NCBI RefSeq assembly: GCF_002288525.1
Contig: NZ_CP023067.1
Span: forward strand, 930,001-994,000
DNA: 64,000 nucleotides
Origin: Sinorhizobium sojae CCBAU 05684
Lineage (GTDB): Bacteria; Pseudomonadota; Alphaproteobacteria; Rhizobiales; Rhizobiaceae
Reading direction: 5' to 3'
Shown: one piece after another, positions 1-64,000 of the stretch
How the letters are laid out: every line of letters starts with the position of its first letter
How positions within the stretch are numbered: the first letter of the stretch is position 1
Notes under the pieces: generated by a model
The model's input: only the letters and a program-made list of their open reading frames with translations
Told to the model about the DNA's origin: nothing
The model's database searches: none
Translations under genes and position numbers: made by a program

Positions 1-1219
1 CTCGAAATTCATGAAGGTCCTGGCGCTGATCGGCTCGATCACCGTCATGGTGATGACCGTCGGCCATGCCCGCTCGGCCCAGATCGATCGGTTCGAGTTC
101 CCGGTGCTTCTGCTGCTCGCCACCCTCGGCATGCTGCTGATGATCTCGGCCAACGACCTGATCTCGCTCTACCTGTCCTTGGAACTGCAGTCGCTCGCGC
201 TCTATGTCGTTGCAGCCATCAATCGCGACAGCATCCGCTCGACGGAAGCGGGCCTCAAATATTTCGTCCTCGGCGCCCTGTCGTCGGGCATGCTGCTCTA
301 CGGCATGTCGCTGGTCTACGGGTTCACCGGCCATACCGGCTTCGACCAGATCGCCAACGCGCTGACCGCGGAGGGCCGCTCGCTCGGCCTCGTCTTCGGT
401 CTCGTCTTCATCCTGGCCGGCATCGCCTTCAAGATCTCCGCCGTGCCGTTTCACATGTGGACGCCGGACGTTTACGAAGGTGCCCCGACGCCGGTCACCG
501 CCTTCTTCGCCGCAGCGCCGAAGGTCGCGGCCATGGCCATGCTCGTCCGCATCGTCATCCACGCCTTCGAGCCGGTGGTTGCCGACTGGCAGCAGATCGT
601 CGTCTTCATCTCGATCGCTTCCATGCTGCTCGGTTCCTTCGCGGCGATCGGCCAGCGCAACATCAAGCGTCTGATGGCCTATTCGTCGATCGGCCACATG
701 GGCTACGCCTTGGTCGGCCTTGCCGCCGGCTCGATGACCGGCGTGCGCGGCGTGATCCTCTATATGCTGATCTATATGGTGATGACGCTCGGCACCTTCG
801 CCTGCATTCTCGCCATGCGCCGCCGGGAAGGCGAGAATGTGGAAGGCATCGACGATCTCGCAGGTCTGTCTCAGACCAACCCTTTCATGGCGACGGTTCT
901 GACGGCCCTGATGTTCTCGCTCGCGGGCATCCCGCCGCTTGCCGGCTTCTTCGGGAAGTATTTCGTTTTCGTGGCGGCGATCGAGGCGCAGCTCTATGCT
1001 CTCGCGATCATCGGCGTGCTCGCCTCCGTCGTCGGCGCCTATTATTACCTGCGTATCGTCAAGGTCATGTGGTTCGACGAGGCAAAGGGCGAGTTTGCCC
1101 GCACCGCCGGTGAATTGCGGCTCGTCTTCGGGCTGTCCGGCCTCTTCGTGCTCGGATATGTGCTGATCGGCGGACCGCTTGGCAATGCCGCGGAAGTCGC
1201 GGCGCGGACCTTCTTTTGA
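1..1219 (+). CDS. nuoN: NADH-quinone oxidoreductase subunit N (5' truncated by window edge)
   Basis: Membrane subunit of the proton-pumping arm of respiratory complex I. The reading frame is open from base 2; the in-frame ATG at 11 is internal, since family members run to about 480 residues and only about 405 are visible. The protein is strongly hydrophobic with many predicted membrane helices and carries the Proton_antipo_M signature, including the stretch around [20 protein letters not shown] (near residue 145 of the visible part) and the conserved lysine-containing helices. It ends in TGA and overlaps the TTG start of birA by 4 bases, so the two are probably translationally coupled at the end of the nuo operon. 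Identification is firm; only the N-terminus is missing. Confidence 0.95.
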
Positions 1220-1983
1220 CGCGCGGGCAGGGCGGCGGCCGGATTTCAGCTGAGGATTTCCGGCATGTTGCGCTCGACGAGGCGGTCTCGACCAACAGCG
1301 AGTGCCTGGCGCGGGCTCGCGCAGGGGATCCGGGCTTTCTCTGGATCACGGCGGAGCGCCAGACCGGCGGGCGTGGCCGGCGTGGCCGCGCCTGGTTTTC
1401 GGAGCCCGGAAACCTGTATGCGTCGCTACTGCTCGTCGATTCCGCTCCCGTCGAACGCCTGCACTCGCTGCCGCTCGCGGCGGCCGTTGCGGTTCACCGC
1501 GCGATCCGCCGGGTCATGCCCCCGGGTGGTCCGGAAGTTTCGATCAAATGGCCCAACGACATTTTGATCGATGGTCGGAAGACCTGCGGCATCCTGCTCG
1601 AAGGCGAGGGGCTGCCGGACGGACGTTATGCTTTGGTGATAGGCTGCGGGGTCAATGTGGCGGCGATGCCGAAGGAGGCGCTCTATCCGGTCACCTCGCT
1701 TCGGCAGGTGGGTGCCACGGTATCGCCCGTGGAGCTCTTCGCCCATCTCTTCGTGACGATGGCCGAGACGCTGTCGCTTTGGGACCGGGGTGCCGGCATA
1801 GCTGCCATCATCGATCAGTGGAAGGCGGCGGCAAAAGGCATAGGTCAAACCATCACCGTGAACCTGCCGGACCGATCACTTTCCGGGCGTTTCGTCGGTA
1901 TCGACGAGGACGGCCGACTCCTGCTTGATGCCGGCGCCGGGGCGCCGCAGGCGATTGCAGCGGGGGACGTATTTTTCGGATGA
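1216..1983 (+). CDS. birA: Biotin--[acetyl-CoA-carboxylase] ligase, short form without DNA-binding domain
   Basis: Attaches biotin to the carboxyl carrier protein AccB, whose gene is at 44720-45202 in this window. The 255-residue protein has the biotin/lipoate ligase fold: a [12 protein letters not shown] biotin-binding loop near residues 51-62, the KWPNDI motif near 114-119, and the C-terminal small domain. There is no N-terminal winged helix, so this is the monofunctional ligase and not the E. coli bifunctional repressor. TTG at 1216, overlapping the nuoN stop, is the most upstream start; no good ATG precedes the conserved region. Position behind nuoN and before rnj is the usual rhizobial order. 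Confidence 0.9.
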
Positions 1984-2009
1984 ACGAGGAACAGGGGCGC
2001 ATAGCATAA

Positions 2010-3677
2010 ATGGCGCAGGAAGAAGAACTGGTTTTCTTGCCGCTCGGCGGCGTCGGCGAGATCGGCATGAATCTCGGCCTCTACGGCTATGGCAAGCCTG
2101 GCAACCGCCAATGGATCATGGTCGATTGCGGCGTGACATTCGCCGGCCCGGATCTCCCGGGCGTCGAACTGATCCTGCCGGATATCTCCTTCCTTGCCGA
2201 AGAGCGGCGCAACCTCAAGGCCATCATCATCACGCATGCGCATGAAGACCATTATGGCGCCTTGAACGATCTTTGGCCGGGGTTGAACGTCCCTGTCTAT
2301 GCCTCGCCCTTCACCGCCGGCATGCTCGAGGCGAAGCGCGATTACGAGAAGGCGCGCAGCGAAATTCCCGTCACGGTTTTCAAGTCGGGGGACCGCATCA
2401 ATGTGGGTCCGTTCAGTATCGAGGCGGTCGGCGTCAACCACTCCATTCCCGAACCGATGTCGCTCGTCATCCGCACGCCCCTCGGCACCGTGGTGCATAC
2501 GGGCGACTGGAAGATCGATCTTGAACCGTCGCTGGGGCCGCTGACCGACGAGACGCGCTTTCTCCAGATCGGCGAGGAGGGCGTGCTGGCGCTCGTCTGC
2601 GATTCGACGAATGCGCTGCGCGACGGCGTCTCGCCGTCGGAGCGGCAGGTCTCCGAGAGCCTGGCCAAGATCATCGCCGATGCCGAGGGCCGCGTCGGCA
2701 TCACGACCTTCTCCTCCAATGTCGGCCGTATTCGTTCGGTCGCCGAGGCGGCGGAGGCCGCGGGCCGGGAAGTGCTCCTGCTTGGCAGTTCGATGAAGCG
2801 CGTCGTCTCCGTTGCAAGGGATCTCGGCCTGATGGAAGGGCTGAAGCCGTTCCTCGCCGAGGACGAATTCGGCTACATCCCGCGCGACAAGGTGGTCGTC
2901 ATCCTGACGGGCAGCCAGGGAGAGCCGCGGGCCGCGCTTGCGAAGATCGCCCGCGATGAGATGCGCAATGTCGCGTTCTCGGCCGGTGACACCATCGTGT
3001 TTTCATCGCGCACCATTCCGGGCAATGAAAAGGCGATCAACGACATCAAGAACGGCCTGATCGAGCAGGGCATCCACATCGTCACCGATGGCGAGGCGCT
3101 GGTGCATGTCTCCGGTCACCCGCGACGCAACGAGTTGCAGCAGATGTACCGGTGGCTGAACCCCCGCATCGTCGTGCCGGTACATGGGGAAGCGGCGCAT
3201 CTGACGGCGCATGCCGAGCTTGCGCGGCATTCCGGCATTGCGGACGTGCCGCGCCTGCGCAATGGCCAAATGCTGCGATTGGCGCCCGGTCCGGCGGAGG
3301 TGATAGATGAGACACCCCACGGCCGCATCTTCAAGGACGGCATGCTGATCGGCGACTTCGACGAGATGGGCATAGGCGAGCGGCGCAAGCTCTCGTTCGC
3401 CGGCCATGTTTCCGTCAATGTGGTGCTCGACAATCGCTATGATTTCCTGAACGATCCGGTGGTCGTGCCGATCGGACTTCCCGAGTTCGATGACGAAGGC
3501 GATGACATGTCCGACGTGCTCTATGACTCGGTGCTCGGTGCGGTGGAAAGCATTCCCCGTCCCAAGCGGAGAGATCTCGCAACCCTGCAGGAAGCGGTCC
3601 GGCGCGCCGTGCGCAGCACGGCCAACCAGGTTTGGGGCAAGAAGCCGATCGTCACGGTGTTCGTCACCAAGGTCTGA
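2010..3677 (+). CDS. rnj: Ribonuclease J
   Basis: Metallo-beta-lactamase/beta-CASP nuclease (555 aa) with 5'-3' exo- and endonuclease activity in mRNA decay and rRNA maturation. The zinc motif HAHEDH is at residues 76-81, a further His lies in GVNHSIPEP (~145), and HTGDWK is near 168. The beta-CASP region and C-terminal RNase J domain follow, the latter including a VHGEAAHL zinc-ligand motif. The ATG at 2010 is preceded by purine-rich sequence. It lies 26 bases after birA, in the same direction. Its presence together with RNase E (48309-51104) reflects the dual-enzyme RNA decay machinery of rhizobia. Confidence 0.93.
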   Translation: MAQEEELVFLPLGGVGEIGMNLGLYGYGKPGNRQWIMVDCGVTFAGPDLPGVELILPDISFLAEERRNLKAIIITHAHEDHYGALNDLWPGLNVPVYASPFTAGMLEAKRDYEKARSEIPVTVFKSGDRINVGPFSIEAVGVNHSIPEPMSLVIRTPLGTVVHTGDWKIDLEPSLGPLTDETRFLQIGEEGVLALVCDSTNALRDGVSPSERQVSESLAKIIADAEGRVGITTFSSNVGRIRSVAEAAEAAGREVLLLGSSMKRVVSVARDLGLMEGLKPFLAEDEFGYIPRDKVVVILTGSQGEPRAALAKIARDEMRNVAFSAGDTIVFSSRTIPGNEKAINDIKNGLIEQGIHIVTDGEALVHVSGHPRRNELQQMYRWLNPRIVVPVHGEAAHLTAHAELARHSGIADVPRLRNGQMLRLAPGPAEVIDETPHGRIFKDGMLIGDFDEMGIGERRKLSFAGHVSVNVVLDNRYDFLNDPVVVPIGLPEFDDEGDDMSDVLYDSVLGAVESIPRPKRRDLATLQEAVRRAVRSTANQVWGKKPIVTVFVTKV

Positions 3678-3711
3678 TTGGCAGGCTGCCGCCGCGGAGG
3701 AGGAACGTCCG

Positions 3712-4116
3712 ATGCTCGGAAGAGTGAACCACGTGGCGATCGCAGTGCCGGATCTGGAGGCCGCGGCCGCGAGCTACCGCGGGACCCTCGGAGCTTCCGT
3801 CACCGAGCCGCAGGCCCTGCCGGAACACGGCGTGACCGTCGCCTTCGTTACGCTTCCCAACACGAAGGTGGAGCTCCTGGAGCCGCTCGGCGATGCGTCG
3901 CCAATCGCCGCTTTCCTTGAGAAGAGCCCGTCCGGCGGCATGCATCACATCTGCTACGAGGTGGAGGACATCGTCGCGGCGCGCGATCGCCTGCTGCAGG
4001 CAGGCGCGCGTGTCCTCGGTGACGGAAACCCGAAAATCGGTGCCCATGGCAAGCCGGTTCTCTTCCTGCATCCGAAGGATTTCCAAGGGACCCTGATCGA
4101 GCTCGAAGAGGTGTGA
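3712..4116 (+). CDS. mce: Methylmalonyl-CoA epimerase
   Basis: Converts (2S)- to (2R)-methylmalonyl-CoA in propionate and branched-chain acyl catabolism, feeding methylmalonyl-CoA mutase. The 134-residue protein is a single vicinal-oxygen-chelate (glyoxalase-fold) unit. The predicted metal ligands are visible as H7 (NHVAIAVPD), the MHHICYEVED segment near 82-91, and the C-terminal LIELEE glutamate. The start chosen is the ATG at 3712, with a good Shine-Dalgarno (GAGGAGG at about 3696-3702). Longer in-frame readings overlap rnj and lack homology. It is 34 bases downstream of rnj and probably co-transcribed. Confidence 0.88.
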   Translation: MLGRVNHVAIAVPDLEAAAASYRGTLGASVTEPQALPEHGVTVAFVTLPNTKVELLEPLGDASPIAAFLEKSPSGGMHHICYEVEDIVAARDRLLQAGARVLGDGNPKIGAHGKPVLFLHPKDFQGTLIELEEV

Positions 4117-4317
4117 CAGTCGGGCGCGGCGGAAATGTTTGCGCCTTGGGCCGCAATGGCGCTATAAGGCGTCCAGTGCTCGATGGACGAGCGTATCGGC
4201 CCGATTCTGTCAGTTGGTAGGACGCACGGCGCGATAGCCGCTGCATCGTGAGCAAGACGAACCACCGCGAGAATTGCTGCAGGTCAGCTCGACCGCGTCT
4301 CCTTTCAGGGATGATGG

Positions 4318-4587
4318 ATGTCCGCCTTTTCGACCTTTGCAGTTTATTTCATTATCTGGTGGATCACTCTCTTCGTGGTGCTGCCTTTCGGTGTAAGGAC
4401 GCAGGCCGAGGAGAACGATGTGGTGCTCGGCACGGTCGAGAGTGCGCCTGCAAGGTTTCGTGGTCTGCGCGTCGTGTTGCTGACGACGATCGTCGCCGCC
4501 GCCATTCATCTCGGCTGGTATGTCCTGTCGGTCAGGCTCGGCTATGACCTGGATACGCTATTCGGCTTCATTGCTCCTCGGGGATAA
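4318..4587 (+). CDS. DUF1467 family small membrane protein
   Basis: An 89-residue protein of unknown function with two predicted membrane helices (about 6-24 and 50-72) separated by a short acidic loop. The N-terminal WWITLFVVLPFGVRTQ segment is the hallmark of DUF1467, which in alphaproteobacteria sits next to the methylmalonyl-CoA epimerase gene, as here. The ATG at 4318 was chosen because the family starts a few residues before the first helix; the Shine-Dalgarno is weak. It is the last gene before a 947-base non-coding stretch. Confidence 0.8.
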   Translation: MSAFSTFAVYFIIWWITLFVVLPFGVRTQAEENDVVLGTVESAPARFRGLRVVLLTTIVAAAIHLGWYVLSVRLGYDLDTLFGFIAPRG

Positions 4588-4597
4588 CTACGTCCAT

Positions 4598-4762
4598 TCC
4601 CGTATCGACTCGAAATCGGAACCGGTTTCCGGGCGATGTAGAGGCGTTCGCCGGACCGAAAGCGCGTCGCGATCAAACGTACCCGTGCGACGCGCTTTAG
4701 GTCTTTGTTATCGTGCATGTCATTGCCCTGAAACCGCTGCACACTTCGGGCGACATGCATGA
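4598..4762. repeat. Rhizobial intergenic palindromic mosaic repeat
   Basis: Three consecutive inverted repeats. A GGAACCGGTTTCC-type palindrome lies near 4617-4631. A perfect 10-bp inverted repeat AGCGCGTCGC / GCGACGCGCT is at 4661-4670 and 4687-4696. The third pair is GCATGTC...GGGCGACATGC at about 4715-4758, enclosing CCGCTGCACACTT. I recognise this arrangement as a dispersed Sinorhizobium intergenic element; a genome-wide copy count was not possible here. Confidence 0.6.
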
Positions 4763-4910
4763 GAATTGTCAAAAAGCAAAAAGCATGCCGATTTCCGGTT
4801 GCTCGTGATGGTCAACGCCTTCGCGCATCGGCTGCAGGTGATCGCCTTGACAGACGGCTAAATGCCGTATTCTGCGTCGCTGCTTCGCCGGGCTGGAGCT
4901 AAAAAGCAAA

Positions 4911-4938
4911 AAAAAACAAGGCCAAGGCCTTGTTTTAA
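4911..4938. terminator. Bidirectional rho-independent terminator
   Basis: Perfect 11-bp inverted repeat AAAACAAGGCC-AA-GGCCTTGTTTT (4913-4923 and 4926-4936) with an A-rich left flank and a T run at the right end of the stem. It can terminate transcription arriving from either side; most likely it ends transcripts from the rnj-mce-DUF1467 side. Confidence 0.75.
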
Positions 4939-5534
4939 GTTTCGCGTGATCTTTAATCCGTTTCCGGCGGCAGCGAACAAGCGCGCCTAAGATCTTATCC
5001 TCCCAAGACTTGACCGCGAAATTCGGTAGGAATTTAGCTTTCCTGCCTGTTTTGTGGGCCGAAATTAGCTCAAACATTGGGCGCTGTCACCCGATTTTTT
5101 TGCATTTTTGCTACACTCAGGTAAATTTTTCCGGTTGACAGTCGCCGGTCTCCTCCTGTTACTAGCGTGCTCTTTTGACGCAGGCGAAGACGGTTACGGT
5201 GCCCGCAGGCGGGACCGGGGCCAATGGGCTTCTCCTCTCGGCGCCATCCGGTCTTTGAGGCGCCCAAATAGCCGCGGACGGCCCGAGTGGTCCGCATCAC
5301 GGAACCCCACCGATTACGCTGGATCTTATGCCGTTCGGGCAGGGTTTTCTTCCGTGCGCGAAGCGGCTATGAACGCTTGACTTGAAAGCTTCCCGCCGAC
5401 CGCCGACGGGAGACCAAGAGCCGAATTCAAAGCAGCGCCGCCTTTGCCCGGCACGGGCAATGGAGGGGTGAAGCCCAACGTCATTTCGCCCGAATCCATC
5501 GATAGTGCGAGATTCACCAGTTCTGGAACCTGTC

Positions 5535-6863
5535 ATGCGCCTGTCCCGCTATTTCATGCCCATCTTGAAGGAAAATCCGAAGGAAGCGGAGATCGTTTCC
5601 CATCGTCTGATGCTGAGGACGGGCATGATCCGCCAGCAGTCGGCGGGCATCTACAGCTGGCTGCCGCTCGGCAAGCGCGTACTCGACAAGGTGAACGCGA
5701 TCATCCGCGAGGAGCAGAACCGTTCCGGCGCGATCGAACTTCTGATGCCGACCCTGCAGTCCGCGGAACTCTGGCAGGAAAGCGGACGTTACGACGCCTA
5801 TGGCAAGGAGATGCTGCGCATCAAGGACCGGCAGGATCGGCCGATGCTCTACGGCCCGACGAACGAGGAGATGGTCACGGATATCTTCCGTTCCTACGTG
5901 AAGTCCTACCGCAACCTGCCGCTCAACCTCTACCATATCCAGTTGAAATTCCGCGACGAGATCCGTCCGCGCTTCGGCACCATGCGCTCGCGCGAGTTCC
6001 TGATGAAGGACGCCTATTCCTTCGACCTCGGCCGGGAAGGGGCGGAACATGCCTACAACAAGATGTTTGCCGCCTATCTGCGCACCTTTGACCGCATGGG
6101 GCTGCGCGCCATTCCGATGCGCGCCGATACCGGCCCGATCGGAGGAAACCTGAGCCATGAATTCATCATCCTTGCCGATACCGGCGAGTCGGAAGTCTTC
6201 TGCCACAAGGATTTCCTCGGGTTCGGGATCCCGGGTGAGGGCACCGACTTCGATGACGTCGCCGGCCTGAAGGCGATCTTCGAGAAGTGGACTTCGCGTT
6301 ATGCCGCGACGTCGGAAATGCATGACGAGGCCGCTTTCGGCGCCATTCCGGAAGCCGAGCGCCTGTCGGCACGCGGGATCGAAGTCGGTCACATCTTCTA
6401 TTTCGGCACGAAATATTCGGAGGCCATGGGCGCCAAGGTGCTCGGCCCCGACGGCAAGGAGCACGTGGTGCACATGGGCTCCTACGGCATCGGCCCCACC
6501 CGTCTGGTGCCGGCGATCATCGAAGCCTCGCACGACGAAAACGGCATTATCTGGCCGAAGTCGGTCGCGCCGTTCGACGTCGTGGTCATCAACATGAAAA
6601 CGGGCGATGATGCTTGCGATGCAGCCTGCGCCACGCTCTACTCGGATCTTGGTAACGCGGGATTCGATGTGCTTCTGGACGATACCGACGATCGGGCCGG
6701 GGCAAAATTCGCCACCGCCGATCTCATCGGCGTTCCGGTGCAGATCATCGTCGGGCCCCGCTCGATCGCCAATGGCGAGGTCGAGGTCAAGGACCGCAAG
6801 ACCGGCGCACGCGAGACGATGACGGTCGAGGCCGCGATCAACAAACTGATCGCGGCGAAATAA
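5535..6863 (+). CDS. proS: Prolyl-tRNA synthetase, short alphaproteobacterial form
   Basis: Charges tRNA-Pro with proline (cytoplasm). The start at 5535 gives 442 residues beginning [18 protein letters not shown], the usual family N-terminus; a GTG 30 bases upstream is less likely. Class II motifs are visible: motif 2 in [22 protein letters not shown] (about 140-160) and motif 3 in [12 protein letters not shown] (about 315-326). The C-terminal anticodon-binding domain follows. The ~180-residue INS editing domain between motifs 2 and 3 of E. coli ProRS is essentially absent (the segment is short), as is normal in this class, which depends on free-standing editing enzymes. Followed 18 bases later by lolE. 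Confidence 0.95.
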
Positions 6864-6881
6864 GAGGCGAAGGGATCGAAG

Positions 6882-8192
6882 ATGGCCGCGGCGACGGAAG
6901 AGCAAGCAAAGGCAGCCGCCCCGGCGGGCGCGTCTTCCAGCCGTCCCTTCTCCGCCTTCGAGCGCATGGTCGCCTGGCGGTACCTGCGCTCACGGCGGAA
7001 GGAGGCCTTCATCTCGGTCATTGCCGGTTTTTCTTTCACCGGCATCATGCTCGGCGTGGCGACGCTGATCATCGTCATGGCGGTGATGAACGGTTTCCGT
7101 ACCGAGCTCATCTCGCGTATCCTCGGCATGAACGGCCATGTCATCGTACAACCGCTCGATGGTCCGCTCACCGATTATGCCGATCTTGCCGCGCGGTTCT
7201 CCGCCGTTCCGGGCGTGACCATGGCAATCCCGACCGTCGAGGGGCAAGTGCTTGCCCAGGGCATCGGCGATGCTTCGACGGGTGCGCTGGTTCGCGGCGT
7301 GAGGGCGGATGATCTCTCGAAGATGAAGTCGATATCGGAACATATCGTTTCCGGCGATCTCGTCGGCTTCGCGTCCGGCAGCGGCATCGCCATCGGGTCG
7401 CGAATGGCGGACCAGTTGGGCGTTACCGTCGGTGGCACGGTCACGCTGACCTCACCGAACGGCGACGTGACTCCGCTCGGGATGAACCCGCGCATCAAGG
7501 CCTACACGATTTCGGCGATATTCGAGGTCGGCATGTCGGAATATGATGCGACCATCATCTTCATGCCGCTCGAGGAGGCGCAGCTCTATTTCAATGCGGA
7601 CGGGCTCGTTCAATCGATCGAGCTCTTCGTCGAACATCCCGATTCCGTCGACGATCTGCGCCAGCCGCTCGAGGAGGCCGCCGGCCGGCAGGTCTTCATC
7701 ACAGACTGGCGGGATCGCAACAAGACATTCTTCTCCGCGCTCTCGGTCGAACGCAACGTGATGTTCATGATCCTGACGCTGATCGTCCTGGTGGCGGCTC
7801 TCAACATCGTCTCGGGCCTGATCATGCTGGTCAAGGACAAGGGCAGCGACATCGCCATCCTGCGCACCATGGGCGCGACTTCGGGCGCCGTGATGCGGAT
7901 ATTCTTCATGACAGGTGCCGCGATCGGCGTGGCGGGGACGGTGGCCGGCGTCGCGCTCGGGGTAATCGTCTGCCTGAACATCGAATCGATCCGCCAGTTC
8001 TTCTCGTGGCTGTCCGGGGCGACACTCTTCGATCCGGAGCTCTATTTCCTGAGCCAGTTGCCGGCGGACATGAATGTCGACGAGACCATCGCGGTTATCG
8101 TCATGGCGCTGGCGCTCTCCTTCCTCGCGACGATCTTTCCGGCCTGGCGCGCCTCGCGCCTCGATCCGGTGCAGGCCTTGCGGTACGAATAA
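6882..8192 (+). CDS. lolE: Lipoprotein-releasing ABC transporter permease (LolC/LolE family)
   Basis: Inner-membrane subunit that releases outer-membrane lipoproteins to LolA together with LolD. At 436 residues it has the family layout: one N-terminal membrane helix (~48-75) following a short basic stretch ([20 protein letters not shown]), a long periplasmic MacB-like domain (~80-285), and three C-terminal helices in the FtsX domain (~290-425). Alphaproteobacteria usually have this single permease in place of the LolC/LolE pair, so the symbol is chosen by convention. It is followed 17 bases later by lolD. Confidence 0.9.
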
Positions 8193-8209
8193 CAAGGACA
8201 AGAAGCGGA

Positions 8210-8896
8210 ATGAATGCGCGCGTGGCACTGCAGCTCTCGGCCGTCGAGCGGCACTATGGCGAGGGCGACACCTTCCTGCCGATCCTCAAGGGCGTCGACC
8301 TGACGTTGCGGCGCGGCGAGACCGTGGCGCTGGTGGCGCCGTCCGGCACGGGGAAGTCGACGCTGCTGCACGTCGCGGGGCTTCTCGAACATCCGGACGG
8401 GGGCGATGTCATCGTGAATGGCATGGCCTGCAACGGCCTTAGCGACGACCGGCGCACCGCGATCCGCCGCAACGAGATCGGCTTCGTCTACCAGTTCCAC
8501 CATCTCCTGCCGGAATTCTCGGCGCTGGAGAACATCATGATGCCGCAGTTGATCGCCGGCCTTGCGAAGGCGGAGGCGGCGGAGCGCGCAAGTGCGTTAT
8601 TGGACTATATGCGCATTGGCCATCGCGCTTCCCACCGCCCGACCGAGCTTTCCGGCGGCGAGCAGCAGCGCGTCGCGATCGCTCGCGCGGTCGCCAATGC
8701 GCCGCTCATTCTGCTGGCCGACGAGCCGACCGGTAATCTCGATCCCGAGACGGCGGGCTATGTGTTCGAGGCGTTGGAAGCGCTGGCTCGACAGTCCGGC
8801 CTTGCGTCGCTGATCGCCACGCATAATCACGAACTTGCCTCGCTCATGGACCGCCGCGTGACGATCGAGGACGGCAAGATAGTCGAACTGGAATAA
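8210..8896 (+). CDS. lolD: Lipoprotein-releasing ABC transporter ATP-binding protein
   Basis: ATPase partner of the preceding permease. The protein has 228 residues with Walker [10 protein letters not shown] (~43-51), Q-loop [10 protein letters not shown], signature LSGGEQQR, Walker [13 protein letters not shown] and the H-loop IATHNHE. The frame is open much further upstream into lolE, but ATG 8210 (preceded by AGAAGCGG) gives the correct N-terminus and leaves a 17-base gap after lolE. The LolD-specific motif around [21 protein letters not shown] supports LolD over other MacB-type ATPases. Confidence 0.92.
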
Positions 8897-8931
8897 CGGC
8901 TGGGCCGCATGCTAGGCGCTCCAGTCGCGAG

Positions 8932-9236
8932 TCAGGGTACGATGAGCCCGCCGCGACAGTCGAGTTCATAGGCCACTTCACCATCGACGAATATCGTCTC
9001 GTGCCCGGAGAAGTGGTCGGTCTCGCCGTCGCCGCGGTCGATCGGCTCGCCGTCGTGCCAAACGGTCTCCTGTCCGGCAAAGTCTGTTCCGCCGAAATAG
9101 CTGTAGAGATAGCGCCAGCTGCCGCGTTCGTGAGCCAAATCGTGGGAGCCGGGCGGCAACCCGCAAGCCTCGTACCGTCGCCGACATAGCAACACGCTTT
9201 CGCTTCGACGATGAAGTCCGTCAGTTCTCTGGTCAT
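8932..9236 (-). pseudogene. DUF5680-family protein, frameshifted
   Basis: Two adjacent minus-strand frames together make one small protein of the DUF5680 type. The first 25 or so residues (MTRELTDFIVEAKACCYVGDG) begin at the ATG ending at 9236. The rest is a frame shifted near 9155-9175 that contains GSHDLAHERG, SYFGGTDFAGQETVWHDGE and the C-terminal YELDCRGGLIVP, stopping at 8932. Neither half is a complete domain. One base change in length at the ACGGTACGAGG stretch would restore it, so this is either a recent null allele or a sequencing error. Function of the family is unknown. It is convergent with lolD. Confidence 0.65.
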
Positions 9237-9490
9237 GATGAGCATCCCTCGATCCGCGCCGAGAATGGCGAAAGCAACCGTTCTTGCAAAGAACGAAAAG
9301 AGAAGCATGCGGGTTGCTGGCGAAGGGCTGGTTCGCTTCCGGATGTGGTTCGTCCTCGTGTGTCGTTCGAACGGCTTCGCTGTGAAGGTCCCCGCTGGGG
9401 CTCGGGGCCGCGGATGACTTGCACGCCGTCCGGTTGCGTTAACCATAGCCGATGAATAGCGGGCGTTTCATTCGCCCTTGCTTGACTATC
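9237..9490. other. Intergenic region upstream of the SOS-type peptide gene
   Basis: No gene seen. It contains a TTAACCAT octamer at 9439-9446, the sequence of a CtrA half-site in Caulobacter, and a TTGACT hexamer at 9482-9487 that could be the -35 box for the small gene at 9539. A short TTCTTGCAAAGAA inverted repeat lies near 9282-9294. All regulatory readings are by motif only. Confidence 0.35.
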
Positions 9491-9516
9491 GAACAAAAAT
9501 GGAACAAAAGTAGAAC
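9491..9516 (+). promoter_or_regulatory. Triple LexA half-site (GAAC-N7-GAAC-N7-GAAC)
   Basis: Direct repeats GAAC at 9491-9494, 9502-9505 and 9513-9516, each separated by exactly 7 bases, forming two overlapping alphaproteobacterial LexA boxes at 11-bp period. A TTGACT -35-like hexamer lies just upstream (9482-9487), so a bound repressor would cover the promoter. The same motif precedes dinB in this window, which supports the reading. Confidence 0.8.
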
Positions 9517-9538
9517 AATAGCGGAAAGGAGCCATGTT

Positions 9539-9625
9539 ATGACAGATTTCGTTCGTGATCTTGCTGCCTTCGCATCGATGACGCTCTTCATCGTGAGCGT
9601 TTCGGTGATCGCACTGGGCATGTGA
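9539..9625 (+). CDS. 28-aa single-pass membrane peptide under a LexA box (candidate SOS division inhibitor)
   Basis: A short gene with a strong Shine-Dalgarno (GGAAAGGAG at about 9523-9531) before the ATG at 9539. The peptide is MTDFVRDLAAFASM followed by a hydrophobic stretch TLFIVSVSVIALGM, giving an N-terminal charged segment (D3, R6, D7) and one predicted membrane helix over about residues 9-28. It sits 23 bases after the triple LexA half-site. Caulobacter SidA is an SOS-induced membrane peptide of similar size (29 aa) that blocks FtsW/FtsN; similarity here is in size, topology and regulation only, since sequence homology could not be tested. An overlapping ATG at 9534 reads only two codons (ATG TTA TGA). 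Alternative: a leader peptide for dnaE 130 bases downstream. Confidence 0.65.
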   Translation: MTDFVRDLAAFASMTLFIVSVSVIALGM

Positions 9626-9755
9626 TTCCCTTCTTCCCCGGAATGCATCCCACCGGACTCGCCGGCTGAAAAATTCCCCGTCCCGGCTGCAAGACTGGAC
9701 AGTCGGGACCGGAAACGGGATATGCTCCGCACCGGACAGGAATCGGAGTGCGACG

Positions 9756-12700
9756 ATGGCAAATGGCGAAGGCACTGGGCAGGACATCACGGGTGCAGAG
9801 AATCCGCAATTCGTCCATCTGCGTGTGCACTCCGCCTATTCGCTGCTCGAGGGCGCGCTGCCGCTCAAGAAGATTCTTGGCAAGGCGGTTGCCGATGACC
9901 AGCCGGCGATCGGCATAGCCGACACCAACAACCTGTTCGCGGCGCTGGAATTCTCCCAGAAAGCGGCAGACGACGGATTGCAGCCGATCATCGGTTGTCA
10001 GCTCTCCATCGATATGGAGGACGAGGATGGCGAGCGGCGGGGGCACGCACAGCAGTTAGCGAAGCTGCCCGCAATCGTCCTCATCGCCGCGACCGAGGCC
10101 GGTTATGCGCGACTCGTCCACCTCGTCAGCCGCGCCTATCTCGACGGCGAAGGACACCAGGCGGCGCGGATCACGCGTTCATGGCTTGCTGATGGTGGAA
10201 CGGAAGGGCTGATCGCCTTGACGGGCGCTGCCGGCGGCCCCGTCGACATCGCGCTCAAGGCCGGCTCGCAGCAGCTTGCCGAGTCGCGGCTCAAGGTGCT
10301 CTTCGCGCTTTTCGGCGATCGCCTCTATGTCGAACTGCAACGGCAAGGCAATTACGACCGGCGTCACGAGAGCCGCATGGTGGAGCTTGCCTATCGCAAC
10401 GACGTTCCGCTCGTTGCGACCAACGAGGCCTTCTTTCCTTCGCCCGCTGACTATGACGCCCATGATGCCCTGATGGCCGTTGCCCATAATGCCGTCGTCT
10501 CGGACGACAGCCGGTTCCGACTGACGCCGGACCACTATCTGAAAAGCCGCAAGGAAATGGCGGCGCTTTTTGCCGATCTGCCGGAGGCGCTGGAGCATAC
10601 GGTCGAGATCGCGCGCCGCTGCTCTTTCATGCTCAATACGTGCAAACCGATCCTGCCGCGCTTTACCGGCGGCTCGGACGATCCGGAGGAAGCCGAGCGC
10701 GCGGAAGCGGCGGAGCTGCGCCGGCAGGCGGAGGAGGGGCTAGATCTCCGCCTGGCCAAGCTCGGCATGGCGCCCGGCTACAAGGAAGAGGATTACCGCG
10801 AGCGGCTGGGCTTCGAGCTCAGCGTCATCGAGCGCATGAAGTTCCCGGGCTACTTCCTGATCGTTGCGGACTTTATCAAATGGGCCAAGGAGCATGACAT
10901 TCCGGTCGGTCCCGGCCGTGGCTCGGGCGCCGGCTCGCTGGTCGCCTATGCGCTGACGATCACCGATGTCGATCCGATGCGCTTTTCGTTGCTGTTCGAG
11001 CGCTTCCTCAATCCCGAGCGCGTATCGATGCCGGACTTCGACATCGACTTCTGCCAGGACCGGCGCGAGGAGGTCATCCGCTACGTCCAGCGCAAATACG
11101 GACGCGAGCAGGTGGCGCAGATCATCACCTTCGGTTCGTTGCAGGCGCGCGCGGCGCTGCGTGACGTCGGCCGGGTGCTGGAAATGCCTTACGGGCAGGT
11201 CGACAAGATCTGCAAACTTGTGCCGAACAACCCGGCCAACCCGACCCCGCTGTCGAAAGCGATCGAGGAGGAGCCGCGCCTGCAGGAGGAGGCGGAGAAG
11301 GAGCCTGTCGTCGCCCGCCTGCTCGACATCGCGCAGAAGATCGAGGGTCTCTATCGTCACGCCTCGACCCATGCGGCCGGTATCGTTATCGGCGATCGGC
11401 CGCTGTCGCAGCTCGTGCCGATGTATCGCGATCCGCGTTCGGATATGCCGGTAACACAGTTCAACATGAAGTGGGTGGAGCAGGCCGGTCTCGTCAAATT
11501 CGACTTTCTCGGCCTGAAGACGCTGACGGTGCTGAAGACTGCCGTCGACTTCGTCGCCAAGCGTGGCATCGAGGTTGATCTTGCCAGCATCCCGCTCGAC
11601 GATCCGAAGACCTACGAAATTCTCTCCCGCGGCGAAACGGTCGGCGTGTTCCAGGTGGAAAGTGCCGGTATGCGCAAGGCGCTGATCGGCATGCGCCCGG
11701 ACTGTATCGAGGACATCATCGCACTCGTCGCGCTCTACCGCCCGGGACCGATGGAGAACATCCCGGTCTACAACGCCCGCAAGCATGGCGAGGAAGAGAT
11801 TGAATCCATTCACCCGAAGATCGATTACCTGCTCAAGGAAACCCAGGGCGTTATCGTCTATCAGGAGCAGGTGATGCAGATCGCTCAGGTGCTCTCGGGC
11901 TATTCGCTCGGCGAAGCGGACCTGCTGCGCCGCGCCATGGGCAAGAAGATCAAGGAGGAGATGGACAAGCAGCGCGCCCGCTTTGTCGACGGCGCGGTTC
12001 AGAACGGCGTCTCCAAGCCACAGGCGAACCTGATCTTCGACCTGCTCGCGAAATTCGCGAATTACGGCTTCAACAAGTCTCACGCGGCCGCCTATGCCAT
12101 CGTCTCATACCAGACCGCCTTTATGAAGGCGCACTATCCGGTCGAGTTCCTGGCGGCCTCCATGACGCTCGACATGTCGAATACGGAGAAGATCAACGAC
12201 TTTCGCCAGGACGCCAAGCGCCTCGGCATCGAGGTGATCGCGCCCTCGGTGCAGACGTCGTTCCGTTACTTCGAGACCGGCGACAACCGCATCTATTATT
12301 CGCTCGCGGCGATCAAGGGCGTGGGCGAGTCGGCCGTCGACCATATCGTCGAGGTTCGTGGTGACCGATCCTTCGCGAGCCTTGAGGACTTCTGCCTCCG
12401 GATCGATCCGAAGCTTTTGAACCGGCGCGTCTTCGAGAGTCTGATCGCCGCCGGTGCCTTCGACTGCTTCGGCTACGATCGGGCCGAGCTCATTGGCGGG
12501 CTCGACCGCATCCTCGGCTTTTCGCAGCGTGCCCAGGAGAACAAGGTGAGCGGCCAGAGCGACATGTTCGGAGCCGGCGCTGCGACCGGTCCCGAAAAGA
12601 TCGTGCTGCCGCCCTATACGCCCTGGCTCGCCTCCGAGAAACTGCATCGGGAATTCCAGGTGCTCGGCTTCTATCTCTCCGCCCATCCGCTCGATACCTA

Positions 12701-13250
12701 CAACAAACTGCTCGAGAAAATGCGGGTGCAGACATTCGGCGATTTCTCCGCTGCGGTGAAAAAGGGTGCCACCGCCGGCCGGCTCGCGGGGACTGTGACA
12801 TCGAAACAGGAGCGTAAGACGCGCACCGGCAACAAGATGGGAATCGTCGCCTTTTCCGACGCCTCCGGTCAGTTCGAGGCGGTCCTCTTCTCGGAAATCC
12901 TGCACCAGAACCGCGATTTGCTGGAGCCGGGCAAATCGCTGGTGATGACGGTGGATGCCGAGGAGCGACCGGAGGGCATCGGTCTTCGCATCCGCACGCT
13001 TCGATCGCTCGAGGAGGAATCGCTGCAGATGCAGAAGGCGCTGCGCGTTTATGTGCGCGATTCCGGCCCCTTGCGCTCGATTGCCTCCCACCTCAACACG
13101 AAGGGGGACGGCTTGGTTTCCTTCATCGTCATCAAGGATAAGGGCCAGCGGGAAATCGAGGTCGAACTTAGCGAGAAATACCGGATATCGCCGGAAATCG
13201 CCGCGGCTCTCCGTTCTGCCCCCGGCGTTCTCGACGTCGAGCTGGTTTAA
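9756..13250 (+). CDS. dnaE: DNA polymerase III subunit alpha
   Basis: Replicative polymerase catalytic subunit of the DnaE1 type, 1164 residues. Order of domains: N-terminal PHP domain (VHLRVHSAYSLLEGAL near 24-39), then the C-family polymerase core with GPGRGSGAGSLVAYAL (~385-400) and the catalytic aspartates in MPDFDIDFCQDRR (~425). After these come the fingers (FNKSHAAAYAIVSYQTAFMKAHYP), the helix-hairpin-helix and the OB domain (AGTVTSKQERKTRTGNKMG). The ATG at 9756 lies 130 bases after the LexA-boxed small gene. It ends 5 bases before the convergent L,D-transpeptidase gene with no obvious terminator between them. Confidence 0.96.
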   Translation: MANGEGTGQDITGAENPQFVHLRVHSAYSLLEGALPLKKILGKAVADDQPAIGIADTNNLFAALEFSQKAADDGLQPIIGCQLSIDMEDEDGERRGHAQQLAKLPAIVLIAATEAGYARLVHLVSRAYLDGEGHQAARITRSWLADGGTEGLIALTGAAGGPVDIALKAGSQQLAESRLKVLFALFGDRLYVELQRQGNYDRRHESRMVELAYRNDVPLVATNEAFFPSPADYDAHDALMAVAHNAVVSDDSRFRLTPDHYLKSRKEMAALFADLPEALEHTVEIARRCSFMLNTCKPILPRFTGGSDDPEEAERAEAAELRRQAEEGLDLRLAKLGMAPGYKEEDYRERLGFELSVIERMKFPGYFLIVADFIKWAKEHDIPVGPGRGSGAGSLVAYALTITDVDPMRFSLLFERFLNPERVSMPDFDIDFCQDRREEVIRYVQRKYGREQVAQIITFGSLQARAALRDVGRVLEMPYGQVDKICKLVPNNPANPTPLSKAIEEEPRLQEEAEKEPVVARLLDIAQKIEGLYRHASTHAAGIVIGDRPLSQLVPMYRDPRSDMPVTQFNMKWVEQAGLVKFDFLGLKTLTVLKTAVDFVAKRGIEVDLASIPLDDPKTYEILSRGETVGVFQVESAGMRKALIGMRPDCIEDIIALVALYRPGPMENIPVYNARKHGEEEIESIHPKIDYLLKETQGVIVYQEQVMQIAQVLSGYSLGEADLLRRAMGKKIKEEMDKQRARFVDGAVQNGVSKPQANLIFDLLAKFANYGFNKSHAAAYAIVSYQTAFMKAHYPVEFLAASMTLDMSNTEKINDFRQDAKRLGIEVIAPSVQTSFRYFETGDNRIYYSLAAIKGVGESAVDHIVEVRGDRSFASLEDFCLRIDPKLLNRRVFESLIAAGAFDCFGYDRAELIGGLDRILGFSQRAQENKVSGQSDMFGAGAATGPEKIVLPPYTPWLASEKLHREFQVLGFYLSAHPLDTYNKLLEKMRVQTFGDFSAAVKKGATAGRLAGTVTSKQERKTRTGNKMGIVAFSDASGQFEAVLFSEILHQNRDLLEPGKSLVMTVDAEERPEGIGLRIRTLRSLEEESLQMQKALRVYVRDSGPLRSIASHLNTKGDGLVSFIVIKDKGQREIEVELSEKYRISPEIAAALRSAPGVLDVELV

Positions 13251-13255
13251 AAGGG

Positions 13256-14479
13256 TCAGTCGTCGCTTACGGTGCGAGTGATGGTGACGAAGTCGGTTCC
13301 TTCACCTGTCTCCGTCCCGAATTCGGTGTCGGAGATCGAAAGCGAGGAGCCATTGGCGAGAAGGAACGCGATGCGCCGGCGGGCATCCTCGGGCACCGTG
13401 ATGCGACCGAGCGTGCGCCTCAGGGCATTGAAGTCCAAGGCATCCGCATCGGTCGTAATCCCGAGGCGCTTCTTCGTGGCATTCCTCAGCACGTTGTCCA
13501 GGGAAAGACCGAACCATTCGCCTTCTCCGGATTGCGGGTCGAGCTCCTGGAACTGCAGAAAATGCGTCCCGAGCGCCAGTTCGGGCTTGTCGATTTCGAC
13601 ATCGGCTTCGAAGAGCGACTGAAAGGTCCGGCGCACGCGCAGGATCCCGTTCGGCGGTGTGCCGCGACCGGCCTTGCGGAAAACGGCCTGGAGCAGAGCC
13701 GGCGTGATCTCCCCATCAGCCGGCATGCCTTCGGCCGCCTGGAAGGCACGGATGGCGGCGAGCGTCGCGGGGCCGTTATACCCGTCCGGGACGCCGGCAT
13801 CGTGGCCGAGCGTGGTCAGGAGCATCTGCAGGTCGCGCACGTTCTCTCGCGTCCCGCGTCGGGTAATCAGGATGCGGATCGGCGCTCCGTCGCGTTTGAA
13901 AGACGGCGGCGGGGGAGATTGTTCGGCCATCGCCACCTCGACGCTGCCGGTCGCCAGGTGGCTGAGAGCCGGGCGCAGGGGCACGTCGGAAAGAGGTGCC
14001 GCCGGCCGCGCCTGCTTCGGCTGGAAGAGCGCGTCGCTCCAAACCTTGACGGGGGCGACCTGCCGCTCGGATATGACCACATGCATGCCGCGTTCCGTTA
14101 TCTTGAAAAGATCGGCGGCGAAGCGGCCGGGAAGCCGCACGCACCCGTGCGAAGCCGGATAATTCGGCACGTGATTGGAGCCGTGCAGGGCGATGCCGGA
14201 CCAGGTCAGCCGCTGCATGAACGGCATTGGCGCATTGGAATAGATGTTCGACTCGTGGTGCCGGCGCTTCTCAAGGATCGAAAAGATACCCGTCGGAGTC
14301 CGATGGCCCTCTCTTCCGGTAGACACATTCGAGGTGGCAACCACTCTATCTCCATCATAGACGACGAGTGACTGCTGCTCGCGCGATACTACGATCTGCA
14401 ATGGCGCCTTGCCCGCTGCCGTGGAGGGTGACGACGACATGACGAGGACGACGAGCCCTATCCTGAGAGTGGAACGCAA
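13256..14479 (-). CDS. Secreted L,D-transpeptidase with peptidoglycan-binding domain
   Basis: 407-residue periplasmic enzyme that forms or edits 3-3 peptidoglycan cross-links. The N-terminus is a signal peptide (basic start, hydrophobic core, cleavage after about residue 22). The YkuD catalytic domain follows (~27-160) with HGSNHVPNYPASHGCVRLP, where the SHGCVR box carries the catalytic cysteine. After a proline-rich linker there is a PG_binding_1 repeat (~205-275, VRDLQMLLTTLG...DGYNGPATLAAIRAFQ) and a C-terminal part I do not recognise. It is convergent with dnaE (5-base gap); no partner gene is apparent nearby. Confidence 0.85.
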   Translation of the reverse strand: MRSTLRIGLVVLVMSSSPSTAAGKAPLQIVVSREQQSLVVYDGDRVVATSNVSTGREGHRTPTGIFSILEKRRHHESNIYSNAPMPFMQRLTWSGIALHGSNHVPNYPASHGCVRLPGRFAADLFKITERGMHVVISERQVAPVKVWSDALFQPKQARPAAPLSDVPLRPALSHLATGSVEVAMAEQSPPPPSFKRDGAPIRILITRRGTRENVRDLQMLLTTLGHDAGVPDGYNGPATLAAIRAFQAAEGMPADGEITPALLQAVFRKAGRGTPPNGILRVRRTFQSLFEADVEIDKPELALGTHFLQFQELDPQSGEGEWFGLSLDNVLRNATKKRLGITTDADALDFNALRRTLGRITVPEDARRRIAFLLANGSSLSISDTEFGTETGEGTDFVTITRTVSDD

Positions 14480-14603
14480 GACAAACCCTCATTTCCGATG
14501 GCGGCGTCTCCAAACGGCGCGCAGACCGTGACACACCGGAGTTGTCGAGCCAGGCTATCCTTCAATATTTAAGGAATTGAATCCTGGCGCCGGCTATCAC
14601 GGG

Positions 14604-15896
14604 CTATTGATCGCGGCGCCTTTGGCCGAAGGTATAACCCGTCTCGACGCTGGTCTTGCCGAACCTGTCGTGCAGCTTGTTGATCGCCTCCTCGGCGGCC
14701 GCCCGTCGCGCTGCAGAGGGATCCACGAGATCCGGCGGATCGGCAAGGACGGGATCGCAAAGATCGCTGACGCCGATGCCGATCAGCCTGTATCTCGTCC
14801 CGTCGACTTCTCTCTCGAGCAATTGCAGGCCGGTGCGGAAAATCCGGTCGGCAAGGCGGGTGGGGCTGTCCAAGCGCCGGTTGCGCGTACGGGATCTGAA
14901 GTCGGCCGTCTTCAATTTCAGGACGACGGTCTGTCCGGCGAGTTCGGATTTGCGCAGCCTGAGCGCCACCTGCTCGCTCAGGCGCCTGAGATGCGGGATG
15001 AGTTCCTCCGGGCGAGACAGGTCGACATTGAAGGTCGTTTCCGAGGAAACGCTTTTTGCCTCTCCGCCAGTCTCGACGCTGCGTTCGTCCTGGCCGCGCG
15101 AAAGCCGGTAAAGCCGCTGACCCATCGTGCCGTAGCGGCGCATCAGTTCGGCCTCTTCCATCGTCTGCAACTGCCCGATCGTGCGGATGCCATCCCGCTC
15201 GAGCGTCGCGGCGAAGGCCTTACCGACACCCCAGATCAAGGTGACGGGACGCTCCTTCAGGAAGTCAACGGCTTCGGCCTGGCCGATGACGGAGAAGCCG
15301 CGCGGCTTCTGCAGGTCAGAGGCGACCTTGGCGAGGAACTTGCAGTAGGAGAGGCCGATCGAGACTGTGATGCCGACTTCCTGCTCGACGCGCCGGGCGA
15401 AGCGGGCCAGCGTCCGGGCGGGCGGGGCGTGATGCAGCCGGTCCGTGCCGCTCAAATCGAGGAAGGCCTCGTCGATCGACAGCGGCTCTACGAGTGGCGT
15501 CAGTTCCAGCATCATGGCCCTGACCTTGCGCCCGACACGGGAATACTTCTCCATGTCGGGCTTGATTACCACCGCCTCGGGGCAGGCCTCGAGTGCCTTG
15601 AACATGGGCATGGCCGAGCGCACGCCATGAATGCGGGCGATGTAGCAGGCGGTCGAGACAACGCCGCGTTTGCCGCCGCCGATGATGACCGGTCTGTCGG
15701 CGAGCTCCGGATTGTCGCGTTTCTCGATCGAGGCGTAGAAGGCGTCGCAGTCGATATGCGCCAGCATCAGCCCGTAGAGCTCGGCGTGGTGCAGGAGACG
15801 CGGACTGCCGCAGGTGCGGCACCGCCGGGCGAGGGCGGCCTGTTCCTTCAGGCAGTCTCGGCAGAAGCCCGGAATCGCTGCAGTGCTGTCTCGCAT
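14604..15896 (-). CDS. dinB: DNA polymerase IV with N-terminal Cys4 extension
   Basis: Y-family translesion polymerase, 430 residues. Catalytic motifs are [13 protein letters not shown] (near 47-59) and [11 protein letters not shown] (near 150). The little-finger domain is C-terminal ([19 protein letters not shown] onward). Ahead of the polymerase fold there is an unusual ~45-residue extension with CRDC at 12-15 and CRTC at 26-29 (CX2C-X10-CX2C), which looks like a small zinc-binding unit; the start at 15896 includes it. A LexA box lies 6-20 bases upstream of the start codon, so the gene is very likely SOS-induced. The C-terminal beta-clamp-binding motif is not clear to me. Confidence 0.92.
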
Positions 15897-15901
15897 GTCT
15901 G

Positions 15902-15916
15902 GAACAAATGTTGAAC
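15902..15916 (-). promoter_or_regulatory. LexA box of dinB
   Basis: GAAC-AAATGTT-GAAC on the plus strand (GTTC-N7-GTTC on the dinB strand), immediately upstream of the dinB start codon. It matches the alphaproteobacterial LexA consensus exactly. The closeness to the ATG (6 bases) means the transcript start lies within or beyond it. Confidence 0.8.
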
Positions 15917-15940
15917 GAGGTGACTTTACGCTCTACGCTA

Positions 15941-16043
15941 CTGCATGATTCCTCAAACCGGAACCGATGTAAGGATAAATCGTGCAGCGAGTCAAAGCGC
16001 CACAGCGACCTTACTGCGTCTGATGGACGCCCGCACTGTAGTA
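15941..16043. repeat. Intergenic palindromic mosaic repeat
   Basis: Two adjacent imperfect hairpins: CTGCATGATT...AAATCGTGCAG (15941-15987) and CACAGCGACC...CTGTAG (about 16001-16041) with a GCGTC-TGATG-GACGC core. This two-part form is one I recognise as dispersed in Sinorhizobium intergenic DNA. Partial copies of the second module occur at 19076-19112, 19709-19738, 57765-57806 and 59004-59047 in this window. Confidence 0.65.
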
Positions 16044-16190
16044 AGTCTCAAGGTTCGAGGCATTATGGGATATCGCCCTGCAAATTGCACCCAGGGCGCA
16101 GGGATGACAGGCCCCGATGCGACTGGAATTGAGGGAATGAGGGTTCATCCGGACATGACTTGTCCCGGCTCGGCGGCACCGAATGGCGGT

Positions 16191-16847
16191 TCAGCAGGTC
16201 TTGGCCTGTGCGTGCCAATGACCGCGTATCAACTTCGCCGCCTCCGCCCAGTCCGCCGCGACGCGGATGTCGGCGGCGGGCACCGGTGCAAGGGCGCGAA
16301 ATTCCGCATTCGCCATCATGTTGATAAGAAGGCTGGCCGGAGCGTGTTCCCGCACGGAATGGAGATTGCGCAGAATGTCGTCGATGAAGACGAGCGGCAG
16401 ATCGCGCTCTCGATGCAGCCGCTTGACCAGCGGCCCCTTGGGTTCTTCGGAGGCGAGCATTGGATAGGGAAGATCGAGGGCGTCGAGCAGAGAGCGGCGC
16501 AACACCGCGTGACGCGACGGCATCGCTGTCAGGAAAACGATGTCGGCGTCTCCGGAAAGTCGCTTCAGCGTCTCGACCACCTGCACCGCCGGCGTCTGCC
16601 ATCGGTCCTGCGCCGCATAAAAGGCCTCGAGCAGCGCTTCCGCTGCAACGTCGCTCACCGCTTCGCCGCTCTCCCGGTCGACGATATTGCCGGAAAGACG
16701 GAAGGAGCGGGGCAGGAGCGCATGGCCCTCAGCCTGCAGAAATGCCATGAAGGGCGTCAGGAATTCGAGCACGACTTCATCGACATCGCTGACGATCAGC
16801 GGGCGGTCGGAAAGGCGGATGCCGGTTCCGGCCCCCCACATACCCAT
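16191..16847 (-). CDS. HAD-superfamily-like hydrolase, unknown substrate
   Basis: 218 residues. HAD motifs are recognisable in order: motif I as SDVDEVVLEF near residue 19 (nucleophile and acid/base aspartates), motif II threonine in FLTAMPSRH (~115), a lysine in EEPKGPLVKRL (~147), and motif IV acidic pair in VFIDDILRNL (~162). I infer a small-molecule phosphatase of the kind annotated hypothetical in rhizobia. The ATG ending at 16847 leaves only 2 bases after the upstream DUF3572 gene, so the pair is co-transcribed. An earlier start would overlap DUF3572 and adds non-homologous sequence. Confidence 0.7.
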   Translation of the reverse strand: MGMWGAGTGIRLSDRPLIVSDVDEVVLEFLTPFMAFLQAEGHALLPRSFRLSGNIVDRESGEAVSDVAAEALLEAFYAAQDRWQTPAVQVVETLKRLSGDADIVFLTAMPSRHAVLRRSLLDALDLPYPMLASEEPKGPLVKRLHRERDLPLVFIDDILRNLHSVREHAPASLLINMMANAEFRALAPVPAADIRVAADWAEAAKLIRGHWHAQAKTC

Positions 16848-16849
16848 AG

Positions 16850-17122
16850 TCAGACGTCCGCAAAATCCGCCGGGCCGGAAAAGGCCCGGTGCGCCCTGAC
16901 GACCTCCTCCGGGGGCGTTCCGGTCGCGCTGCAAAACGCCATCAGCGTCGGCTCGTGCTCCATCAGAAAGGCAACGAGGCCGCCCATGAAGCCGGGGTCG
17001 CCGGCGGCCTGGCGCAGCGAGCCGGCATCGGTACCGGAGAGCGCCAGAAAGCGCGACATGAGTTCCGTCTCGCCCGCCAGCCAGGACAGAATGGCGATTG
17101 CTGTTTCGTCGGCGCTCTTCAT
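16850..17122 (-). CDS. DUF3572 family protein
   Basis: 90-residue helical protein of unknown function, recognised from [25 protein letters not shown] and the central [20 protein letters not shown] segment. Conserved in Rhizobiales beside divK, transcribed divergently from it, as here (157 bases between the starts). No membrane segment or catalytic motif is visible. Confidence 0.78.
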
Positions 17123-17278
17123 CGTGTTGAATCTCTTCTCCTTTGGCGGCCGGGTTTACCTCTTTTTCAACCAAATAGCGCTAGCCTTGCGATCGAGGAA
17201 ATGGGTCGAGTCGCCAGTTGTGAAACTTATATCTCTAAAGGGGACTTGCAAGGCGGCGACAGACAGCAAGGGATCGAT

Positions 17279-17650
17279 ATGCCCAAACAGGTGATGATTG
17301 TTGAGGACAATGAGCTGAATATGAAGCTCTTCCGAGACCTGATTGAGGCTTCGGGCTACACGACGATCCAGACGCGCAACGGCATGGAAGCGCTCGAACT
17401 GGCGCGCAAGCATCGGCCCGATCTGATATTGATGGACATCCAACTGCCGGAGGTCTCCGGTCTCGAAGTGACCAAATGGCTCAAGGAAGATGACGAGCTT
17501 CACGTCATTCCCGTCATTGCCGTAACCGCCTTCGCCATGAAGGGCGACGAGGAGCGAATTCGCCAGGGCGGCTGCGAAGCTTATGTATCAAAACCGATTT
17601 CCGTTCCCAAATTCATTGAAACGATCAAGACCTACCTGGGCGATGCCTGA
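17279..17650 (+). CDS. divK: Single-domain response regulator DivK
   Basis: 123-residue receiver domain that acts through the DivJ/PleC/CckA phosphorelay to control CtrA and cell-cycle asymmetry. Phosphoacceptor D53 (LILMDIQLP), acidic pair E9/D10, the conserved Thr in AVTAFAM (~83) and K105 in VSKPIS are all present. There is no output domain. The start at 17279 was chosen for the exact DivK N-terminus ([18 protein letters not shown]); the frame is open upstream without homology. It is 17 bases upstream of pleD, an arrangement conserved from Caulobacter. Confidence 0.95.
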
Positions 17651-17667
17651 ACTGCCGGGAAACTGAT

Positions 17668-19035
17668 ATGACTGCGCGTATCCTCGTCGTCGATGACGTA
17701 CCAGCCAATGTGAAGCTCCTCGAGGCGCGGCTGGTGGCTGAGTATTTTGACGTGCTGACCGCGGAAAACGGACCTTCCGCCCTGGCGATCTGCGAAACGA
17801 CGCCGGTGGATCTCGTGCTGCTCGACATCATGATGCCCGGCATGGACGGCTTCGAGGTTTGCGAGAGGCTGAAGGCGAACAGCCGGACAGCGCATATTCC
17901 CGTGGTCATGGTGACGGCACTCGACCAGCCCTCCGACCGCGTCCGTGGGCTGAAGGCCGGCGCGGACGACTTTCTCACGAAACCCGTCAACGACCTGCAA
18001 CTGATGTCGCGGGTAAAGAGTCTCGTACGCTTGAAGAACGTCAGCGACGAACTGCGCCTGAGGGCTCAGACCGCGCACACCATCGGTCTGCAGGAAATGC
18101 TGCGGCAGGACCGGCCGGACGAGCCCGGCTCCGTGCTCCTGGTCGACGGCCGTGCCTCGTCACAGGAGCGGCTGGTGCGGGCGTTGAAGCCGATTGCCAG
18201 GGTTTCGGTCATGGCCGAGCCGCAGACCGCCCTCTTCGAAGCCGCCGAGAACAACTTCGATCTCGTCATCGTCAATGCGAATTTCGATGCGTACGACCCG
18301 TTGCGTCTCTGCTCGCAACTGCGCTCTCTCGAGCGGACGCGTTTCATCCCGATCCTCCTGGTCGCGGATCAGGGTAATGACGAGATGATCGTCCGCGCAC
18401 TCGAACTCGGGGTGACGGATTACATCATGCGTCCGGTCGATCCCAATGAGTTGCTCGCCCGTTGTCTGACACAGATTCGTCGCAAGCAATGCAATGATCG
18501 GCTGCGCGCCAGCGTGCAGCAGACGATCGAACTGGCGATCACGGACGATCTCACGGGTCTGCACAATCGCCGTTACCTTGATGGTCACCTGAAGCTGCTC
18601 CTGGATCGGGCAATGGCGCGCGGGCGGCCGCTATCGATCTGCATCACCGATATCGACCGCTTCAAACAGGTGAACGACACCTATGGCCACGACGCCGGCG
18701 ACGAAGTCCTGCGCGAATTTGCCAATCGCGTGCGTGCGACCGTGCGCGGCGCAGATCTCGCATGCCGCTTCGGTGGGGAGGAATTCGTGATCGTAATGCC
18801 GGACACCACGCCAGAAATGGCCGCGGTCGTCGCCGAGCGGCTTCGACTGATGGTTGAAAGTCGTGGTTTCGAGATCGTGCGCGCGGACACTGTACTGAGC
18901 GTCACGGCATCGCTCGGCATTGCCAGCCTGCGACCGGAGGGCGATACGCCCGAAGCCTTGCTCAAGCGCGCCGATGTGGCGCTCTACGAAGCGAAGAACA
19001 ATGGGCGAAACAGGGTCGTCGCCGCAGCAGCTTGA
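17668..19035 (+). CDS. pleD: Diguanylate cyclase response regulator PleD
   Basis: 455 residues: receiver domain 1 (1-~125, D53 in LLDIMMPG), a degenerate receiver-like adaptor domain 2 (~150-270) in which the acceptor position is not a canonical aspartate context, and a GGDEF domain (~290-450). The active site reads GGEEF, and the allosteric I-site RGAD lies five residues before it, so product inhibition by c-di-GMP is expected. Makes c-di-GMP during the motile-to-sessile cell transition. Co-transcribed with divK. Confidence 0.95.
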   Translation: MTARILVVDDVPANVKLLEARLVAEYFDVLTAENGPSALAICETTPVDLVLLDIMMPGMDGFEVCERLKANSRTAHIPVVMVTALDQPSDRVRGLKAGADDFLTKPVNDLQLMSRVKSLVRLKNVSDELRLRAQTAHTIGLQEMLRQDRPDEPGSVLLVDGRASSQERLVRALKPIARVSVMAEPQTALFEAAENNFDLVIVNANFDAYDPLRLCSQLRSLERTRFIPILLVADQGNDEMIVRALELGVTDYIMRPVDPNELLARCLTQIRRKQCNDRLRASVQQTIELAITDDLTGLHNRRYLDGHLKLLLDRAMARGRPLSICITDIDRFKQVNDTYGHDAGDEVLREFANRVRATVRGADLACRFGGEEFVIVMPDTTPEMAAVVAERLRLMVESRGFEIVRADTVLSVTASLGIASLRPEGDTPEALLKRADVALYEAKNNGRNRVVAAAA

Positions 19036-19075
19036 GTTTGATTGGGAAGGGTGCTGATGCTCGCAATAGCCTTTC

Positions 19076-19112
19076 CCTGCAGCACTGCGCGTCTAATCAG
19101 GCGCGTGCAATA
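19076..19112. repeat. Partial intergenic palindromic repeat
   Basis: CTGCAGCAC then TGCGCGTC-TAATCAG-GCGCGTGCA, a degenerate copy of the GCGTC-TGAT-GACGC hairpin module also found at 16001-16041, 57765-57806 and 59004-59047. Confidence 0.5.
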
Positions 19113-19708
19113 GCCAGACGTCTGTAGGTGGGGCCTGAAACCTTCGTCCCCTGCTCTTGTCAACTGCCTCACAGGTTGTATTCTTCCGGCGTCACTGGTG
19201 CTGGGGCAAAGCATCTTTTATGGGCGGCCCGTTTGGATGCGTCCGAATACGGGACAGAAATTAACCAAACACCGAGCAAGCTTGTTTCGGTGATTAAGAA
19301 TTCATTGATTTTTTTTTAGTTTCAGGCAATGCTCATAGGTAAGGAAGTGCCACTTCCATTACCAATTCGTTACCCCATGATGCTCAGGTCCGCCGCATCT
19401 CCTGGGTCGTGGGGTCGGTCGGCTGGTTTCCGGCGTCTGCGGATTCCTCGTGCCGCTGCTGGGACCAGCCGACCCCCTTTGAAAACGCCGCTTCGAAAGA
19501 AGTTGGCGTTCTTCATTGGATACGAACGGGGCGAGTTTACCGCCTGCCTTCCCGGATCGAAACCGTTTGAAGCGCCGACGCCGCGCTTCAGGACGTCATG
19601 GCCGCGCCTGTGTGTCCGAAAAGCCGCAGACGCCTATACAGAGCCGTGCGTTCTGCAGCGCGCGCAACGTGGCGTAGCGCTCCGGCCCGTTGCGAGTTTC
19701 CGAACGGT

Positions 19709-19738
19709 AGCGCCGCGCGTCCTATCAGGCGCGGCGCT
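19709..19738. repeat. Intergenic palindromic repeat module
   Basis: Perfect 10-bp inverted repeat AGCGCCGCGC / GCGCGGCGCT with loop GTCCTATCAG, again the same hairpin module as at 59004-59047, followed by CTGTAATCG. Confidence 0.55.
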
Positions 19739-19834
19739 GTAATCGATGCCGATTTGAGGAGACATACAGGTCGGAACCGAAGGGGCCGGCGCATGACAAC
19801 CGGATTCACTTGCACAACTGCGCGAGAGGCGTCG

Positions 19835-19872
19835 CCAAAAAGAAAAAAGGCGCCGACCTTTCGGTCGGCGCC
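19835..19872 (-). terminator. Rho-independent terminator of rpmG
   Basis: Stem GGCGCCGACC / GGTCGGCGCC (19849-19858 and 19863-19872) with a 4-base loop. Read on the minus strand it is followed by a T-rich tract (19835-19848), 23 bases after the rpmG stop codon. Confidence 0.9.
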
Positions 19873-19894
19873 CTCTGATAAAGCAGCGAAGATC

Positions 19895-20062
19895 TTACTT
19901 GATCTTCGTTTCCTTGAATTCGACGTGCTTCTTGACGACCGGGTCGTATTTCGTCTTCGTCATCTTTTCCGTCATGGTGCGGCTGTTCTTGGTCGTGACG
20001 TAGAAGTAACCCGTGTCGGCCGTCGACAGCAGCTTGATCTTGATGGTGGTAGCTTTCGCCAT
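19895..20062 (-). CDS. rpmG: 50S ribosomal protein L33
   Basis: 55-residue ribosomal protein, basic throughout, beginning [20 protein letters not shown] and ending [13 protein letters not shown], the usual L33 sequence. It lacks the CxxC zinc pairs, so it is the zinc-independent (C-minus) form. It is the last gene of the minus-strand run and is followed by a strong terminator. Confidence 0.95.
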
Positions 20063-20157
20063 GGTCGTCCTGCCTTTATAGAAAAATGAAAGCCGTGGAC
20101 AACCGGTTGCGGGCCACGGTCAAGGTTGGCGCGAAACTACAAATCGCGCTCGAAAAG

Positions 20158-21342
20158 TCAAGGCCGTTTTGGGTTCAAAACGATGCGCACGATGGAAAGC
20201 ACAACATAAAGCCCGAAGAAGGCGGCAATGGCCCAGGCAAAGCCGTTATTGCCGGTGACGTCCATGGCCGCTCCGATCGCCTGCGGCCCTGCGACGGTGC
20301 CGACGGCATAGGAGAAGACGAAGGCCGCGTTGGCTGCCGCGAGATCCGACCCCTGCAGGCGCGAGCCGAGATGGCTGAGGCCGACCGTATAGAGGCCGGA
20401 GACGCATCCACCCCAGAAGAGCAGGACCACCGCCATCAGGAACCAGCTTTCGATGAGCATGGGGAGGAATAGAGCGCCGATGAGGCCGATCACCGTCAGC
20501 GCAGACAGGATCGTGCGGCGGTCTCTAGCCATATCGGAGAGCATGCCGAGCGGGATCTGAAAGATGAAGTTGCCGACGCCCATGACGGTGAGCAGGAGCG
20601 CGGCCTGCGATTCGGTGAAGCCCGCGCGGGTCGCAAAGATCGGGAAAAGTGAGAGGCCGCCCGATTCGACCGCGCCGAATATAAAGACGGCCGCGGTCGC
20701 GGTCGGCACCAGGAAGACATAGCGCATGAAATGGCGCCCCGGCTTTTCGTCGATGACGGGGCTTTCGTTGCGAGCGATATAAATCGGTATCGCCGCAAGC
20801 AGAATGACGCCGGCGCCGACGGCGAAGGGCAGGATGCCCTCGCTGCCGAGGATCGAAAAGAGCAGCGGCCCGCTGGCAAAGCCGAGCGACAGGACGGTGC
20901 CGTAGATGCCGAGAACGAAGCCGCGCTTGTTCGGAGGCGCGGTCACATTGATCCAGAATTCCGAGAGAACGAAGAGCACGGTGATGGCACCGTGAAAGAC
21001 GATTCTGAGCGGAAACCAGAGCCAGAAATTGGTGATGTAGAAAAAACCGAGGGCGCTGGCGGCGGAGCAGACGATTGCCAGCAGCATAGTCGGTGCGACG
21101 CCATGGCGATGCGCAAGCTTCGTCGTTAGCGGGGCGGCCGCCATCGAGGCGAGACCGGCCATTGCCGAGTTGAGCCCGATCAGCGTCGGGGAAATGCCGC
21201 GCTTCTCCATGATGATGCTGAGCAGCGGCAGCCCTAGTCCGATGGCGATGCCGACGGAGGTGATGGAGGCAACAGCGGCGATCAGCGATGGCCAGTGGAT
21301 TTCGTCGACCGGCGCGCGCTTGCCGGATAGCGGCTTCGACAT
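20158..21342 (-). CDS. Major facilitator superfamily transporter
   Basis: 394-residue integral membrane protein with about 12 predicted helices in two six-helix halves, the classic MFS plan. Sequence near helix 1 (ITSVGIAIGLGLPLLSIIMEKRG) and the charged loop between helices 2 and 3 (TTKLAHRHG) resemble E. coli YcaD-type transporters. The second half begins around residue 200. Substrate is unknown, and the position downstream of rnr and a NUDIX gene gives no clue. A 116-base gap separates it from the NUDIX gene, so it may have its own promoter. Confidence 0.8.
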   Translation of the reverse strand: MSKPLSGKRAPVDEIHWPSLIAAVASITSVGIAIGLGLPLLSIIMEKRGISPTLIGLNSAMAGLASMAAAPLTTKLAHRHGVAPTMLLAIVCSAASALGFFYITNFWLWFPLRIVFHGAITVLFVLSEFWINVTAPPNKRGFVLGIYGTVLSLGFASGPLLFSILGSEGILPFAVGAGVILLAAIPIYIARNESPVIDEKPGRHFMRYVFLVPTATAAVFIFGAVESGGLSLFPIFATRAGFTESQAALLLTVMGVGNFIFQIPLGMLSDMARDRRTILSALTVIGLIGALFLPMLIESWFLMAVVLLFWGGCVSGLYTVGLSHLGSRLQGSDLAAANAAFVFSYAVGTVAGPQAIGAAMDVTGNNGFAWAIAAFFGLYVVLSIVRIVLNPKRP

Positions 21343-21458
21343 TTTTGACAGGTTCCCTAGAGCATTTTGCCGGCAGGTGGGCTCACCTGACGTCGCTGAA
21401 ATGCTGCAATGACATACGGAAAGAGCGAGAACGCAAGCATCGGTGAGCGTATCCGGCT

Positions 21459-22166
21459 CTAGAGAAGCGTGCGGACGAAGCGCCGGTAGCGCGCAGAATA
21501 GAACGGCACCGGCCTTCCGCGGGGGAGCAGGGGATCGGATTCAAGGGCATGCCTTAGATCCGCGAGAATAGTTGCGGTGATCTCCGGTATTCTAAGAGAA
21601 CAGTCGTTCACATCGATCCACTGCAAATCCTGAAGCTCCCGGCTTTCCAGAACCTCGGACGGATCGATTTCTGCTTCGTCCGCGAATATCGCGAAGAAGC
21701 GGGTGTCGAAACGCCTCGGCTGTCCCGGAGGAGTGATGGCCCGAGCCATATAGCGCAAGTTCGTGAGGTCGGGAAGAAAGGGAAGGGGGGCGTGTGCTCG
21801 CTCTTGCCTGCTGCCGAGGCTCACGCCTGCCTCTTCATAGAGCTCCCGCACGGCCGCAAGCGCCAGTGCCCTGGCGCGCGCCTCGGTGAGCGGCCGGCCA
21901 ACGGTCGCCTTCAGCGAGTGCAGAACTGCCGGGTGAAGGTCGCCGGAGAATTGGAGCCGATAGTCGGTAGGGTCGCAGCGGCCGCCCGGAAACACATAGA
22001 GGTCCGGCATGAATGCATGGGCGCTGTGGCGTTTTCCCATCAGCACGCGCACGGTGCCGCCGGAGCGGTCGAGCAACATGATCGATGCCGCGTCCCGCGG
22101 TCGGATCGTAGGGGGCTTGCTTACCGGGGGCTGTGGCAGGGAAGCGCGGCAGCGCTCGCGCATCAT
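21459..22166 (-). CDS. NUDIX hydrolase
   Basis: 235 residues, cleaving a nucleoside-diphosphate-linked substrate or acyl-CoA. The NUDIX box is split by an insertion: GGRCDPTDYRL (~53) opens it and AAVRELYEEAGVSLG (~100-114) carries the metal-binding REXXEE-G core. This spacing is seen in RppH-unrelated NUDT7/8/19-like proteins, so CoA or acyl-CoA is a plausible substrate (inference). Start: the DUF983 stop and this ATG overlap as ATGATG; either ATG at 22166 or the one at 22163 may be used. Confidence 0.8.
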   Translation of the reverse strand: MMRERCRASLPQPPVSKPPTIRPRDAASIMLLDRSGGTVRVLMGKRHSAHAFMPDLYVFPGGRCDPTDYRLQFSGDLHPAVLHSLKATVGRPLTEARARALALAAVRELYEEAGVSLGSRQERAHAPLPFLPDLTNLRYMARAITPPGQPRRFDTRFFAIFADEAEIDPSEVLESRELQDLQWIDVNDCSLRIPEITATILADLRHALESDPLLPRGRPVPFYSARYRRFVRTLL

Positions 22167-22618
22167 GCGGAGGAATCTCGCGGCGGCAGAACATCTTCCG
22201 GCTCGTCCGCGTGGCCGCCGAAGCCGTGCATTTTCAAGGCCCATTGCAGGCCGATGACCGCGCCCTTGACGGGCTGCATCAGCGCGATCGCGCTTGCGAG
22301 CGTAACCGGCGCCCAGAACGCCAGGTGCTGCCAGGTCGTGAGCGGCAGTATGAGATCGGTGGCCATATAGCCGCCGAGCGCAAGATGGCCGACGATCGTC
22401 ACCACGATATAGGGCGGGAAGTCGTCTGCGCGGTGATGGTCCATGCGCTCGCCGCAGCCGGCGCATACGTCCACCGATTTGACAAAGGCTCGAAACAGCC
22501 GGCCCTTGCCGCAGGCGGGGCAACGGCTCAGCAAGCCGCGCTTGATCGAGCGGCCAACCGGCCGTTCGTCCTTCTCAGCGCCACCGAATTGGAGCATATC
22601 CGTCGCCGTTGCCTTCAT
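22163..22618 (-). CDS. DUF983 family membrane protein
   Basis: 151 residues with an N-terminal zinc-ribbon-like pair of CX2C motifs (CPACGKGRLF and CAGCGERMDHHRADDFPPY) followed by two membrane helices (~70-90 and 97-118). The C-X2-C/HHRADDFPPY signature is diagnostic of DUF983. Function is unknown. The start at 22618 was preferred over a GTG at 22651, because the latter nearly abuts the rnr stop codon and adds an unconserved tail. Overlaps the NUDIX gene by 4 bases or less. Confidence 0.78.
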   Translation of the reverse strand: MKATATDMLQFGGAEKDERPVGRSIKRGLLSRCPACGKGRLFRAFVKSVDVCAGCGERMDHHRADDFPPYIVVTIVGHLALGGYMATDLILPLTTWQHLAFWAPVTLASAIALMQPVKGAVIGLQWALKMHGFGGHADEPEDVLPPRDSSA

Positions 22619-22663
22619 GTCCAAAACCCTTCGTACCGAACGGAGCGCCACTTTCCCGGCGGA

Positions 22664-25030
22664 TCAGCGTCTGCCGCGCGGCGGGCGCGTTCCCGGCCGC
22701 TTGCCCGCATTTATACGATTGCGCCGGCCGGCCTTGTGGAAGGAGCGCATCGCGGTTGGCATTTTGCGCCCTTCACTCACCATCTCGAAGCGAAGCGCGC
22801 CGGCAAGCGGCACCGCTTCGGCAAGCTTGACGCGCACCGGGTCGCCAAGGCGGTAGCCGAGGCCGGTTTTCTCGCCGGACATCGCCTGGTGAGCTTCGTC
22901 ATAGATGAAGTAATCGCGTCCAAGCGTCGATACAGGTATGAAGCCGTCGGCGCCATAGGAAGGCAGCGTGACAAAAAGTCCCGCCTTGGTCACGCCCGAC
23001 ACGCGTCCGTCGAACTCTTCGCCGACGCGGCCGCTCAGGTGATGGGCGATCAGCCGGTCGACGGTATCGCGCTCGGCCGCCATCGCGCGCCGTTCGAAGG
23101 TGGAGATTTCGGCGGCGATGTCATCGAGCGCGCCTTCCTCCTGCGGCGTCAGGCCGCCTTCGCCGAGACCGAGCGAGGCAACCAGTGCCCTGTGCACCAC
23201 CAGATCCGCGTAGCGGCGGATCGGCGAGGTGAAATGAGCATAGCGCAGCAGGTTGAGGCCAAAATGGCCGATGTTTTCGGGGCTGTATATCGCCTGGCTC
23301 TGCGAGCGCAGCACCATCTCATTGACCATGGTCTCGTAAGGCTTGCCGTCGGCCTTGGCGAGAATGCCGTTGAAATGGTTCGCCCGCATGCTGCCGCCTC
23401 TGGAGAGCGAGATGTCGAGCGTCGCCAGGAATTCGCGCAGGCTCTCCTGCTTGGCAAGCGAGGGCTGGTCGTGCACGCGGTAGATCAGCGCCTGCCGCTT
23501 CTGCTCCAGCGTCTCGGCGGCCGCGACATTGGCCTGGATCATCATTTCCTCGATAAGCTTGTGCGCATCGAGGCGCTCCGGCACGAAGACCCGGTCGACG
23601 GTGCCGTCCGGCTTCAGGATGATCTTGCGCTCGGGCACATCGAGCTCGAGCGGCTGGCGCCGCTCCCTACCGCGCGCAAGGATGCGATAGGCTTCCCAGA
23701 GCGGCTTCAGGATCGGTTCGAGGATCGGGCCTGTCTTGTCGTCCGGGTTCCCGTCGATCGCCGCCTGAGCTTGGCTGTATGAAAGCTTGGCGGCGCTGCG
23801 CATCATGATGCGATGGAACGTGTGGGCGGCTTTGCGGCCCTCCTTCGAGAAACGCATCCGCACCGCAAGCGCCGGGCGATCGACGCCCTCCTTCAAGGAG
23901 CAGAGGTCGTTGGAGATCCGTTCCGGTAGCATCGGCACAACGCGGTCCGGGAAGTAGACCGAGTTGCCGCGCTTCAGCGCCTCGAGGTCGAGCGCGGACT
24001 TCGGCCTGACGTACCAGGACACGTCGGCAATCGCGACGGTGACGATCACGCCGCCGGGATTATCGGGCGAGGGATCCGGCTCGGCAAAAACGGCATCGTC
24101 GTGGTCCTTGGCATCCGCCGGGTCGATCGTGATCAGCGGCAGCGAGCGCCAGTCTTCGCGATGCGCCATCGTCGCCGGCTCTGCCGCGTCTGCCTCCTTC
24201 AGCACGCGCTCGGGGAAAACATGGGGAATCCCGTGCGCGTGGATGGCGATCATCGAGATCGCCTTCTCGGAAGCGACCGAGCCGATGACGCTCTGCACCT
24301 GGGCCCGCGGCAGCCCGTAGCGTCCGAGGCGCGCCAGATGCACTTCGACAAGATCGCCGTCCGCGGCGTCGCCGGTGAAATTCGGTTCGACCAGCACTTC
24401 TTCGCCGCGCTTGTCGATCGGCATCAGCCGGCCGCCGCCGCCGGGGGTTGAGCGGAAGACCCCGAGAACCGCATCCTTGCGCTTGTCGAGAACCTTGATG
24501 ACGCGTCCGGTATAGGCCGGACCGCCGCGCTCCTTCGCCGGAAAGATCTTGGCGAGCACCCGGTCGCCGAGGCCGGCAACCGGCGCTTTGCCCTTCGCCT
24601 TGGCGACAGAGGACTGCTTGATGAGCACGGCCGGCGCGACGCCTTCATCATCCAGCCATTCGGCCGGACGCCCGATTAGTTCGCCGTCCACGTCGCGGAT
24701 GGTGATGTCGAGAACGGTGACCGGCGGCAGGCCGCCGGGGCGGATGAGCGACTTGCGCTTCTTCTCGACGAGTCCATCCTCCTCAAGCGAGCGCAAAAGC
24801 GCCTTGAGCTCGACCCGAGCCTCGCCCTTGAGTCCGAAGGCCTTGGCGATCTCGCGTTTTGACGCCTGATGCGGGTTCTCGGCGATGAAGCGCAACAGCA
24901 CGTCGCGCGGCGGCACCGCGCCGTGAATGATCGTCTCGCTTGCAGCGGGCGCCGCCTTGGCCGCGCTAAACTGTTTCTTGCCGGCGCCTTTGGCAGGCCG
25001 TTCCGTCGGGTCCCGCGGGATTCTGCTCAA
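22664..25030 (-). CDS. rnr: Ribonuclease R
   Basis: 788-residue 3'-5' exoribonuclease able to degrade structured RNA. Domains in order: an N-terminal winged-helix segment (~45-95), cold-shock domains (~110-260), the RNB catalytic domain with ITIDPADAKDHDDAVFAEPD (~295-315, catalytic aspartates), an S1 domain near the C-terminus (GRVSGVTKAGLFVTLPSYGADGF, ~650-670), and a basic tail (PGTRPPRGRR). It begins 2 bases after the topA stop, so topA-rnr are an operon. Confidence 0.95.
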   Translation of the reverse strand: MSRIPRDPTERPAKGAGKKQFSAAKAAPAASETIIHGAVPPRDVLLRFIAENPHQASKREIAKAFGLKGEARVELKALLRSLEEDGLVEKKRKSLIRPGGLPPVTVLDITIRDVDGELIGRPAEWLDDEGVAPAVLIKQSSVAKAKGKAPVAGLGDRVLAKIFPAKERGGPAYTGRVIKVLDKRKDAVLGVFRSTPGGGGRLMPIDKRGEEVLVEPNFTGDAADGDLVEVHLARLGRYGLPRAQVQSVIGSVASEKAISMIAIHAHGIPHVFPERVLKEADAAEPATMAHREDWRSLPLITIDPADAKDHDDAVFAEPDPSPDNPGGVIVTVAIADVSWYVRPKSALDLEALKRGNSVYFPDRVVPMLPERISNDLCSLKEGVDRPALAVRMRFSKEGRKAAHTFHRIMMRSAAKLSYSQAQAAIDGNPDDKTGPILEPILKPLWEAYRILARGRERRQPLELDVPERKIILKPDGTVDRVFVPERLDAHKLIEEMMIQANVAAAETLEQKRQALIYRVHDQPSLAKQESLREFLATLDISLSRGGSMRANHFNGILAKADGKPYETMVNEMVLRSQSQAIYSPENIGHFGLNLLRYAHFTSPIRRYADLVVHRALVASLGLGEGGLTPQEEGALDDIAAEISTFERRAMAAERDTVDRLIAHHLSGRVGEEFDGRVSGVTKAGLFVTLPSYGADGFIPVSTLGRDYFIYDEAHQAMSGEKTGLGYRLGDPVRVKLAEAVPLAGALRFEMVSEGRKMPTAMRSFHKAGRRNRINAGKRPGTRPPRGRR

Positions 25031-25032
25031 GA

Positions 25033-27693
25033 TCAGTCCTTCTTGGCCTTGGTGGCCGTCCTGGTTTTCGCCTTGGCGGCGGCCTTGGGCTTTTCCGCCT
25101 TCGACCCGCCGCTCTTCGTCGCTGCGGCCGATGATTTGCTTCTGGACGGCTTACCCTTCGAGCCGCTCCTGGCGGCGCGCTCGGCGATCAGGGCAAGCGC
25201 CTCTTCGACCGTGACGGATTGCGGATCCTTGCCCCTCGGCAGGGTGGCGTTCACCTTGCCCCAATTGACATAGGGGCCGAAGCGTCCGTCGCGCACCGTA
25301 ATCGCGCCGCCATCCGGATGTTCCCCAAGCTCCTTGAGGGCCGCCGCCGTTGCGCGTCCGCGCGCGCCTCCTCCGCCCTTCGACTGCTTGTCGGCCAGGA
25401 CCGAGACGGCAAGATTGAGGCCGATCGAGAAGACGTCCTCGACGGATTCGAGATTGGCATAGCTGCCGTCATGGAGCACGAAGGGTCCGTAGCGGCCGAT
25501 GCCGGTAGAGATCATCTTGCCGGTTTCCGGATGCGCGCCGATATCGCGCGGAAGCGAGAGAAGGGCGAGCGCCTTCTCGTGATCGATCGTGGCGGGCGTC
25601 CAGCCCTTCGGCAGGCTGGCGCGTTTCGCGTCCTTGCCGTCGCCACGCTGGACATAGGGGCCGAAGCGGCCGCTACGCAGCGTGATTTCCTCGCCGGTAT
25701 GCGGGTCTTTGCCAAGGCTCTGCGGCTCGTTCGCAACGGCCGCTTCCGCCTCGCCATTGCTATCGGACGAAAGCTGGCGGGTGTAGTTGCACTCCGGATA
25801 GTTCGAGCAGCCGACGAAGGCACCATATTTGCCGAGTTTCAGCGACAGCTTGCCGGTGCCGCAGACCTGACAGGTGCGCGGATCGCCGCCGTCTTCGCGC
25901 TTCGGGAAGACGAGCGGCGCCAGTTCCTCGTTGAGCGCATCGAGGACGTTGGTGACGCGCAGTTCCTTGGTGTCCTCGATCTGCGAGAAGAAATCATTCC
26001 AGAATTCGCGCAGGACGTCCTTCCAGTTGAGTTCGCCGGCGGAAATCTGGTCGAGCTTCTCCTCGAGCGATGCCGTGAAATCATATTCCACATAGCGGGT
26101 GAAGAAGCTCTCGAGGAAGGCCGTCACCAGCCGGCCCTTGGCCTGCGGCATCAACTTGCGCTTGTCGATCGTTACATAGTCGCGATCGATGAGCGTCGTG
26201 ACCGTCGCGGCATAGGTCGAGGGACGCCCGATGCCGAGCTCCTCCATCTTCTTGATCAGCGTCGCTTCCGAATAGCGCGGCGGCGGCTCGGTGAAATGCT
26301 GGCTGGCGTTGATCTTCTGCTTGGCGAGGCTCTCGCGTGCATTGATCTCCGGCAGGCGGCCACCTTCTTCGCCATCCTCGGCCTGCTCGCCATCTTCCTT
26401 CATGTCCGTATAGGCGGCGATGAAGCCGTCGAAGCGGATGACCGAGCCGGTCGCTCTCAGGCCGGCCCTCTTGCCGCCGTTGTCAGCCGTGATTTCGGCG
26501 GTTGTCCGCTCGATCTCGGCCGAGGCCATCTGGCTGGCGATGCCCCGCTTCCAGACGAGGTCGTAGAGCTTCAGCATGTCGCCGTCCAGGAAGCGGCGAA
26601 CCTGGTCGGGCGTGCGGTAGAAATCCGTCGGGCGGATCGCCTCGTGCGCTTCCTGTGCGTTCTTGGCCTTGGTCGAATAGAAGCGCGGCTTTTCCGGCAG
26701 ATAGCGGTCGCCGAACTGGCTGCCGATCGCCCGGCGCGCCGCATCGATCGCCTCCGGCGCCATCTGAACGCCGTCGGTACGCATATAGGTGATGAGACCG
26801 ACGGTTTCGCCGCCGATGTCAACGCCCTCATAGAGCTTCTGCGCCACCTGCATGGTGCGCGACGCCGAAAAGCCGAGCTTGGAGGAGGCGGCCTGCTGCA
26901 GGGTTGAGGTGGTAAACGGTGGCGACGGATTGCGCTTGACCGGCTTGGCCTCGACGCTTTCGACCACATAGCTCGCGCCGTCGAGCAGCGCCTTCAGCCG
27001 GTTGGCCTCGTCCGCATTGCCGATCGCCTTCGGCTGCAGCCGCTTGCCGTCGGCCGAAACGAGCCGCGCCTCGAATTCGTCGCCGCGCGGCGTCTTCAGG
27101 AGCGCGGAGATATTCCAATACTCCTCCGTCACGAAGCGCTCGATCTCCGCCTCGCGATCGCAGACGAGGCGCAGCGCCACCGACTGCACGCGGCCGGCCG
27201 AGCGGGCGCCCGGCAGCTTGCGCCAGAGAACCGGCGAAAGGTTGAAGCCGACGAGATAGTCGAGGGCGCGGCGGGCGAGATAGGCGTCGACCAGCGAGAT
27301 GTCGATGTCGCGCGGCTCCGCCATCGCGTCGAGCACGGCTTTCTTGGTGATCGCGTTGAAGACGACTCGCTTGACCGGCTTGTCGCCGATCACCTTCTTC
27401 TTTTTGAGGAGGTCGAGCACATGCCAGGAGATCGCCTCGCCCTCGCGATCCGGGTCGGTCGCCAGGATAAGGCCGTCGGAGGATTTCACCGCATCGGCAA
27501 TATCCTTCATCCGCTTGGCCGAGGCGCCATCGACTTCCCACGACATTTCGAAGTCTTCGTCCGGTCGCACCGAGCCGTCCTTGGCCGGCAGGTCCCGCAC
27601 ATGGCCGAACGAGGCAAGCACCTTGTAGCCGGGGCCCAGGTACTTGTTGATCGTCTTGGCCTTGGAAGGCGATTCCACCACTACAACATTCAT
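25033..27693 (-). CDS. topA: DNA topoisomerase I
   Basis: Relaxes negatively supercoiled DNA; about 886 residues. N-terminal TOPRIM begins VVVESPSKAKTINKYLG with the acidic triad DPDREGEAISWH (~105). The active-site tyrosine lies in VGLITYMRTDGVQM (~300). C-terminally there is one Cys4 zinc ribbon (CQVCGTGKLSLKLG...CSNYPECNY), then several degenerate topo_C_ZnRpt-like repeats (GPYVQRGDGK, GRYGPFVLHDG, GRFGPYVNWG) without cysteines, then a Lys/Ala-rich tail. Starts at 27699 and 27711 are also possible; 27693 gives the normal N-terminus. Confidence 0.94.
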   Translation of the reverse strand: MNVVVVESPSKAKTINKYLGPGYKVLASFGHVRDLPAKDGSVRPDEDFEMSWEVDGASAKRMKDIADAVKSSDGLILATDPDREGEAISWHVLDLLKKKKVIGDKPVKRVVFNAITKKAVLDAMAEPRDIDISLVDAYLARRALDYLVGFNLSPVLWRKLPGARSAGRVQSVALRLVCDREAEIERFVTEEYWNISALLKTPRGDEFEARLVSADGKRLQPKAIGNADEANRLKALLDGASYVVESVEAKPVKRNPSPPFTTSTLQQAASSKLGFSASRTMQVAQKLYEGVDIGGETVGLITYMRTDGVQMAPEAIDAARRAIGSQFGDRYLPEKPRFYSTKAKNAQEAHEAIRPTDFYRTPDQVRRFLDGDMLKLYDLVWKRGIASQMASAEIERTTAEITADNGGKRAGLRATGSVIRFDGFIAAYTDMKEDGEQAEDGEEGGRLPEINARESLAKQKINASQHFTEPPPRYSEATLIKKMEELGIGRPSTYAATVTTLIDRDYVTIDKRKLMPQAKGRLVTAFLESFFTRYVEYDFTASLEEKLDQISAGELNWKDVLREFWNDFFSQIEDTKELRVTNVLDALNEELAPLVFPKREDGGDPRTCQVCGTGKLSLKLGKYGAFVGCSNYPECNYTRQLSSDSNGEAEAAVANEPQSLGKDPHTGEEITLRSGRFGPYVQRGDGKDAKRASLPKGWTPATIDHEKALALLSLPRDIGAHPETGKMISTGIGRYGPFVLHDGSYANLESVEDVFSIGLNLAVSVLADKQSKGGGGARGRATAAALKELGEHPDGGAITVRDGRFGPYVNWGKVNATLPRGKDPQSVTVEEALALIAERAARSGSKGKPSRSKSSAAATKSGGSKAEKPKAAAKAKTRTATKAKKD

Positions 27694-27920
27694 CGTCATT
27701 CTCTGAGACAACTCTTATGGCAAGGCGCAAGCCCTTGTGCGCCGAACTTCGACGCCACGAAATGGACAGGGATTCGGGCGCGGTCAAGGGGTTATATCAA
27801 AATAGCGATATCCCGGTCGCTCGCAATCAAGTAGCAAGTTCCGATATTTTTCAACGCAATGTTGTTCAATTCGGAGATTTGACGGGCGCTTCGACCTTGC
27901 GCCAGGCGGATGCCTCGGCC

Positions 27921-29093
27921 TTATTCGCCAGAGACGATCGAGACCAGATTGGCGCCATGGCGGCAGAGCTGGCCGGCAAGGTCCAGTTCCAGAAGCACAA
28001 GATAGACCGAGGAGGCGGAAAGGCCCGTATGCCGGATGACGTCGTCGATTTCGACCGGCGTCGGCCCGAGTGCCTCGACGATCCGGGCGCGGTCGCTGTC
28101 ACCCGGCGCGGTCCTGGCCGTTGCCGCCGCCGGGGCGGATCGCCGCTCCTCGATCGGGGGCTCCTCCATGTCCAGGCGCGAAAAGAGGTCGTCGCGGCTA
28201 AGCGGTGCCAAGCCCTCGATGACGTCGGCAGGAGAGGTCGTCACGGTCGCCCCCTGCTTCAGGAGGTCGTTCGTGCCGTGGCAGCGTGGATCGAGCGGCG
28301 AGCCAGGCACCGCAAAGACGAGCCGGCCGAAATCGGCGGCATAGCGGGCGGTGATAAGCGAGCCCGATCGGCTGGCGGCTTCGATGATGGCCACACCGAG
28401 GCTGACGCCCGCTATGAGGCGGTTGCGCCGCGGGAAATCGCGGGCGCGCGGCTCCCAGCCGAAAGGCATCTCGCTGATCGCGAGACCCGCCCCGGAGGTG
28501 ATTTCCTGCAACAGCCCGACATTCTCCGGCGGGTAGGGACGGTCGAGGCCGCCCGCCAGTGCGGCAATCGTGCCGGTCTCCACGCTCGCGCGGTGGGCTG
28601 CAGTATCGATCCCCCGAGCAAGGCCGGAGGTTACTACATAGCCGACGGCCCCGGCCTCGCGTGCGATCATCGCGGCGAACTTGGCGCCGCTGGCCGAGGC
28701 ATTGCGCGAACCGACGATGCCGAGCGAAGGGCGGGTCGCCGCCTTGAGGTCGCCCTTGACGGCAAGGAGCGGGGGAGCCCCGTCGATTTCCTTGAGAGCC
28801 GGCGGATAGTCGGGCTCGCCGATGCCGACGAAGGTGGCGCCGAAACGATACGCCGCTTCGAGCTCGCGTTCTGCATCGGCGACCGAGGCAACACGGATGG
28901 CTCGGCCGGCACCGCCGCGCCGGGAAAGTTCCGGCAGCGACTCGAGCGCGGCCTCGGCGGAGCCGAAATGATTGATCAGGTCCCGAAAGGTCGCCGGGCC
29001 GACATTGTCGCTGCGGATCAGCCGCAGCCAGGCGATCTTCTGCCGTTCCGTCAGCGCGGTTCCGGATGGTCGAGCGCTGCCTCTCAGCATCAT
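27921..29093 (-). CDS. dprA: DNA processing protein DprA
   Basis: 390 residues. An N-terminal SAM/HhH-like region precedes the Rossmann-like DprA core with [17 protein letters not shown] (~120) and [15 protein letters not shown] (~147), which bind single-stranded DNA and load Rec[21 protein letters not shown] (~265) is also typical. A C-terminal winged-helix domain (~325-385) is present. The ATG overlaps the plsY stop (ATGA), showing coupling to the upstream pyrB-pyrC-plsY genes. No competence genes are seen in the window. Confidence 0.9.
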
Positions 29094-29701
29094 CCTTTTT
29101 CTCCGATCCGGCTTTCCGTGCCGCTCAGGAGCCGCTGGATATTGGCTCGATGCTTGATCCAGCTGATGGCTGTCATGGCGGCAAAGAGCACCGCGACCTT
29201 TTCATATTCCGTTGCGTAGAGAATCACCGGAATGATGGCGGTCGCGGTGAGCGCCGACAGCGAGGAGTAGCGCGTGACCTTTGCCACCGCGAGCCAGATT
29301 GCCGCAAAGACAAGCACCATGACGGGCACGAGGCCGAGCAGCACGCCGATATAGGTCGCAACGCCCTTGCCACCCTTGAAGCCGAGCCAGACCGGGAAGA
29401 GGTGCCCGAGAAAGGCGGCAAAACCGGCGGCTATCCCCGCTTCGCCCCCCCAGTAGGAGGCGATCGCCGCTGCCGCGGTGCCCTTCAGCGCATCGAGCAG
29501 AAGCGTCGCCGCGGCCAGCTTCCTGTTGCCGGTCCTCAGCACGTTCGTCGCCCCGATATTGCCGGAGCCGATCTTGCGGACGTCGCCGAGCCCCGCCACG
29601 CGGGTCAGGATGAGGCCGAACGGGATCGAACCCAGAAGATAGCCGAAAGCCAGACACAAGAGCGTTGCAGGCAGCCCCAGCTGCCAGAAAAGAATGTCCA
29701 C
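29090..29701 (-). CDS. plsY: Acyl-phosphate:glycerol-3-phosphate acyltransferase
   Basis: First acylation step of phospholipid synthesis, in the inner membrane. With a GTG start at 29701 (preceded by GGGGGAC) the protein has 203 residues and begins VDILFWQLG. Signatures are present: [37 protein letters not shown] (two joined family motifs, ~20-55; the catalytic Ser-Gly-Asn lies within it), [19 protein letters not shown] (~105-122), and the C-terminal [13 protein letters not shown]. About five to seven helices. It overlaps dprA by 4 bases and follows pyrC by 16. Confidence 0.92.
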
Positions 29702-29717
29702 CGGTTGTCCCCCGCTC

Positions 29718-31010
29718 TCACACCGTATGTACGAGCTTGCCCGCAACATAGGTCTGCACGACCCGGCCGGTAAAGCGCGCATTTTCGAAAGGTGTGTTCT
29801 TCGAACGGGAGACCAGCGCCTCCTTGTAGAGAACCCATGGTTGGTCGAGGTCCAGGATGGTGATGTCGGCCTTCGCCCCGGGTTTCAGGGTGCCCGCCTC
29901 GAGTCCGAAGATCGCGGCCGGCCGGGTGGACAGCGCATCGATCAGCCGCATCAACGGCACCTGGCCGCTGTGGTAGAGGCGGAGTGCTGCGGCTGCGAGC
30001 GTTTCGAGCCCGGCCGCGCCATCGGCGGCATCGGCGAAGGGAAGGCGCTTGGTGTCGACGTCCTGCGGGTCGTGCGAGGAGACGATGATGTCGGCCGTGC
30101 CGTCCGCCAGCGCCTCGACCATGGCGATGCGATCGTCTTCACCGCGCAAGGGCGGCGACAGTTTGAAGAAGGTCCGGTACTCGCCGATGTCGTTCTCGTT
30201 GAGCGTCAGGTGGTTGATCGAGATGCCGCAGGTGACGTTTGCGCCGCGCTGCCGCGCCACCCGGATAGCCTCGGCCGATTCGGGGACGGAGATCTTGGCG
30301 GCATGGTAGGCGGCCCGCGTCAGCGCGGCAATGCGCAGGTCGCGCTCGAGCGGAATGATCTCGGCCTCGCGCGGAATGCCGGGAAGGCCGAGCCAGCTCG
30401 CGAGCAGCCCTTCGTTCATGACACCGTTGGTGCCGAGATATTTGTCTCTGGCCTCGAGCGCGATCACGGTCCCGAACTCGCGCGCATAGGTCATGGCGCG
30501 GCGAAGCACCAGCGAATCATGCACCGGCTTGCGACCGTTGGTGAAGCAGACCGCGCCCGCATTCTTGAGCAGCCCGAGTTCGGTCATCTCTTCGCCGAGC
30601 AGGCCCTTCGTGAGTGCGGCGGACGGATGGACATTGACGAGCGCCTTGTCGCGGGCGGTTTTCTGCACGAATTCGACGAGCGCGATGTCGTCGATGACGG
30701 GATTGGTGTCGGGCATGGCGATGAAGGAGGTGACGCCGCCGGTGGCCGCCGCGCGCGAGGCAGATTCGATCGTCTCGCGGTGTTCGCTGCCCGGTTCGCC
30801 GACGAAGACGCGGGCATCGACGAGGCCGGGCACGGCGACGAGGCCCGCGCAGTCCTTGACGACAGCGCCGCCGGGGGCGCCCTGGTTCTGCGCATCCTTG
30901 CCGGCCGCTAGGATGCGGCCGTCGCCGCCGACGATGATGGTGCCGGTCTCATCAAGGTTTCGCGAGGGATCGACGATGCGCAGGTTCTGCAGAACGAGTG
31001 GTCTGGTCAT
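29718..31010 (-). CDS. pyrC: Dihydroorotase, class I-like
   Basis: 430-residue amidohydrolase of pyrimidine biosynthesis, acting directly after PyrB. The N-terminus ([20 protein letters not shown]) and the [23 protein letters not shown] segment replace the usual DxHxH metal motif: where active class I enzymes read DLHVHLREPG, here it is [10 protein letters not shown], so both histidines are missing. This is the PyrC' form partnered with aspartate transcarbamoylase, and it may be catalytically inactive with a structural role; an active dihydroorotase would then be elsewhere. The ATG overlaps the pyrB stop by 4 bases. Confidence 0.85.
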
Positions 31011-31948
31011 AGGCGGGGGCCCTGGTTCTGGGAAAGAAGAAGCGTCTCCATCACGGCCATGCGCACCGCGACGCCCATTTCCACCTGCTGCTCGATGACG
31101 CTCTGGGGCCCGTCGGCGATTTCCGAGGCGATCTCGACGCCGCGGTTCATCGGGCCCGGATGCATGACGAGCGCATCCTCCTTGGCGGCTTTCAGCTTCT
31201 CCGCGTCGAGGCCGTAATAGTGGAAGTACTCCCGCACCGAAGGCACGAACGAGCCAGCCATGCGCTCGCGCTGCAATCTCAGCATCATCACCACGTCGGC
31301 ATCCTTCAGCCCCTCGGCCATGGAGTGGTAGACCTCCACGCCCATCTGCTCGATTCCGGCGGGCAGCAATGTCGCGGGCGCCACGACGCGCACGCGCGCG
31401 CCCATCTGGTTCAAGAGCAGGATGTTCGAGCGGGCGACGCGCGAATGCAGGACGTCGCCGCAGATCGCCACGATGGTCCTGGCGAGCTTGCCCTTGGCGC
31501 GGCGGATCGTCAGTGCGTCGAGCAGCGCCTGTGTCGGGTGCTCGTGCTGGCCGTCGCCGGCGTTGACGACGGAGCAGGAGACCTTCTGAGCCAGCAAGGC
31601 TGCTGCACCCGCCGACGAATGGCGCACCACGAGCACGTCGGGATGCATGGCATTCAACGTCATCGCCGTATCGATCAGCGTCTCGCCCTTCTTCACGGAG
31701 GAGTTGCCGACGGACATGTTCATGACGTCGGCGCCGAGCCGCTTGCCGGCGAGTTCGAACGAGGATTGCGTTCGTGTCGACGCCTCGAAGAAAAGGTTGA
31801 TCTGCGTCAGTCCGCGGAGGGTAGAAGTCTTCTTCTCCCTTTGGCGGGAGATCTTCACGGCTTCGTCGGCGCGGTCGAGCAGGAGCGTGATGTCCTGTTC
31901 CGTCAGCCCCTTGATGCCGAGCAGGTGGCGATGCGGGAAAGTGATCAT
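31007..31948 (-). CDS. pyrB: Aspartate carbamoyltransferase catalytic subunit
   Basis: 313 residues, forms carbamoyl-aspartate from carbamoyl phosphate and aspartate. The carbamoyl-phosphate site [20 protein letters not shown] is near 50-70, [12 protein letters not shown] (~135) and the aspartate-domain motif [12 protein letters not shown] (~228) are present. The start at 31948 is preceded by AAGGGCGG; an ATG/TTG 15 bases further upstream is less likely. It is first gene of a run reading pyrB-pyrC-plsY-dprA with coupled junctions. No regulatory subunit (pyrI) is present, as expected for the PyrB/PyrC' complex. Confidence 0.94.
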
Positions 31949-32105
31949 GAGCCGCCCTTGCATGCTGGGATTTGGCTCGCTCTATAGAACGTGGTCCGGG
32001 ATGCGGCAAGCGGCGCGCCGGCTCTTCTCAAGAAAACTTGTCAGGGCCGTACCTTCTTTCCACGGGCCTGTTTCGCCCCTCCGAAACTTGCGCTAGAACC
32101 GGCTC

Positions 32106-33758
32106 ATGAATCAGATGAGCCGGACCGAACAGAAACTTGCGGAACTGAACCAGCCGAAACCCTGGTCCGGCGTCAATGCCTATCGTTCCGATCCCCTGGT
32201 GGTCGACCTCACCTCGGGCATGCCGAAGTCGCTGCGTGACGAATTCGATGCGCTCGGCCGCTATGTAACTTCGCCCGAGGCGCAGGAACTTGCGCGCATG
32301 GCCAACGAGGGCGCGCCGAAGCTGAAGACCCACGGGCCGCGTGGCGAACGCCTCGACGTGGTCGAGTTTCACCCGGCCTGGCACGCGCTGATGCGTCGGT
32401 CGATGACGACGGGGCTGCATTCCTCCGCCTGGGAGAGTCTTCCCGACGAGCGCGGCCGCTCGCACAAGGTGAGGGCGATCCGCTTCTATCTGACGGCGCA
32501 GCTCGAATGCGGCCATCTCTGCCCGCTGACGATGACCAGCGCTTCTGTTGCCGCGATTACCACGTCGCCCGCCGTCCAGAAGGAATGGGCGCCGAAAATC
32601 CTGTCGCGGAAATATGATTCCTCCAACCGGCCATGGATGCAGAAATCCGCCGTGACCATCGGTATGGGCATGACGGAGAAGCAGGGCGGCACGGATGTGC
32701 GCGCCAACACTTCCACGGCGGAACGGGTCGGCGAGGGCATCTATCGCCTCAACGGCCATAAGTGGTTCATGTCCGCGCCGATGAGCGATGCCTTCGTGAT
32801 GCTGGCGCAGACCCGCGACGGCCTCGGCTGTTTTCTGGTGCCGCGGCTGCTCGAGGATGGCTCGGCAAACGGCTTGCGCTTCCAGCGCCTCAAGGACAAG
32901 CTCGGCAACCGGTCCAACGCCTCCTGCGAGGTCGAGTTCTCGGACACGTTTGGCTTCCTTCTTGGAGCGCCGGATGCGGGCATCCGCACGATCCTCGATA
33001 TGGTAACGCTGACGCGGCTCGACTGTGCGCTCGCGTCCGCCGGCATGATGCGCGCTTCGCTTGCCGAAGCGGTGCACCACACCCGCGGCCGCAAGGTGTT
33101 CGGCAAGGCGCTCGTCAGCCAACCGATCATGACCCGGGTGCTCGCCGACATGGCGCTCGATGTCGCGGCCGCGAGCGCGCTGTCGTTCCGCCTCGCCGAC
33201 GCCTTCGACAAGGCGCATGGCAGCGCCGAGGACGCCGCCTATGCCCGGATCATGACGCCGGTTGCGAAATATTGGTCATGCAAGATCGCTCCCGCGCTGA
33301 TCTACGAGGCAATGGAATGCCTCGGCGGCAACGGCTATGTGGAGGAACGTTCGCTCGCCCGCCACTATCGCGAAGCGCCGGTCAACGCAATCTGGGAAGG
33401 CTCCGGCAACGTGATGGCGCTCGACGTGCTTCGTGTCCTGGTGCGCCGCAAGGAGCTTTTCGAGCAGCTCTTCGGCGTTTTCAGCCGCGATCTCGGCCCT
33501 GCCGGCCGCAAGACGATCGAGGTGCTGCGCGCCGCCATGTCGCTCTGCGAGCGCGATGAGGGGGCTGCCCGCATGCTGGTCGAGCAACTGGCGCTCGCCG
33601 CTGCTGCGGCGGAACTCTACCGGCTCGGCGCCGGGCGCATTGCCGATGCATTCCTCGAATCGCGTCTCGCTGCCGGCTGGCGCTCCACCTACGGCATGCT
33701 CGATTCGCGCTTCGATTCGGCTTACATCCTCGATCTGCTCTACCCGGCGGCGACATAG
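32106..33758 (+). CDS. aidB: Acyl-CoA dehydrogenase family protein, AidB-like
   Basis: 550-residue flavoprotein (FAD) of the acyl-CoA dehydrogenase fold. The length, an N-terminal extension of about 160 residues, GMGMTEKQGGTDVRANTS (~180-197), MECLGGNGYVEE (~405) and HYREAPVNAIWEGSGNVMALDVLRVL (~420-445) match E. coli AidB more closely than ordinary catabolic dehydrogenases. AidB is induced in the Ada alkylation response and binds DNA; no ada gene or LexA box is visible here, so regulation is unknown. The ATG at 32106 was chosen; a second Met is three codons in. The 3' end overlaps the convergent AEC gene by 19 bases. Confidence 0.85.
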   Translation: MNQMSRTEQKLAELNQPKPWSGVNAYRSDPLVVDLTSGMPKSLRDEFDALGRYVTSPEAQELARMANEGAPKLKTHGPRGERLDVVEFHPAWHALMRRSMTTGLHSSAWESLPDERGRSHKVRAIRFYLTAQLECGHLCPLTMTSASVAAITTSPAVQKEWAPKILSRKYDSSNRPWMQKSAVTIGMGMTEKQGGTDVRANTSTAERVGEGIYRLNGHKWFMSAPMSDAFVMLAQTRDGLGCFLVPRLLEDGSANGLRFQRLKDKLGNRSNASCEVEFSDTFGFLLGAPDAGIRTILDMVTLTRLDCALASAGMMRASLAEAVHHTRGRKVFGKALVSQPIMTRVLADMALDVAAASALSFRLADAFDKAHGSAEDAAYARIMTPVAKYWSCKIAPALIYEAMECLGGNGYVEERSLARHYREAPVNAIWEGSGNVMALDVLRVLVRRKELFEQLFGVFSRDLGPAGRKTIEVLRAAMSLCERDEGAARMLVEQLALAAAAAELYRLGAGRIADAFLESRLAAGWRSTYGMLDSRFDSAYILDLLYPAAT

Positions 33759-34675
33759 CCGGTAATGGCGAGCACCAGCGGTATCGTGAAAAAGGACGCA
33801 GCCGTCTGCACCGTGGCAACGGCTGCATAAAGCTCCGCGTCTCCTCCCATCTGCTTTGCCAGCAGATAGCCGTTCATCGCCGTCGGTACGGCTGCACCGA
33901 TCGCGATGACGAGCAAGGCATCGCCGCGGATGCCGAGCAAGGCACTGGCACCGACCATGAGGAACGGCATGACGATGAGTTTCAGCGTGACCGCGAAAAG
34001 AGCAGGCACACCCGGTTTCAATGCGTCGGCGATCTTGAGTCCGGCTCCCACCATGATCAGGCCGAGGCTGAGCGAAGCGGTGGCCAGCATGTCGATCGCC
34101 GTCATCACCGGCGCATAGATCGGGATGTCGGCGAGATTCAGAAGGATGCCCGCCGCCGACGACAGGATCAGCGGGTTCGTCAGGATCTTGAAGATGAAAA
34201 AGCCGAGCCCGCGGCTGCGGCCGCTGAACCAGACGAGCACGGCGACATTGTAGAGGTTGATCGGAATGATGATCAGCGTCATCACCAGCGCCGTCAGGCT
34301 GAGGCCGACTGCGCCGTAAAGCTTCTGGGCGATAGCGAGCGCCATGAAACCGTTCCAGCGGGTGGCCGTCTGGAAAATCGAGGTGAAGGTGGCACCCGAG
34401 ACCGCACGCGCCCTGAGAAGCGGCCAGGTGAGGAGAAGCGCAATGGACATCAGCGTCACGCTGCCGATGGTTGCGACGGCGGTCGCATCGGCCCTCATGC
34501 CGGTGAAATCCGCCTTCGCCAATGTCGAGAAGAGCAGGGCGGGGAAGAGAAAGTAGTAGCCGAACTGCTCGAGCCCGGACCACATGCCCTGATCGACGAG
34601 TTTGGTGCGCCGCAGCCAGACGCCCAGGAGCACGAGCAGGAAGATTGGCAGGATGCTTTCGAAGATGATGGTCAT
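33740..34675 (-). CDS. AEC family (auxin efflux carrier-like) transporter
   Basis: 311 residues with about ten predicted membrane helices in two halves. The conserved N-terminal FESILPIFLLVLLGVWLRR and the asparagine/proline-broken helices near 60 and 260 are typical of AEC (Mem_trans) proteins. Substrates in bacteria include malate and other dicarboxylates; the specificity here is not predictable. The start at 34675 gives the normal N-terminus; upstream in-frame codons are not conserved. Ends inside the aidB 3' end (19-base convergent overlap). Confidence 0.82.
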   Translation of the reverse strand: MTIIFESILPIFLLVLLGVWLRRTKLVDQGMWSGLEQFGYYFLFPALLFSTLAKADFTGMRADATAVATIGSVTLMSIALLLTWPLLRARAVSGATFTSIFQTATRWNGFMALAIAQKLYGAVGLSLTALVMTLIIIPINLYNVAVLVWFSGRSRGLGFFIFKILTNPLILSSAAGILLNLADIPIYAPVMTAIDMLATASLSLGLIMVGAGLKIADALKPGVPALFAVTLKLIVMPFLMVGASALLGIRGDALLVIAIGAAVPTAMNGYLLAKQMGGDAELYAAVATVQTAASFFTIPLVLAITGYVAAG

Positions 34676-34843
34676 GGCGGGCCTATCGAAAGGGCAGGTG
34701 CTACCCATAGAACGCCGGATGGTGCCCCGCAACCCGAAGGCCGCCTGTGAATATTAACCTTAACAAATGGTTTACATTGCACTGGGCGGCCGGACGCTGG
34801 GATAGTGGCCCGCAGTTCAATGCATTCGGAACGGAGCGGTTCG

Positions 34844-34996
34844 GTGAGAACTGGCTTGTTGATCATCATGATGATGTTTTTCGCCGGGCTGGCGCTCGAC
34901 ATAGCGTCGCTGACCGCCGCCCTCGTCGCCGTCATTCTGGCCGACCGGGCGGTCTATCCGCTGATCAGCGGATTGGCCGAGGGGAGGGGCGCATGA
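34844..34996 (+). CDS. Small membrane protein, unknown function
   Basis: About 50 residues from a GTG at 34844 with a good Shine-Dalgarno (GGAGCGG, 34833-34839). Earlier in-frame starts at 34805 and 34820 are possible but would place the Shine-Dalgarno inside the gene. The protein is largely hydrophobic (TGLLIIMMMFFAGLALDI and TAALVAVILADRAVYPLI), suggesting two membrane helices. It overlaps the next gene as ATGA, indicating translational coupling and probable joint function. I do not recognise the family. Confidence 0.55.
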   Translation: MRTGLLIIMMMFFAGLALDIASLTAALVAVILADRAVYPLISGLAEGRGA

Positions 34997-35340
34997 AGTG
35001 GCTTCTGATGTTCTGGGGTGGGCCGGTGCTGCTTCTGACCGGCTGGTACGGGCTCTCCTATTACGACATGAGCTTCGGCATCTTCATGCTGACGCGCGAT
35101 GCGCACGACCTGGTCTTCCGGGTCTATGGCCGTGTTCTCGGAATTCCGCCCGAGACGATCCCGCCGCTCGTCGCGCGGGCTATGGTCGTGGACACCATCG
35201 TCCTGTTCGGCCTCGTGGCCCTTCGCAAGCGCCGGCAGATCATGGCCTGGTACCGGCGACGCTTCGGCACGGCGGCTCAATCGCCGGGCGCACCAGCATC
35301 GCCTTTGGGGAGCAAGGCCAGTCTGTCGAGCGCGCCCTGA
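34993..35340 (+). CDS. Membrane protein, unknown function (DUF6105-like)
   Basis: 115 residues with two predicted helices (~3-22 and 62-80). The first is followed by [19 protein letters not shown]; a basic patch [13 protein letters not shown] after the second helix suggests the C-terminus is cytoplasmic. The pattern is common to small Rhizobiales proteins I recall as DUF6105, but the family name is a guess. Coupled to the preceding small membrane gene. Its last 64 bases overlap the 3' end of ruvX on the other strand, a long convergent overlap. Confidence 0.6.
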
Positions 35341-35771
35341 AGGATGAAGGAGGCGGCAGCCGAGTCGATGCGTTCGGCGCGCTTCTTTCGCGATACGTCC
35401 ATCTCGATCAGGACCCGTTCGGCCGCGACCGTCGAAAGCCGCTCGTCCCAGAGCACGAAGGGAATATCCGTCTTTTCGCCCATGTTGCGCACGAAGGCGC
35501 GCGTTGCCTGGCAGCGTGGTCCTTCGCTCCCGTCCATGTTGACCGGGAAGCCGATGACGAAGGCGGCGATCTTCTCCTTCGCGGCCAGTGCCAGCAGCGC
35601 CTGCGCATCGATGCCGAACTTGACGCGCCGAATCACCTCGCGCGGACTCGCGAAGCGTCGCCCGAGATCGGAAACAGAGACCCCGATCGTCTTGGTGCCG
35701 AGATCAAGTCCGGCGATCGCCTGATGCGGTGGCAGTCGGGTCGCGAGCTCGTCGATGGTGAGAATTGCCAT
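35277..35771 (-). CDS. ruvX: RuvX/YqgF-type Holliday junction resolvase / pre-16S rRNA nuclease
   Basis: 164-residue RNase H-fold nuclease involved in pre-16S rRNA 5' processing (and proposed as a resolvase). [18 protein letters not shown] (~19-36) contains the first catalytic aspartate (D23). [16 protein letters not shown] (~78-93) and [17 protein letters not shown] (~113-129), with a catalytic Glu, follow, and [14 protein letters not shown] near the end has the last Asp. The start at 35771 was chosen on the family N-terminus; the frame is open 72 bases further. The 3' end lies inside the convergent membrane protein gene. Confidence 0.9.
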
Positions 35772-35890
35772 GGGATTTGCCGATTCGATCTTTCCACTGG
35801 GTCGGGTTGATCCATATGCTTGTCTGACAGAGAAAGCGATCACGTTTATGATCTGGCTTCCCGAGCCGTCGTGATCGGAAGGAGAATGTC

Positions 35891-36595
35891 ATGAAGATCA
35901 AATGGCTGGGTCACTCCGCCTTCCATATCGAGACCGCGAAGGCAAAAATCCTGATAGACCCGTTTTTTACGGGCAACCCCGCCTTCCGCGAGGGCGAGCG
36001 CAAGGCGGCAACCGCCGGACTGACGCACATCCTGCTCACTCACGGCCATGGCGATCATGTCGGCGATACGGTGGCGATCGCCCAAGAGACCGGCGCCACC
36101 GTCGTCGCGAACTTCGATCTCTGCATGTGGCTCGGCCGTCAAGGCCTCGACAAGCTGGAGCCGGGCAACACCGGCGGCACGATCCATCTCGGCGGCTTGT
36201 CCGCGACCTTCGTCAACGCGCTGCATTCCTCGGCACAGATCACAGAGGACGGGGTTTCCCACTCGCTCGGCAATGCCAACGGACTCATACTTCATTTCGA
36301 AGAGGAGCCGACGCTTTACCACATGGGCGATACGGATATTTTCTCCGACATGGAACTCATCCAGGAATTGCACGAGCCGGAGATCGGCATCGTGCCGATT
36401 GGCGATCGCTTCACCATGGGCGGGGCGGTGGCGGCACTTGCCTGCCAGCGGTATTTCACGTTCCACACCGCCATTCCCTGCCACTACGGCTCTTTCCCGA
36501 TCATCGATCAGACGCCGGAAACATTCGTCACCGGCATGGACGGCGCTTCGACGCTGGTCGCCACGCCCGAGGTCGGCGGCGTCGTCTCGGTCTGA
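35891..36595 (+). CDS. Metal-dependent hydrolase, UPF0173 family
   Basis: 234-residue metallo-beta-lactamase-fold protein. The zinc motif is HGHGDH at residues 51-56, with [14 protein letters not shown] at the start and the later HMGDTDIF and [11 protein letters not shown] metal-ligand motifs. UPF0173 proteins (YtkL type) have no established substrate. A clear Shine-Dalgarno (AAGGAGA) precedes the ATG. Divergent from ruvX, with 119 bases between the starts. Confidence 0.87.
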
Positions 36596-36675
36596 CGGTT
36601 GGTCGACATTCCCCCGTTGCGCAGCATTGAACTCGCCTTTATAGCGGGGGAAATCTTGAGATACCGGAGACGATC

Positions 36676-36963
36676 ATGTCCGTAGACCTTGCCACTGTGA
36701 AGCGCGTCGCGCGCCTTGCCCGCATCGCCGTCAGCGAAGAGGAAGCCGAACGGATGACGGGCGAGCTCAACGGTATTCTCGGCTTCGTCGAGCAGCTTTC
36801 CGAAGTGAATGTCGACGGCGTCGAGCCGATGACGTCGGTCACGCCGATGCAGATGAAGAAACGGGAAGACATCGTCATGGATGGCGACAAGGCGGCCGAC
36901 GTCGTTGCCAACGCTCCGAATTCGGACCGCGATTTCTTCCTCGTCCCGAAGGTGGTCGAATAG
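36676..36963 (+). CDS. gatC: Glutamyl-tRNA(Gln)/aspartyl-tRNA(Asn) amidotransferase subunit C
   Basis: 95-residue stabilising subunit of the GatCAB complex, which converts Glu-tRNA(Gln) or Asp-tRNA(Asn) to the amidated forms. Family motifs are [20 protein letters not shown] (start), [25 protein letters not shown] (centre) and the C-terminal FFLVPKVVE. It begins the gatC-gatA pair, 48 bases before gatA. Confidence 0.95.
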
Positions 36964-37011
36964 CGCGCCCCTCCCGCCCCGACGTCTAGATTGCGAAAGT
37001 CCGATTGCACC

Positions 37012-38493
37012 ATGACCGATCTCACGAGCCTCACGATTGCCGAAGCACGCGCGAAACTCACCGCCAAGGAAATTACTGCGGTTGAACTGACGGATGCCTA
37101 CATCGCCGCGATCGAGGCAGCCAACGAAACCATCAATGCCTATGTCGACGTGACGCAGGACAAGGCGCGCGAGATGGCCAGGGCCTCCGATGCCCGTATC
37201 GGCGCAGGGAAGGCCGGGCCGCTTGAGGGCATTCCGCTTGGCATCAAGGATCTCTTCGCGACCGAGGGCGTCCACACCCAGGCCTGCAGCCACATTCTCG
37301 ACGGCTTCAAGCCGCGCTATGAATCGACCGTCACCCAGAACCTCTGGAACGACGGCGCCGTCATGCTCGGCAAGCTCAACATGGACGAGTTCGCCATGGG
37401 CTCGTCGAACGAGAGCTCCTATTACGGCCCGGTCAAGAACCCGTGGCGCGCCAAGGGCTCCAACCTCGATCTCGTGCCCGGCGGGTCCTCCGGCGGCTCG
37501 GCAGCCGCGGTCGCGGCGCAGCTCTGCGCCGGCGCGACGGCAACCGATACGGGCGGTTCCATCCGCCAGCCTGCCGCCTTCACGGGCACCGTCGGCATCA
37601 AGCCGACCTATGGCCGCTGTTCGCGCTTCGGCATCGTTGCCTTCGCCTCGTCGCTCGACCAGGCCGGGCCCATCGCGCGCGACGTGCGCGACGCGGCGAT
37701 CCTCCTGAGGTCGATGGCAAGCATCGATCCCAAGGACACGACCTCGGTCGACCTGCCGGTACCCGATTACGAGGCTTCGATCGGCCAGTCGATAAAGGGC
37801 ATGAAGATCGGCATTCCGAAGGAATACCGGGTCGAGGGCATGCCGGAGGAAATCGAGGCGCTCTGGCAGCAGGGTATCGCCTGGCTGAAGGACGCCGGCG
37901 CCGAGATCATCGACATTACGCTGCCGCACACGCAGTATGCGCTGCCGGCCTATTACATCGTCGCGCCGGCCGAGGCTTCCTCCAACCTCGCCCGCTATGA
38001 CGGCGTGCGCTACGGGCTGCGCGTCGACGGCAAGGACATCGTCGACATGTATGAGAAGACGCGCGCCGCCGGCTTCGGCCGCGAAGTCAAGCGCCGCATC
38101 ATGATCGGCACCTATGTGCTTTCGGCCGGCTATTACGACGCCTATTACCTGCGCGCCCAGAAGGTCCGCACGCTGATCAAGCGCGACTTCGAGATCGCCT
38201 TCCAGGCAGGCGTCGATGCTATCCTGACCCCTGCCACGCCGTCCTCCGCCTTCGGTATCGCCGACGAGGATCTCGCAGCCGATCCGGTCAAGATGTACCT
38301 GAACGACATTTTCACGGTGACGGTCAACATGGCCGGACTGCCCGGCATCGCGGTTCCCGGCGGGCTCGACCACAAGGGACTGCCCCTTGGTCTTCAACTG
38401 ATCGGCAAGCCTTTCGAGGAAGAAACGCTCTTCAAGACAGCCCACGTCATCGAGCAGGCCGCCGGTCGTTTCACCCCCGCCAAGTGGTGGTAA
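37012..38493 (+). CDS. gatA: Glutamyl-tRNA(Gln) amidotransferase subunit A
   Basis: 493-residue amidase-signature glutaminase of GatCAB. The catalytic Ser-cisSer-Lys triad is seen as the lysine in [15 protein letters not shown] (~78) and the serines in [14 protein letters not shown] (~158) and [13 protein letters not shown] (~182). The C-terminal half has the expected [26 protein letters not shown]. The start at 37012 yields the normal [17 protein letters not shown]-terminus. gatB is not adjacent: a GNAT gene and about 180 bases intervene. Confidence 0.96.
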
Positions 38494-38563
38494 CCGGCTC
38501 CTGCCGGCCGATGTTCAAGCCGCGTGAGACATGATGTAGTGAAGCGGAAAGGGGTTCCGCTTC

Positions 38564-39064
38564 ATGGTCGTGATTCGCCACGCGCGCCAGAATGAAATTC
38601 ACCTTCTCTCCGCAATCGGGCTGAGCGCCTGGGAGAAGGCGACTGCCGGCATCGGCGACGTTGCAGCCATGCGTGATCCCGCGAAGCGCGCCTTCGACGA
38701 TTTCCTGGCGCGCCACTGGCTTTCCGTCCTCCTCGTGGAGGACGACAACCGAATCTGCGGCTGGGCCGCGCGCGAGGAACTCGACGGCACAATCTCCGAT
38801 CTGTGGATCGATCCGAAAACTCAGGGCAGGGGGCTCGGCTCTGCGCTGCTGGCCGATATCGAACGACGAATTGCCGCCGACGCCTTCGAGGTGGCAAGCG
38901 CGAAGACCCACGCGCAGAATACGGCTGCGGTCGCCTTCTTTGAGCGCGCCGGCTATCGGGTGAAGTGGCTTTCTACCGCCTACTCGCAAAGGCTCGACCG
39001 CGATGTCGAATTCATCGGTCTCGCCAAGCCGCTTGTGCAACATGAGTGTGTCGAGGAAGAGTAA
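38564..39064 (+). CDS. GNAT family N-acetyltransferase
   Basis: 166 residues forming one GNAT domain. The acetyl-CoA-binding motif A is DLWIDPKTQGRGLGSALLADIE (~86-108, Q/R-x-x-G-x-G/A core), and motif B follows with NTAAVAFFERAGYRVKW (~128-144). Substrate unknown. It sits between gatA and gatB and is co-directional, an insertion that is common in rhizobial gat loci. Confidence 0.82.
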   Translation: MVVIRHARQNEIHLLSAIGLSAWEKATAGIGDVAAMRDPAKRAFDDFLARHWLSVLLVEDDNRICGWAAREELDGTISDLWIDPKTQGRGLGSALLADIERRIAADAFEVASAKTHAQNTAAVAFFERAGYRVKWLSTAYSQRLDRDVEFIGLAKPLVQHECVEEE

Positions 39065-39243
39065 CTCGAAAGAAGGGACGCCCATGACGTGTTTTCTTAG
39101 CGAACTTCAACTCCCGACGCTTCACGGTCGTCCCCTCTCTGCACAGAATCGAGGTCGCCACCGCATGCCTCTGAAGCCTTGCACGGCGGGATCAATTGCT
39201 CTACCGAGAGACCTCGAATTCAGGCTTCAGAGAAGAGCATGAG

Positions 39244-40742
<1,499 letters not shown>

Positions 40743-40746
<4 letters not shown>

Positions 40747-41246
40747 CGGTGTTCTTCGTCCGCACGGCAAGCGAGCGCGACCTCGTTCAGGTCCGCGCCC
40801 TGCTTGCTGAGACCTGGCACGCCACCTACGACAGCTTCTATGGCGTCGACAAGGTCAACGAGCTGACCGCCAGATGGCATTCCATCGACGCCTTGAAGGC
40901 GCGCTTGCAGCGTAAGAATGCGGAATTCGTCGTTGCGGACAATGGCCGCGAAATCGCCGGCATGGGCTTTGCGGCCATGTCCGACAGGCTCGAGAAGACC
41001 ACTATCCTCCACCAGCTCTACGTTCTGCCGAAATACCAGCGACAGGGTATCGGCCGCGATCTGTTCGCCGAACTGGAAACCTGCTTCCCCGATGCCGAGC
41101 GCATGCGGGTCGAAGTCGAGCCGCAGAACCTGCACGCGCTGGCCTTCTATCGGGCGCATGGATTCACAGACGTTGCAAGCACCGCCAGCTGCGGCGACGA
41201 GCACTCCGGCATTCCGGCGCTGATCCTGGAGAAGCGCTTGGTTTGA
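40743..41246 (+). CDS. GNAT family N-acetyltransferase
   Basis: 167 residues. Acetyl-CoA-binding motif [21 protein letters not shown] (~94-114) and motif [14 protein letters not shown] (~136-148). The N-terminal [24 protein letters not shown] (~23-46) resembles YhbS/RimI-like acetyltransferases with unknown substrates. GTG at 40743 overlaps the gatB stop (GTGA); a second GTG lies two codons further and either may be used. Clearly coupled to gatB. Confidence 0.82.
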
Positions 41247-41347
41247 CCCGACGGTGCCGGGCGCGGTTCGTTCGGGAACGGTCTCTATCCTGTCGCACAC
41301 TGATGCCTGATCTGCCATAAAGCTGCGGCGGCGCAAGGAGTGTTGCG

Positions 41348-41530
41348 ATGACGGCCGATGTCGAAATCTGCAAAACAATCGTGGGGACCTGCCTGCGAGC
41401 GCGGCCATTTCGGCTCGAAGATGCAGGTGAAATGACCACGCACCCTCTGGAATCACTGGACAAGGCGGGAGTGGCGCGGCATAAGCGGGAGCGAGATTTT
41501 GATGTCCGGCCGTCTCCCAGCGGCCGGTAA
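41348..41530 (+). CDS. Possible small hypothetical protein
   Basis: 60 codons with an acceptable Shine-Dalgarno (AAGGAG 7 bases before the ATG), in the 296-base gap between the GNAT gene and the NDUFA12 gene. Third-position GC is lower and less regular than in neighbouring genes and I recognise no family. Could be a spurious frame. The same stretch contains no other obvious element. Confidence 0.25.
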   Translation: MTADVEICKTIVGTCLRARPFRLEDAGEMTTHPLESLDKAGVARHKRERDFDVRPSPSGR

Positions 41531-41542
41531 GGGACGATATCC

Positions 41543-41938
41543 ATGAAGCTCCTGCTGCAGATTTTCACCTGGTGGAATGGACAAACGATCGGTACGCGTT
41601 TTCACACCTGGCGCCATGGACAGCGCGTCGGGGAAGACGAGTTCGGCAATGTCTATTACCAAGGCGGCAAGGATTCAGAGGGCCGGACGCGCCGTTGGGT
41701 GATCTATAACGGCCCTGCCGAGGCCTCTGCGATCCCGCCGGGCTGGCATGGCTGGATGCATCATCGAACCGATATTTCTCCTGCTGATGAACGCTACGTA
41801 GAGCGCGACTGGCAGAAGCCGCATCGTCCGAATCTGACCGGCACGCCCCTGGCCTACCGGCCGAAGGGCTCTCTCGCACGCGCCGGCGAGCGCCCGCGGG
41901 TCACCGGCGACTACGACGCCTGGACGCCGCGCTCTTAA
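41543..41938 (+). CDS. NADH:ubiquinone oxidoreductase NDUFA12-family accessory subunit
   Basis: 131-residue homologue of the mitochondrial complex I B17.2 subunit. Diagnostic segments: FTWWNGQTIGTRFHTWRHGQ (8-27), VGEDEFGNVYYQ, RRWVIYNGPAEASAIPPGWHGWMHHRTD (~50-77) and HRPNLTGTPLAYRPKGS near the end. Alphaproteobacteria are among the few bacteria with this accessory subunit. It is encoded away from the nuo operon, the end of which is at the left edge of the window; here it precedes DUF2155 and the accBC region. Confidence 0.9.
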   Translation: MKLLLQIFTWWNGQTIGTRFHTWRHGQRVGEDEFGNVYYQGGKDSEGRTRRWVIYNGPAEASAIPPGWHGWMHHRTDISPADERYVERDWQKPHRPNLTGTPLAYRPKGSLARAGERPRVTGDYDAWTPRS

Positions 41939-42066
41939 ACGGGCAGGCAGGGGCAGGATCATCGCCCAAACCATTCTCAACTCACGAGAACTGAACACGG
42001 CGCAGCCACAATTCGGGTCTAGCGCTTCGTCTGAGGATAACAGCGAGCACACGGGGATTGGCGGAA

Positions 42067-42519
42067 ATGGCAGGGTTCTGTCTGCGGAGTTTGATCGGTC
42101 GGATCGCCCGGCCCGCCAGCCTTGGATTGCTTCTCGCTCTTCCGCTGATTTCCTCGACGGGACCGGCGGGGGCCACGCGCCTTGCCAATGCCGTTGCCGT
42201 CTTTTCCGGCATCGACAAGATCACTGGCCGCATCACCACCTTCGATGTCTATATCGGCGAGACGGTGCAGTTCGGCGCGCTTCAGGTGACACCGCGTGTC
42301 TGCTATAGCCGCGACGAAACCGAAGCTCCGAAGACGACCACCTTCGTCGAAGTCGACGAAATCACCCTCGACCGCAAGATCCGGCGTATCTTTACCGGCT
42401 GGATGTACGCCGACAGCCCCGGTCTCAATGCCGTCGAGCATGCCGTCTATGACGTCTGGCTGCAGTCCTGCAAGGAGACGTCCGAGGTGCCGCCACCGGA
42501 CGCTGCGGCCAAGCAATAA
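42067..42519 (+). CDS. DUF2155 domain-containing exported protein
   Basis: 150 residues with a signal peptide (hydrophobic core LGLLLALPLIS, predicted cleavage after about residue 36, AGA/TRL). The mature part contains NAVAVFSGIDKITGRITTFDV, IGETVQFGALQVTPRVCYSRD and RIFTGWMYADSPGLNAVEHAVYDVWLQSC, which define DUF2155 (a periplasmic protein of unknown function with conserved cysteines). The ATG at 42067 was chosen over a TTG at 42058. Frequently next to NDUFA12 and aat in alphaproteobacteria, as here. Confidence 0.85.
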   Translation: MAGFCLRSLIGRIARPASLGLLLALPLISSTGPAGATRLANAVAVFSGIDKITGRITTFDVYIGETVQFGALQVTPRVCYSRDETEAPKTTTFVEVDEITLDRKIRRIFTGWMYADSPGLNAVEHAVYDVWLQSCKETSEVPPPDAAAKQ

Positions 42520-42534
42520 TTTTTAAGTGTGGTG

Positions 42535-42700
42535 AATGCCCCCATCCGGCCTGCCGGCCACCTTCTCTCCGTCTGCGGGGCGAAGGTGACTCGCTGCAGG
42601 CTTCGGTGTCCCCGGCAGGCAGCGTGCGCGGAAAGGTGTTGGGCGCCACGAGTTCCTTCTCCCCGCGTGCGGGAGAGGGTCGCGGGAGCGGGATGAGAGG
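42535..42700. repeat. RIME-like rhizobial intergenic repeat
   Basis: Two GC-rich palindromic blocks: CCCCATCCGGCCTGCCGGCCACCTTCTC (left; the palindromic core is GGCCTGCCGGCC) and CTTCTCCCCGCG...CGCGGGAGCGGGATGAG (right). This resembles RIME1 (Rhizobium-specific intergenic mosaic element), and it fills most of the gap between DUF2155 and aat. The match is from memory of the consensus. Confidence 0.55.
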
Positions 42701-42740
42701 CCTCGTGCGGCGAAAAGCGCAGCTTCTTCCTTGTCCCGTC

Positions 42741-43355
42741 TCAAAACTCAAGATTCGGCGAGGCGATCGCCCTGGCGAGCAGGAGATCGTACTCCGCCTT
42801 CGGCACGTCGATAGCGCCGAAGGACTTCAGGTGCTCGGTCGTGAATTGCGTGTCGAGAAGCTCAAAGCCCCTGGCGCGGAGTCGTTCCACCAGATGGACG
42901 AGGCAGATCTTGGAGGCGTCCTTGCGCACGGAGAACATGCTCTCGCCGAAGAAGGCGGCGCCGAGGGACACGCCGTAGAGACCGCCGACAAGCGATTCGC
43001 CTTGCCAGGCTTCCACGCTATGGGCATGGCCCATGCGGTGGAGCGCCGCGTAGAGGGAGCGGATGCTGGTATTGATCCAGGTCGTCGGCCTGCCCGGCGC
43101 CGGCCGCGCGCACCCCGCAACAACCGCGTCGAAGGCCGTGTCGTAGCGGATCTCGAAAGGACGCTTGCGGATGGCCTTTGCGAGGCTGCGGGAAACGTGA
43201 AAGCTGTCCAGCGGTATGACGCCGCGGATTTCCGGTTCGACCCAGAAAAGCTCCGGATCGTCCGCTGAATCGGCCATAGGGAAGAGGCCGATGGAATAGG
43301 CGCGCAACAACATGTCCGGGGTTATTTCCGGTTCTCTGCTGCGCGACCCCTTCAA
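42741..43355 (-). CDS. aat: Leucyl/phenylalanyl-tRNA--protein transferase
   Basis: 204-residue N-end rule enzyme that adds Leu or Phe to proteins with N-terminal Arg or Lys, marking them for ClpAP. Family signatures: [35 protein letters not shown] (start), [41 protein letters not shown] (~90-130), and [26 protein letters not shown] (~135-160). It follows accC by 9 bases in the same direction, the usual position in rhizobia. Confidence 0.95.
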
Positions 43356-43364
43356 TGTCGTGTC

Positions 43365-44708
43365 CTACGCCGATGTAGTGGCCAGATGATGCTCGAGCCA
43401 GTGGATGTCATAGTCGCCGTTAGCGATATCCTGATTGTTGATCAGATCCTGGAACAGCGGCAAGGTCGTTTTGATACCATCGATGACAAATTCGTCGAGC
43501 ACGCGGCGCAGCCTCATCATGCATTCGACGCGTGTCCGCCCGTGCACGATCAGCTTGCCGATCAGGCTGTCGTAGTAAGGCGGAATGCGGTAGCCCTGGT
43601 AGGCGCCGCTATCGACGCGCACGCCGAGGCCGCCGGGTGCGTGGAAATGTGTGATCGTGCCGGGGGAGGGGACGAAAGTACGCGGATCCTCGGCATTGAT
43701 GCGGCATTCGATGGCGTGGCCGGAGAAGACGATGTCCTCCTGCTTCGCCGAGAGACCGGCGCCCGATGCGACGCGGATCTGCTCGTGCACGAGGTCGATA
43801 CCGGTGATTGCCTCGGTGATCGGGTGCTCCACCTGCAGGCGCGTGTTCATTTCAATGAAGTAGAACTCGCCGTTCTCGTAGAGGAATTCGATCGTGCCGG
43901 CGCCGCGATACTTCATCTTCTTCATCGCATCGGCGCAGATCTGGCCGATCTGCATGCGCTGCTCGACGTTGAGGGCAGGCGAATTTGCTTCTTCCCAGAC
44001 CTTCTGGTGGCGGCGCTGCAGCGAGCAGTCGCGTTCACCGAGATGGATGGCGTTGCCTTCCCCGTCTCCGACAATCTGCACCTCGATGTGGCGCGGCTTT
44101 GTCAGGAACTTCTCCATATAGACCGCATCATTGCCGAAGGCTGCCGCCGCTTCGGAGCGTGCCGTCGCCACCGCGTTGTCGAGCTCCTCCTCGGTTCTGG
44201 CAACCTTCATGCCGCGGCCGCCGCCGCCCGCCGTGGCCTTGATCAGGACCGGGAAGCCGATCTTGCGGGCGACCTTGAGCGCGTTTTCGGGCTTCACCTC
44301 TCCGTGGGAGCCCGGAACCACCGGAATGCCGAGCTCTTCAGCCGTCTTCTTGGCGGTGATCTTGTCGCCCATCAGCCGGATGTGCTCGGCCGTCGGGCCG
44401 ATGAAGGTGATGCCATGCGCCTCGAGGATATCGGCGAACTTGGCGTTTTCCGAAAGAAAGCCGTAACCCGGATGCACCGCGTCAGCGCCGGTGATCTCGC
44501 AGGCAGCGACGATCTGATGGATGTTCAGATAGCTTTCGCGAGACTGAGGCGGTCCGATGCACACGCTCTCGTCCGCCAGCCGGACATGCATGGCGTCGCT
44601 GTCTGCGGTCGAATGTACTGCGACGGTGGCGATGCCGAGCTCCTTACAGGCGCGCAGCACCCGAAGAGCGATTTCGCCGCGATTGGCAATGAGGATTTTC
44701 GAGATCAT
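43365..44708 (-). CDS. accC: Acetyl-CoA carboxylase biotin carboxylase subunit
   Basis: 447-residue ATP-grasp enzyme that carboxylates the biotin on AccB. N-terminal [21 protein letters not shown], the phosphate-binding glycine loop [15 protein letters not shown] (~158-172), the metal/catalytic core [25 protein letters not shown] (~283-307) and C-terminal domain are all present. Adjacent to accB (11-base gap), so both subunits are made together; the carboxyltransferase genes are not in the window. BirA for this pathway is encoded at 1216-1983. Confidence 0.97.
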
Positions 44709-44719
44709 CGCAACCGGCC

Positions 44720-45202
44720 TTATTCGATCACGATCAAGGGTTCGCCATACTCGACCGGGGCCGTGTCCTGCACGAGAATTTCGGTCACCTTGCCGGCGCG
44801 GGGGGCCGGTATCTGGTTCATCGTCTTCATTGCTTCGATGATCAGAATGGTCTGGCCTTCCTTGACCGTGGCGCCGACCTCGATGAAAGGACGGGCGCCC
44901 GGTGCCGGGGCGAGATAGGCGGTGCCGACCATTGGAGCGGTCACGGCGTTCTTGGCGTTGTGGCCGCCTTCCGCAGCTGCCGGAGCGCCCGGGGCTGCAG
45001 GTGCGGGTGCGGCCGCTGCCATCGGCGGTACGTGATAGGTGGGCATCGTCGGCATGGACATCGCGACGGGCGTGCCGTTCCGCGAGACGCGGATACGCAG
45101 GTCGTCCTGTTCCACTTCGATCTCGGTCAGGTCGGTATCCTTGAGGATATTGGCGAGATCGCGGATCAGCGCCTGATCGATACCGGGTTTCTTGTCAGCC
45201 AT
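44720..45202 (-). CDS. accB: Biotin carboxyl carrier protein of acetyl-CoA carboxylase
   Basis: 160 residues. N-terminal segment (1-50) needed for AccC binding, an Ala/Pro-rich linker (~52-85) and the biotinyl domain with the biotin-attachment lysine K126 in [11 protein letters not shown]. The motif reads EAMKTMN where the common form is EAMKMMN; this variant is frequent in rhizobia. Second in the dsbA-aroQ-accB-accC-aat direction, 23 bases after aroQ. Confidence 0.95.
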
Positions 45203-45225
45203 GGGATATGAGCCTCGTGTTCTTC

Positions 45226-45672
45226 TTATTTCGACTTGTCTGTCAGGTTCTTTAGCGCATGCAGCGCAAGAATGTAACTCTGCGCGCCGAAGCCGCAGAT
45301 CACGCCCTTGGCGGCCGGCGCGATCATCGACCTGTGGCGGAATTCCTCGCGCGCATGGATATTGGAAAGATGCAGTTCCACCACGGGAACGGCAATTGCG
45401 CGGATGGCATCATGCATGGCGATCGACGTGTGACCGTAGGCTCCTGGATTGATGGCAACTCCCGCGGCCTTTTCGCCGGCCTCATGCAGCCAGTCGACCA
45501 GGAAGCCTTCGTGGTTCGACTGGCGGAAGTCGACCTCGAACCCGAGAGCTCGCCCCGCCGCCTTGCACATGGCCTCGATGTCCGCCAGCGTCTGGCCACC
45601 GTAAATACCCGGCTCGCGCTTGCCGAGGGCATTCAGATTTGGACCGTTCAGCACGAAAATAGTCGAGGACAT
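45226..45672 (-). CDS. aroQ: 3-dehydroquinate dehydratase, type II
   Basis: 148-residue dodecameric enzyme of the shikimate pathway. The N-terminal FVLNGPNLNALGKREPGIYG contains catalytic Y24 and R19. The later NPGAYGHTSIAMHDAI (~76-91) and HLSNIHAREEFRHRS (~102-116) carry the conserved Asn, His and Arg. Upstream of accB, an order that is widespread in alpha- and gammaproteobacteria. Alternative starts within two codons are possible, but ATG 45672 gives the normal length. Confidence 0.95.
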   Translation of the reverse strand: MSSTIFVLNGPNLNALGKREPGIYGGQTLADIEAMCKAAGRALGFEVDFRQSNHEGFLVDWLHEAGEKAAGVAINPGAYGHTSIAMHDAIRAIAVPVVELHLSNIHAREEFRHRSMIAPAAKGVICGFGAQSYILALHALKNLTDKSK

Positions 45673-45813
45673 AAGGAATTCCGGTCGGATGATGGAGGTT
45701 TACCTATAGACCGACGGTTCCGCGAGGGAAAGCCCCTTGGGAACCGCGCGGATTTGTCCACAAGTCCTGGCGCTTCTTGAAGGTGCGGCTTGGTGATGGG
45801 AAGGGGGCGCTCG

Positions 45814-46584
45814 TCAGCAGATCGTCTTGCCGCACTGGCGCATATTGGCAACCCTTTTCGTCAGCTCGCCGGAACCGACCGCCCCGAAGACAGCTTCGCT
45901 GCCGATCACATAGGAGGGCGTGCCGGTGATGCCAAGATCGTTGGCGAGCATATAGGCCTCGCGCACGGCAGCGTCGTGCGAGTCGTCTTCCATCTTCTCG
46001 CGCAACTTCTCTTCCGTGACGCCGAGCCTGGCGGCGACCGCAATCGCCGTATCCTCCGTCGCCCGTTCCTCGGCGCTCAAAAGCTCGCGGTGGAAATCGC
46101 CGTATTTTTCCGGAGCGATGGCGCGGAATGCGGCGCTCACCCTGTGCGCGGCAAGGGAGTCGGGCCCAAGGATCGGAAGCTCCTTCAGCACGAAACGGAC
46201 ATTCTTGTCCTTGGCAAGGATCTGATCCATGTCCGAGAGCGCGCGTTTGCAGTAGCCGCAATTGTAGTCGAAGAATTCGACGATCGTGACGTCGCCCTCG
46301 GGATTGCCGAGAGCAATGTCATGGGCGGAATTGAAGATGGCCGACCGGTTGTTGGCGATCGCCGCTGTCGCTGCCTCCTGCTGCTGCGCGCGCTGCTTGG
46401 CGGTGAGCGCCTCCTGGACCTCCAGCATGATTTCCGGGTTGGCGAGCAGGTATTCCTTGATGAAAGCGCCGATCTCTTCCTTTTGTTTCGCATCCAGAGC
46501 GGCTGCGGATTGGGGCAGGGCAATGCCGGCTGCAAGCGCGATCAGCGTTCCGGCGGCAATCATCTTCTTGTTGAGTATCATCAT
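45814..46584 (-). CDS. DsbA family thiol:disulfide interchange protein
   Basis: 256-residue periplasmic thioredoxin-fold protein. A signal peptide covers residues ~1-29, followed by a helical N-terminal segment that is characteristic of the ScsC/DsbA-like (COG1651) subgroup. The active site is CGYC at 109-112 (FFDYNCGYCKRAL), and the cis-Pro lies in GITGTPSYVIG (~222). Whether it oxidises, isomerises or reduces is not predictable from sequence alone. Transcribed toward aroQ with a 141-base gap that may contain a separate promoter. Confidence 0.88.
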   Translation of the reverse strand: MMILNKKMIAAGTLIALAAGIALPQSAAALDAKQKEEIGAFIKEYLLANPEIMLEVQEALTAKQRAQQQEAATAAIANNRSAIFNSAHDIALGNPEGDVTIVEFFDYNCGYCKRALSDMDQILAKDKNVRFVLKELPILGPDSLAAHRVSAAFRAIAPEKYGDFHRELLSAEERATEDTAIAVAARLGVTEEKLREKMEDDSHDAAVREAYMLANDLGITGTPSYVIGSEAVFGAVGSGELTKRVANMRQCGKTIC

Positions 46585-46819
46585 TTCCTCGTTGTCTTCC
46601 GTGCCCTGTTGTCGCCGAATTCACCGCTGCGTCAATGCCTGTCGAAAGACAACGACAAATCCCGGCCGCTGCCGGCTTTGCGAGCATAGGGGGTGCTGCG
46701 GTGAAACGAAACGGCAAAATCGGCCGAATTGCGGCACTCGCACACTTGTGAAGGCGAAAACGATCAGGCAAAGGGGCGGGCATCAGCAATACCCTGATGA
46801 GGATCTGCCATTGGCACAG

Positions 46820-47968
46820 ATGTCGAAACGCAGCGCCGTCGATCCGTTCCACGCCATGGATGTCCTGGCGGAGGCCACGCGCCGGCGTGATGCCGGCCAC
46901 CCTGTCATCTCCATGGCGGTCGGTCAGCCGGCGCATCCGGCTCCCAAGGCGGCGCTCGAGGCGGCGCGGCGGGCATTGGAACATGGCCGACTCGGCTACA
47001 CGGATGCGCTTGGCACGCTGTCCTTGAAGAAAGCGATTGCCGCTCACTACCAGAGCCGCCACCGGATCGCGGTAGACCCGCAGCGCATCGCTGTCACGAC
47101 CGGCTCGTCGGCAGGGTTCAACCTTGCCTTCCTGGCGCTCTTCGATCCGGGCGATTGCGTTGCCATCGCCCGTCCCGGATACCCCGCCTATCGCAATATC
47201 ATGGCGACCCTTGGCCTGACGGTCGTCGAGGTCGAGGCGACTGCCGAGACCGGATTCACGCTCACGCCCGAAAGCCTGGAGCGTGCGGCGGCAAAAGCAG
47301 GCAAGCCACTCAAAGGCGTACTCCTTGCAAGCCCCGCAAACCCGACCGGCACGGTGACTGGCAAGGCGCGGCTGAAGGTGCTGGCGGACTATTGCCGCGC
47401 ACGGTCGATCGCCTTCATTTCCGACGAGATCTATCACGGGCTGACCTTCGCCGGTGAGGAGGCGACCGCGCTCGAGGTCGCCGACGATGCGGTCGTGATC
47501 AATTCCTTCTCCAAATACTATTGCATGACCGGCTGGCGCATCGGCTGGATGGTGCTGCCGGAGGCCCAGGTGCGCGCCTTCGAGCGCATCGCCCAGAGCC
47601 TCTACATCTCACCGCCGGAACTCTCACAGATCGCGGCTGAGGCGGCGCTCGGCGCGCAGAAGGAACTGGATGGTTACAAGCGCGCCTATGCCGCCAACCG
47701 CGATCTGCTCCTGAGGCGCCTGCCCGAGGTCGGCCTCTCCATCGCCTCGCCGATGGACGGTGCCTTCTACGCCTATGTGGACGTCAGCCGCTTCACAAAT
47801 GACAGCATGGCTTTTGCCCGGCGCATGCTGAGCGAAATCAACGTCGCCGCCACGCCTGGCTTCGACTTCGACCCCGTGGAGGGACACCGCACCATGCGCT
47901 TCTCCTACGCCGGCGCGGCGGCGGAGATGGCTGAAGCGATGGACCGCATCGCGCGCTGGCTGGGGTAG
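46820..47968 (+). CDS. PLP-dependent aminotransferase, class I/II
   Basis: 382-residue fold type I enzyme. The N-terminal ISMAVGQPAHPAPKAALEAAR (~29-49), GRLGYTDALGTLSLKKAIAAHY, SPANPTGTVT (~174-183) and the PLP-lysine motif NSFSKYYCMTGWRIGWMVLP (~230-250; Schiff-base lysine in FSK) are present. The C-terminal MRFSYAG has the substrate carboxylate-binding Arg. Substrate specificity is not predictable; an aspartate/alanine-type enzyme is likely. The frame is open back to 46286 but the conserved region begins only at ATG 46820 (MSKRSAVDPFH); a TTG at 46811 is an alternative start. Divergent from dsbA. Confidence 0.85.
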   Translation: MSKRSAVDPFHAMDVLAEATRRRDAGHPVISMAVGQPAHPAPKAALEAARRALEHGRLGYTDALGTLSLKKAIAAHYQSRHRIAVDPQRIAVTTGSSAGFNLAFLALFDPGDCVAIARPGYPAYRNIMATLGLTVVEVEATAETGFTLTPESLERAAAKAGKPLKGVLLASPANPTGTVTGKARLKVLADYCRARSIAFISDEIYHGLTFAGEEATALEVADDAVVINSFSKYYCMTGWRIGWMVLPEAQVRAFERIAQSLYISPPELSQIAAEAALGAQKELDGYKRAYAANRDLLLRRLPEVGLSIASPMDGAFYAYVDVSRFTNDSMAFARRMLSEINVAATPGFDFDPVEGHRTMRFSYAGAAAEMAEAMDRIARWLG

Positions 47969-47995
47969 TGCCACTGTTGTCGGTTCTTTGACTCT

Positions 47996-48043
47996 GCGCA
48001 TCGAGCTTTCCGAAAATCGGTTCCGATTTTCGGGCCGATGCGC
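47996..48043. repeat. Dispersed palindromic repeat with 22-bp perfect core
   Basis: Outer arms GCGCATCG / CGATGCGC enclose a perfect inverted repeat CGAAAATCGG-TT-CCGATTTTCG (48011-48032). Preceded by TTTGACTCT. A degenerate related copy with the same GCGCATCGAG entry occurs at about 57816-57866. I recognise this form as scattered in Sinorhizobium intergenic DNA. Confidence 0.6.
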
Positions 48044-48254
48044 CAGCCGATCTCAACCCTTGTGGCGGAGATGCCCGGCAGGGCAGAGGGGGTATTTCGC
48101 TGGCGTTGCGGACGCGGGCCGACGAAGCCTTGCCACGCTTCATCGCGCTCAGACATGTCTCCCGATGTACACAGCGAGACCAGTCTCAATGCCCGTCGCA
48201 TGAACAGGTTTAACCGCGACACGATCGTCACGCCAAAGGCGACGATGGCGGATC

Positions 48255-48285
48255 AAAAAAGCCCGGCGCATCTGCGCCGGGCTTC
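48255..48285 (-). terminator. Rho-independent terminator of rne
   Basis: Perfect 10-bp stem GCCCGGCGCA / TGCGCCGGGC (48261-48270 and 48273-48282) with a 2-base spacer. On the minus strand it is followed by six T residues (48255-48260), 27 bases after the rne stop codon. The other side also carries a T-rich stretch, so weak bidirectional activity is possible. Confidence 0.9.
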
Positions 48286-48308
48286 TGTTTTAGGAGTTCG
48301 AATTTCTA

Positions 48309-51104
48309 TCAGAAGAAGCCGCGGCGCTGCCACCAGCCGCCCTTTTTCGGTTTGTTTGCCTCTTCCTCGCCGCTCTCGGACTTGTTCGAAGTGACGACCG
48401 GTTCGGAGGCGATCGTCGTGAGATCGCGATTCGCCCGTGCCGGTTTGGCGCCTTCGAGATCCGCCACCGCTTCCTCGACGACCGCAGGCTCAGGGATGGT
48501 CAGATCTTCCGGCTGCGACTCGACCGCCTTCTCGGCGACCGCGTCGACATCTTCTTCCGCTGCCGGCTCGGCTGCCTTCGCGGGTTTCTTGCGGCTGCGC
48601 TTCGGCTTGGCGGGCTTTTCTTCCTCCGGCGCGGCCTCGGCGGCAACGGCCACAGCTTCGACGGCGGCCGCCTCGCTGGCCGCCGGGACGGCTACTTCGG
48701 CCTCTTCGCCGGCTTCAGGTTCCTCCGCGCTTTCCGCATCGCCATCGGTCTCGGAGTCGGCGCCGGCAAGCTCGTCCGATTCCGGACGGTTGCGTCGGCC
48801 GCCGCGCTTGCCGCGGCGGCGACGCTTGCGCTTCTGCTCGCTATCGCCTGCCGCTTCGTCGGCTTCCAGCGTCCCGCTCTCGCCGTTGTCTTCGTCCTCG
48901 GCATCGGCGGCTTCATCCGCCGTAGCAAGCTCGATCGCTTCCCCGGCAGCCGCCTCGTCCGTCTGGGCCGCGCCCTTGCCGCGGCGACGGCGGCGGCGTT
49001 TGCGTTTGCGTCCACCCTGGTCGTCAGAGGCTTGCGCCTTCGGCTGTTCCGTCCTCTCGGCCGGATCCGCGGCCTCCTCCTCGTCCAGATCCTCTTCGAG
49101 GACGATGTCCTCTTCTTCCGGTTCCGGCTCGAAGTGCAGCAGCTGTTCGATCTTGACCGGGTTTTCCACCGGCTCCCCGCGATCGATCGCGAAATGCTGC
49201 GCGCCGACATGGGCGTCGGCCTCGACGATGATCGAAACGCCGAAGCGCTGTTCGTAGTCCGTGATCGTGCCACGCTTGTAATTGAGCAGGTAAAGCGCGA
49301 TTTCCGGAACTGTCCGCACGCTGATGTCGTGTGTGGTGTTCTTCAGCAGATGTTCCTCGATGCCGCGCAGCACGTGCAGCGCGACGGAGGACTGCGAGCG
49401 GATATGGCCCGTGCCGTTGCAATGCGGGCAGGCCTGCATCGTGCTCTCGAGCACCGACGCGCGAATGCGCTGGCGCGACATTTCCAATAGGCCGAAATGC
49501 GAGATACGACCGACCTGGATGCGGGCGCGATCGTTCTTGAGGCAGTCCTTGAGCTTCTTCTCGACGGCGCGGTTGTTCCGCTTCTCCTCCATGTCGATGA
49601 AGTCGATGACGACCAGGCCGGCAAGGTCGCGCAGGCGCAGTTGCCGCGCCACTTCCTCAGCCGCCTCGAGATTCGTCTGCAGCGCAGTGTCCTCGATCGA
49701 GTGCTCGCGCGTCGAGCGGCCGGAGTTGACGTCGATCGAGACCAGCGCTTCGGTCTGGTTGATGATGATATAGCCGCCCGACTTCAGCGTTACCTGCGGC
49801 TGCAGGATCCGGTCGAGCTGCGCTTCGATGCCGGAGCGCGAGAAGATCGGATGCACATCGCGGTAGGGCTGGACGACCTTCGCGTGGCTCGGCATCAGCA
49901 TCTTCATGAAGCTCTTCGCTTCGCGGTAACCCTCCTCGCCGGCAACGATGATCTCGCTGATATCCTTATTGTAGAGGTCGCGGATCGAGCGCTTGATCAG
50001 GCTGCCTTCCTCATAGACGAGGCACGGCGCCGTCGAGTTCAACGTCAGCGTGCGGACGTTTTCCCAGAGCCGCATCAGATATTCGAAGTCGCGCTTGACC
50101 TCGCCCTTGGTGCGGTTGGCACCGGCCGTGCGCAGGATCACGCCCATACCCTGCGGCACGTCGAGGCCGCGGGCTATTTCCTTCAGCCGCTTGCGGTCCT
50201 GCAGATTGGTGATCTTGCGGGAAATGCCGCCGCCGCGCGCCGTGTTCGGCATCAGAACCGAGTAGCGGCCGGCAAGCGAAAGGTAGGTCGTCAGCGCCGC
50301 GCCCTTGTTGCCGCGCTCTTCCTTGGCGACCTGGACCAGGAGGATCTGGCGGCGCTTGATGACTTCCTGGATGCGATACTGCTTGCGCGGCTTGCGGGCC
50401 TGGCGGTCCGGGACTTCTTCCATTGCGTCTTCGGCGCCGACCGACTCGATGACCTCGTTCTCGCCGTCATGGTTGTCGTCGTCGTCCTCATCGCTGCGGC
50501 GGCGCGTGTCGACCTCCTCGGAAATCGAGTCCGTGTCGACCATCGCAGCCATCTCTCCGGCGTTGCCTTCCTGGTCAACCTCCGGGGCAGCGTCGACTGC
50601 TTCTGCGGCTTCCGCCGCTTCGCTCGCCTTGGCCTTTGTCTTCCGCGTGCGCTTGGGCTTTGCCTTGGGCTTTTCCGCGGGAGCCTCTGCGTCAGCCGCT
50701 TCGGCGACGCCTTCCTCTGCCGGCGCCGCTATCGGCGCCTGGCCCTCCGCTTCGGCAGGTGCCGCGGCCTCTTCCGGAGAGATGTCGACCGGGTCGCTCT
50801 CCTCCTCGCGGCGGGCCTCTTCGGCCTCCGCCTTCAGGAGCGCCTGACGATCGGCGAGCGGAATCTGGTAGTAGTCGGGGTGGATTTCGGCAAAAGCCAA
50901 AAAGCCGTGGCGGTTGCCACCGTAGTCGACAAACGCGGCCTGCAACGAAGGCTCCACCCTCGTTACCTTCGCCAGGTAGATATTGCCGCGGATCTGTTTC
51001 TTGTGTTCCGATTCGAAATCGAATTCTTCTATGCGGTTCCCGCGTACGACAACGACGCGCGTCTCCTCTGAGTGAGACGCATCGATAAGCATCTTCTCTG
51101 CCAT
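48309..51104 (-). CDS. rne: Ribonuclease E
   Basis: 931 residues. Endonuclease that starts mRNA decay and matures rRNA and tRNA. Order: N-terminal MLIDASHSEETRVVVVRGNRI, then an S1 domain interrupted by a long acidic Ala/Glu-rich insertion (~95-255) that is normal for alphaproteobacteria, then the catalytic Rne/Rng domain with SIDVNSGRS (~450) and the Zn-link CPHCNGTGH (~560). The C-terminal half (~660-931) is disordered, with arginine-rich RNA-binding patches (RKRKRRRRRRGK; RKRRRRGKRGGRR) alternating with acidic Ala/Glu runs. It ends in KKGGWWQRRGFF. The Caulobacter RNase E C-terminal GWW peptide binds PNPase, so the tail is probably the PNPase docking site. A long structured 5' region precedes it. 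Confidence 0.95.
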   Translation of the reverse strand: MAEKMLIDASHSEETRVVVVRGNRIEEFDFESEHKKQIRGNIYLAKVTRVEPSLQAAFVDYGGNRHGFLAFAEIHPDYYQIPLADRQALLKAEAEEARREEESDPVDISPEEAAAPAEAEGQAPIAAPAEEGVAEAADAEAPAEKPKAKPKRTRKTKAKASEAAEAAEAVDAAPEVDQEGNAGEMAAMVDTDSISEEVDTRRRSDEDDDDNHDGENEVIESVGAEDAMEEVPDRQARKPRKQYRIQEVIKRRQILLVQVAKEERGNKGAALTTYLSLAGRYSVLMPNTARGGGISRKITNLQDRKRLKEIARGLDVPQGMGVILRTAGANRTKGEVKRDFEYLMRLWENVRTLTLNSTAPCLVYEEGSLIKRSIRDLYNKDISEIIVAGEEGYREAKSFMKMLMPSHAKVVQPYRDVHPIFSRSGIEAQLDRILQPQVTLKSGGYIIINQTEALVSIDVNSGRSTREHSIEDTALQTNLEAAEEVARQLRLRDLAGLVVIDFIDMEEKRNNRAVEKKLKDCLKNDRARIQVGRISHFGLLEMSRQRIRASVLESTMQACPHCNGTGHIRSQSSVALHVLRGIEEHLLKNTTHDISVRTVPEIALYLLNYKRGTITDYEQRFGVSIIVEADAHVGAQHFAIDRGEPVENPVKIEQLLHFEPEPEEEDIVLEEDLDEEEAADPAERTEQPKAQASDDQGGRKRKRRRRRRGKGAAQTDEAAAGEAIELATADEAADAEDEDNGESGTLEADEAAGDSEQKRKRRRRGKRGGRRNRPESDELAGADSETDGDAESAEEPEAGEEAEVAVPAASEAAAVEAVAVAAEAAPEEEKPAKPKRSRKKPAKAAEPAAEEDVDAVAEKAVESQPEDLTIPEPAVVEEAVADLEGAKPARANRDLTTIASEPVVTSNKSESGEEEANKPKKGGWWQRRGFF

Positions 51105-51843
51105 CTAAGCTGTGCTCCTCGGCGCAGGCGGACGGCAGACAGAGTGGCTTCACTGGGAAAACTGTCGAACACGCCGGGAGCTGCGCCGGATATAAGGGGT
51201 CCTGTTTGGCGCAGGCGATGGTGCAACAGCCAGACGGCAGCCGGAACGGTCACGTCCCAGGGCCTCTTTACTTCTGACCGATACTGCTGACTCACATCAA
51301 ATGACCAAACAAGAATGCCAATGTCTTAGGCCCCGAAACGGGGCCCGATGAATGTGCCCGCTTGCGGGCATTCGGTGAAAATCACCATCAAGAACTCCGG
51401 CCACCGCCGGAAATTTGCGATCCAGTGTACGAAGGAGGAAATGCAGCGACGGCGGATGAATGCCTGCGGCCGCGGAAGCACGATACGGTTGCAACCGGTT
51501 GTCCGGCTCGATCGCTCCCTGGCGCCAAGCTCGGGAAAGCCCCGGCTGCCCGGCCGACGATTCTATCCCGTCAACACTTTCTCCTTGTGACGCTTTTATG
51601 GATTCTATGTCACATTGGCAAGGGAAAAGCCGGTGCCGCCACAATATTGATCGATTCGCTTGCGCGGGTGAAGCGGCGCCGCCGGCGGGTGGTGGCAGCC
51701 TCGCGGATGCCCGCCCGTGGCTCTTGATGTCAAACTTTGGTTAACCATGGAAGGGCATTGGTGGAATGTCGCTCGAGTGACGCCAGGACCGCGTGCCGAA
51801 GCGAGGGCGCTTTAGCTTTTGAAAAGATGACGGGGGAATTCAG
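51105..51843. other. Divergent intergenic region: rne leader and amiC promoter region
   Basis: 739 bases with no supportable protein gene. On the rne side, two GC-rich hairpins at 51329-51345 and 51351-51372 lie ~225-270 bases before the rne start codon, consistent with a long structured 5' leader. A possible promoter for rne is the CTTGCC/ATAAAA pair on the minus strand near 51590-51620. A TTAACCAT octamer at 51741-51748, the sequence of a CtrA half-site, lies about 95 bases before the amiC start. Confidence 0.45.
51329..51372 (-). promoter_or_regulatory. Tandem hairpins in the putative rne 5' leader
   Basis: GGCCCC-GAAAC-GGGGCC (51329-51345) and AATGTGCCCGC-TT-GCGGGCATT (51351-51372). Both are stable stems 6 bases apart and would lie in the untranslated leader if rne starts transcription beyond 51372. 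RNase E genes commonly autoregulate through such leaders (Enterobacteria); whether that holds here is inference. Confidence 0.4.
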
Positions 51844-53100
51844 GTGAGGGCTACGGCAAATGTGGTGCGCTCGTTGTGGGCGACGGCAACGTTGCGGCGG
51901 GCGGCGCGCTCGCTTGCCGTCTTGTTTGCGCTGGTTGCCGCACAGCCGTCTCCAGGCATGGCCGCCGACGAGGAGGCGCCGCTTCTCGCCTTCGGCGCGC
52001 GAATCGCCGGCGACGACGCGCGCACGCGTCTCGTCATCGCGTTCGACCGCAAGCCGGATTTCTCGATTCACTATGTCGCAGATCCTGTTCGCGTCGTCGT
52101 TGACCTGCCGGAAACCTCCTTCGGACTGAAGCCGGAGAGCCTCGAACCCAGAGGTCTCTTCAATGCCATACGCTATGGGGGGGTGGGGGCGGGGGCCTCC
52201 CGGCTCGTCCTCTCCGCCAACGGGCCGACCGAGATAACAGAGGCCAAGGTGATGCCGGAGGAAGACGGAAGTGGCTTCCGTCTCGTGCTCGATGCGGAAA
52301 GGATCGATCGGGGGCGCTTTGAAAGGCTGCTGAACGAGCAGCAGTGGAAGGGGACAGGGCGCGCGGTCAAGGCCGACCGGCCGGCGGCGCCGCCGCCCAA
52401 GGCCGGCACATTCGTGATCGCGGTGGATGCGGGCCATGGTGGAATCGACACCGGCGCCGTCGGCGCGACGAGCAAGATCGAGGAAAAGCACATCACGCTC
52501 GATTTCGCGCGGGTGCTCGCCGAGACCCTGAACCGCGAGGCCGGCGTCGAGGCTTTCCTGACGCGCGACCGCGACGAGTTCCTCTCCCTGGCTCAGCGGG
52601 TGCAGATCGCGCGGCAGGGAAACGCCCATCTCTTCATTTCCCTTCACGCCGATACGCTGAGGCAGAAGGATATTCGCGGCGCAACCGTCTACACCATTTC
52701 CGACAGGGCGTCCGACCACCTGGCAGCCGAGCTTGCGCAGCGGGAAAACCTGTCCGATGAGATTGCGGGCGTCGCGATCGAAAGCGAACCGCCCGAGGTC
52801 GCCGATATCCTCATCGATCTGACGCGCCGCGAAACCCAGGCGTTCTCGGTCAGTCTTGCGCGCAACGTCGTCACTTCCTTCGAGGGGCAGATCAAGCTGA
52901 TCAACAATCCTCATCGCCACGCCGGCTTTCGGGTCCTGCAGGCGCCCGACGTGCCATCGGTACTGCTCGAACTCGGATTCCTTTCCAACGAGGAGGATGA
53001 GAAGCTGCTGCTCGATGCGGAATGGCGCAAGAAGGTGTCTGGCCTCATCGCGGACGCCGTCCGGCGCTATCGGCAAGCGGCGGTTGCAAACGGCGGCTGA
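51844..53100 (+). CDS. amiC: N-acetylmuramoyl-L-alanine amidase with AMIN domain
   Basis: 418-residue periplasmic amidase that splits septal peptidoglycan between MurNAc and the stem peptide. Signal peptide to about residue 40 (cleavage after GMA), AMIN targeting domain (~48-145), linker, then the Amidase_3 zinc domain (~195-412). Zinc ligands and catalytic residues: VDAGHGGIDTGAVG (~199-212), a Glu in KHITLDFA context, FISLHADT (~262), and LELGFLSNEED (~380). The start is GTG 51844, preceded by CAGG. It is followed 349 bases later by the PBP1A gene in the same direction; both act in cell-wall growth and division. A G7-T-G5-C-G5 tract lies inside the gene at 52177-52195. Confidence 0.9.
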   Translation: MRATANVVRSLWATATLRRAARSLAVLFALVAAQPSPGMAADEEAPLLAFGARIAGDDARTRLVIAFDRKPDFSIHYVADPVRVVVDLPETSFGLKPESLEPRGLFNAIRYGGVGAGASRLVLSANGPTEITEAKVMPEEDGSGFRLVLDAERIDRGRFERLLNEQQWKGTGRAVKADRPAAPPPKAGTFVIAVDAGHGGIDTGAVGATSKIEEKHITLDFARVLAETLNREAGVEAFLTRDRDEFLSLAQRVQIARQGNAHLFISLHADTLRQKDIRGATVYTISDRASDHLAAELAQRENLSDEIAGVAIESEPPEVADILIDLTRRETQAFSVSLARNVVTSFEGQIKLINNPHRHAGFRVLQAPDVPSVLLELGFLSNEEDEKLLLDAEWRKKVSGLIADAVRRYRQAAVANGG

Positions 53101-53449
53101 ATAGTGGCGGGATCTTGCGCGGGCCGATTGGCCCCCCCGCGGGCCTGAAGTGATTTGTGTCGCCCCTGTAACAGGCATATGCTTTTCAGCTGGATGCGCA
53201 CGGGATAATCGAAACCAGCCCTATTTTACTCACAATCCGGGCCTTTTGGGGGAAGGGGTCCCGTTTTGTTGGGAAACGGTGTTGATGCGTGGGGCTCCTC
53301 GCCATATGAGGGAGCCCGCGAGGGTGTAGCTGCAGTACGAGACGATTTCTGACGGAAGCGCTTGGCAGGGTCGATGTGTTTTGCGAAAGCGGGGCTTTCG
53401 AGTTCCACGGCCTGGCGATGGACGATAATTAGGTACCGGTACCTGACTG
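53101..53449. other. Intergenic region between amiC and the PBP1A gene
   Basis: 349 bases with no gene. It contains a GC-rich inverted repeat just after amiC (GCGGGCC...GGCCC, 53117-53137), an imperfect GGGCTCC...GGGAGCCC hairpin (about 53301-53326), and a 14-bp perfect palindrome AGGTACCGGTACCT (53431-53444) ending 5 bases before the PBP1A start codon. Confidence 0.5.
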
Positions 53450-55906
53450 ATGATCAGACTCATAGGTTATTTTTTCGGCGTTGGTGTGTTTCTGCTGCTT
53501 GGCGCTGCCGTGGCGGTGGCAATCTATGTTGGCGCCTTGACGAAGGATTTGCCCGACTATGAGGTGCTGGCGAAATATGCGCCGCCGGTAACGACCCGTT
53601 TCCACGCCGGTAACGGCGCGCTGATGGCCGAATATGCCCGCGAGCGCCGGCTCTATCTGCCGATCCAGGCCATACCGGATCGCGTCAAGGCCGCCTTCAT
53701 CTCCGCAGAGGACAAGAATTTCTACCAGCATCCGGGCATCGACGTTACCGGTCTCGCCCGTGCCATCGCCGTCAACATCCAGAACCTGGGTTCGGGCCGG
53801 CGCCCCGTCGGCGCCTCGACGATCACCCAGCAGGTCGCGAAGAACTTCCTGCTTACTTCCGACCAGACGATCGACCGCAAGATCAAGGAGGCGATCCTCT
53901 CCTTCCGCATCGAGCAGGCCTACAGCAAGGACCGCATCCTCGAGCTCTATCTCAATGAGATATTCTTCGGATTGAATGCCTACGGGGTCGCCGGCGCGGC
54001 TCTCACATATTTCGACAAGTCGGTCACCGAACTCACCATTGCCGAAAGCGCCTATCTCGCGGCCCTTCCCAAGGGGCCGGCCAATTATCACCCGTTCCGC
54101 AAGACGGATGCGGCGATTGAGCGCCGCAACTGGGTGATCGACCGCATGGTCGAGAACGGTTACGTGACCAAGGCGGACGGCGAGGAGGCGAAGCAGCAGC
54201 CGCTCGGCGTAATGCCGCGCCGCGGTGGCGCCCACCTCTTCGCGTCGGACTACTTCGCCGAGGAGGTGCGCCGGCAGATCATCCAGAAATACGGCGACAA
54301 CGCGCTCTACGAGGGCGGCCTCTCGGTGCGCACCTCTCTCGATCCGCAAATGCAGGTCATCGCCCGCAAGGCCTTGCAGGACGGGCTCGTCAACTATGAC
54401 GAGCGCCGCGGCTTCCACGGCCCGATCGATACGATCGAGATCGGCGGCGACTGGGGCGAGCCACTGAGCAAGATCGCAGCGCTCGGCGACGTTCCGGAAT
54501 GGAAGCTTGCCGTCGTGCTTTCCGTCGACGGCGAAGGGGCGGTGGTCGGTCTTCAGCCGGAAAAGGAAGCCTCCGGCAAGATCGTCGCCGAACGCGTGAC
54601 CGGCCATATTGCCGCGAAGAACATGGAATGGGCCTACCGCTCCGCCCGCCGCGACCGCAAGAACGCGAAATCCCCGGAAGGAGTGTTCGGGCCCGGCGAT
54701 GTCGTTTATGTCGAACCGATCGAGGGCGAAGAGGCCGAGTATCGCCTTCGCCAGCCGCCGAAAGTCCAGGGCGGGTTGGTGGCGATGGATCCGCATACGG
54801 GCCGCGTGCTGGCGATGGTCGGCGGCTTCTCTTACGCGCAGTCGGAGTTCAACCGCGCCACCCAGGCGATGCGCCAGCCCGGCTCGTCCTTCAAACCCTT
54901 CGTCTACGCTGCGGCGCTCGACAACGGCTACACGCCCGCATCGGTTATCCTCGACGCGCCGATCGAGATCGTCTCCGGCGGACAGGTATGGCGGCCTGAA
55001 AACTACGGCGGCGGTTCCGCCGGCCCCTCGACCCTGCGCCTCGGCATCGAGAAATCGCGAAACCTGATGACGGTGCGCCTTGCCAACGACATGGGCATGA
55101 ACCTTGTTGCCGAATATGCCGAACGCTTTGGCATTTACGACAAGATGCAACCGCTCCTGGCCATGTCGCTCGGTTCCGGCGAGACGACGGTTCTGCGCAT
55201 GGTCTCCGCCTATTCCGTCCTGGCCAATGGCGGCAAGCAGATCAAGCCGTCGCTGATCGATCGGATTCAGGACCGCTACGGCAAGACCATCTTCCGCCAT
55301 GAGGACCGCACTTGCGACAATTGCAACGCCAATGACTGGGCGGAGCAGGAAGAGCCGGTGCTGACCGACAATCGCGAGCAGGTGCTCGATCCGATGACCG
55401 CCTACCAGATCACCTCGATGATGGAGGGCGTGGTCGCGCGGGGCACGGCCGCGGGCAAGATCAAGCTCGATCGGCCGGTGGCGGGCAAGACCGGCACCAC
55501 CAATGACGAAAAGGATGCCTGGTTCGTCGGGTATACGCCGGATCTCGTGGCGGGCCTTTATCTGGGCTTCGACGATCCGGCTCCGCTCGGCCGCGGTGCG
55601 ACGGGCGGCGGCCTTGCGGCGCCGATCTTCAATACCTTCATGCAGGAGGCGGTCAAGGGTACCCGTCCCGGCAAGTTCGTCGTGCCGGAGGGCATGAGCC
55701 TCATTCCCGTCAATCGCAAGACCGGCATGGCGGCCTTCGAGGGCGAGCCCGACACGATCATCGAAGCCTTCAAGCCCGGCACGGGCCCGGCCGAGAGCTT
55801 CTCGGTCATCGGCGACCTCGACGAATATGCGCCGCCGGAGGAGATTCTGAGGAACTCTCCGCAGGCCAACGAGGCCGTGACCTCCGGTTCGAACGGCCTC
55901 TTCTGA
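53450..55906 (+). CDS. mrcA: Penicillin-binding protein 1A (bifunctional transglycosylase/transpeptidase)
   Basis: 818-residue class A PBP. One N-terminal membrane helix (~6-29) anchors it to the inner membrane. The GT51 glycosyltransferase domain follows with FISAEDKNFYQHPGID (~83-98, catalytic Glu E87), GASTITQQVAKN (~121-132), and later an OB-like/linker region. The transpeptidase domain (~410-740) carries SxxK in PGSSFKPFVYAAAL (~475-488) and KTGT in VAGKTGTTNDEKDAWFVGY (~675). An atypical CDNCNAN cysteine pair near 615-625 is of unknown meaning. The 14-bp palindrome upstream may affect ribosome access. Confidence 0.94.
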   Translation: MIRLIGYFFGVGVFLLLGAAVAVAIYVGALTKDLPDYEVLAKYAPPVTTRFHAGNGALMAEYARERRLYLPIQAIPDRVKAAFISAEDKNFYQHPGIDVTGLARAIAVNIQNLGSGRRPVGASTITQQVAKNFLLTSDQTIDRKIKEAILSFRIEQAYSKDRILELYLNEIFFGLNAYGVAGAALTYFDKSVTELTIAESAYLAALPKGPANYHPFRKTDAAIERRNWVIDRMVENGYVTKADGEEAKQQPLGVMPRRGGAHLFASDYFAEEVRRQIIQKYGDNALYEGGLSVRTSLDPQMQVIARKALQDGLVNYDERRGFHGPIDTIEIGGDWGEPLSKIAALGDVPEWKLAVVLSVDGEGAVVGLQPEKEASGKIVAERVTGHIAAKNMEWAYRSARRDRKNAKSPEGVFGPGDVVYVEPIEGEEAEYRLRQPPKVQGGLVAMDPHTGRVLAMVGGFSYAQSEFNRATQAMRQPGSSFKPFVYAAALDNGYTPASVILDAPIEIVSGGQVWRPENYGGGSAGPSTLRLGIEKSRNLMTVRLANDMGMNLVAEYAERFGIYDKMQPLLAMSLGSGETTVLRMVSAYSVLANGGKQIKPSLIDRIQDRYGKTIFRHEDRTCDNCNANDWAEQEEPVLTDNREQVLDPMTAYQITSMMEGVVARGTAAGKIKLDRPVAGKTGTTNDEKDAWFVGYTPDLVAGLYLGFDDPAPLGRGATGGGLAAPIFNTFMQEAVKGTRPGKFVVPEGMSLIPVNRKTGMAAFEGEPDTIIEAFKPGTGPAESFSVIGDLDEYAPPEEILRNSPQANEAVTSGSNGLF

Positions 55907-56003
55907 CCCTTTCGGTTGCAGCTTCCCGCCCGTCGCCTTTACATCGGCGGCGGGCATCGCTATTTGACCCTGACCATCCTACAACGACACAAGAAACAGG
56001 ATC

Positions 56004-57135
56004 ATGCGCAGCGAAATCGAGAACATCGTCGACGAAATCAAGCAGGCCATAAGCCTGCTGAGGAGGCATCTTTGACTGGGACCAGGCGATAAGGCGACTG
56101 GACTGGTTGAACAACAAGGCGGAAGATCCGTCGCTCTGGAACGATGCAGCCGAGGCGCAGAAGCTGATGCGCGAACGCCAGCAGCTCGATGACAACATCA
56201 ACGCCCTGCGCCGGCTCGAGCAGCACCTCAACGAAAACATCGAACTCATCGAACTCGGCGAAGAGGAAGGCGATTCGGGGATCGTCACCGAGGCCGAGGA
56301 GGCGCTCCGGCAGCTTCGCAGCGAAGCGGCGAAGAAGCAGGTGGAAGCCATGCTATCCGGTGAGGCCGACCAGAACGACACCTACCTCGAAGTGCATTCG
56401 GGCGCCGGCGGCACCGAGAGCCAGGACTGGGCCAACATGCTGCTTCGCATGTACTCCCGCTGGGCGGAGCGCCAGGGCTATAAGGTGGAGCTGCTGGAAA
56501 TCCAGGACGGTGAAGAGGCTGGCATCAAGTCGGCGACGCTCCTCGTCAAGGGCCCCAACGCTTATGGCTGGCTGAAGACCGAATCGGGCGTGCACCGGCT
56601 TGTGCGCATCTCGCCCTATGACAGCAATGCCCGCCGCCACACCTCGTTTTCGTCGATCTGGGTCTATCCGGTCGTGGACGAATCGATCCAGATCGATGTC
56701 AACGAAAGCGACTGCCGCATCGATACCTATCGCTCTTCGGGCGCCGGCGGCCAGCACGTCAACACGACCGATTCGGCGGTGCGCATCACGCACATGCCAA
56801 GCGGCATCGTCGTGCAGTGCCAGCAGGAGCGCTCCCAACACAAGAACCGCGCCAAGGCGTGGGACATGTTGCGCGCTCGGCTCTACGAAGCGGAGCTGAA
56901 GAAGCGGGAGGAGGCGGCCAATGCCGAGGCGGCCTCCAAGACCGATATCGGCTGGGGCCATCAAATCCGCTCCTATGTTCTGCAGCCCTATCAGCTGGTG
57001 AAGGACCTGCGAACGGGCGTCGAAAGCACGAGCCCTGGTGACGTGCTGGACGGCGAGCTTAACGAGTTCATGGAGGCTGCGCTTGCGCACCGCGTCAGCG
57101 GTGGCGGCGATGCGGTCATAGACGAACTGAGCTGA
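56004..57135 (+). CDS. prfB: Peptide chain release factor 2 (programmed +1 frameshift)
   Basis: 376 residues when read with the autoregulatory frameshift: 23 codons from ATG 56004 to the CTT at 56070-56072, then the in-frame TGA at 56073-56075 is bypassed by +1 slippage, and reading resumes with GAC at 56074. The site has the internal Shine-Dalgarno AGGAGG (56061-56066) three bases before CTT-TGA-C, as in E. coli. RF2 marks are [20 protein letters not shown] with the GGQ motif, and SPYD at the stop-codon-recognition position, where E. coli has SPF. RF2 releases proteins at UGA and UAA. When RF2 is scarce, frameshifting rises, so the gene regulates itself. Confidence 0.96.
56061..56076 (+). 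promoter_or_regulatory. prfB programmed frameshift site
   Basis: AGGAGG-CAT-CTT-TGA-C. The anti-SD element AGGAGG is 3 bases before the slippery CTT, the in-frame UGA is followed by C (a poor termination context), and slippage by +1 gives L-D. This is the canonical RF2 shift signal. Confidence 0.95.
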
Positions 57136-57160
57136 TCTCCGATGAGGCACATGCGTGAAC

Positions 57161-57195
57161 GGCCGGGCAAGACAGCGCCCGGCCGCTCTCTTTTT
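57161..57195 (+). terminator. Rho-independent terminator of prfB
   Basis: 8-bp stem GGCCGGGC / GCCCGGCC (57161-57168 and 57177-57184) with an 8-base loop, followed by a CTCTCTTTTT tract. It lies 26 bases after the prfB stop codon; it also separates prfB from the convergent small secreted protein gene. Confidence 0.85.
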
Positions 57196-57224
57196 CAAGC
57201 GCTTGCCGCGCGAAATGTGCTCGG

Positions 57225-57719
57225 TCAGTTCGTCGCGCGCTCGATCTTGATGTCGCCGAGTTCGTCGATCAGCACGCTCCAGGATTCCGGTTCCGCGGCC
57301 GATGGATCGGTCTTCAGGTAGACAGTTGCGAACATGCCCGGCTGATGCGTGACGCCCGTCGACGTCTCCGGACGAATATCGGTGACATAGGGCTTGAGGG
57401 CGGTGAATTCCTCGAGTTCCGCGGAGGAAACGATTTCGGGCCCTGCCGGCGTCGAGGCGATCTGCTGCAGATGGATCTCTGCCGTGCCGTCCGTCCGGCG
57501 CAGTGCAACAAGTTTGTAATAGCCCCGTCGCCCCGTGGCGGCGCCAGGCTCGGTGGCCTCGTCGTCCGCTCCGGCTTCGATATCGCTGGCGCTTTCCTCC
57601 CAGAAGCCGGTGCTGGTGACGAAGATGATGTTCGGGGGGAGAATGGCCCCATCCTGCGCGAGCACGGCGCCAGCAGCCAGATTGAGACAGAATGCCAATA
57701 CCACCGCTTTTTCCATCAT
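57225..57719 (-). CDS. Hypothetical exported protein
   Basis: 164 residues with an N-terminal signal peptide (KAVVLAFCLNLAAGAVLAQDG, cut near AQ/DG). The mature protein is acidic (an ADDEATE stretch near 50) and contains YYKLVALRRTDGTAEIHLQQI and VYLKTDPSAAEPESWSVLIDEL, without a family I can name. Start: two adjacent ATGs at 57719 and 57716; 57719 has AAGGA 7 bases upstream. Convergent with prfB across the terminator. The periplasmic location is predicted; the function is unknown. Confidence 0.65.
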   Translation of the reverse strand: MMEKAVVLAFCLNLAAGAVLAQDGAILPPNIIFVTSTGFWEESASDIEAGADDEATEPGAATGRRGYYKLVALRRTDGTAEIHLQQIASTPAGPEIVSSAELEEFTALKPYVTDIRPETSTGVTHQPGMFATVYLKTDPSAAEPESWSVLIDELGDIKIERATN

Positions 57720-57764
57720 CGGCAAATCCTTAGGTTTCGTTCGGCCAATGGCAAGGCCATGCTT

Positions 57765-57866
57765 TACAGCGCCGTGCGTCTTTTCAGACGCGCAAACGTC
57801 GCTGTAACTCTTTGAATCTGCGCATCGAGGGTTCCCATAATCGCGTCCGGTTTCGGGCTAGTGCGC
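57765..57866. repeat. Composite intergenic palindromic repeat
   Basis: Hairpin module TACAGCG...TGCGTC-TTTTCA-GACGCG...CGCTGTA (57765-57806), immediately followed by CTCTTTGAATCTGCGCATCGAG and a degenerate copy of the palindrome seen at 47996-48043 (57816-57866). The joining of the two modules shows the mosaic nature of these elements. Confidence 0.6.
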
Positions 57867-57899
57867 TAAAGCTGTCGTCTTCGGTTTCCATCTGCGTTT

Positions 57900-58670
57900 C
57901 TAATGTGAGAACTGTTCGGCGAGGATCCGGTCCGACCAGGAATGGTTCGGGTCGGACAGGATACGTGCCGTCAGCTTCTCCGATTCGGCAATGGTGACCT
58001 TGACGACGGACTTGACCTCCTGATGATCCGCAACCGCGTTGACCGGGCGCTTCTCCGCTTCGAGAATCTCAATCTCGACGGTCACCCGGTTGGGGAGCAG
58101 GGCCCCGCGCCAGCGCCGCGGACGGAAAGGGCTGACGGGGGTGAGTGCGAGCAGGGGCGCCTCCAGCGGCAGGATCGGGCCGTGAGCGGAGAGATTGTAG
58201 GCCGTCGAGCCCGCGGGCGTCGCCAAGAGAAGCCCGTCGCAGGTCAGTTCGTCGAGCCGCACCTTGCCGTCGACGATGACCTTGAGCTTGGCGGCTTGAT
58301 AAGATTGCCGGAACAGATAGACCTCGTTGATCGCCAGCGCCGTGAACGCGTTGCCATGGACGTCGACCGTGTTCATCTCCAACGGATGGAAAGCGTTTTC
58401 GACGGCGTTGGCGATGCGCTCGCGAAGGTTATCGGTGCTGTAGCGGTTCATCAGGAACCCGACCGAGCCGCGATTCATGCCATAGACGCACTTGCCGGTA
58501 TTCATCGTCTCGTGCAGCGTATGCAGCATGAAACCGTCGCCGCCGAGCGCGACGATGACATCAGCCTCGCCCGGATCGTGGTCTCCATAGATCTCCTTGA
58601 GCTCCTTTGCCGCCTTCTGCGCTTCTTCCGCCGGGGACGCGATGAAGGCGAGAGTGCTTAACTGGGCCAT
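57900..58670 (-). CDS. nadK: NAD kinase
   Basis: 256 residues, makes NADP from NAD and ATP (or polyphosphate). The nucleotide-binding GGDG motif is at 43-46 (VIVALGGDGFMLHTLHE). NEVYLFRQ follows in the Asn-Glu motif near 115, and GLLLATPAGSTAYNLSAHGPILPLE near 146 contains the conserved NAD-binding GSTAYN. The start at 58670 is preceded by TTTC and no clear SD. It is the last gene before the tRNA-Thr and is transcribed away from it. Confidence 0.94.
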   Translation of the reverse strand: MAQLSTLAFIASPAEEAQKAAKELKEIYGDHDPGEADVIVALGGDGFMLHTLHETMNTGKCVYGMNRGSVGFLMNRYSTDNLRERIANAVENAFHPLEMNTVDVHGNAFTALAINEVYLFRQSYQAAKLKVIVDGKVRLDELTCDGLLLATPAGSTAYNLSAHGPILPLEAPLLALTPVSPFRPRRWRGALLPNRVTVEIEILEAEKRPVNAVADHQEVKSVVKVTIAESEKLTARILSDPNHSWSDRILAEQFSH

Positions 58671-58825
58671 GAAATCAGTCCGTTATCGTTGCGAGGCGAG
58701 GCAGCAGTGAAATCCAGTTTCATTTTTCTGGCACGCCCTTACCGCCAGTGCACCCGAAAAATTGAGGGAATCCGCATTTTTGCTTTACACGGAATCAGAA
58801 TATGGTAACTCCGATCCGAATACGG

Positions 58826-58901
58826 GCCCTTATAGCTCAGTTGGTAGAGCGGCTGATTTGTAATCAGTAGGTCGGGAGTTCGAGTCTCTCTGGGGGCACC
58901 A
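58826..58901 (+). tRNA. tRNA-Thr(TGT)
   Basis: 76-base cloverleaf including the encoded CCA. The acceptor stem is GCCCTTA/TGGGGGC (two G-U pairs), D-arm GCTC...GAGC, anticodon stem GCTGA/TCAGT with loop TTTGTAA (anticodon TGT), and T-arm GGGAGTTCGAGTCTCTC. It reads ACA codons. It lies between nadK and a LysR gene with no adjacent tRNA. Confidence 0.96.
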
Positions 58902-59197
58902 TTCTTTTCAGGTGCTTAGCTTTCCTTTCTTGCTCGTGCGAGCCGTCTCGACGCGACGTGAGTCTTCGCGTCCCGCCGATCTGAGCTTCGCATCATCCGA
59001 AGTGCTGCAGCGACCTTTGCGCGCCTGATTAGACGCGCGGCGCTGTAGTCTCCCATCAGGTGCTCTCGCGCAGCGCGCGGTATGACGCCTTGCGTGTCAC
59101 CGTCGTGATGACAGTGGAGCGAAGGACCTGATCGCTCCCACCAAAGTCGGCGCAGGGCTAGAGCGTCAGCACGGCAAAGCGGCGCCCGCCGCTCTTG
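58902..59197. other. Intergenic region after tRNA-Thr, with a palindromic repeat
   Basis: 296 bases with no supportable gene. Holds a hairpin repeat at 59004-59047; the rest (59050-59190) shows no recognisable feature. Confidence 0.5.
59004..59047. repeat. Intergenic palindromic repeat module
   Basis: CTGCAGCGACC...GCGCG-CCTGATTAGA-CGCGCGGCGCTGTAG, the same hairpin module as at 16001-16041, 19709-19738 and 57765-57806. It is the best-preserved copy in the window next to the one at 15941-16043. Confidence 0.6.
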
Positions 59198-60139
59198 TCA
59201 GATTTCGAACGACATTGCCGGCCTCGGCTCGATCTCGCGGCAGCGCTCCATGGCCTTGATCAGGTTTTCCGCAAGATAATCGATCAGTGCCCGCGTTGCC
59301 GGCAGCACGCCCTGGCGGGACGGGAAGACGAGATGGACCATCACGTCGCCGGACGTCCATTCCGGTAGAACGGGGAGGAGCACGCCGGTGCGAAAGGCGC
59401 GTTCGCAGATGTGGTCGGGCAAAAGCGCGATGCCGATGCCCTCGATTGCGGCACGTTCAAGAATGATGAAGTCGCTGCAGCCGATCACCGGCCGGTGGGC
59501 GATCTCGATTGTTCCGTCATTCGCGTGAACGAGGCGCCAGACGTCGTTCGGGTGCTGTTCGTTCATTGAAAGCGTCGGCATCTCGGAGAGATTGGATGTG
59601 GTGATCTCGCCGAGACGGGCAAGAAGCGTCGGGCTGGCGGCGAGCCGCAGCCGACCCTCGCCGAGCTTGCGGACGATCAACTGACTGTCGGTGTCGAGCT
59701 GGTTGCGTGCGCGCAGCGCGACGTCGAATCGCTCTTCGATCAGGTCGAGGCGCCGGTTCGTGGCGGTGATCAGCAGCCGCACGCCCGGGTAGCGGCGATG
59801 GAAACCGGGCAGGATATCGGCCAGCATCGGTGTGAATCCGAGTGGGCAGCCCAGTCTGACGACGCCGGACGGCTCGCCGCGCACCGCAGCGATTTCGGCC
59901 TCCGCGGCCGCGACGCCGTCCAGGAGCCCCTGGGCATGTTCATAGAAGACGCGGCCGACCTCGGTCACGCGCAGCTTGCGCGTGGAGCGCTCGAGCAGGC
60001 GCACGCCGAGTTGCTCCTCCAGCCGCGCCACATGCTTGCTGAGCTTGGATTTCGGGATGTTCAGGTCGCGCGCGGCAGCGCTGAAGCCATTGTTCTTCAC
60101 CACGGCGGCGAAGAGAGCGATATCGTTAAGGTCCTGCAT
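59198..60139 (-). CDS. LysR family transcriptional regulator
   Basis: 313 residues. The N-terminal helix-turn-helix (~5-62) reads NDIALFAAVVKNNGFSAAARDLNIPKSKLSKHVARLEEQLGVRLLERSTR (quoted in parts: AAARDLNIPKSKLSKHV contains the recognition helix), followed by a substrate-binding domain (~90-295). The start at 60139 was chosen on the usual LysR N-terminus; the frame extends 75 bases further without conservation. Divergent from azoR across 151 bases, so azoR is the likely target; the inducer is unknown. Confidence 0.85.
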   Translation of the reverse strand: MQDLNDIALFAAVVKNNGFSAAARDLNIPKSKLSKHVARLEEQLGVRLLERSTRKLRVTEVGRVFYEHAQGLLDGVAAAEAEIAAVRGEPSGVVRLGCPLGFTPMLADILPGFHRRYPGVRLLITATNRRLDLIEERFDVALRARNQLDTDSQLIVRKLGEGRLRLAASPTLLARLGEITTSNLSEMPTLSMNEQHPNDVWRLVHANDGTIEIAHRPVIGCSDFIILERAAIEGIGIALLPDHICERAFRTGVLLPVLPEWTSGDVMVHLVFPSRQGVLPATRALIDYLAENLIKAMERCREIEPRPAMSFEI

Positions 60140-60290
60140 GAGACGTCCATGGGAAGGGAAGGGCACCACCCAACCGGCGCCCATCATTGTTTCTCTCAGG
60201 AAACGGAATGTCAATTAATCCGGATCTTATCGGGCGATTGTTTTCAAATCATATGTTGTGCACCGCAACCCGAAACATAAGGTGCCTCCC

Positions 60291-60911
60291 ATGAACGTAC
60301 TTCACATCGACTCCGGCATTCTTGGTGAACACTCGGTCTCCCGTCGCTTGACGGCGGCGATCATCGCTCAGATCAAGGCCGATCGCCCGGATGCGAACGT
60401 CACCTATCACGATCTCGTTTCCGAGCCCGTCGCCCATCTGACCGGCGCGCAGATCATGGCGCCGGCCGATCTCGACGGCGTCGACGCTGCCCTGGCCGCG
60501 GATATCCGCACCGGCCGCCAGATGCTCGAGGAGTTCCTCGCCGCCGACACCATCGTCGTCGGTGCGCCCATGTACAACTTTTCAATCCCGAGCCAGCTCA
60601 AGGCTTGGATCGATCGTCTGGCCGTGGCCGGCAAGACCTTCCGCTACACCGAAGCCGGTCCGGAAGGCCTCGCCCAGGGCAAGAAGGTGATTATTGTCTC
60701 GACCCGCGGCGGGCACTATTCCGCCGGTGCGGCCGCCGCCATGGACCATCAGGAAAGCTACCTGCGGACCGTCTTCGGGTTCTTCGGGATCACCGACGTC
60801 GAATTCGTTCGGGCCGAAGGGTTGAACCTCGGTGCCGATCAGAAGCAGTCGGCCATCGCCGAGGCCGAGAAGACTATTGCCGAGGGCAATGTCCTGCGGC
60901 TGGCAAGCTAA
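60291..60911 (+). CDS. azoR: FMN-dependent NADH-azoreductase
   Basis: 206-residue flavodoxin-fold quinone/azo reductase. NVLHIDSGILGEHSVSRRL (phosphate-binding loop, ~2-20), the FMN-binding VGAPMYNFSIPSQLKAWIDRL (~88-108) and STRGGHYSAG (~139-148) with the isoalloxazine-binding residues are all typical of AzoR. Reduces quinones and azo compounds with NADH, often in defence against electrophiles. The ATG at 60291 gives the family start; an earlier in-frame Met is not conserved. A strong terminator follows. Control by the divergent LysR gene is likely. Confidence 0.92.
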   Translation: MNVLHIDSGILGEHSVSRRLTAAIIAQIKADRPDANVTYHDLVSEPVAHLTGAQIMAPADLDGVDAALAADIRTGRQMLEEFLAADTIVVGAPMYNFSIPSQLKAWIDRLAVAGKTFRYTEAGPEGLAQGKKVIIVSTRGGHYSAGAAAAMDHQESYLRTVFGFFGITDVEFVRAEGLNLGADQKQSAIAEAEKTIAEGNVLRLAS

Positions 60912-60965
60912 ACAAGACGTCACAGTCATCTCGACCGGCGCATATCCGGTCGGTTGCGGAAGGGT

Positions 60966-60998
60966 GCCGGCCGAGCATACGGCCGGCATTCTTCGTTT
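60966..60998 (+). terminator. Rho-independent terminator of azoR
   Basis: Stem GCCGGCCG / CGGCCGGC (60966-60973 and 60980-60987) with a 6-base loop AGCATA, followed by ATTCTTCGTTT. It lies 55 bases after the azoR stop codon. Confidence 0.8.
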
Positions 60999-61031
60999 CA
61001 GGCGAGGCGGAATTGCGCTATTCTACAGCGC

Positions 61032-61307
61032 ATGAAACGGCTGGGCTTGCTCAAGCTTCTGGCGCTGTCACTGGCGGCCGCCGCCATGGTCGCCGGCTCC
61101 GTTTCTGCGTCCCCGCCCGACCGGCGTTGTGCCTGCCGCAATCGCGACGGGGCGAGATACGAACTCGGCCAGACCGCCTGCATCCGCGTCGGGGACATAT
61201 CCTATCTCGCACGCTGCGAGATGAACCTCAATGTCATGACTTGGAAGAAATTGCGCGATGGGTGCCCGACGGCCGAGATCGTGCCGATGAGTGTTTCCGT
61301 GTACTGA
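61032..61307 (+). CDS. Small cysteine-rich exported protein, unknown function
   Basis: 91 residues: a signal peptide over ~1-26 (LLALSLAAAAMVAGSVSA, cut near SA/SP), then a basic mature part with five cysteines (CACR, TACIRV, RCEMN, GCPT) and the ending EIVPMSVSVY. The pattern of RRCACRN...TACI...CEMN is seen in small periplasmic proteins of Rhizobiales, but I know no function. The Shine-Dalgarno is weak. Confidence 0.6.
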   Translation: MKRLGLLKLLALSLAAAAMVAGSVSASPPDRRCACRNRDGARYELGQTACIRVGDISYLARCEMNLNVMTWKKLRDGCPTAEIVPMSVSVY

Positions 61308-61322
61308 CCGGCTACTTCCTGG

Positions 61323-61898
61323 TTACGTCTTCAGATATTGCCTCGCCGCATACATGGCGATCGCGGCGGCATTCGAGACGTTGAGCGACTTGATCGCGCC
61401 TGGCATGTCGAGCCGTGCCAGCGCACTGACGGTCTGGCGGGTCTTCTGGCGCAATCCCTTGCCCTCCGATCCGAGCACGAGCGCAACGCGGTCGCCGGCG
61501 AAGGTGGCCTCGAGCGGTTGCGGCCCCTCCGAATCAAGGCCGATTGTCTGGAAGCCCATTCGGCGCAACTCGTCGATGGTATCTGCAAGGTTGGTGATCT
61601 GGATGTAAGGAATGAGTTCCAGGGCGCCGGAAGCGGATTTTGCCAGAACGCCCGATTCGGTCGGGCTGTGGCGCATGGTCGTGATCAGGGCTCCCGCATC
61701 GAAAGCGACCGCGGAGCGCATGATCGCACCGACATTGTGCGGATCCGTCACCTGGTCGAGGACCAGAAGCAACGGACAGTCGCGCAGCGCTCCAATCTGC
61801 GGTGCGGCAGCGGCTGCGCTTCCAGCATCACGCCCTGGTGGATCGCGTCCGGTTTCGCCGAGCTCCAGCCGCGTAGCCGCGTTCTGGGTTACGTTGAG
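61323..61898 (-). pseudogene. Decayed TrmH/RlmB-type 2'-O-ribose methyltransferase gene
   Basis: The C-terminal 149 residues (LLVLDQVTDPHNVGAIMRSAVAF to AAAIAMYAARQYL) are an intact SPOUT methyltransferase domain with knot motifs VALVLGSEGKGLRQ and LDMPGAIKSLNVSNAAA. Upstream the gene is broken: KPDAIHQGVMLEAQPLP is in a different frame (about 61805-61854), and VTQNAATRLELGE (61857-61892) is back in the first frame. About 30 residues seem missing between the last two, and no 5' substrate-recognition domain remains. A TGA just upstream leaves no credible start except a TTG at 61772. Full-length enzymes are about 280 residues. Confidence 0.7.
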
Positions 61899-61969
61899 CC
61901 GGTCTGATCGCGCTGGCGTTCATCTCTTTTGCTTCTGGGTCCAGCCCGCGTGGCGCAAGTAGACCAGCA

Positions 61970-62183
61970 CATGTGCACCGCGCCGCGAGTTGATCGATTC
62001 GCTAAAGGCCACCTACGGAGAAACCGAATCCTGGTCGGCAAGGACGCCAAGGACAAGGCCGCTGTCTTTCCTGCTGATGAGGGCAAGAACGGATCTTGGA
62101 CCTTGCTCAAGGTCATGCCCGACGTCGCCTGCGTGATTGCAGCCGGATCCGAATCCACCAACCTGTTTGGAACGCCGGTATGA
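61970..62183 (+). pseudogene. Frameshifted small phage- or island-type gene (CAPR...WT...C-AAG family)
   Basis: Two frames join to resemble a small exported protein common in alphaproteobacteria. The first part reads CAPRRELIDSLKATYGETE, and after a shift near 62020-62030 continues ILVGKDAKDKAAVFPADEG, GSWTLLKVMPDVACVIAAGS, and stops at 62183. The stop overlaps the ATG of the next gene as ATGA, as in compact phage operons. Family assignment is from memory of the GTWTI...C-AAG pattern; function unknown. Confidence 0.4.
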
Positions 62184-62506
62184 CGACCGAAAGCGAAACC
62201 AGCGCAGCCTCGGCGCCTCGAGGGCAAGCTCGACATGATCCTGGCCGATCAGGAACAAGCCCGGTTTGCCCGTCAACATCAAATGGAAAAGTCGGAAGCG
62301 ATCGAGCGCCGGCTGGATGCGACCGATCAAAAGCTCTCGTCGGTCACCGACCGCTTCAATGAAGCTGCGCCGATCATCTCGGATATCAAGCGGTGGAAGG
62401 AACGGTTCATTGGGGCGCAGATGCTCATTGCCGGCGTCTTCGTCGCCATTGGCGGGGGATTGCCCTGCTGTGGAAATGGCTGGCCGTGAAGGTCGGGATG
62501 CAGTGA
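62180..62506 (+). pseudogene. DUF1515-like phage protein, two frameshifts
   Basis: Begins MTTESETSAASAP at ATG 62180, continues in the next frame as LEGKLDMILADQEQARFARQ through ERRLDATDQKLSSVTDRFNE and SDIKRWKERFIGAQMLIAGVF, then after a shift at the G run near 62452-62458 finishes as IALLWKWLAVKVGMQ and stops at 62506. The whole is a coiled-coil segment followed by one membrane helix, the plan of rhizobial DUF1515 phage proteins. Neither shifted part is complete alone, so the gene is inactive or contains sequencing errors. Confidence 0.55.
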
Positions 62507-62534
62507 CGGCGGCGAGTGAAACAACCCGCCGCCG
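62507..62534. terminator. GC-rich hairpin after the DUF1515-like gene
   Basis: Inverted repeat CGGCGGC / GCCGCCG (62507-62513 and 62528-62534) with a 14-base loop, directly after the stop codon. No T run follows, so it may be a weak terminator only. Confidence 0.4.
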
Positions 62535-62539
62535 TTAGA

Positions 62540-62684
62540 GACACGCCTATTGCCTCAGTGACACGGCTATATTGATTCTATTCACAGTTCTCGAAGCCTT
62601 CCAAGCTGAATACGCGGGTTCGATTCCCGCTACCCGCTCCAACTTTTTCAATGACTTAGAAGAATGGCGTGTCACTCGTGTCAC
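62540..62684. other. Attachment-site region with repeated GTGTCAC arm motifs
   Basis: GACACGCC (62540-62547) and GTGACACGGC (62558-62567) lie left of the tRNA-Gly fragment, and GGCGTGTCAC (62666-62675) and GTGTCACGGC (62678-62687) lie right of it. The motif occurs twice on each side of the core. Flanking repeated short motifs around a core att are typical of arm-type integrase binding sites, though they have not been matched to any known integrase. Confidence 0.45.
62595..62641 (+). other. 3' fragment of tRNA-Gly(TCC): attachment site core
   Basis: 47 bases equal to the 3' part of a tRNA-Gly(TCC) gene, from the anticodon stem AGCCTTCCAAGCT through the T-arm CGGGTTCGATTCCCG and the 3' end CTACCCGCTCCA. 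The 5' half, including the D-arm, is absent: the sequence to the left is unrelated. This is the usual footprint of tyrosine-recombinase integration into a tRNA 3' end, with the integrase gene 50 bases away. Confidence 0.85.
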
Positions 62685-62690
62685 GGCGTT

Positions 62691-63833
62691 TCACTTCCGC
62701 TTTTCAGCCCGAGCCTTGGCAATCTGCCGGCTCTTCTCCAGACCATCGCCCCGGCTATAGCGGCGAGTGGTCTTCGTCGTGCTGTGCGTCGCCAGATTGC
62801 TGGCGTCTTCCAATGAGCCGGTAGCCTCGACCGTCTCCGTCACAGCACCCGCCCGCGCATCCATCGACCAGACATTCGACGGGACGCCGGCCGCATCGCG
62901 CACCTTCCGGAATTTCTCGGTGTAGCGATTCTCCCAATATGGTTTCCCATAGTCCTCATCGATAACCACAGGTCCGATATCCGGTATTCGGTAGGCTTTT
63001 AGCGCCTCCTGCACCAACGGCATGACCTTCAAGTCCCGAGACACCTCGGCACCTGTCTTGCTCGTCTTGAGCGTCAGGATCATATCCTTCGATATGTTCT
63101 GCCCCGTGAGTCCGCGCCAGCGGAAAGCGCCACCTTCGGGCGGCGGGGCCCACTCCCCAATCACGTCAATGCGTCTCAGGGCTGATTCGAACTTCAGCGC
63201 CTCGACAAACCCGATCGACGGGCATTTCAGTTCGATGCTTTTCTGCACGATTGCTAGGCACTGGTCATAGGTCATGACGACCGTGCGCGCCGTCGGCTGC
63301 TCAAACCGCATGTCGGACAGGATTTCACGCGCCTGTGCGCAGCCGCTGAGGCGTTCGCCGGCTCCGTAGGAGATGATCAGCCGCAACAGCTTGATCGCGC
63401 CTGACGCCCTCCTGTGGCCTTTCTTGCGCCATTTCCCGAACCAGTCCTTGAAGTCGGACGCCCGAAGCGCGTCTATGCGCCGGGTGCCGACGTTTTTCTC
63501 GAGCACGCGCAAGCTGGGTTCATAGTCCCTGATGCGTGTCGAGTGCTTCACAGAATGAAGCGAGCTCGTCGGATCGTGGCGGTAGCAGTCTATCAGGGCT
63601 TTGATGGTGCCGTCGTATTTCGGCGGGGCGTCGAGATTGCGCAGATCGTCGCGCAACTGATCTGTGAGACGCCGGCACTCCGCGGCGATGGCCTCATCGG
63701 CAAGGCCATCAGCAAGACGAATTGTCGTCAGATAGTCGGGCGCTCCCTTTATCGCCCGCTTCGGATTCCAGTAGTGAACGGTTTTCCCGTCCTTGTTCAG
63801 CCGGTACTGGTAACCCGGCCTGTCAGTCCTCAT
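62691..63833 (-). CDS. Tyrosine-type site-specific recombinase (integrase)
   Basis: 380 residues from ATG 63833 (AAAGGA 9 bases upstream), with an N-terminal arm/core-binding part and a C-terminal catalytic domain. Expected catalytic residues: Arg in FESALRRIDVIG, Lys in LKTSKTGAEVS, the second Arg in SMDARAGAVTE, His in ATHSTTKTTRRY and the nucleophilic Tyr at its end. The HxxR His is replaced: the motif reads MDAR. The same replacement occurs in other rhizobial/phage integrases I recall, so the enzyme may be active. It is oriented toward the tRNA-Gly att fragment and overlaps the upstream ORF by 11 bases. Confidence 0.88.
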   Translation of the reverse strand: MRTDRPGYQYRLNKDGKTVHYWNPKRAIKGAPDYLTTIRLADGLADEAIAAECRRLTDQLRDDLRNLDAPPKYDGTIKALIDCYRHDPTSSLHSVKHSTRIRDYEPSLRVLEKNVGTRRIDALRASDFKDWFGKWRKKGHRRASGAIKLLRLIISYGAGERLSGCAQAREILSDMRFEQPTARTVVMTYDQCLAIVQKSIELKCPSIGFVEALKFESALRRIDVIGEWAPPPEGGAFRWRGLTGQNISKDMILTLKTSKTGAEVSRDLKVMPLVQEALKAYRIPDIGPVVIDEDYGKPYWENRYTEKFRKVRDAAGVPSNVWSMDARAGAVTETVEATGSLEDASNLATHSTTKTTRRYSRGDGLEKSRQIAKARAEKRK

Positions 63834-64000
63834 CCCAATTTTCCTTTCCATCTGGGGCGAGATTGCCCGATGGTAGGATGCCTCCCTGTTGCTGGGATGT
63901 GTCAACAGGTTCAGCCGGCGCAGCATTGGGGATTGCGGTAATAACGAGCGAGCGAAGATCGATCTGCACGATTGCGCCCGAGCTCTTGGCCGCCTTGAAG
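63823..64000 (-). CDS. Partial ORF upstream of the integrase (5' end beyond the window)
   Basis: 58 codons of a minus-strand frame that enters from the right edge. The visible C-terminus begins FKAAKSSGAIVQIDLRSLVI, continues TAIPNAAPAEPVDTSQQQGG and ends DGKENWDED, stopping with TGA at 63823-63825, inside the integrase start. The overlap of 11 bases suggests coupled translation. Small proteins with a VQIDLRSL-like motif precede integrase genes in rhizobial islands, but no function is known to me. Confidence 0.55.
   Translation of the reverse strand, partial: FKAAKSSGAIVQIDLRSLVITAIPNAAPAEPVDTSQQQGGILPSGNLAPDGKENWDED

Follow-up and report, generated by a model that had tools for sequence, protein, structure and literature searches.

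A 28-residue membrane-peptide gene with predicted LexA boxes upstream of dnaE1 in Sinorhizobium sojae: a candidate rhizobial ortholog of Caulobacter sidA

Between the lolC-lolD genes and dnaE1 of Sinorhizobium sojae CCBAU 05684 (genome size 6.09 Mb) we find a 28-codon membrane-peptide gene with its promoter elements, at 9482-9625 of the 64,000-nucleotide stretch of DNA analysed here (‘the window’). By its position and by remote sequence similarity, this gene appears to be the rhizobial ortholog of Caulobacter sidA. The first-pass annotation of this DNA had put the peptide forward as a candidate counterpart of SidA—a proposal to which the position next to dnaE, an ungapped similarity, purifying selection and a class-wide range now all lend support. 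The best explanation of the locus as a whole, and one that we consider probable, is that of a rhizobial sidA ortholog serving as an SOS-controlled brake on division. To our knowledge, no gene is known for the damage-induced division arrest of rhizobia; none was seen among the matches listed for the open-licence literature, nor did we recognise among these a paper tying SidA to rhizobia (the 2011 SidA paper may discuss homologs).

Working along the window from lolC, the features of the locus are as follows:

6882-8192, plus strand: lolC-type permease; the S. meliloti annotation has a ‘lipoprotein-releasing ABC transporter permease subunit’ at the same place
8210-8896, plus strand: lolD-type ABC ATPase, the upstream neighbour; its S. 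meliloti equivalent is annotated as ‘ABC transporter ATP-binding protein’
9439-9446, plus strand: TTAACCAT, a CtrA-like motif conserved in the genus, which we take to be a CtrA site
9482-9487, plus strand: TTGACT, a -35-like element, retained in 31 of 32 genus loci
9491-9505, plus strand: predicted LexA box 1, GAAC-N7-GAAC
9502-9516, plus strand: predicted LexA box 2, overlapping box 1; its third half-site, GAAC, lies at 9513-9516
9525-9531, plus strand: Shine-Dalgarno sequence AAAGGAG, 7 nt 5' of the ATG; 7/7 columns without variation across the 32 genus loci
9539-9625, plus strand: putative sidA-type gene for a 28-aa single-helix peptide; ATG at 9539, stop codon ending at 9625
9756-13250, plus strand: dnaE1, the replicative DNA polymerase III alpha subunit and our synteny anchor (TIGR00594, 1198 bits over cut-off); dnaE is also named at the equivalent place in the S. 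meliloti Ak57 annotation

The three GAAC half-sites that the first-pass annotation described, with their 11-bp period, are present at 9491, 9502 and 9513, and amount to two overlapping GAAC-N7-GAAC boxes; the TTGACT ahead of them and the strong Shine-Dalgarno sequence behind them are likewise borne out. A single box is weak evidence, being near the level of chance (4 in the window vs 1.8 expected; 178 genome-wide vs 139 for the reversed control pattern); not so the triple, which occurs once in the window against a mean of 0.01 over 100 shuffles. LexA is likely to bind the boxes of the peptide gene, since lexA and recA of the same genome carry a GAAC-N7-GAAC box of the same form upstream. Conservation of all three half-sites, as the annotation had envisaged, holds in part: the exact triple is kept in 19/32 genus loci and is missing from the remainder, the third half-site reading AAAC in several members of the genus. 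Outside the genus, where 31 of 37 loci examined passed selection (two had a misplaced start), TTGAC lies within 75 nt of the start in 26/31; a consensus scan of 9380-9800 gave no sigma-70-type promoter pair, the -10 element not being obvious. TTAACCAT, which the annotation suggested could add a cell-cycle signal, is a constant feature of the genus, present in all 32 loci between -125 and -80 relative to the start codon; outside it, this motif or TTAA-N7-TTAA was found within 300 nt upstream in just 3/31 loci. The element may represent a genus-specific cell-cycle input, either to the peptide gene or to dnaE1. Elsewhere in the window, GAAC-N7-GAAC recurs at two further places, 15902 and 59546. 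The first of these (GAACAAATGTTGAAC, 15902-15916) begins 43 nt ahead of 15945, the earliest point at which a 449-aa same-strand ORF could start; it also overlaps the tail of an ORF at 14577-15914.

The peptide itself, MTDFVRDLAAFASMTLFIVSVSVIALGM, is of 28 aa, and its best 19-residue hydropathy window spans residues 8-26 (Kyte-Doolittle mean 2.35), so that the earlier description of a 28-codon gene with one hydrophobic helix is upheld; in length, and in a single transmembrane helix as predicted by hydropathy, it resembles the roughly 29-aa form of SidA. The tblastn check that had been suggested turns out in its favour. A search of 33 genomes of the genus, its own included, returned 32 loci, the gene being found in 31 of the 32 other genomes at 79-96 percent identity (the sole miss is a genome 85 percent complete); both the frame and at least one exact LexA box are kept in 32/32, which settles that the observation is real. 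Among the 27 distinct ORFs of these loci there is no in-frame stop, both other frames are closed in 27/27, and variable sites fall 11/2/22 over codon positions 1/2/3; mean dN is 0.053 and mean dS 0.632 (ratio of means 0.084; 350 usable of 351 pairs). Invariant columns make up 47 percent of the 60 nt upstream and 58 percent of the ORF; the 87 nt beyond the stop have not a single one (stop-codon columns themselves excluded). The gene is protein-coding, and its amino acids are under strong purifying selection. An in-frame extension to 57 codons could be read from an ATG at 9452; we prefer the 28-aa start, because the extension passes through the boxes and the open frame has no constant length across the genus (34-84 aa). 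A match to DUF5345 (PF17280) at E 0.024 and 15.3 bits, against a cut-off of 27, was set aside.

For comparison we turned to Caulobacteraceae, records of which were found by means of an RpoB segment of the best-matching PDB chain (80 kept of 120); the chain, 7ye1, we take to be that of C. crescentus, as C. vibrioides records at 100 percent bear out, and among 52 class-sample genomes 51 matched the segment, none above 71 percent over its full length. DnaE was sought in 20 of the family's records and matched in 19, and in 19/19 we see an ORF of 29-30 aa directly upstream of dnaE; in 14/19 its start lies 29-65 nt downstream of an exact LexA box. The C. vibrioides ORF, of 29 aa, matches the NCBIfam SidA model NF033228 at 72.4 bits (cut-off 35), and the Phenylobacterium ORF matches it at 56.3 bits; the ORF at this place in Caulobacter and its relatives is SidA itself. 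The match accords with the 29 residues reported for that protein (PMC4211646), and also with the published loci of sidA, CCNA_02004 (PMC11034885), and Caulobacter dnaE, CC1926 (PMC1839093); no open-licence paper placing the two side by side was found, and the NF033228 match serves instead.

Like sidA, the window gene lies immediately 5' of dnaE and in the same orientation, has an exact (predicted) LexA box at the promoter, and codes for a single helix; the peptides, of 28 and 29 aa, agree at R6, D/E7, A10, S13 and F17 when those of the window and C. vibrioides are lined up from Met1. There are also differences: the window peptide lacks W19 and C22, invariant in 12 SidA peptides; its promoter, unlike that of sidA, has three tandem half-sites; and in part of the window's family the peptide gene, again unlike sidA, has no close dnaE downstream. 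Aligning 18 peptides of the window's order with 12 of Caulobacteraceae, hhalign gave a probability of 81.6 (E 1.1e-5) over 23 ungapped columns from Met1. When 14 + 11 peptides of standard length were compared at the eleven offsets from -5 to +5, the mean score was positive at zero and at no other offset; permuting columns inside the N-terminal segment and the helix segment did equally well in 121 of 100000 trials. Against the order's profile, the median for the 12 Caulobacteraceae peptides is 15.1 bits, and no hydrophobic control ORF rises above 3.5 bits (126 tried, 118 scored). SidA of C. vibrioides gets 7.8 bits (E 0.19), which is exceeded by 6 of the 1161 shuffled Caulobacteraceae peptides that scored; two shuffles, at 17.8 and 18.3 bits, outscore 10/12 of the real ones. 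Since shuffles can rival the real scores in this way, the sequence alone would not carry kinship with SidA, and similarity between the window's group and SidA, taken by itself, is modest, albeit confined to one register. Conversely, the window peptide gave no match to NF033228 at E<=1 or E<=10 (the membership cut-off being 35 bits), and neither it nor eight other members from outside Caulobacteraceae matched anything in NCBIfam at E 10. It is for these reasons—a modest signal and no NCBIfam match—that we name the gene as a putative positional ortholog and diverged variant, not as a member of the curated family.

In the mechanism that we propose, LexA sitting on the overlapping GAAC-N7-GAAC boxes would repress the gene, until DNA damage leads to RecA-driven cleavage of LexA (as established for the SOS system generally) and so frees the promoter. 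The 28-aa peptide would then be translated from its own strong ribosome site, use its one helix to insert into the inner membrane, and keep the FtsW-centred septal wall complex inactive, such that division waits for repair. We infer these steps—induction, membrane insertion, the FtsW target and division arrest—from the boxes and from SidA; descent and control together suggest a SidA-like role, and we think it fairly probable that the peptide, as a candidate division inhibitor, does what SidA does. SidA keeps the FtsW/FtsI/FtsN complex inactive (PMC4211646), and has been modelled on TM7 of FtsW, in models not of high confidence (PMC13396833). The first-pass annotation had SidA acting through FtsW and FtsN: the former is indeed its partner, the latter that of DidA (PMC4211646).

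DidA is a second small, damage-induced membrane inhibitor of division in Caulobacter, which also acts on the FtsW/I/N complex but differs in its 71 aa, its independence of SOS and its binding to FtsN; the comparison is through the paper, not the sequence (PMC4211646). YneA, SosA, ChiZ, DivS and SulA, likened here by description, likewise inhibit division and are induced by damage or by SOS; it is the transmembrane domain of YneA that binds FtsW, though both YneA and ChiZ differ in having a LysM domain (PMC13396833), and SulA differs in its target, FtsZ (PMC9578287). It is conceivable, but in our estimation unlikely, that the window peptide is an SOS-induced membrane peptide of another kind, such as a toxin or a regulator of another membrane protein, and no inhibitor of the divisome: SOS control and one short helix would be common to it and to the E. 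coli SOS peptide DinQ, which is toxic and has a single helix (PMC3567139), and its drift in sequence from SidA is large, yet it has both its place and an ungapped similarity in common with SidA.

The SidA-type reading also gains a link to a laboratory strain. Ribo-seq of S. meliloti 2011 documented a translated sORF25 in the dnaE1 5'-UTR, reported without a function (PMC10117765). The main text of that paper contains no occurrence of LexA, SOS, mitomycin or DNA damage, and the Ribo-seq cultures were exponential, so some translation seems to take place without known damage (PMC10117765). In S. meliloti Ak57 a 28-aa ortholog stands in the dnaE1 5' interval, where a ribosome site and, like those of the window, three GAAC half-sites precede it; as four other plus-strand ORFs of at least 20 aa touch this interval, sORF25 is probably, and no more than probably, the same gene in this close relative. 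The PLSDB gene table, itself incomplete, lists no gene at the ortholog's place in Ak57. The Ak57 record concerned, CP090106.1, is titled pSymB, and looks like a mislabelled chromosome given its 3.7 Mb and its proS, lolCD-type genes and dnaE.

Translation of a small ORF at this place would also suit a dnaE1 leader peptide, an upstream ORF tuning translation of the polymerase with an amino-acid sequence of little importance; the upstream-ORF idea has been raised for such sORFs (PMC10117765), and the consensus scan of 9380-9800, ORF-dnaE1 interval included, found no intrinsic terminator between the two. We hold this to be improbable: constraint on the amino acids is strong, the stretch from stop to dnaE1 is without an invariant column in the genus, and the fold of this spacer is nothing unusual (z-score -1.46). 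Linkage to dnaE, moreover, fails within the family. A search for the triple box in 297 family genomes, from which 20 loci with A/T-rich spacers were chosen among the matches listed, showed the boxes to be followed by a similar peptide, 28-32 aa long, in 19/20 (the exception, L253, is a triple-box locus without such a peptide). In 5 of these 19, dnaE lies within about 2 kb downstream; 8 have lolC/lolD before and no dnaE after, and in 6 neither lolC/lolD nor dnaE was seen. The 14 loci without dnaE within about 2 kb downstream (9 genera) keep both boxes and length: L234, L235, L236, L237, L238, L239, L240, L241, L244, L245, L249, L250, L251 and L252 all have a triple-boxed 28-aa peptide, with Q6 before D7 in place of the window's R6 (14/19 of these other boxed loci). 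For three of them, from one genus, dnaE is on another contig or far away, and in the rest it could lie beyond the stretch fetched. Since 14/19 boxed loci have no close dnaE, the boxes go with the peptide gene and not with dnaE; as read from these sequences, the gene stands on its own predicted promoter.

Within the order, 20 further loci from the BLAST list have the match upstream of dnaE and on the same strand in 19 cases, with an exact box, counted by eye, in 16/20; two were not counted as members (L051, with neither start codon nor box, and L057, without dnaE), leaving 18. A profile of these 18 peptides, run on 150 genomes of the order at E<=0.01, gave 37 matches, 34 of them on the strand of dnaE and no more than 1 kb ahead of it, the other three coming from one genus; leaving out the four genomes that contributed profile rows, 30/33 are at dnaE. 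Over the class, DnaE was matched in 147/153 sampled genomes, and the upstream kilobase was taken for 60 of these 147 (the top of the score list, very small genomes being mostly passed over). GAAC-N7-GAAC in the sense of the gene occurs in 14/60 of these regions, vs 7 in the reverse orientation and 1-3 with each of four control patterns. In 13/60, the box is succeeded, before dnaE, by a ribosome-site-like match and then a small hydrophobic ORF; some of these regions share a genus, and a few, e.g. L097, have an uncertain start codon. L070, L072, L078, L083, L099 and L112, from other alphaproteobacterial families, have such LexA-boxed micro-ORFs before dnaE, of 33-47 aa as called; the two sampled have no NCBIfam name.

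Many related genomes gave no hit in these surveys: 113/150 in the order have no profile match at E<=0.01, and 47/60 of the class-wide regions upstream of dnaE have no exact box plus peptide. This would suit a history in which the gene has its place and control in common with sidA by descent, yet another inhibitor has replaced it as the main division brake of rhizobia, but purifying selection and the keeping of boxes in 32/32 genus loci make such a replacement very improbable. That a chance ORF should stand beside chance GAAC repeats we reject outright, since, common as single boxes are by chance, a triple box is expected 0.01 times and the ORF shows codon-level conservation, dN/dS included.

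On a broader view, we lean, by a little, towards sidA being an ancestral alphaproteobacterial checkpoint gene that arose beside dnaE, with one damage-controlled promoter region linking the replicative polymerase to the division brake; it would since have evolved too fast for curated models, become unlinked from dnaE in part of Rhizobiaceae, and passed, minus its LexA box, into rhizobial phages as an inhibitor of division. If true, SidA turns from a narrow into a wide family; the residues kept in a 28-residue inhibitor are shown (in most members, R, K or Q at position 6, D/E7, A10, S13 and F17); and nature provides a series of minimal candidate FtsW-binding peptides. As a named candidate, the window gene is directly testable: it comes with a promoter and a start codon, and its ortholog exists in a laboratory strain.

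Peptides of 42 aa, annotated as hypothetical and 46-50 percent identical to that of the window, are encoded by two Rhizobium phages (B1VFA, L258, 2480-2608; V1VFA-S, L259, 1480-1608) and by a 119-kb replicon of R. beringeri, pRlX6 (L122, 2980-3108). The similar gene order in all three loci suggests a phage-plasmid, and the peptide is possibly a phage-borne division inhibitor of the SidA type. Each of these genes is preceded by a strong ribosome site, and its 120 upstream nt contain no LexA box; in the two phage genomes, GAAC-N7-GAAC is found 1.26 kb upstream of the peptide gene, before the preceding gene.
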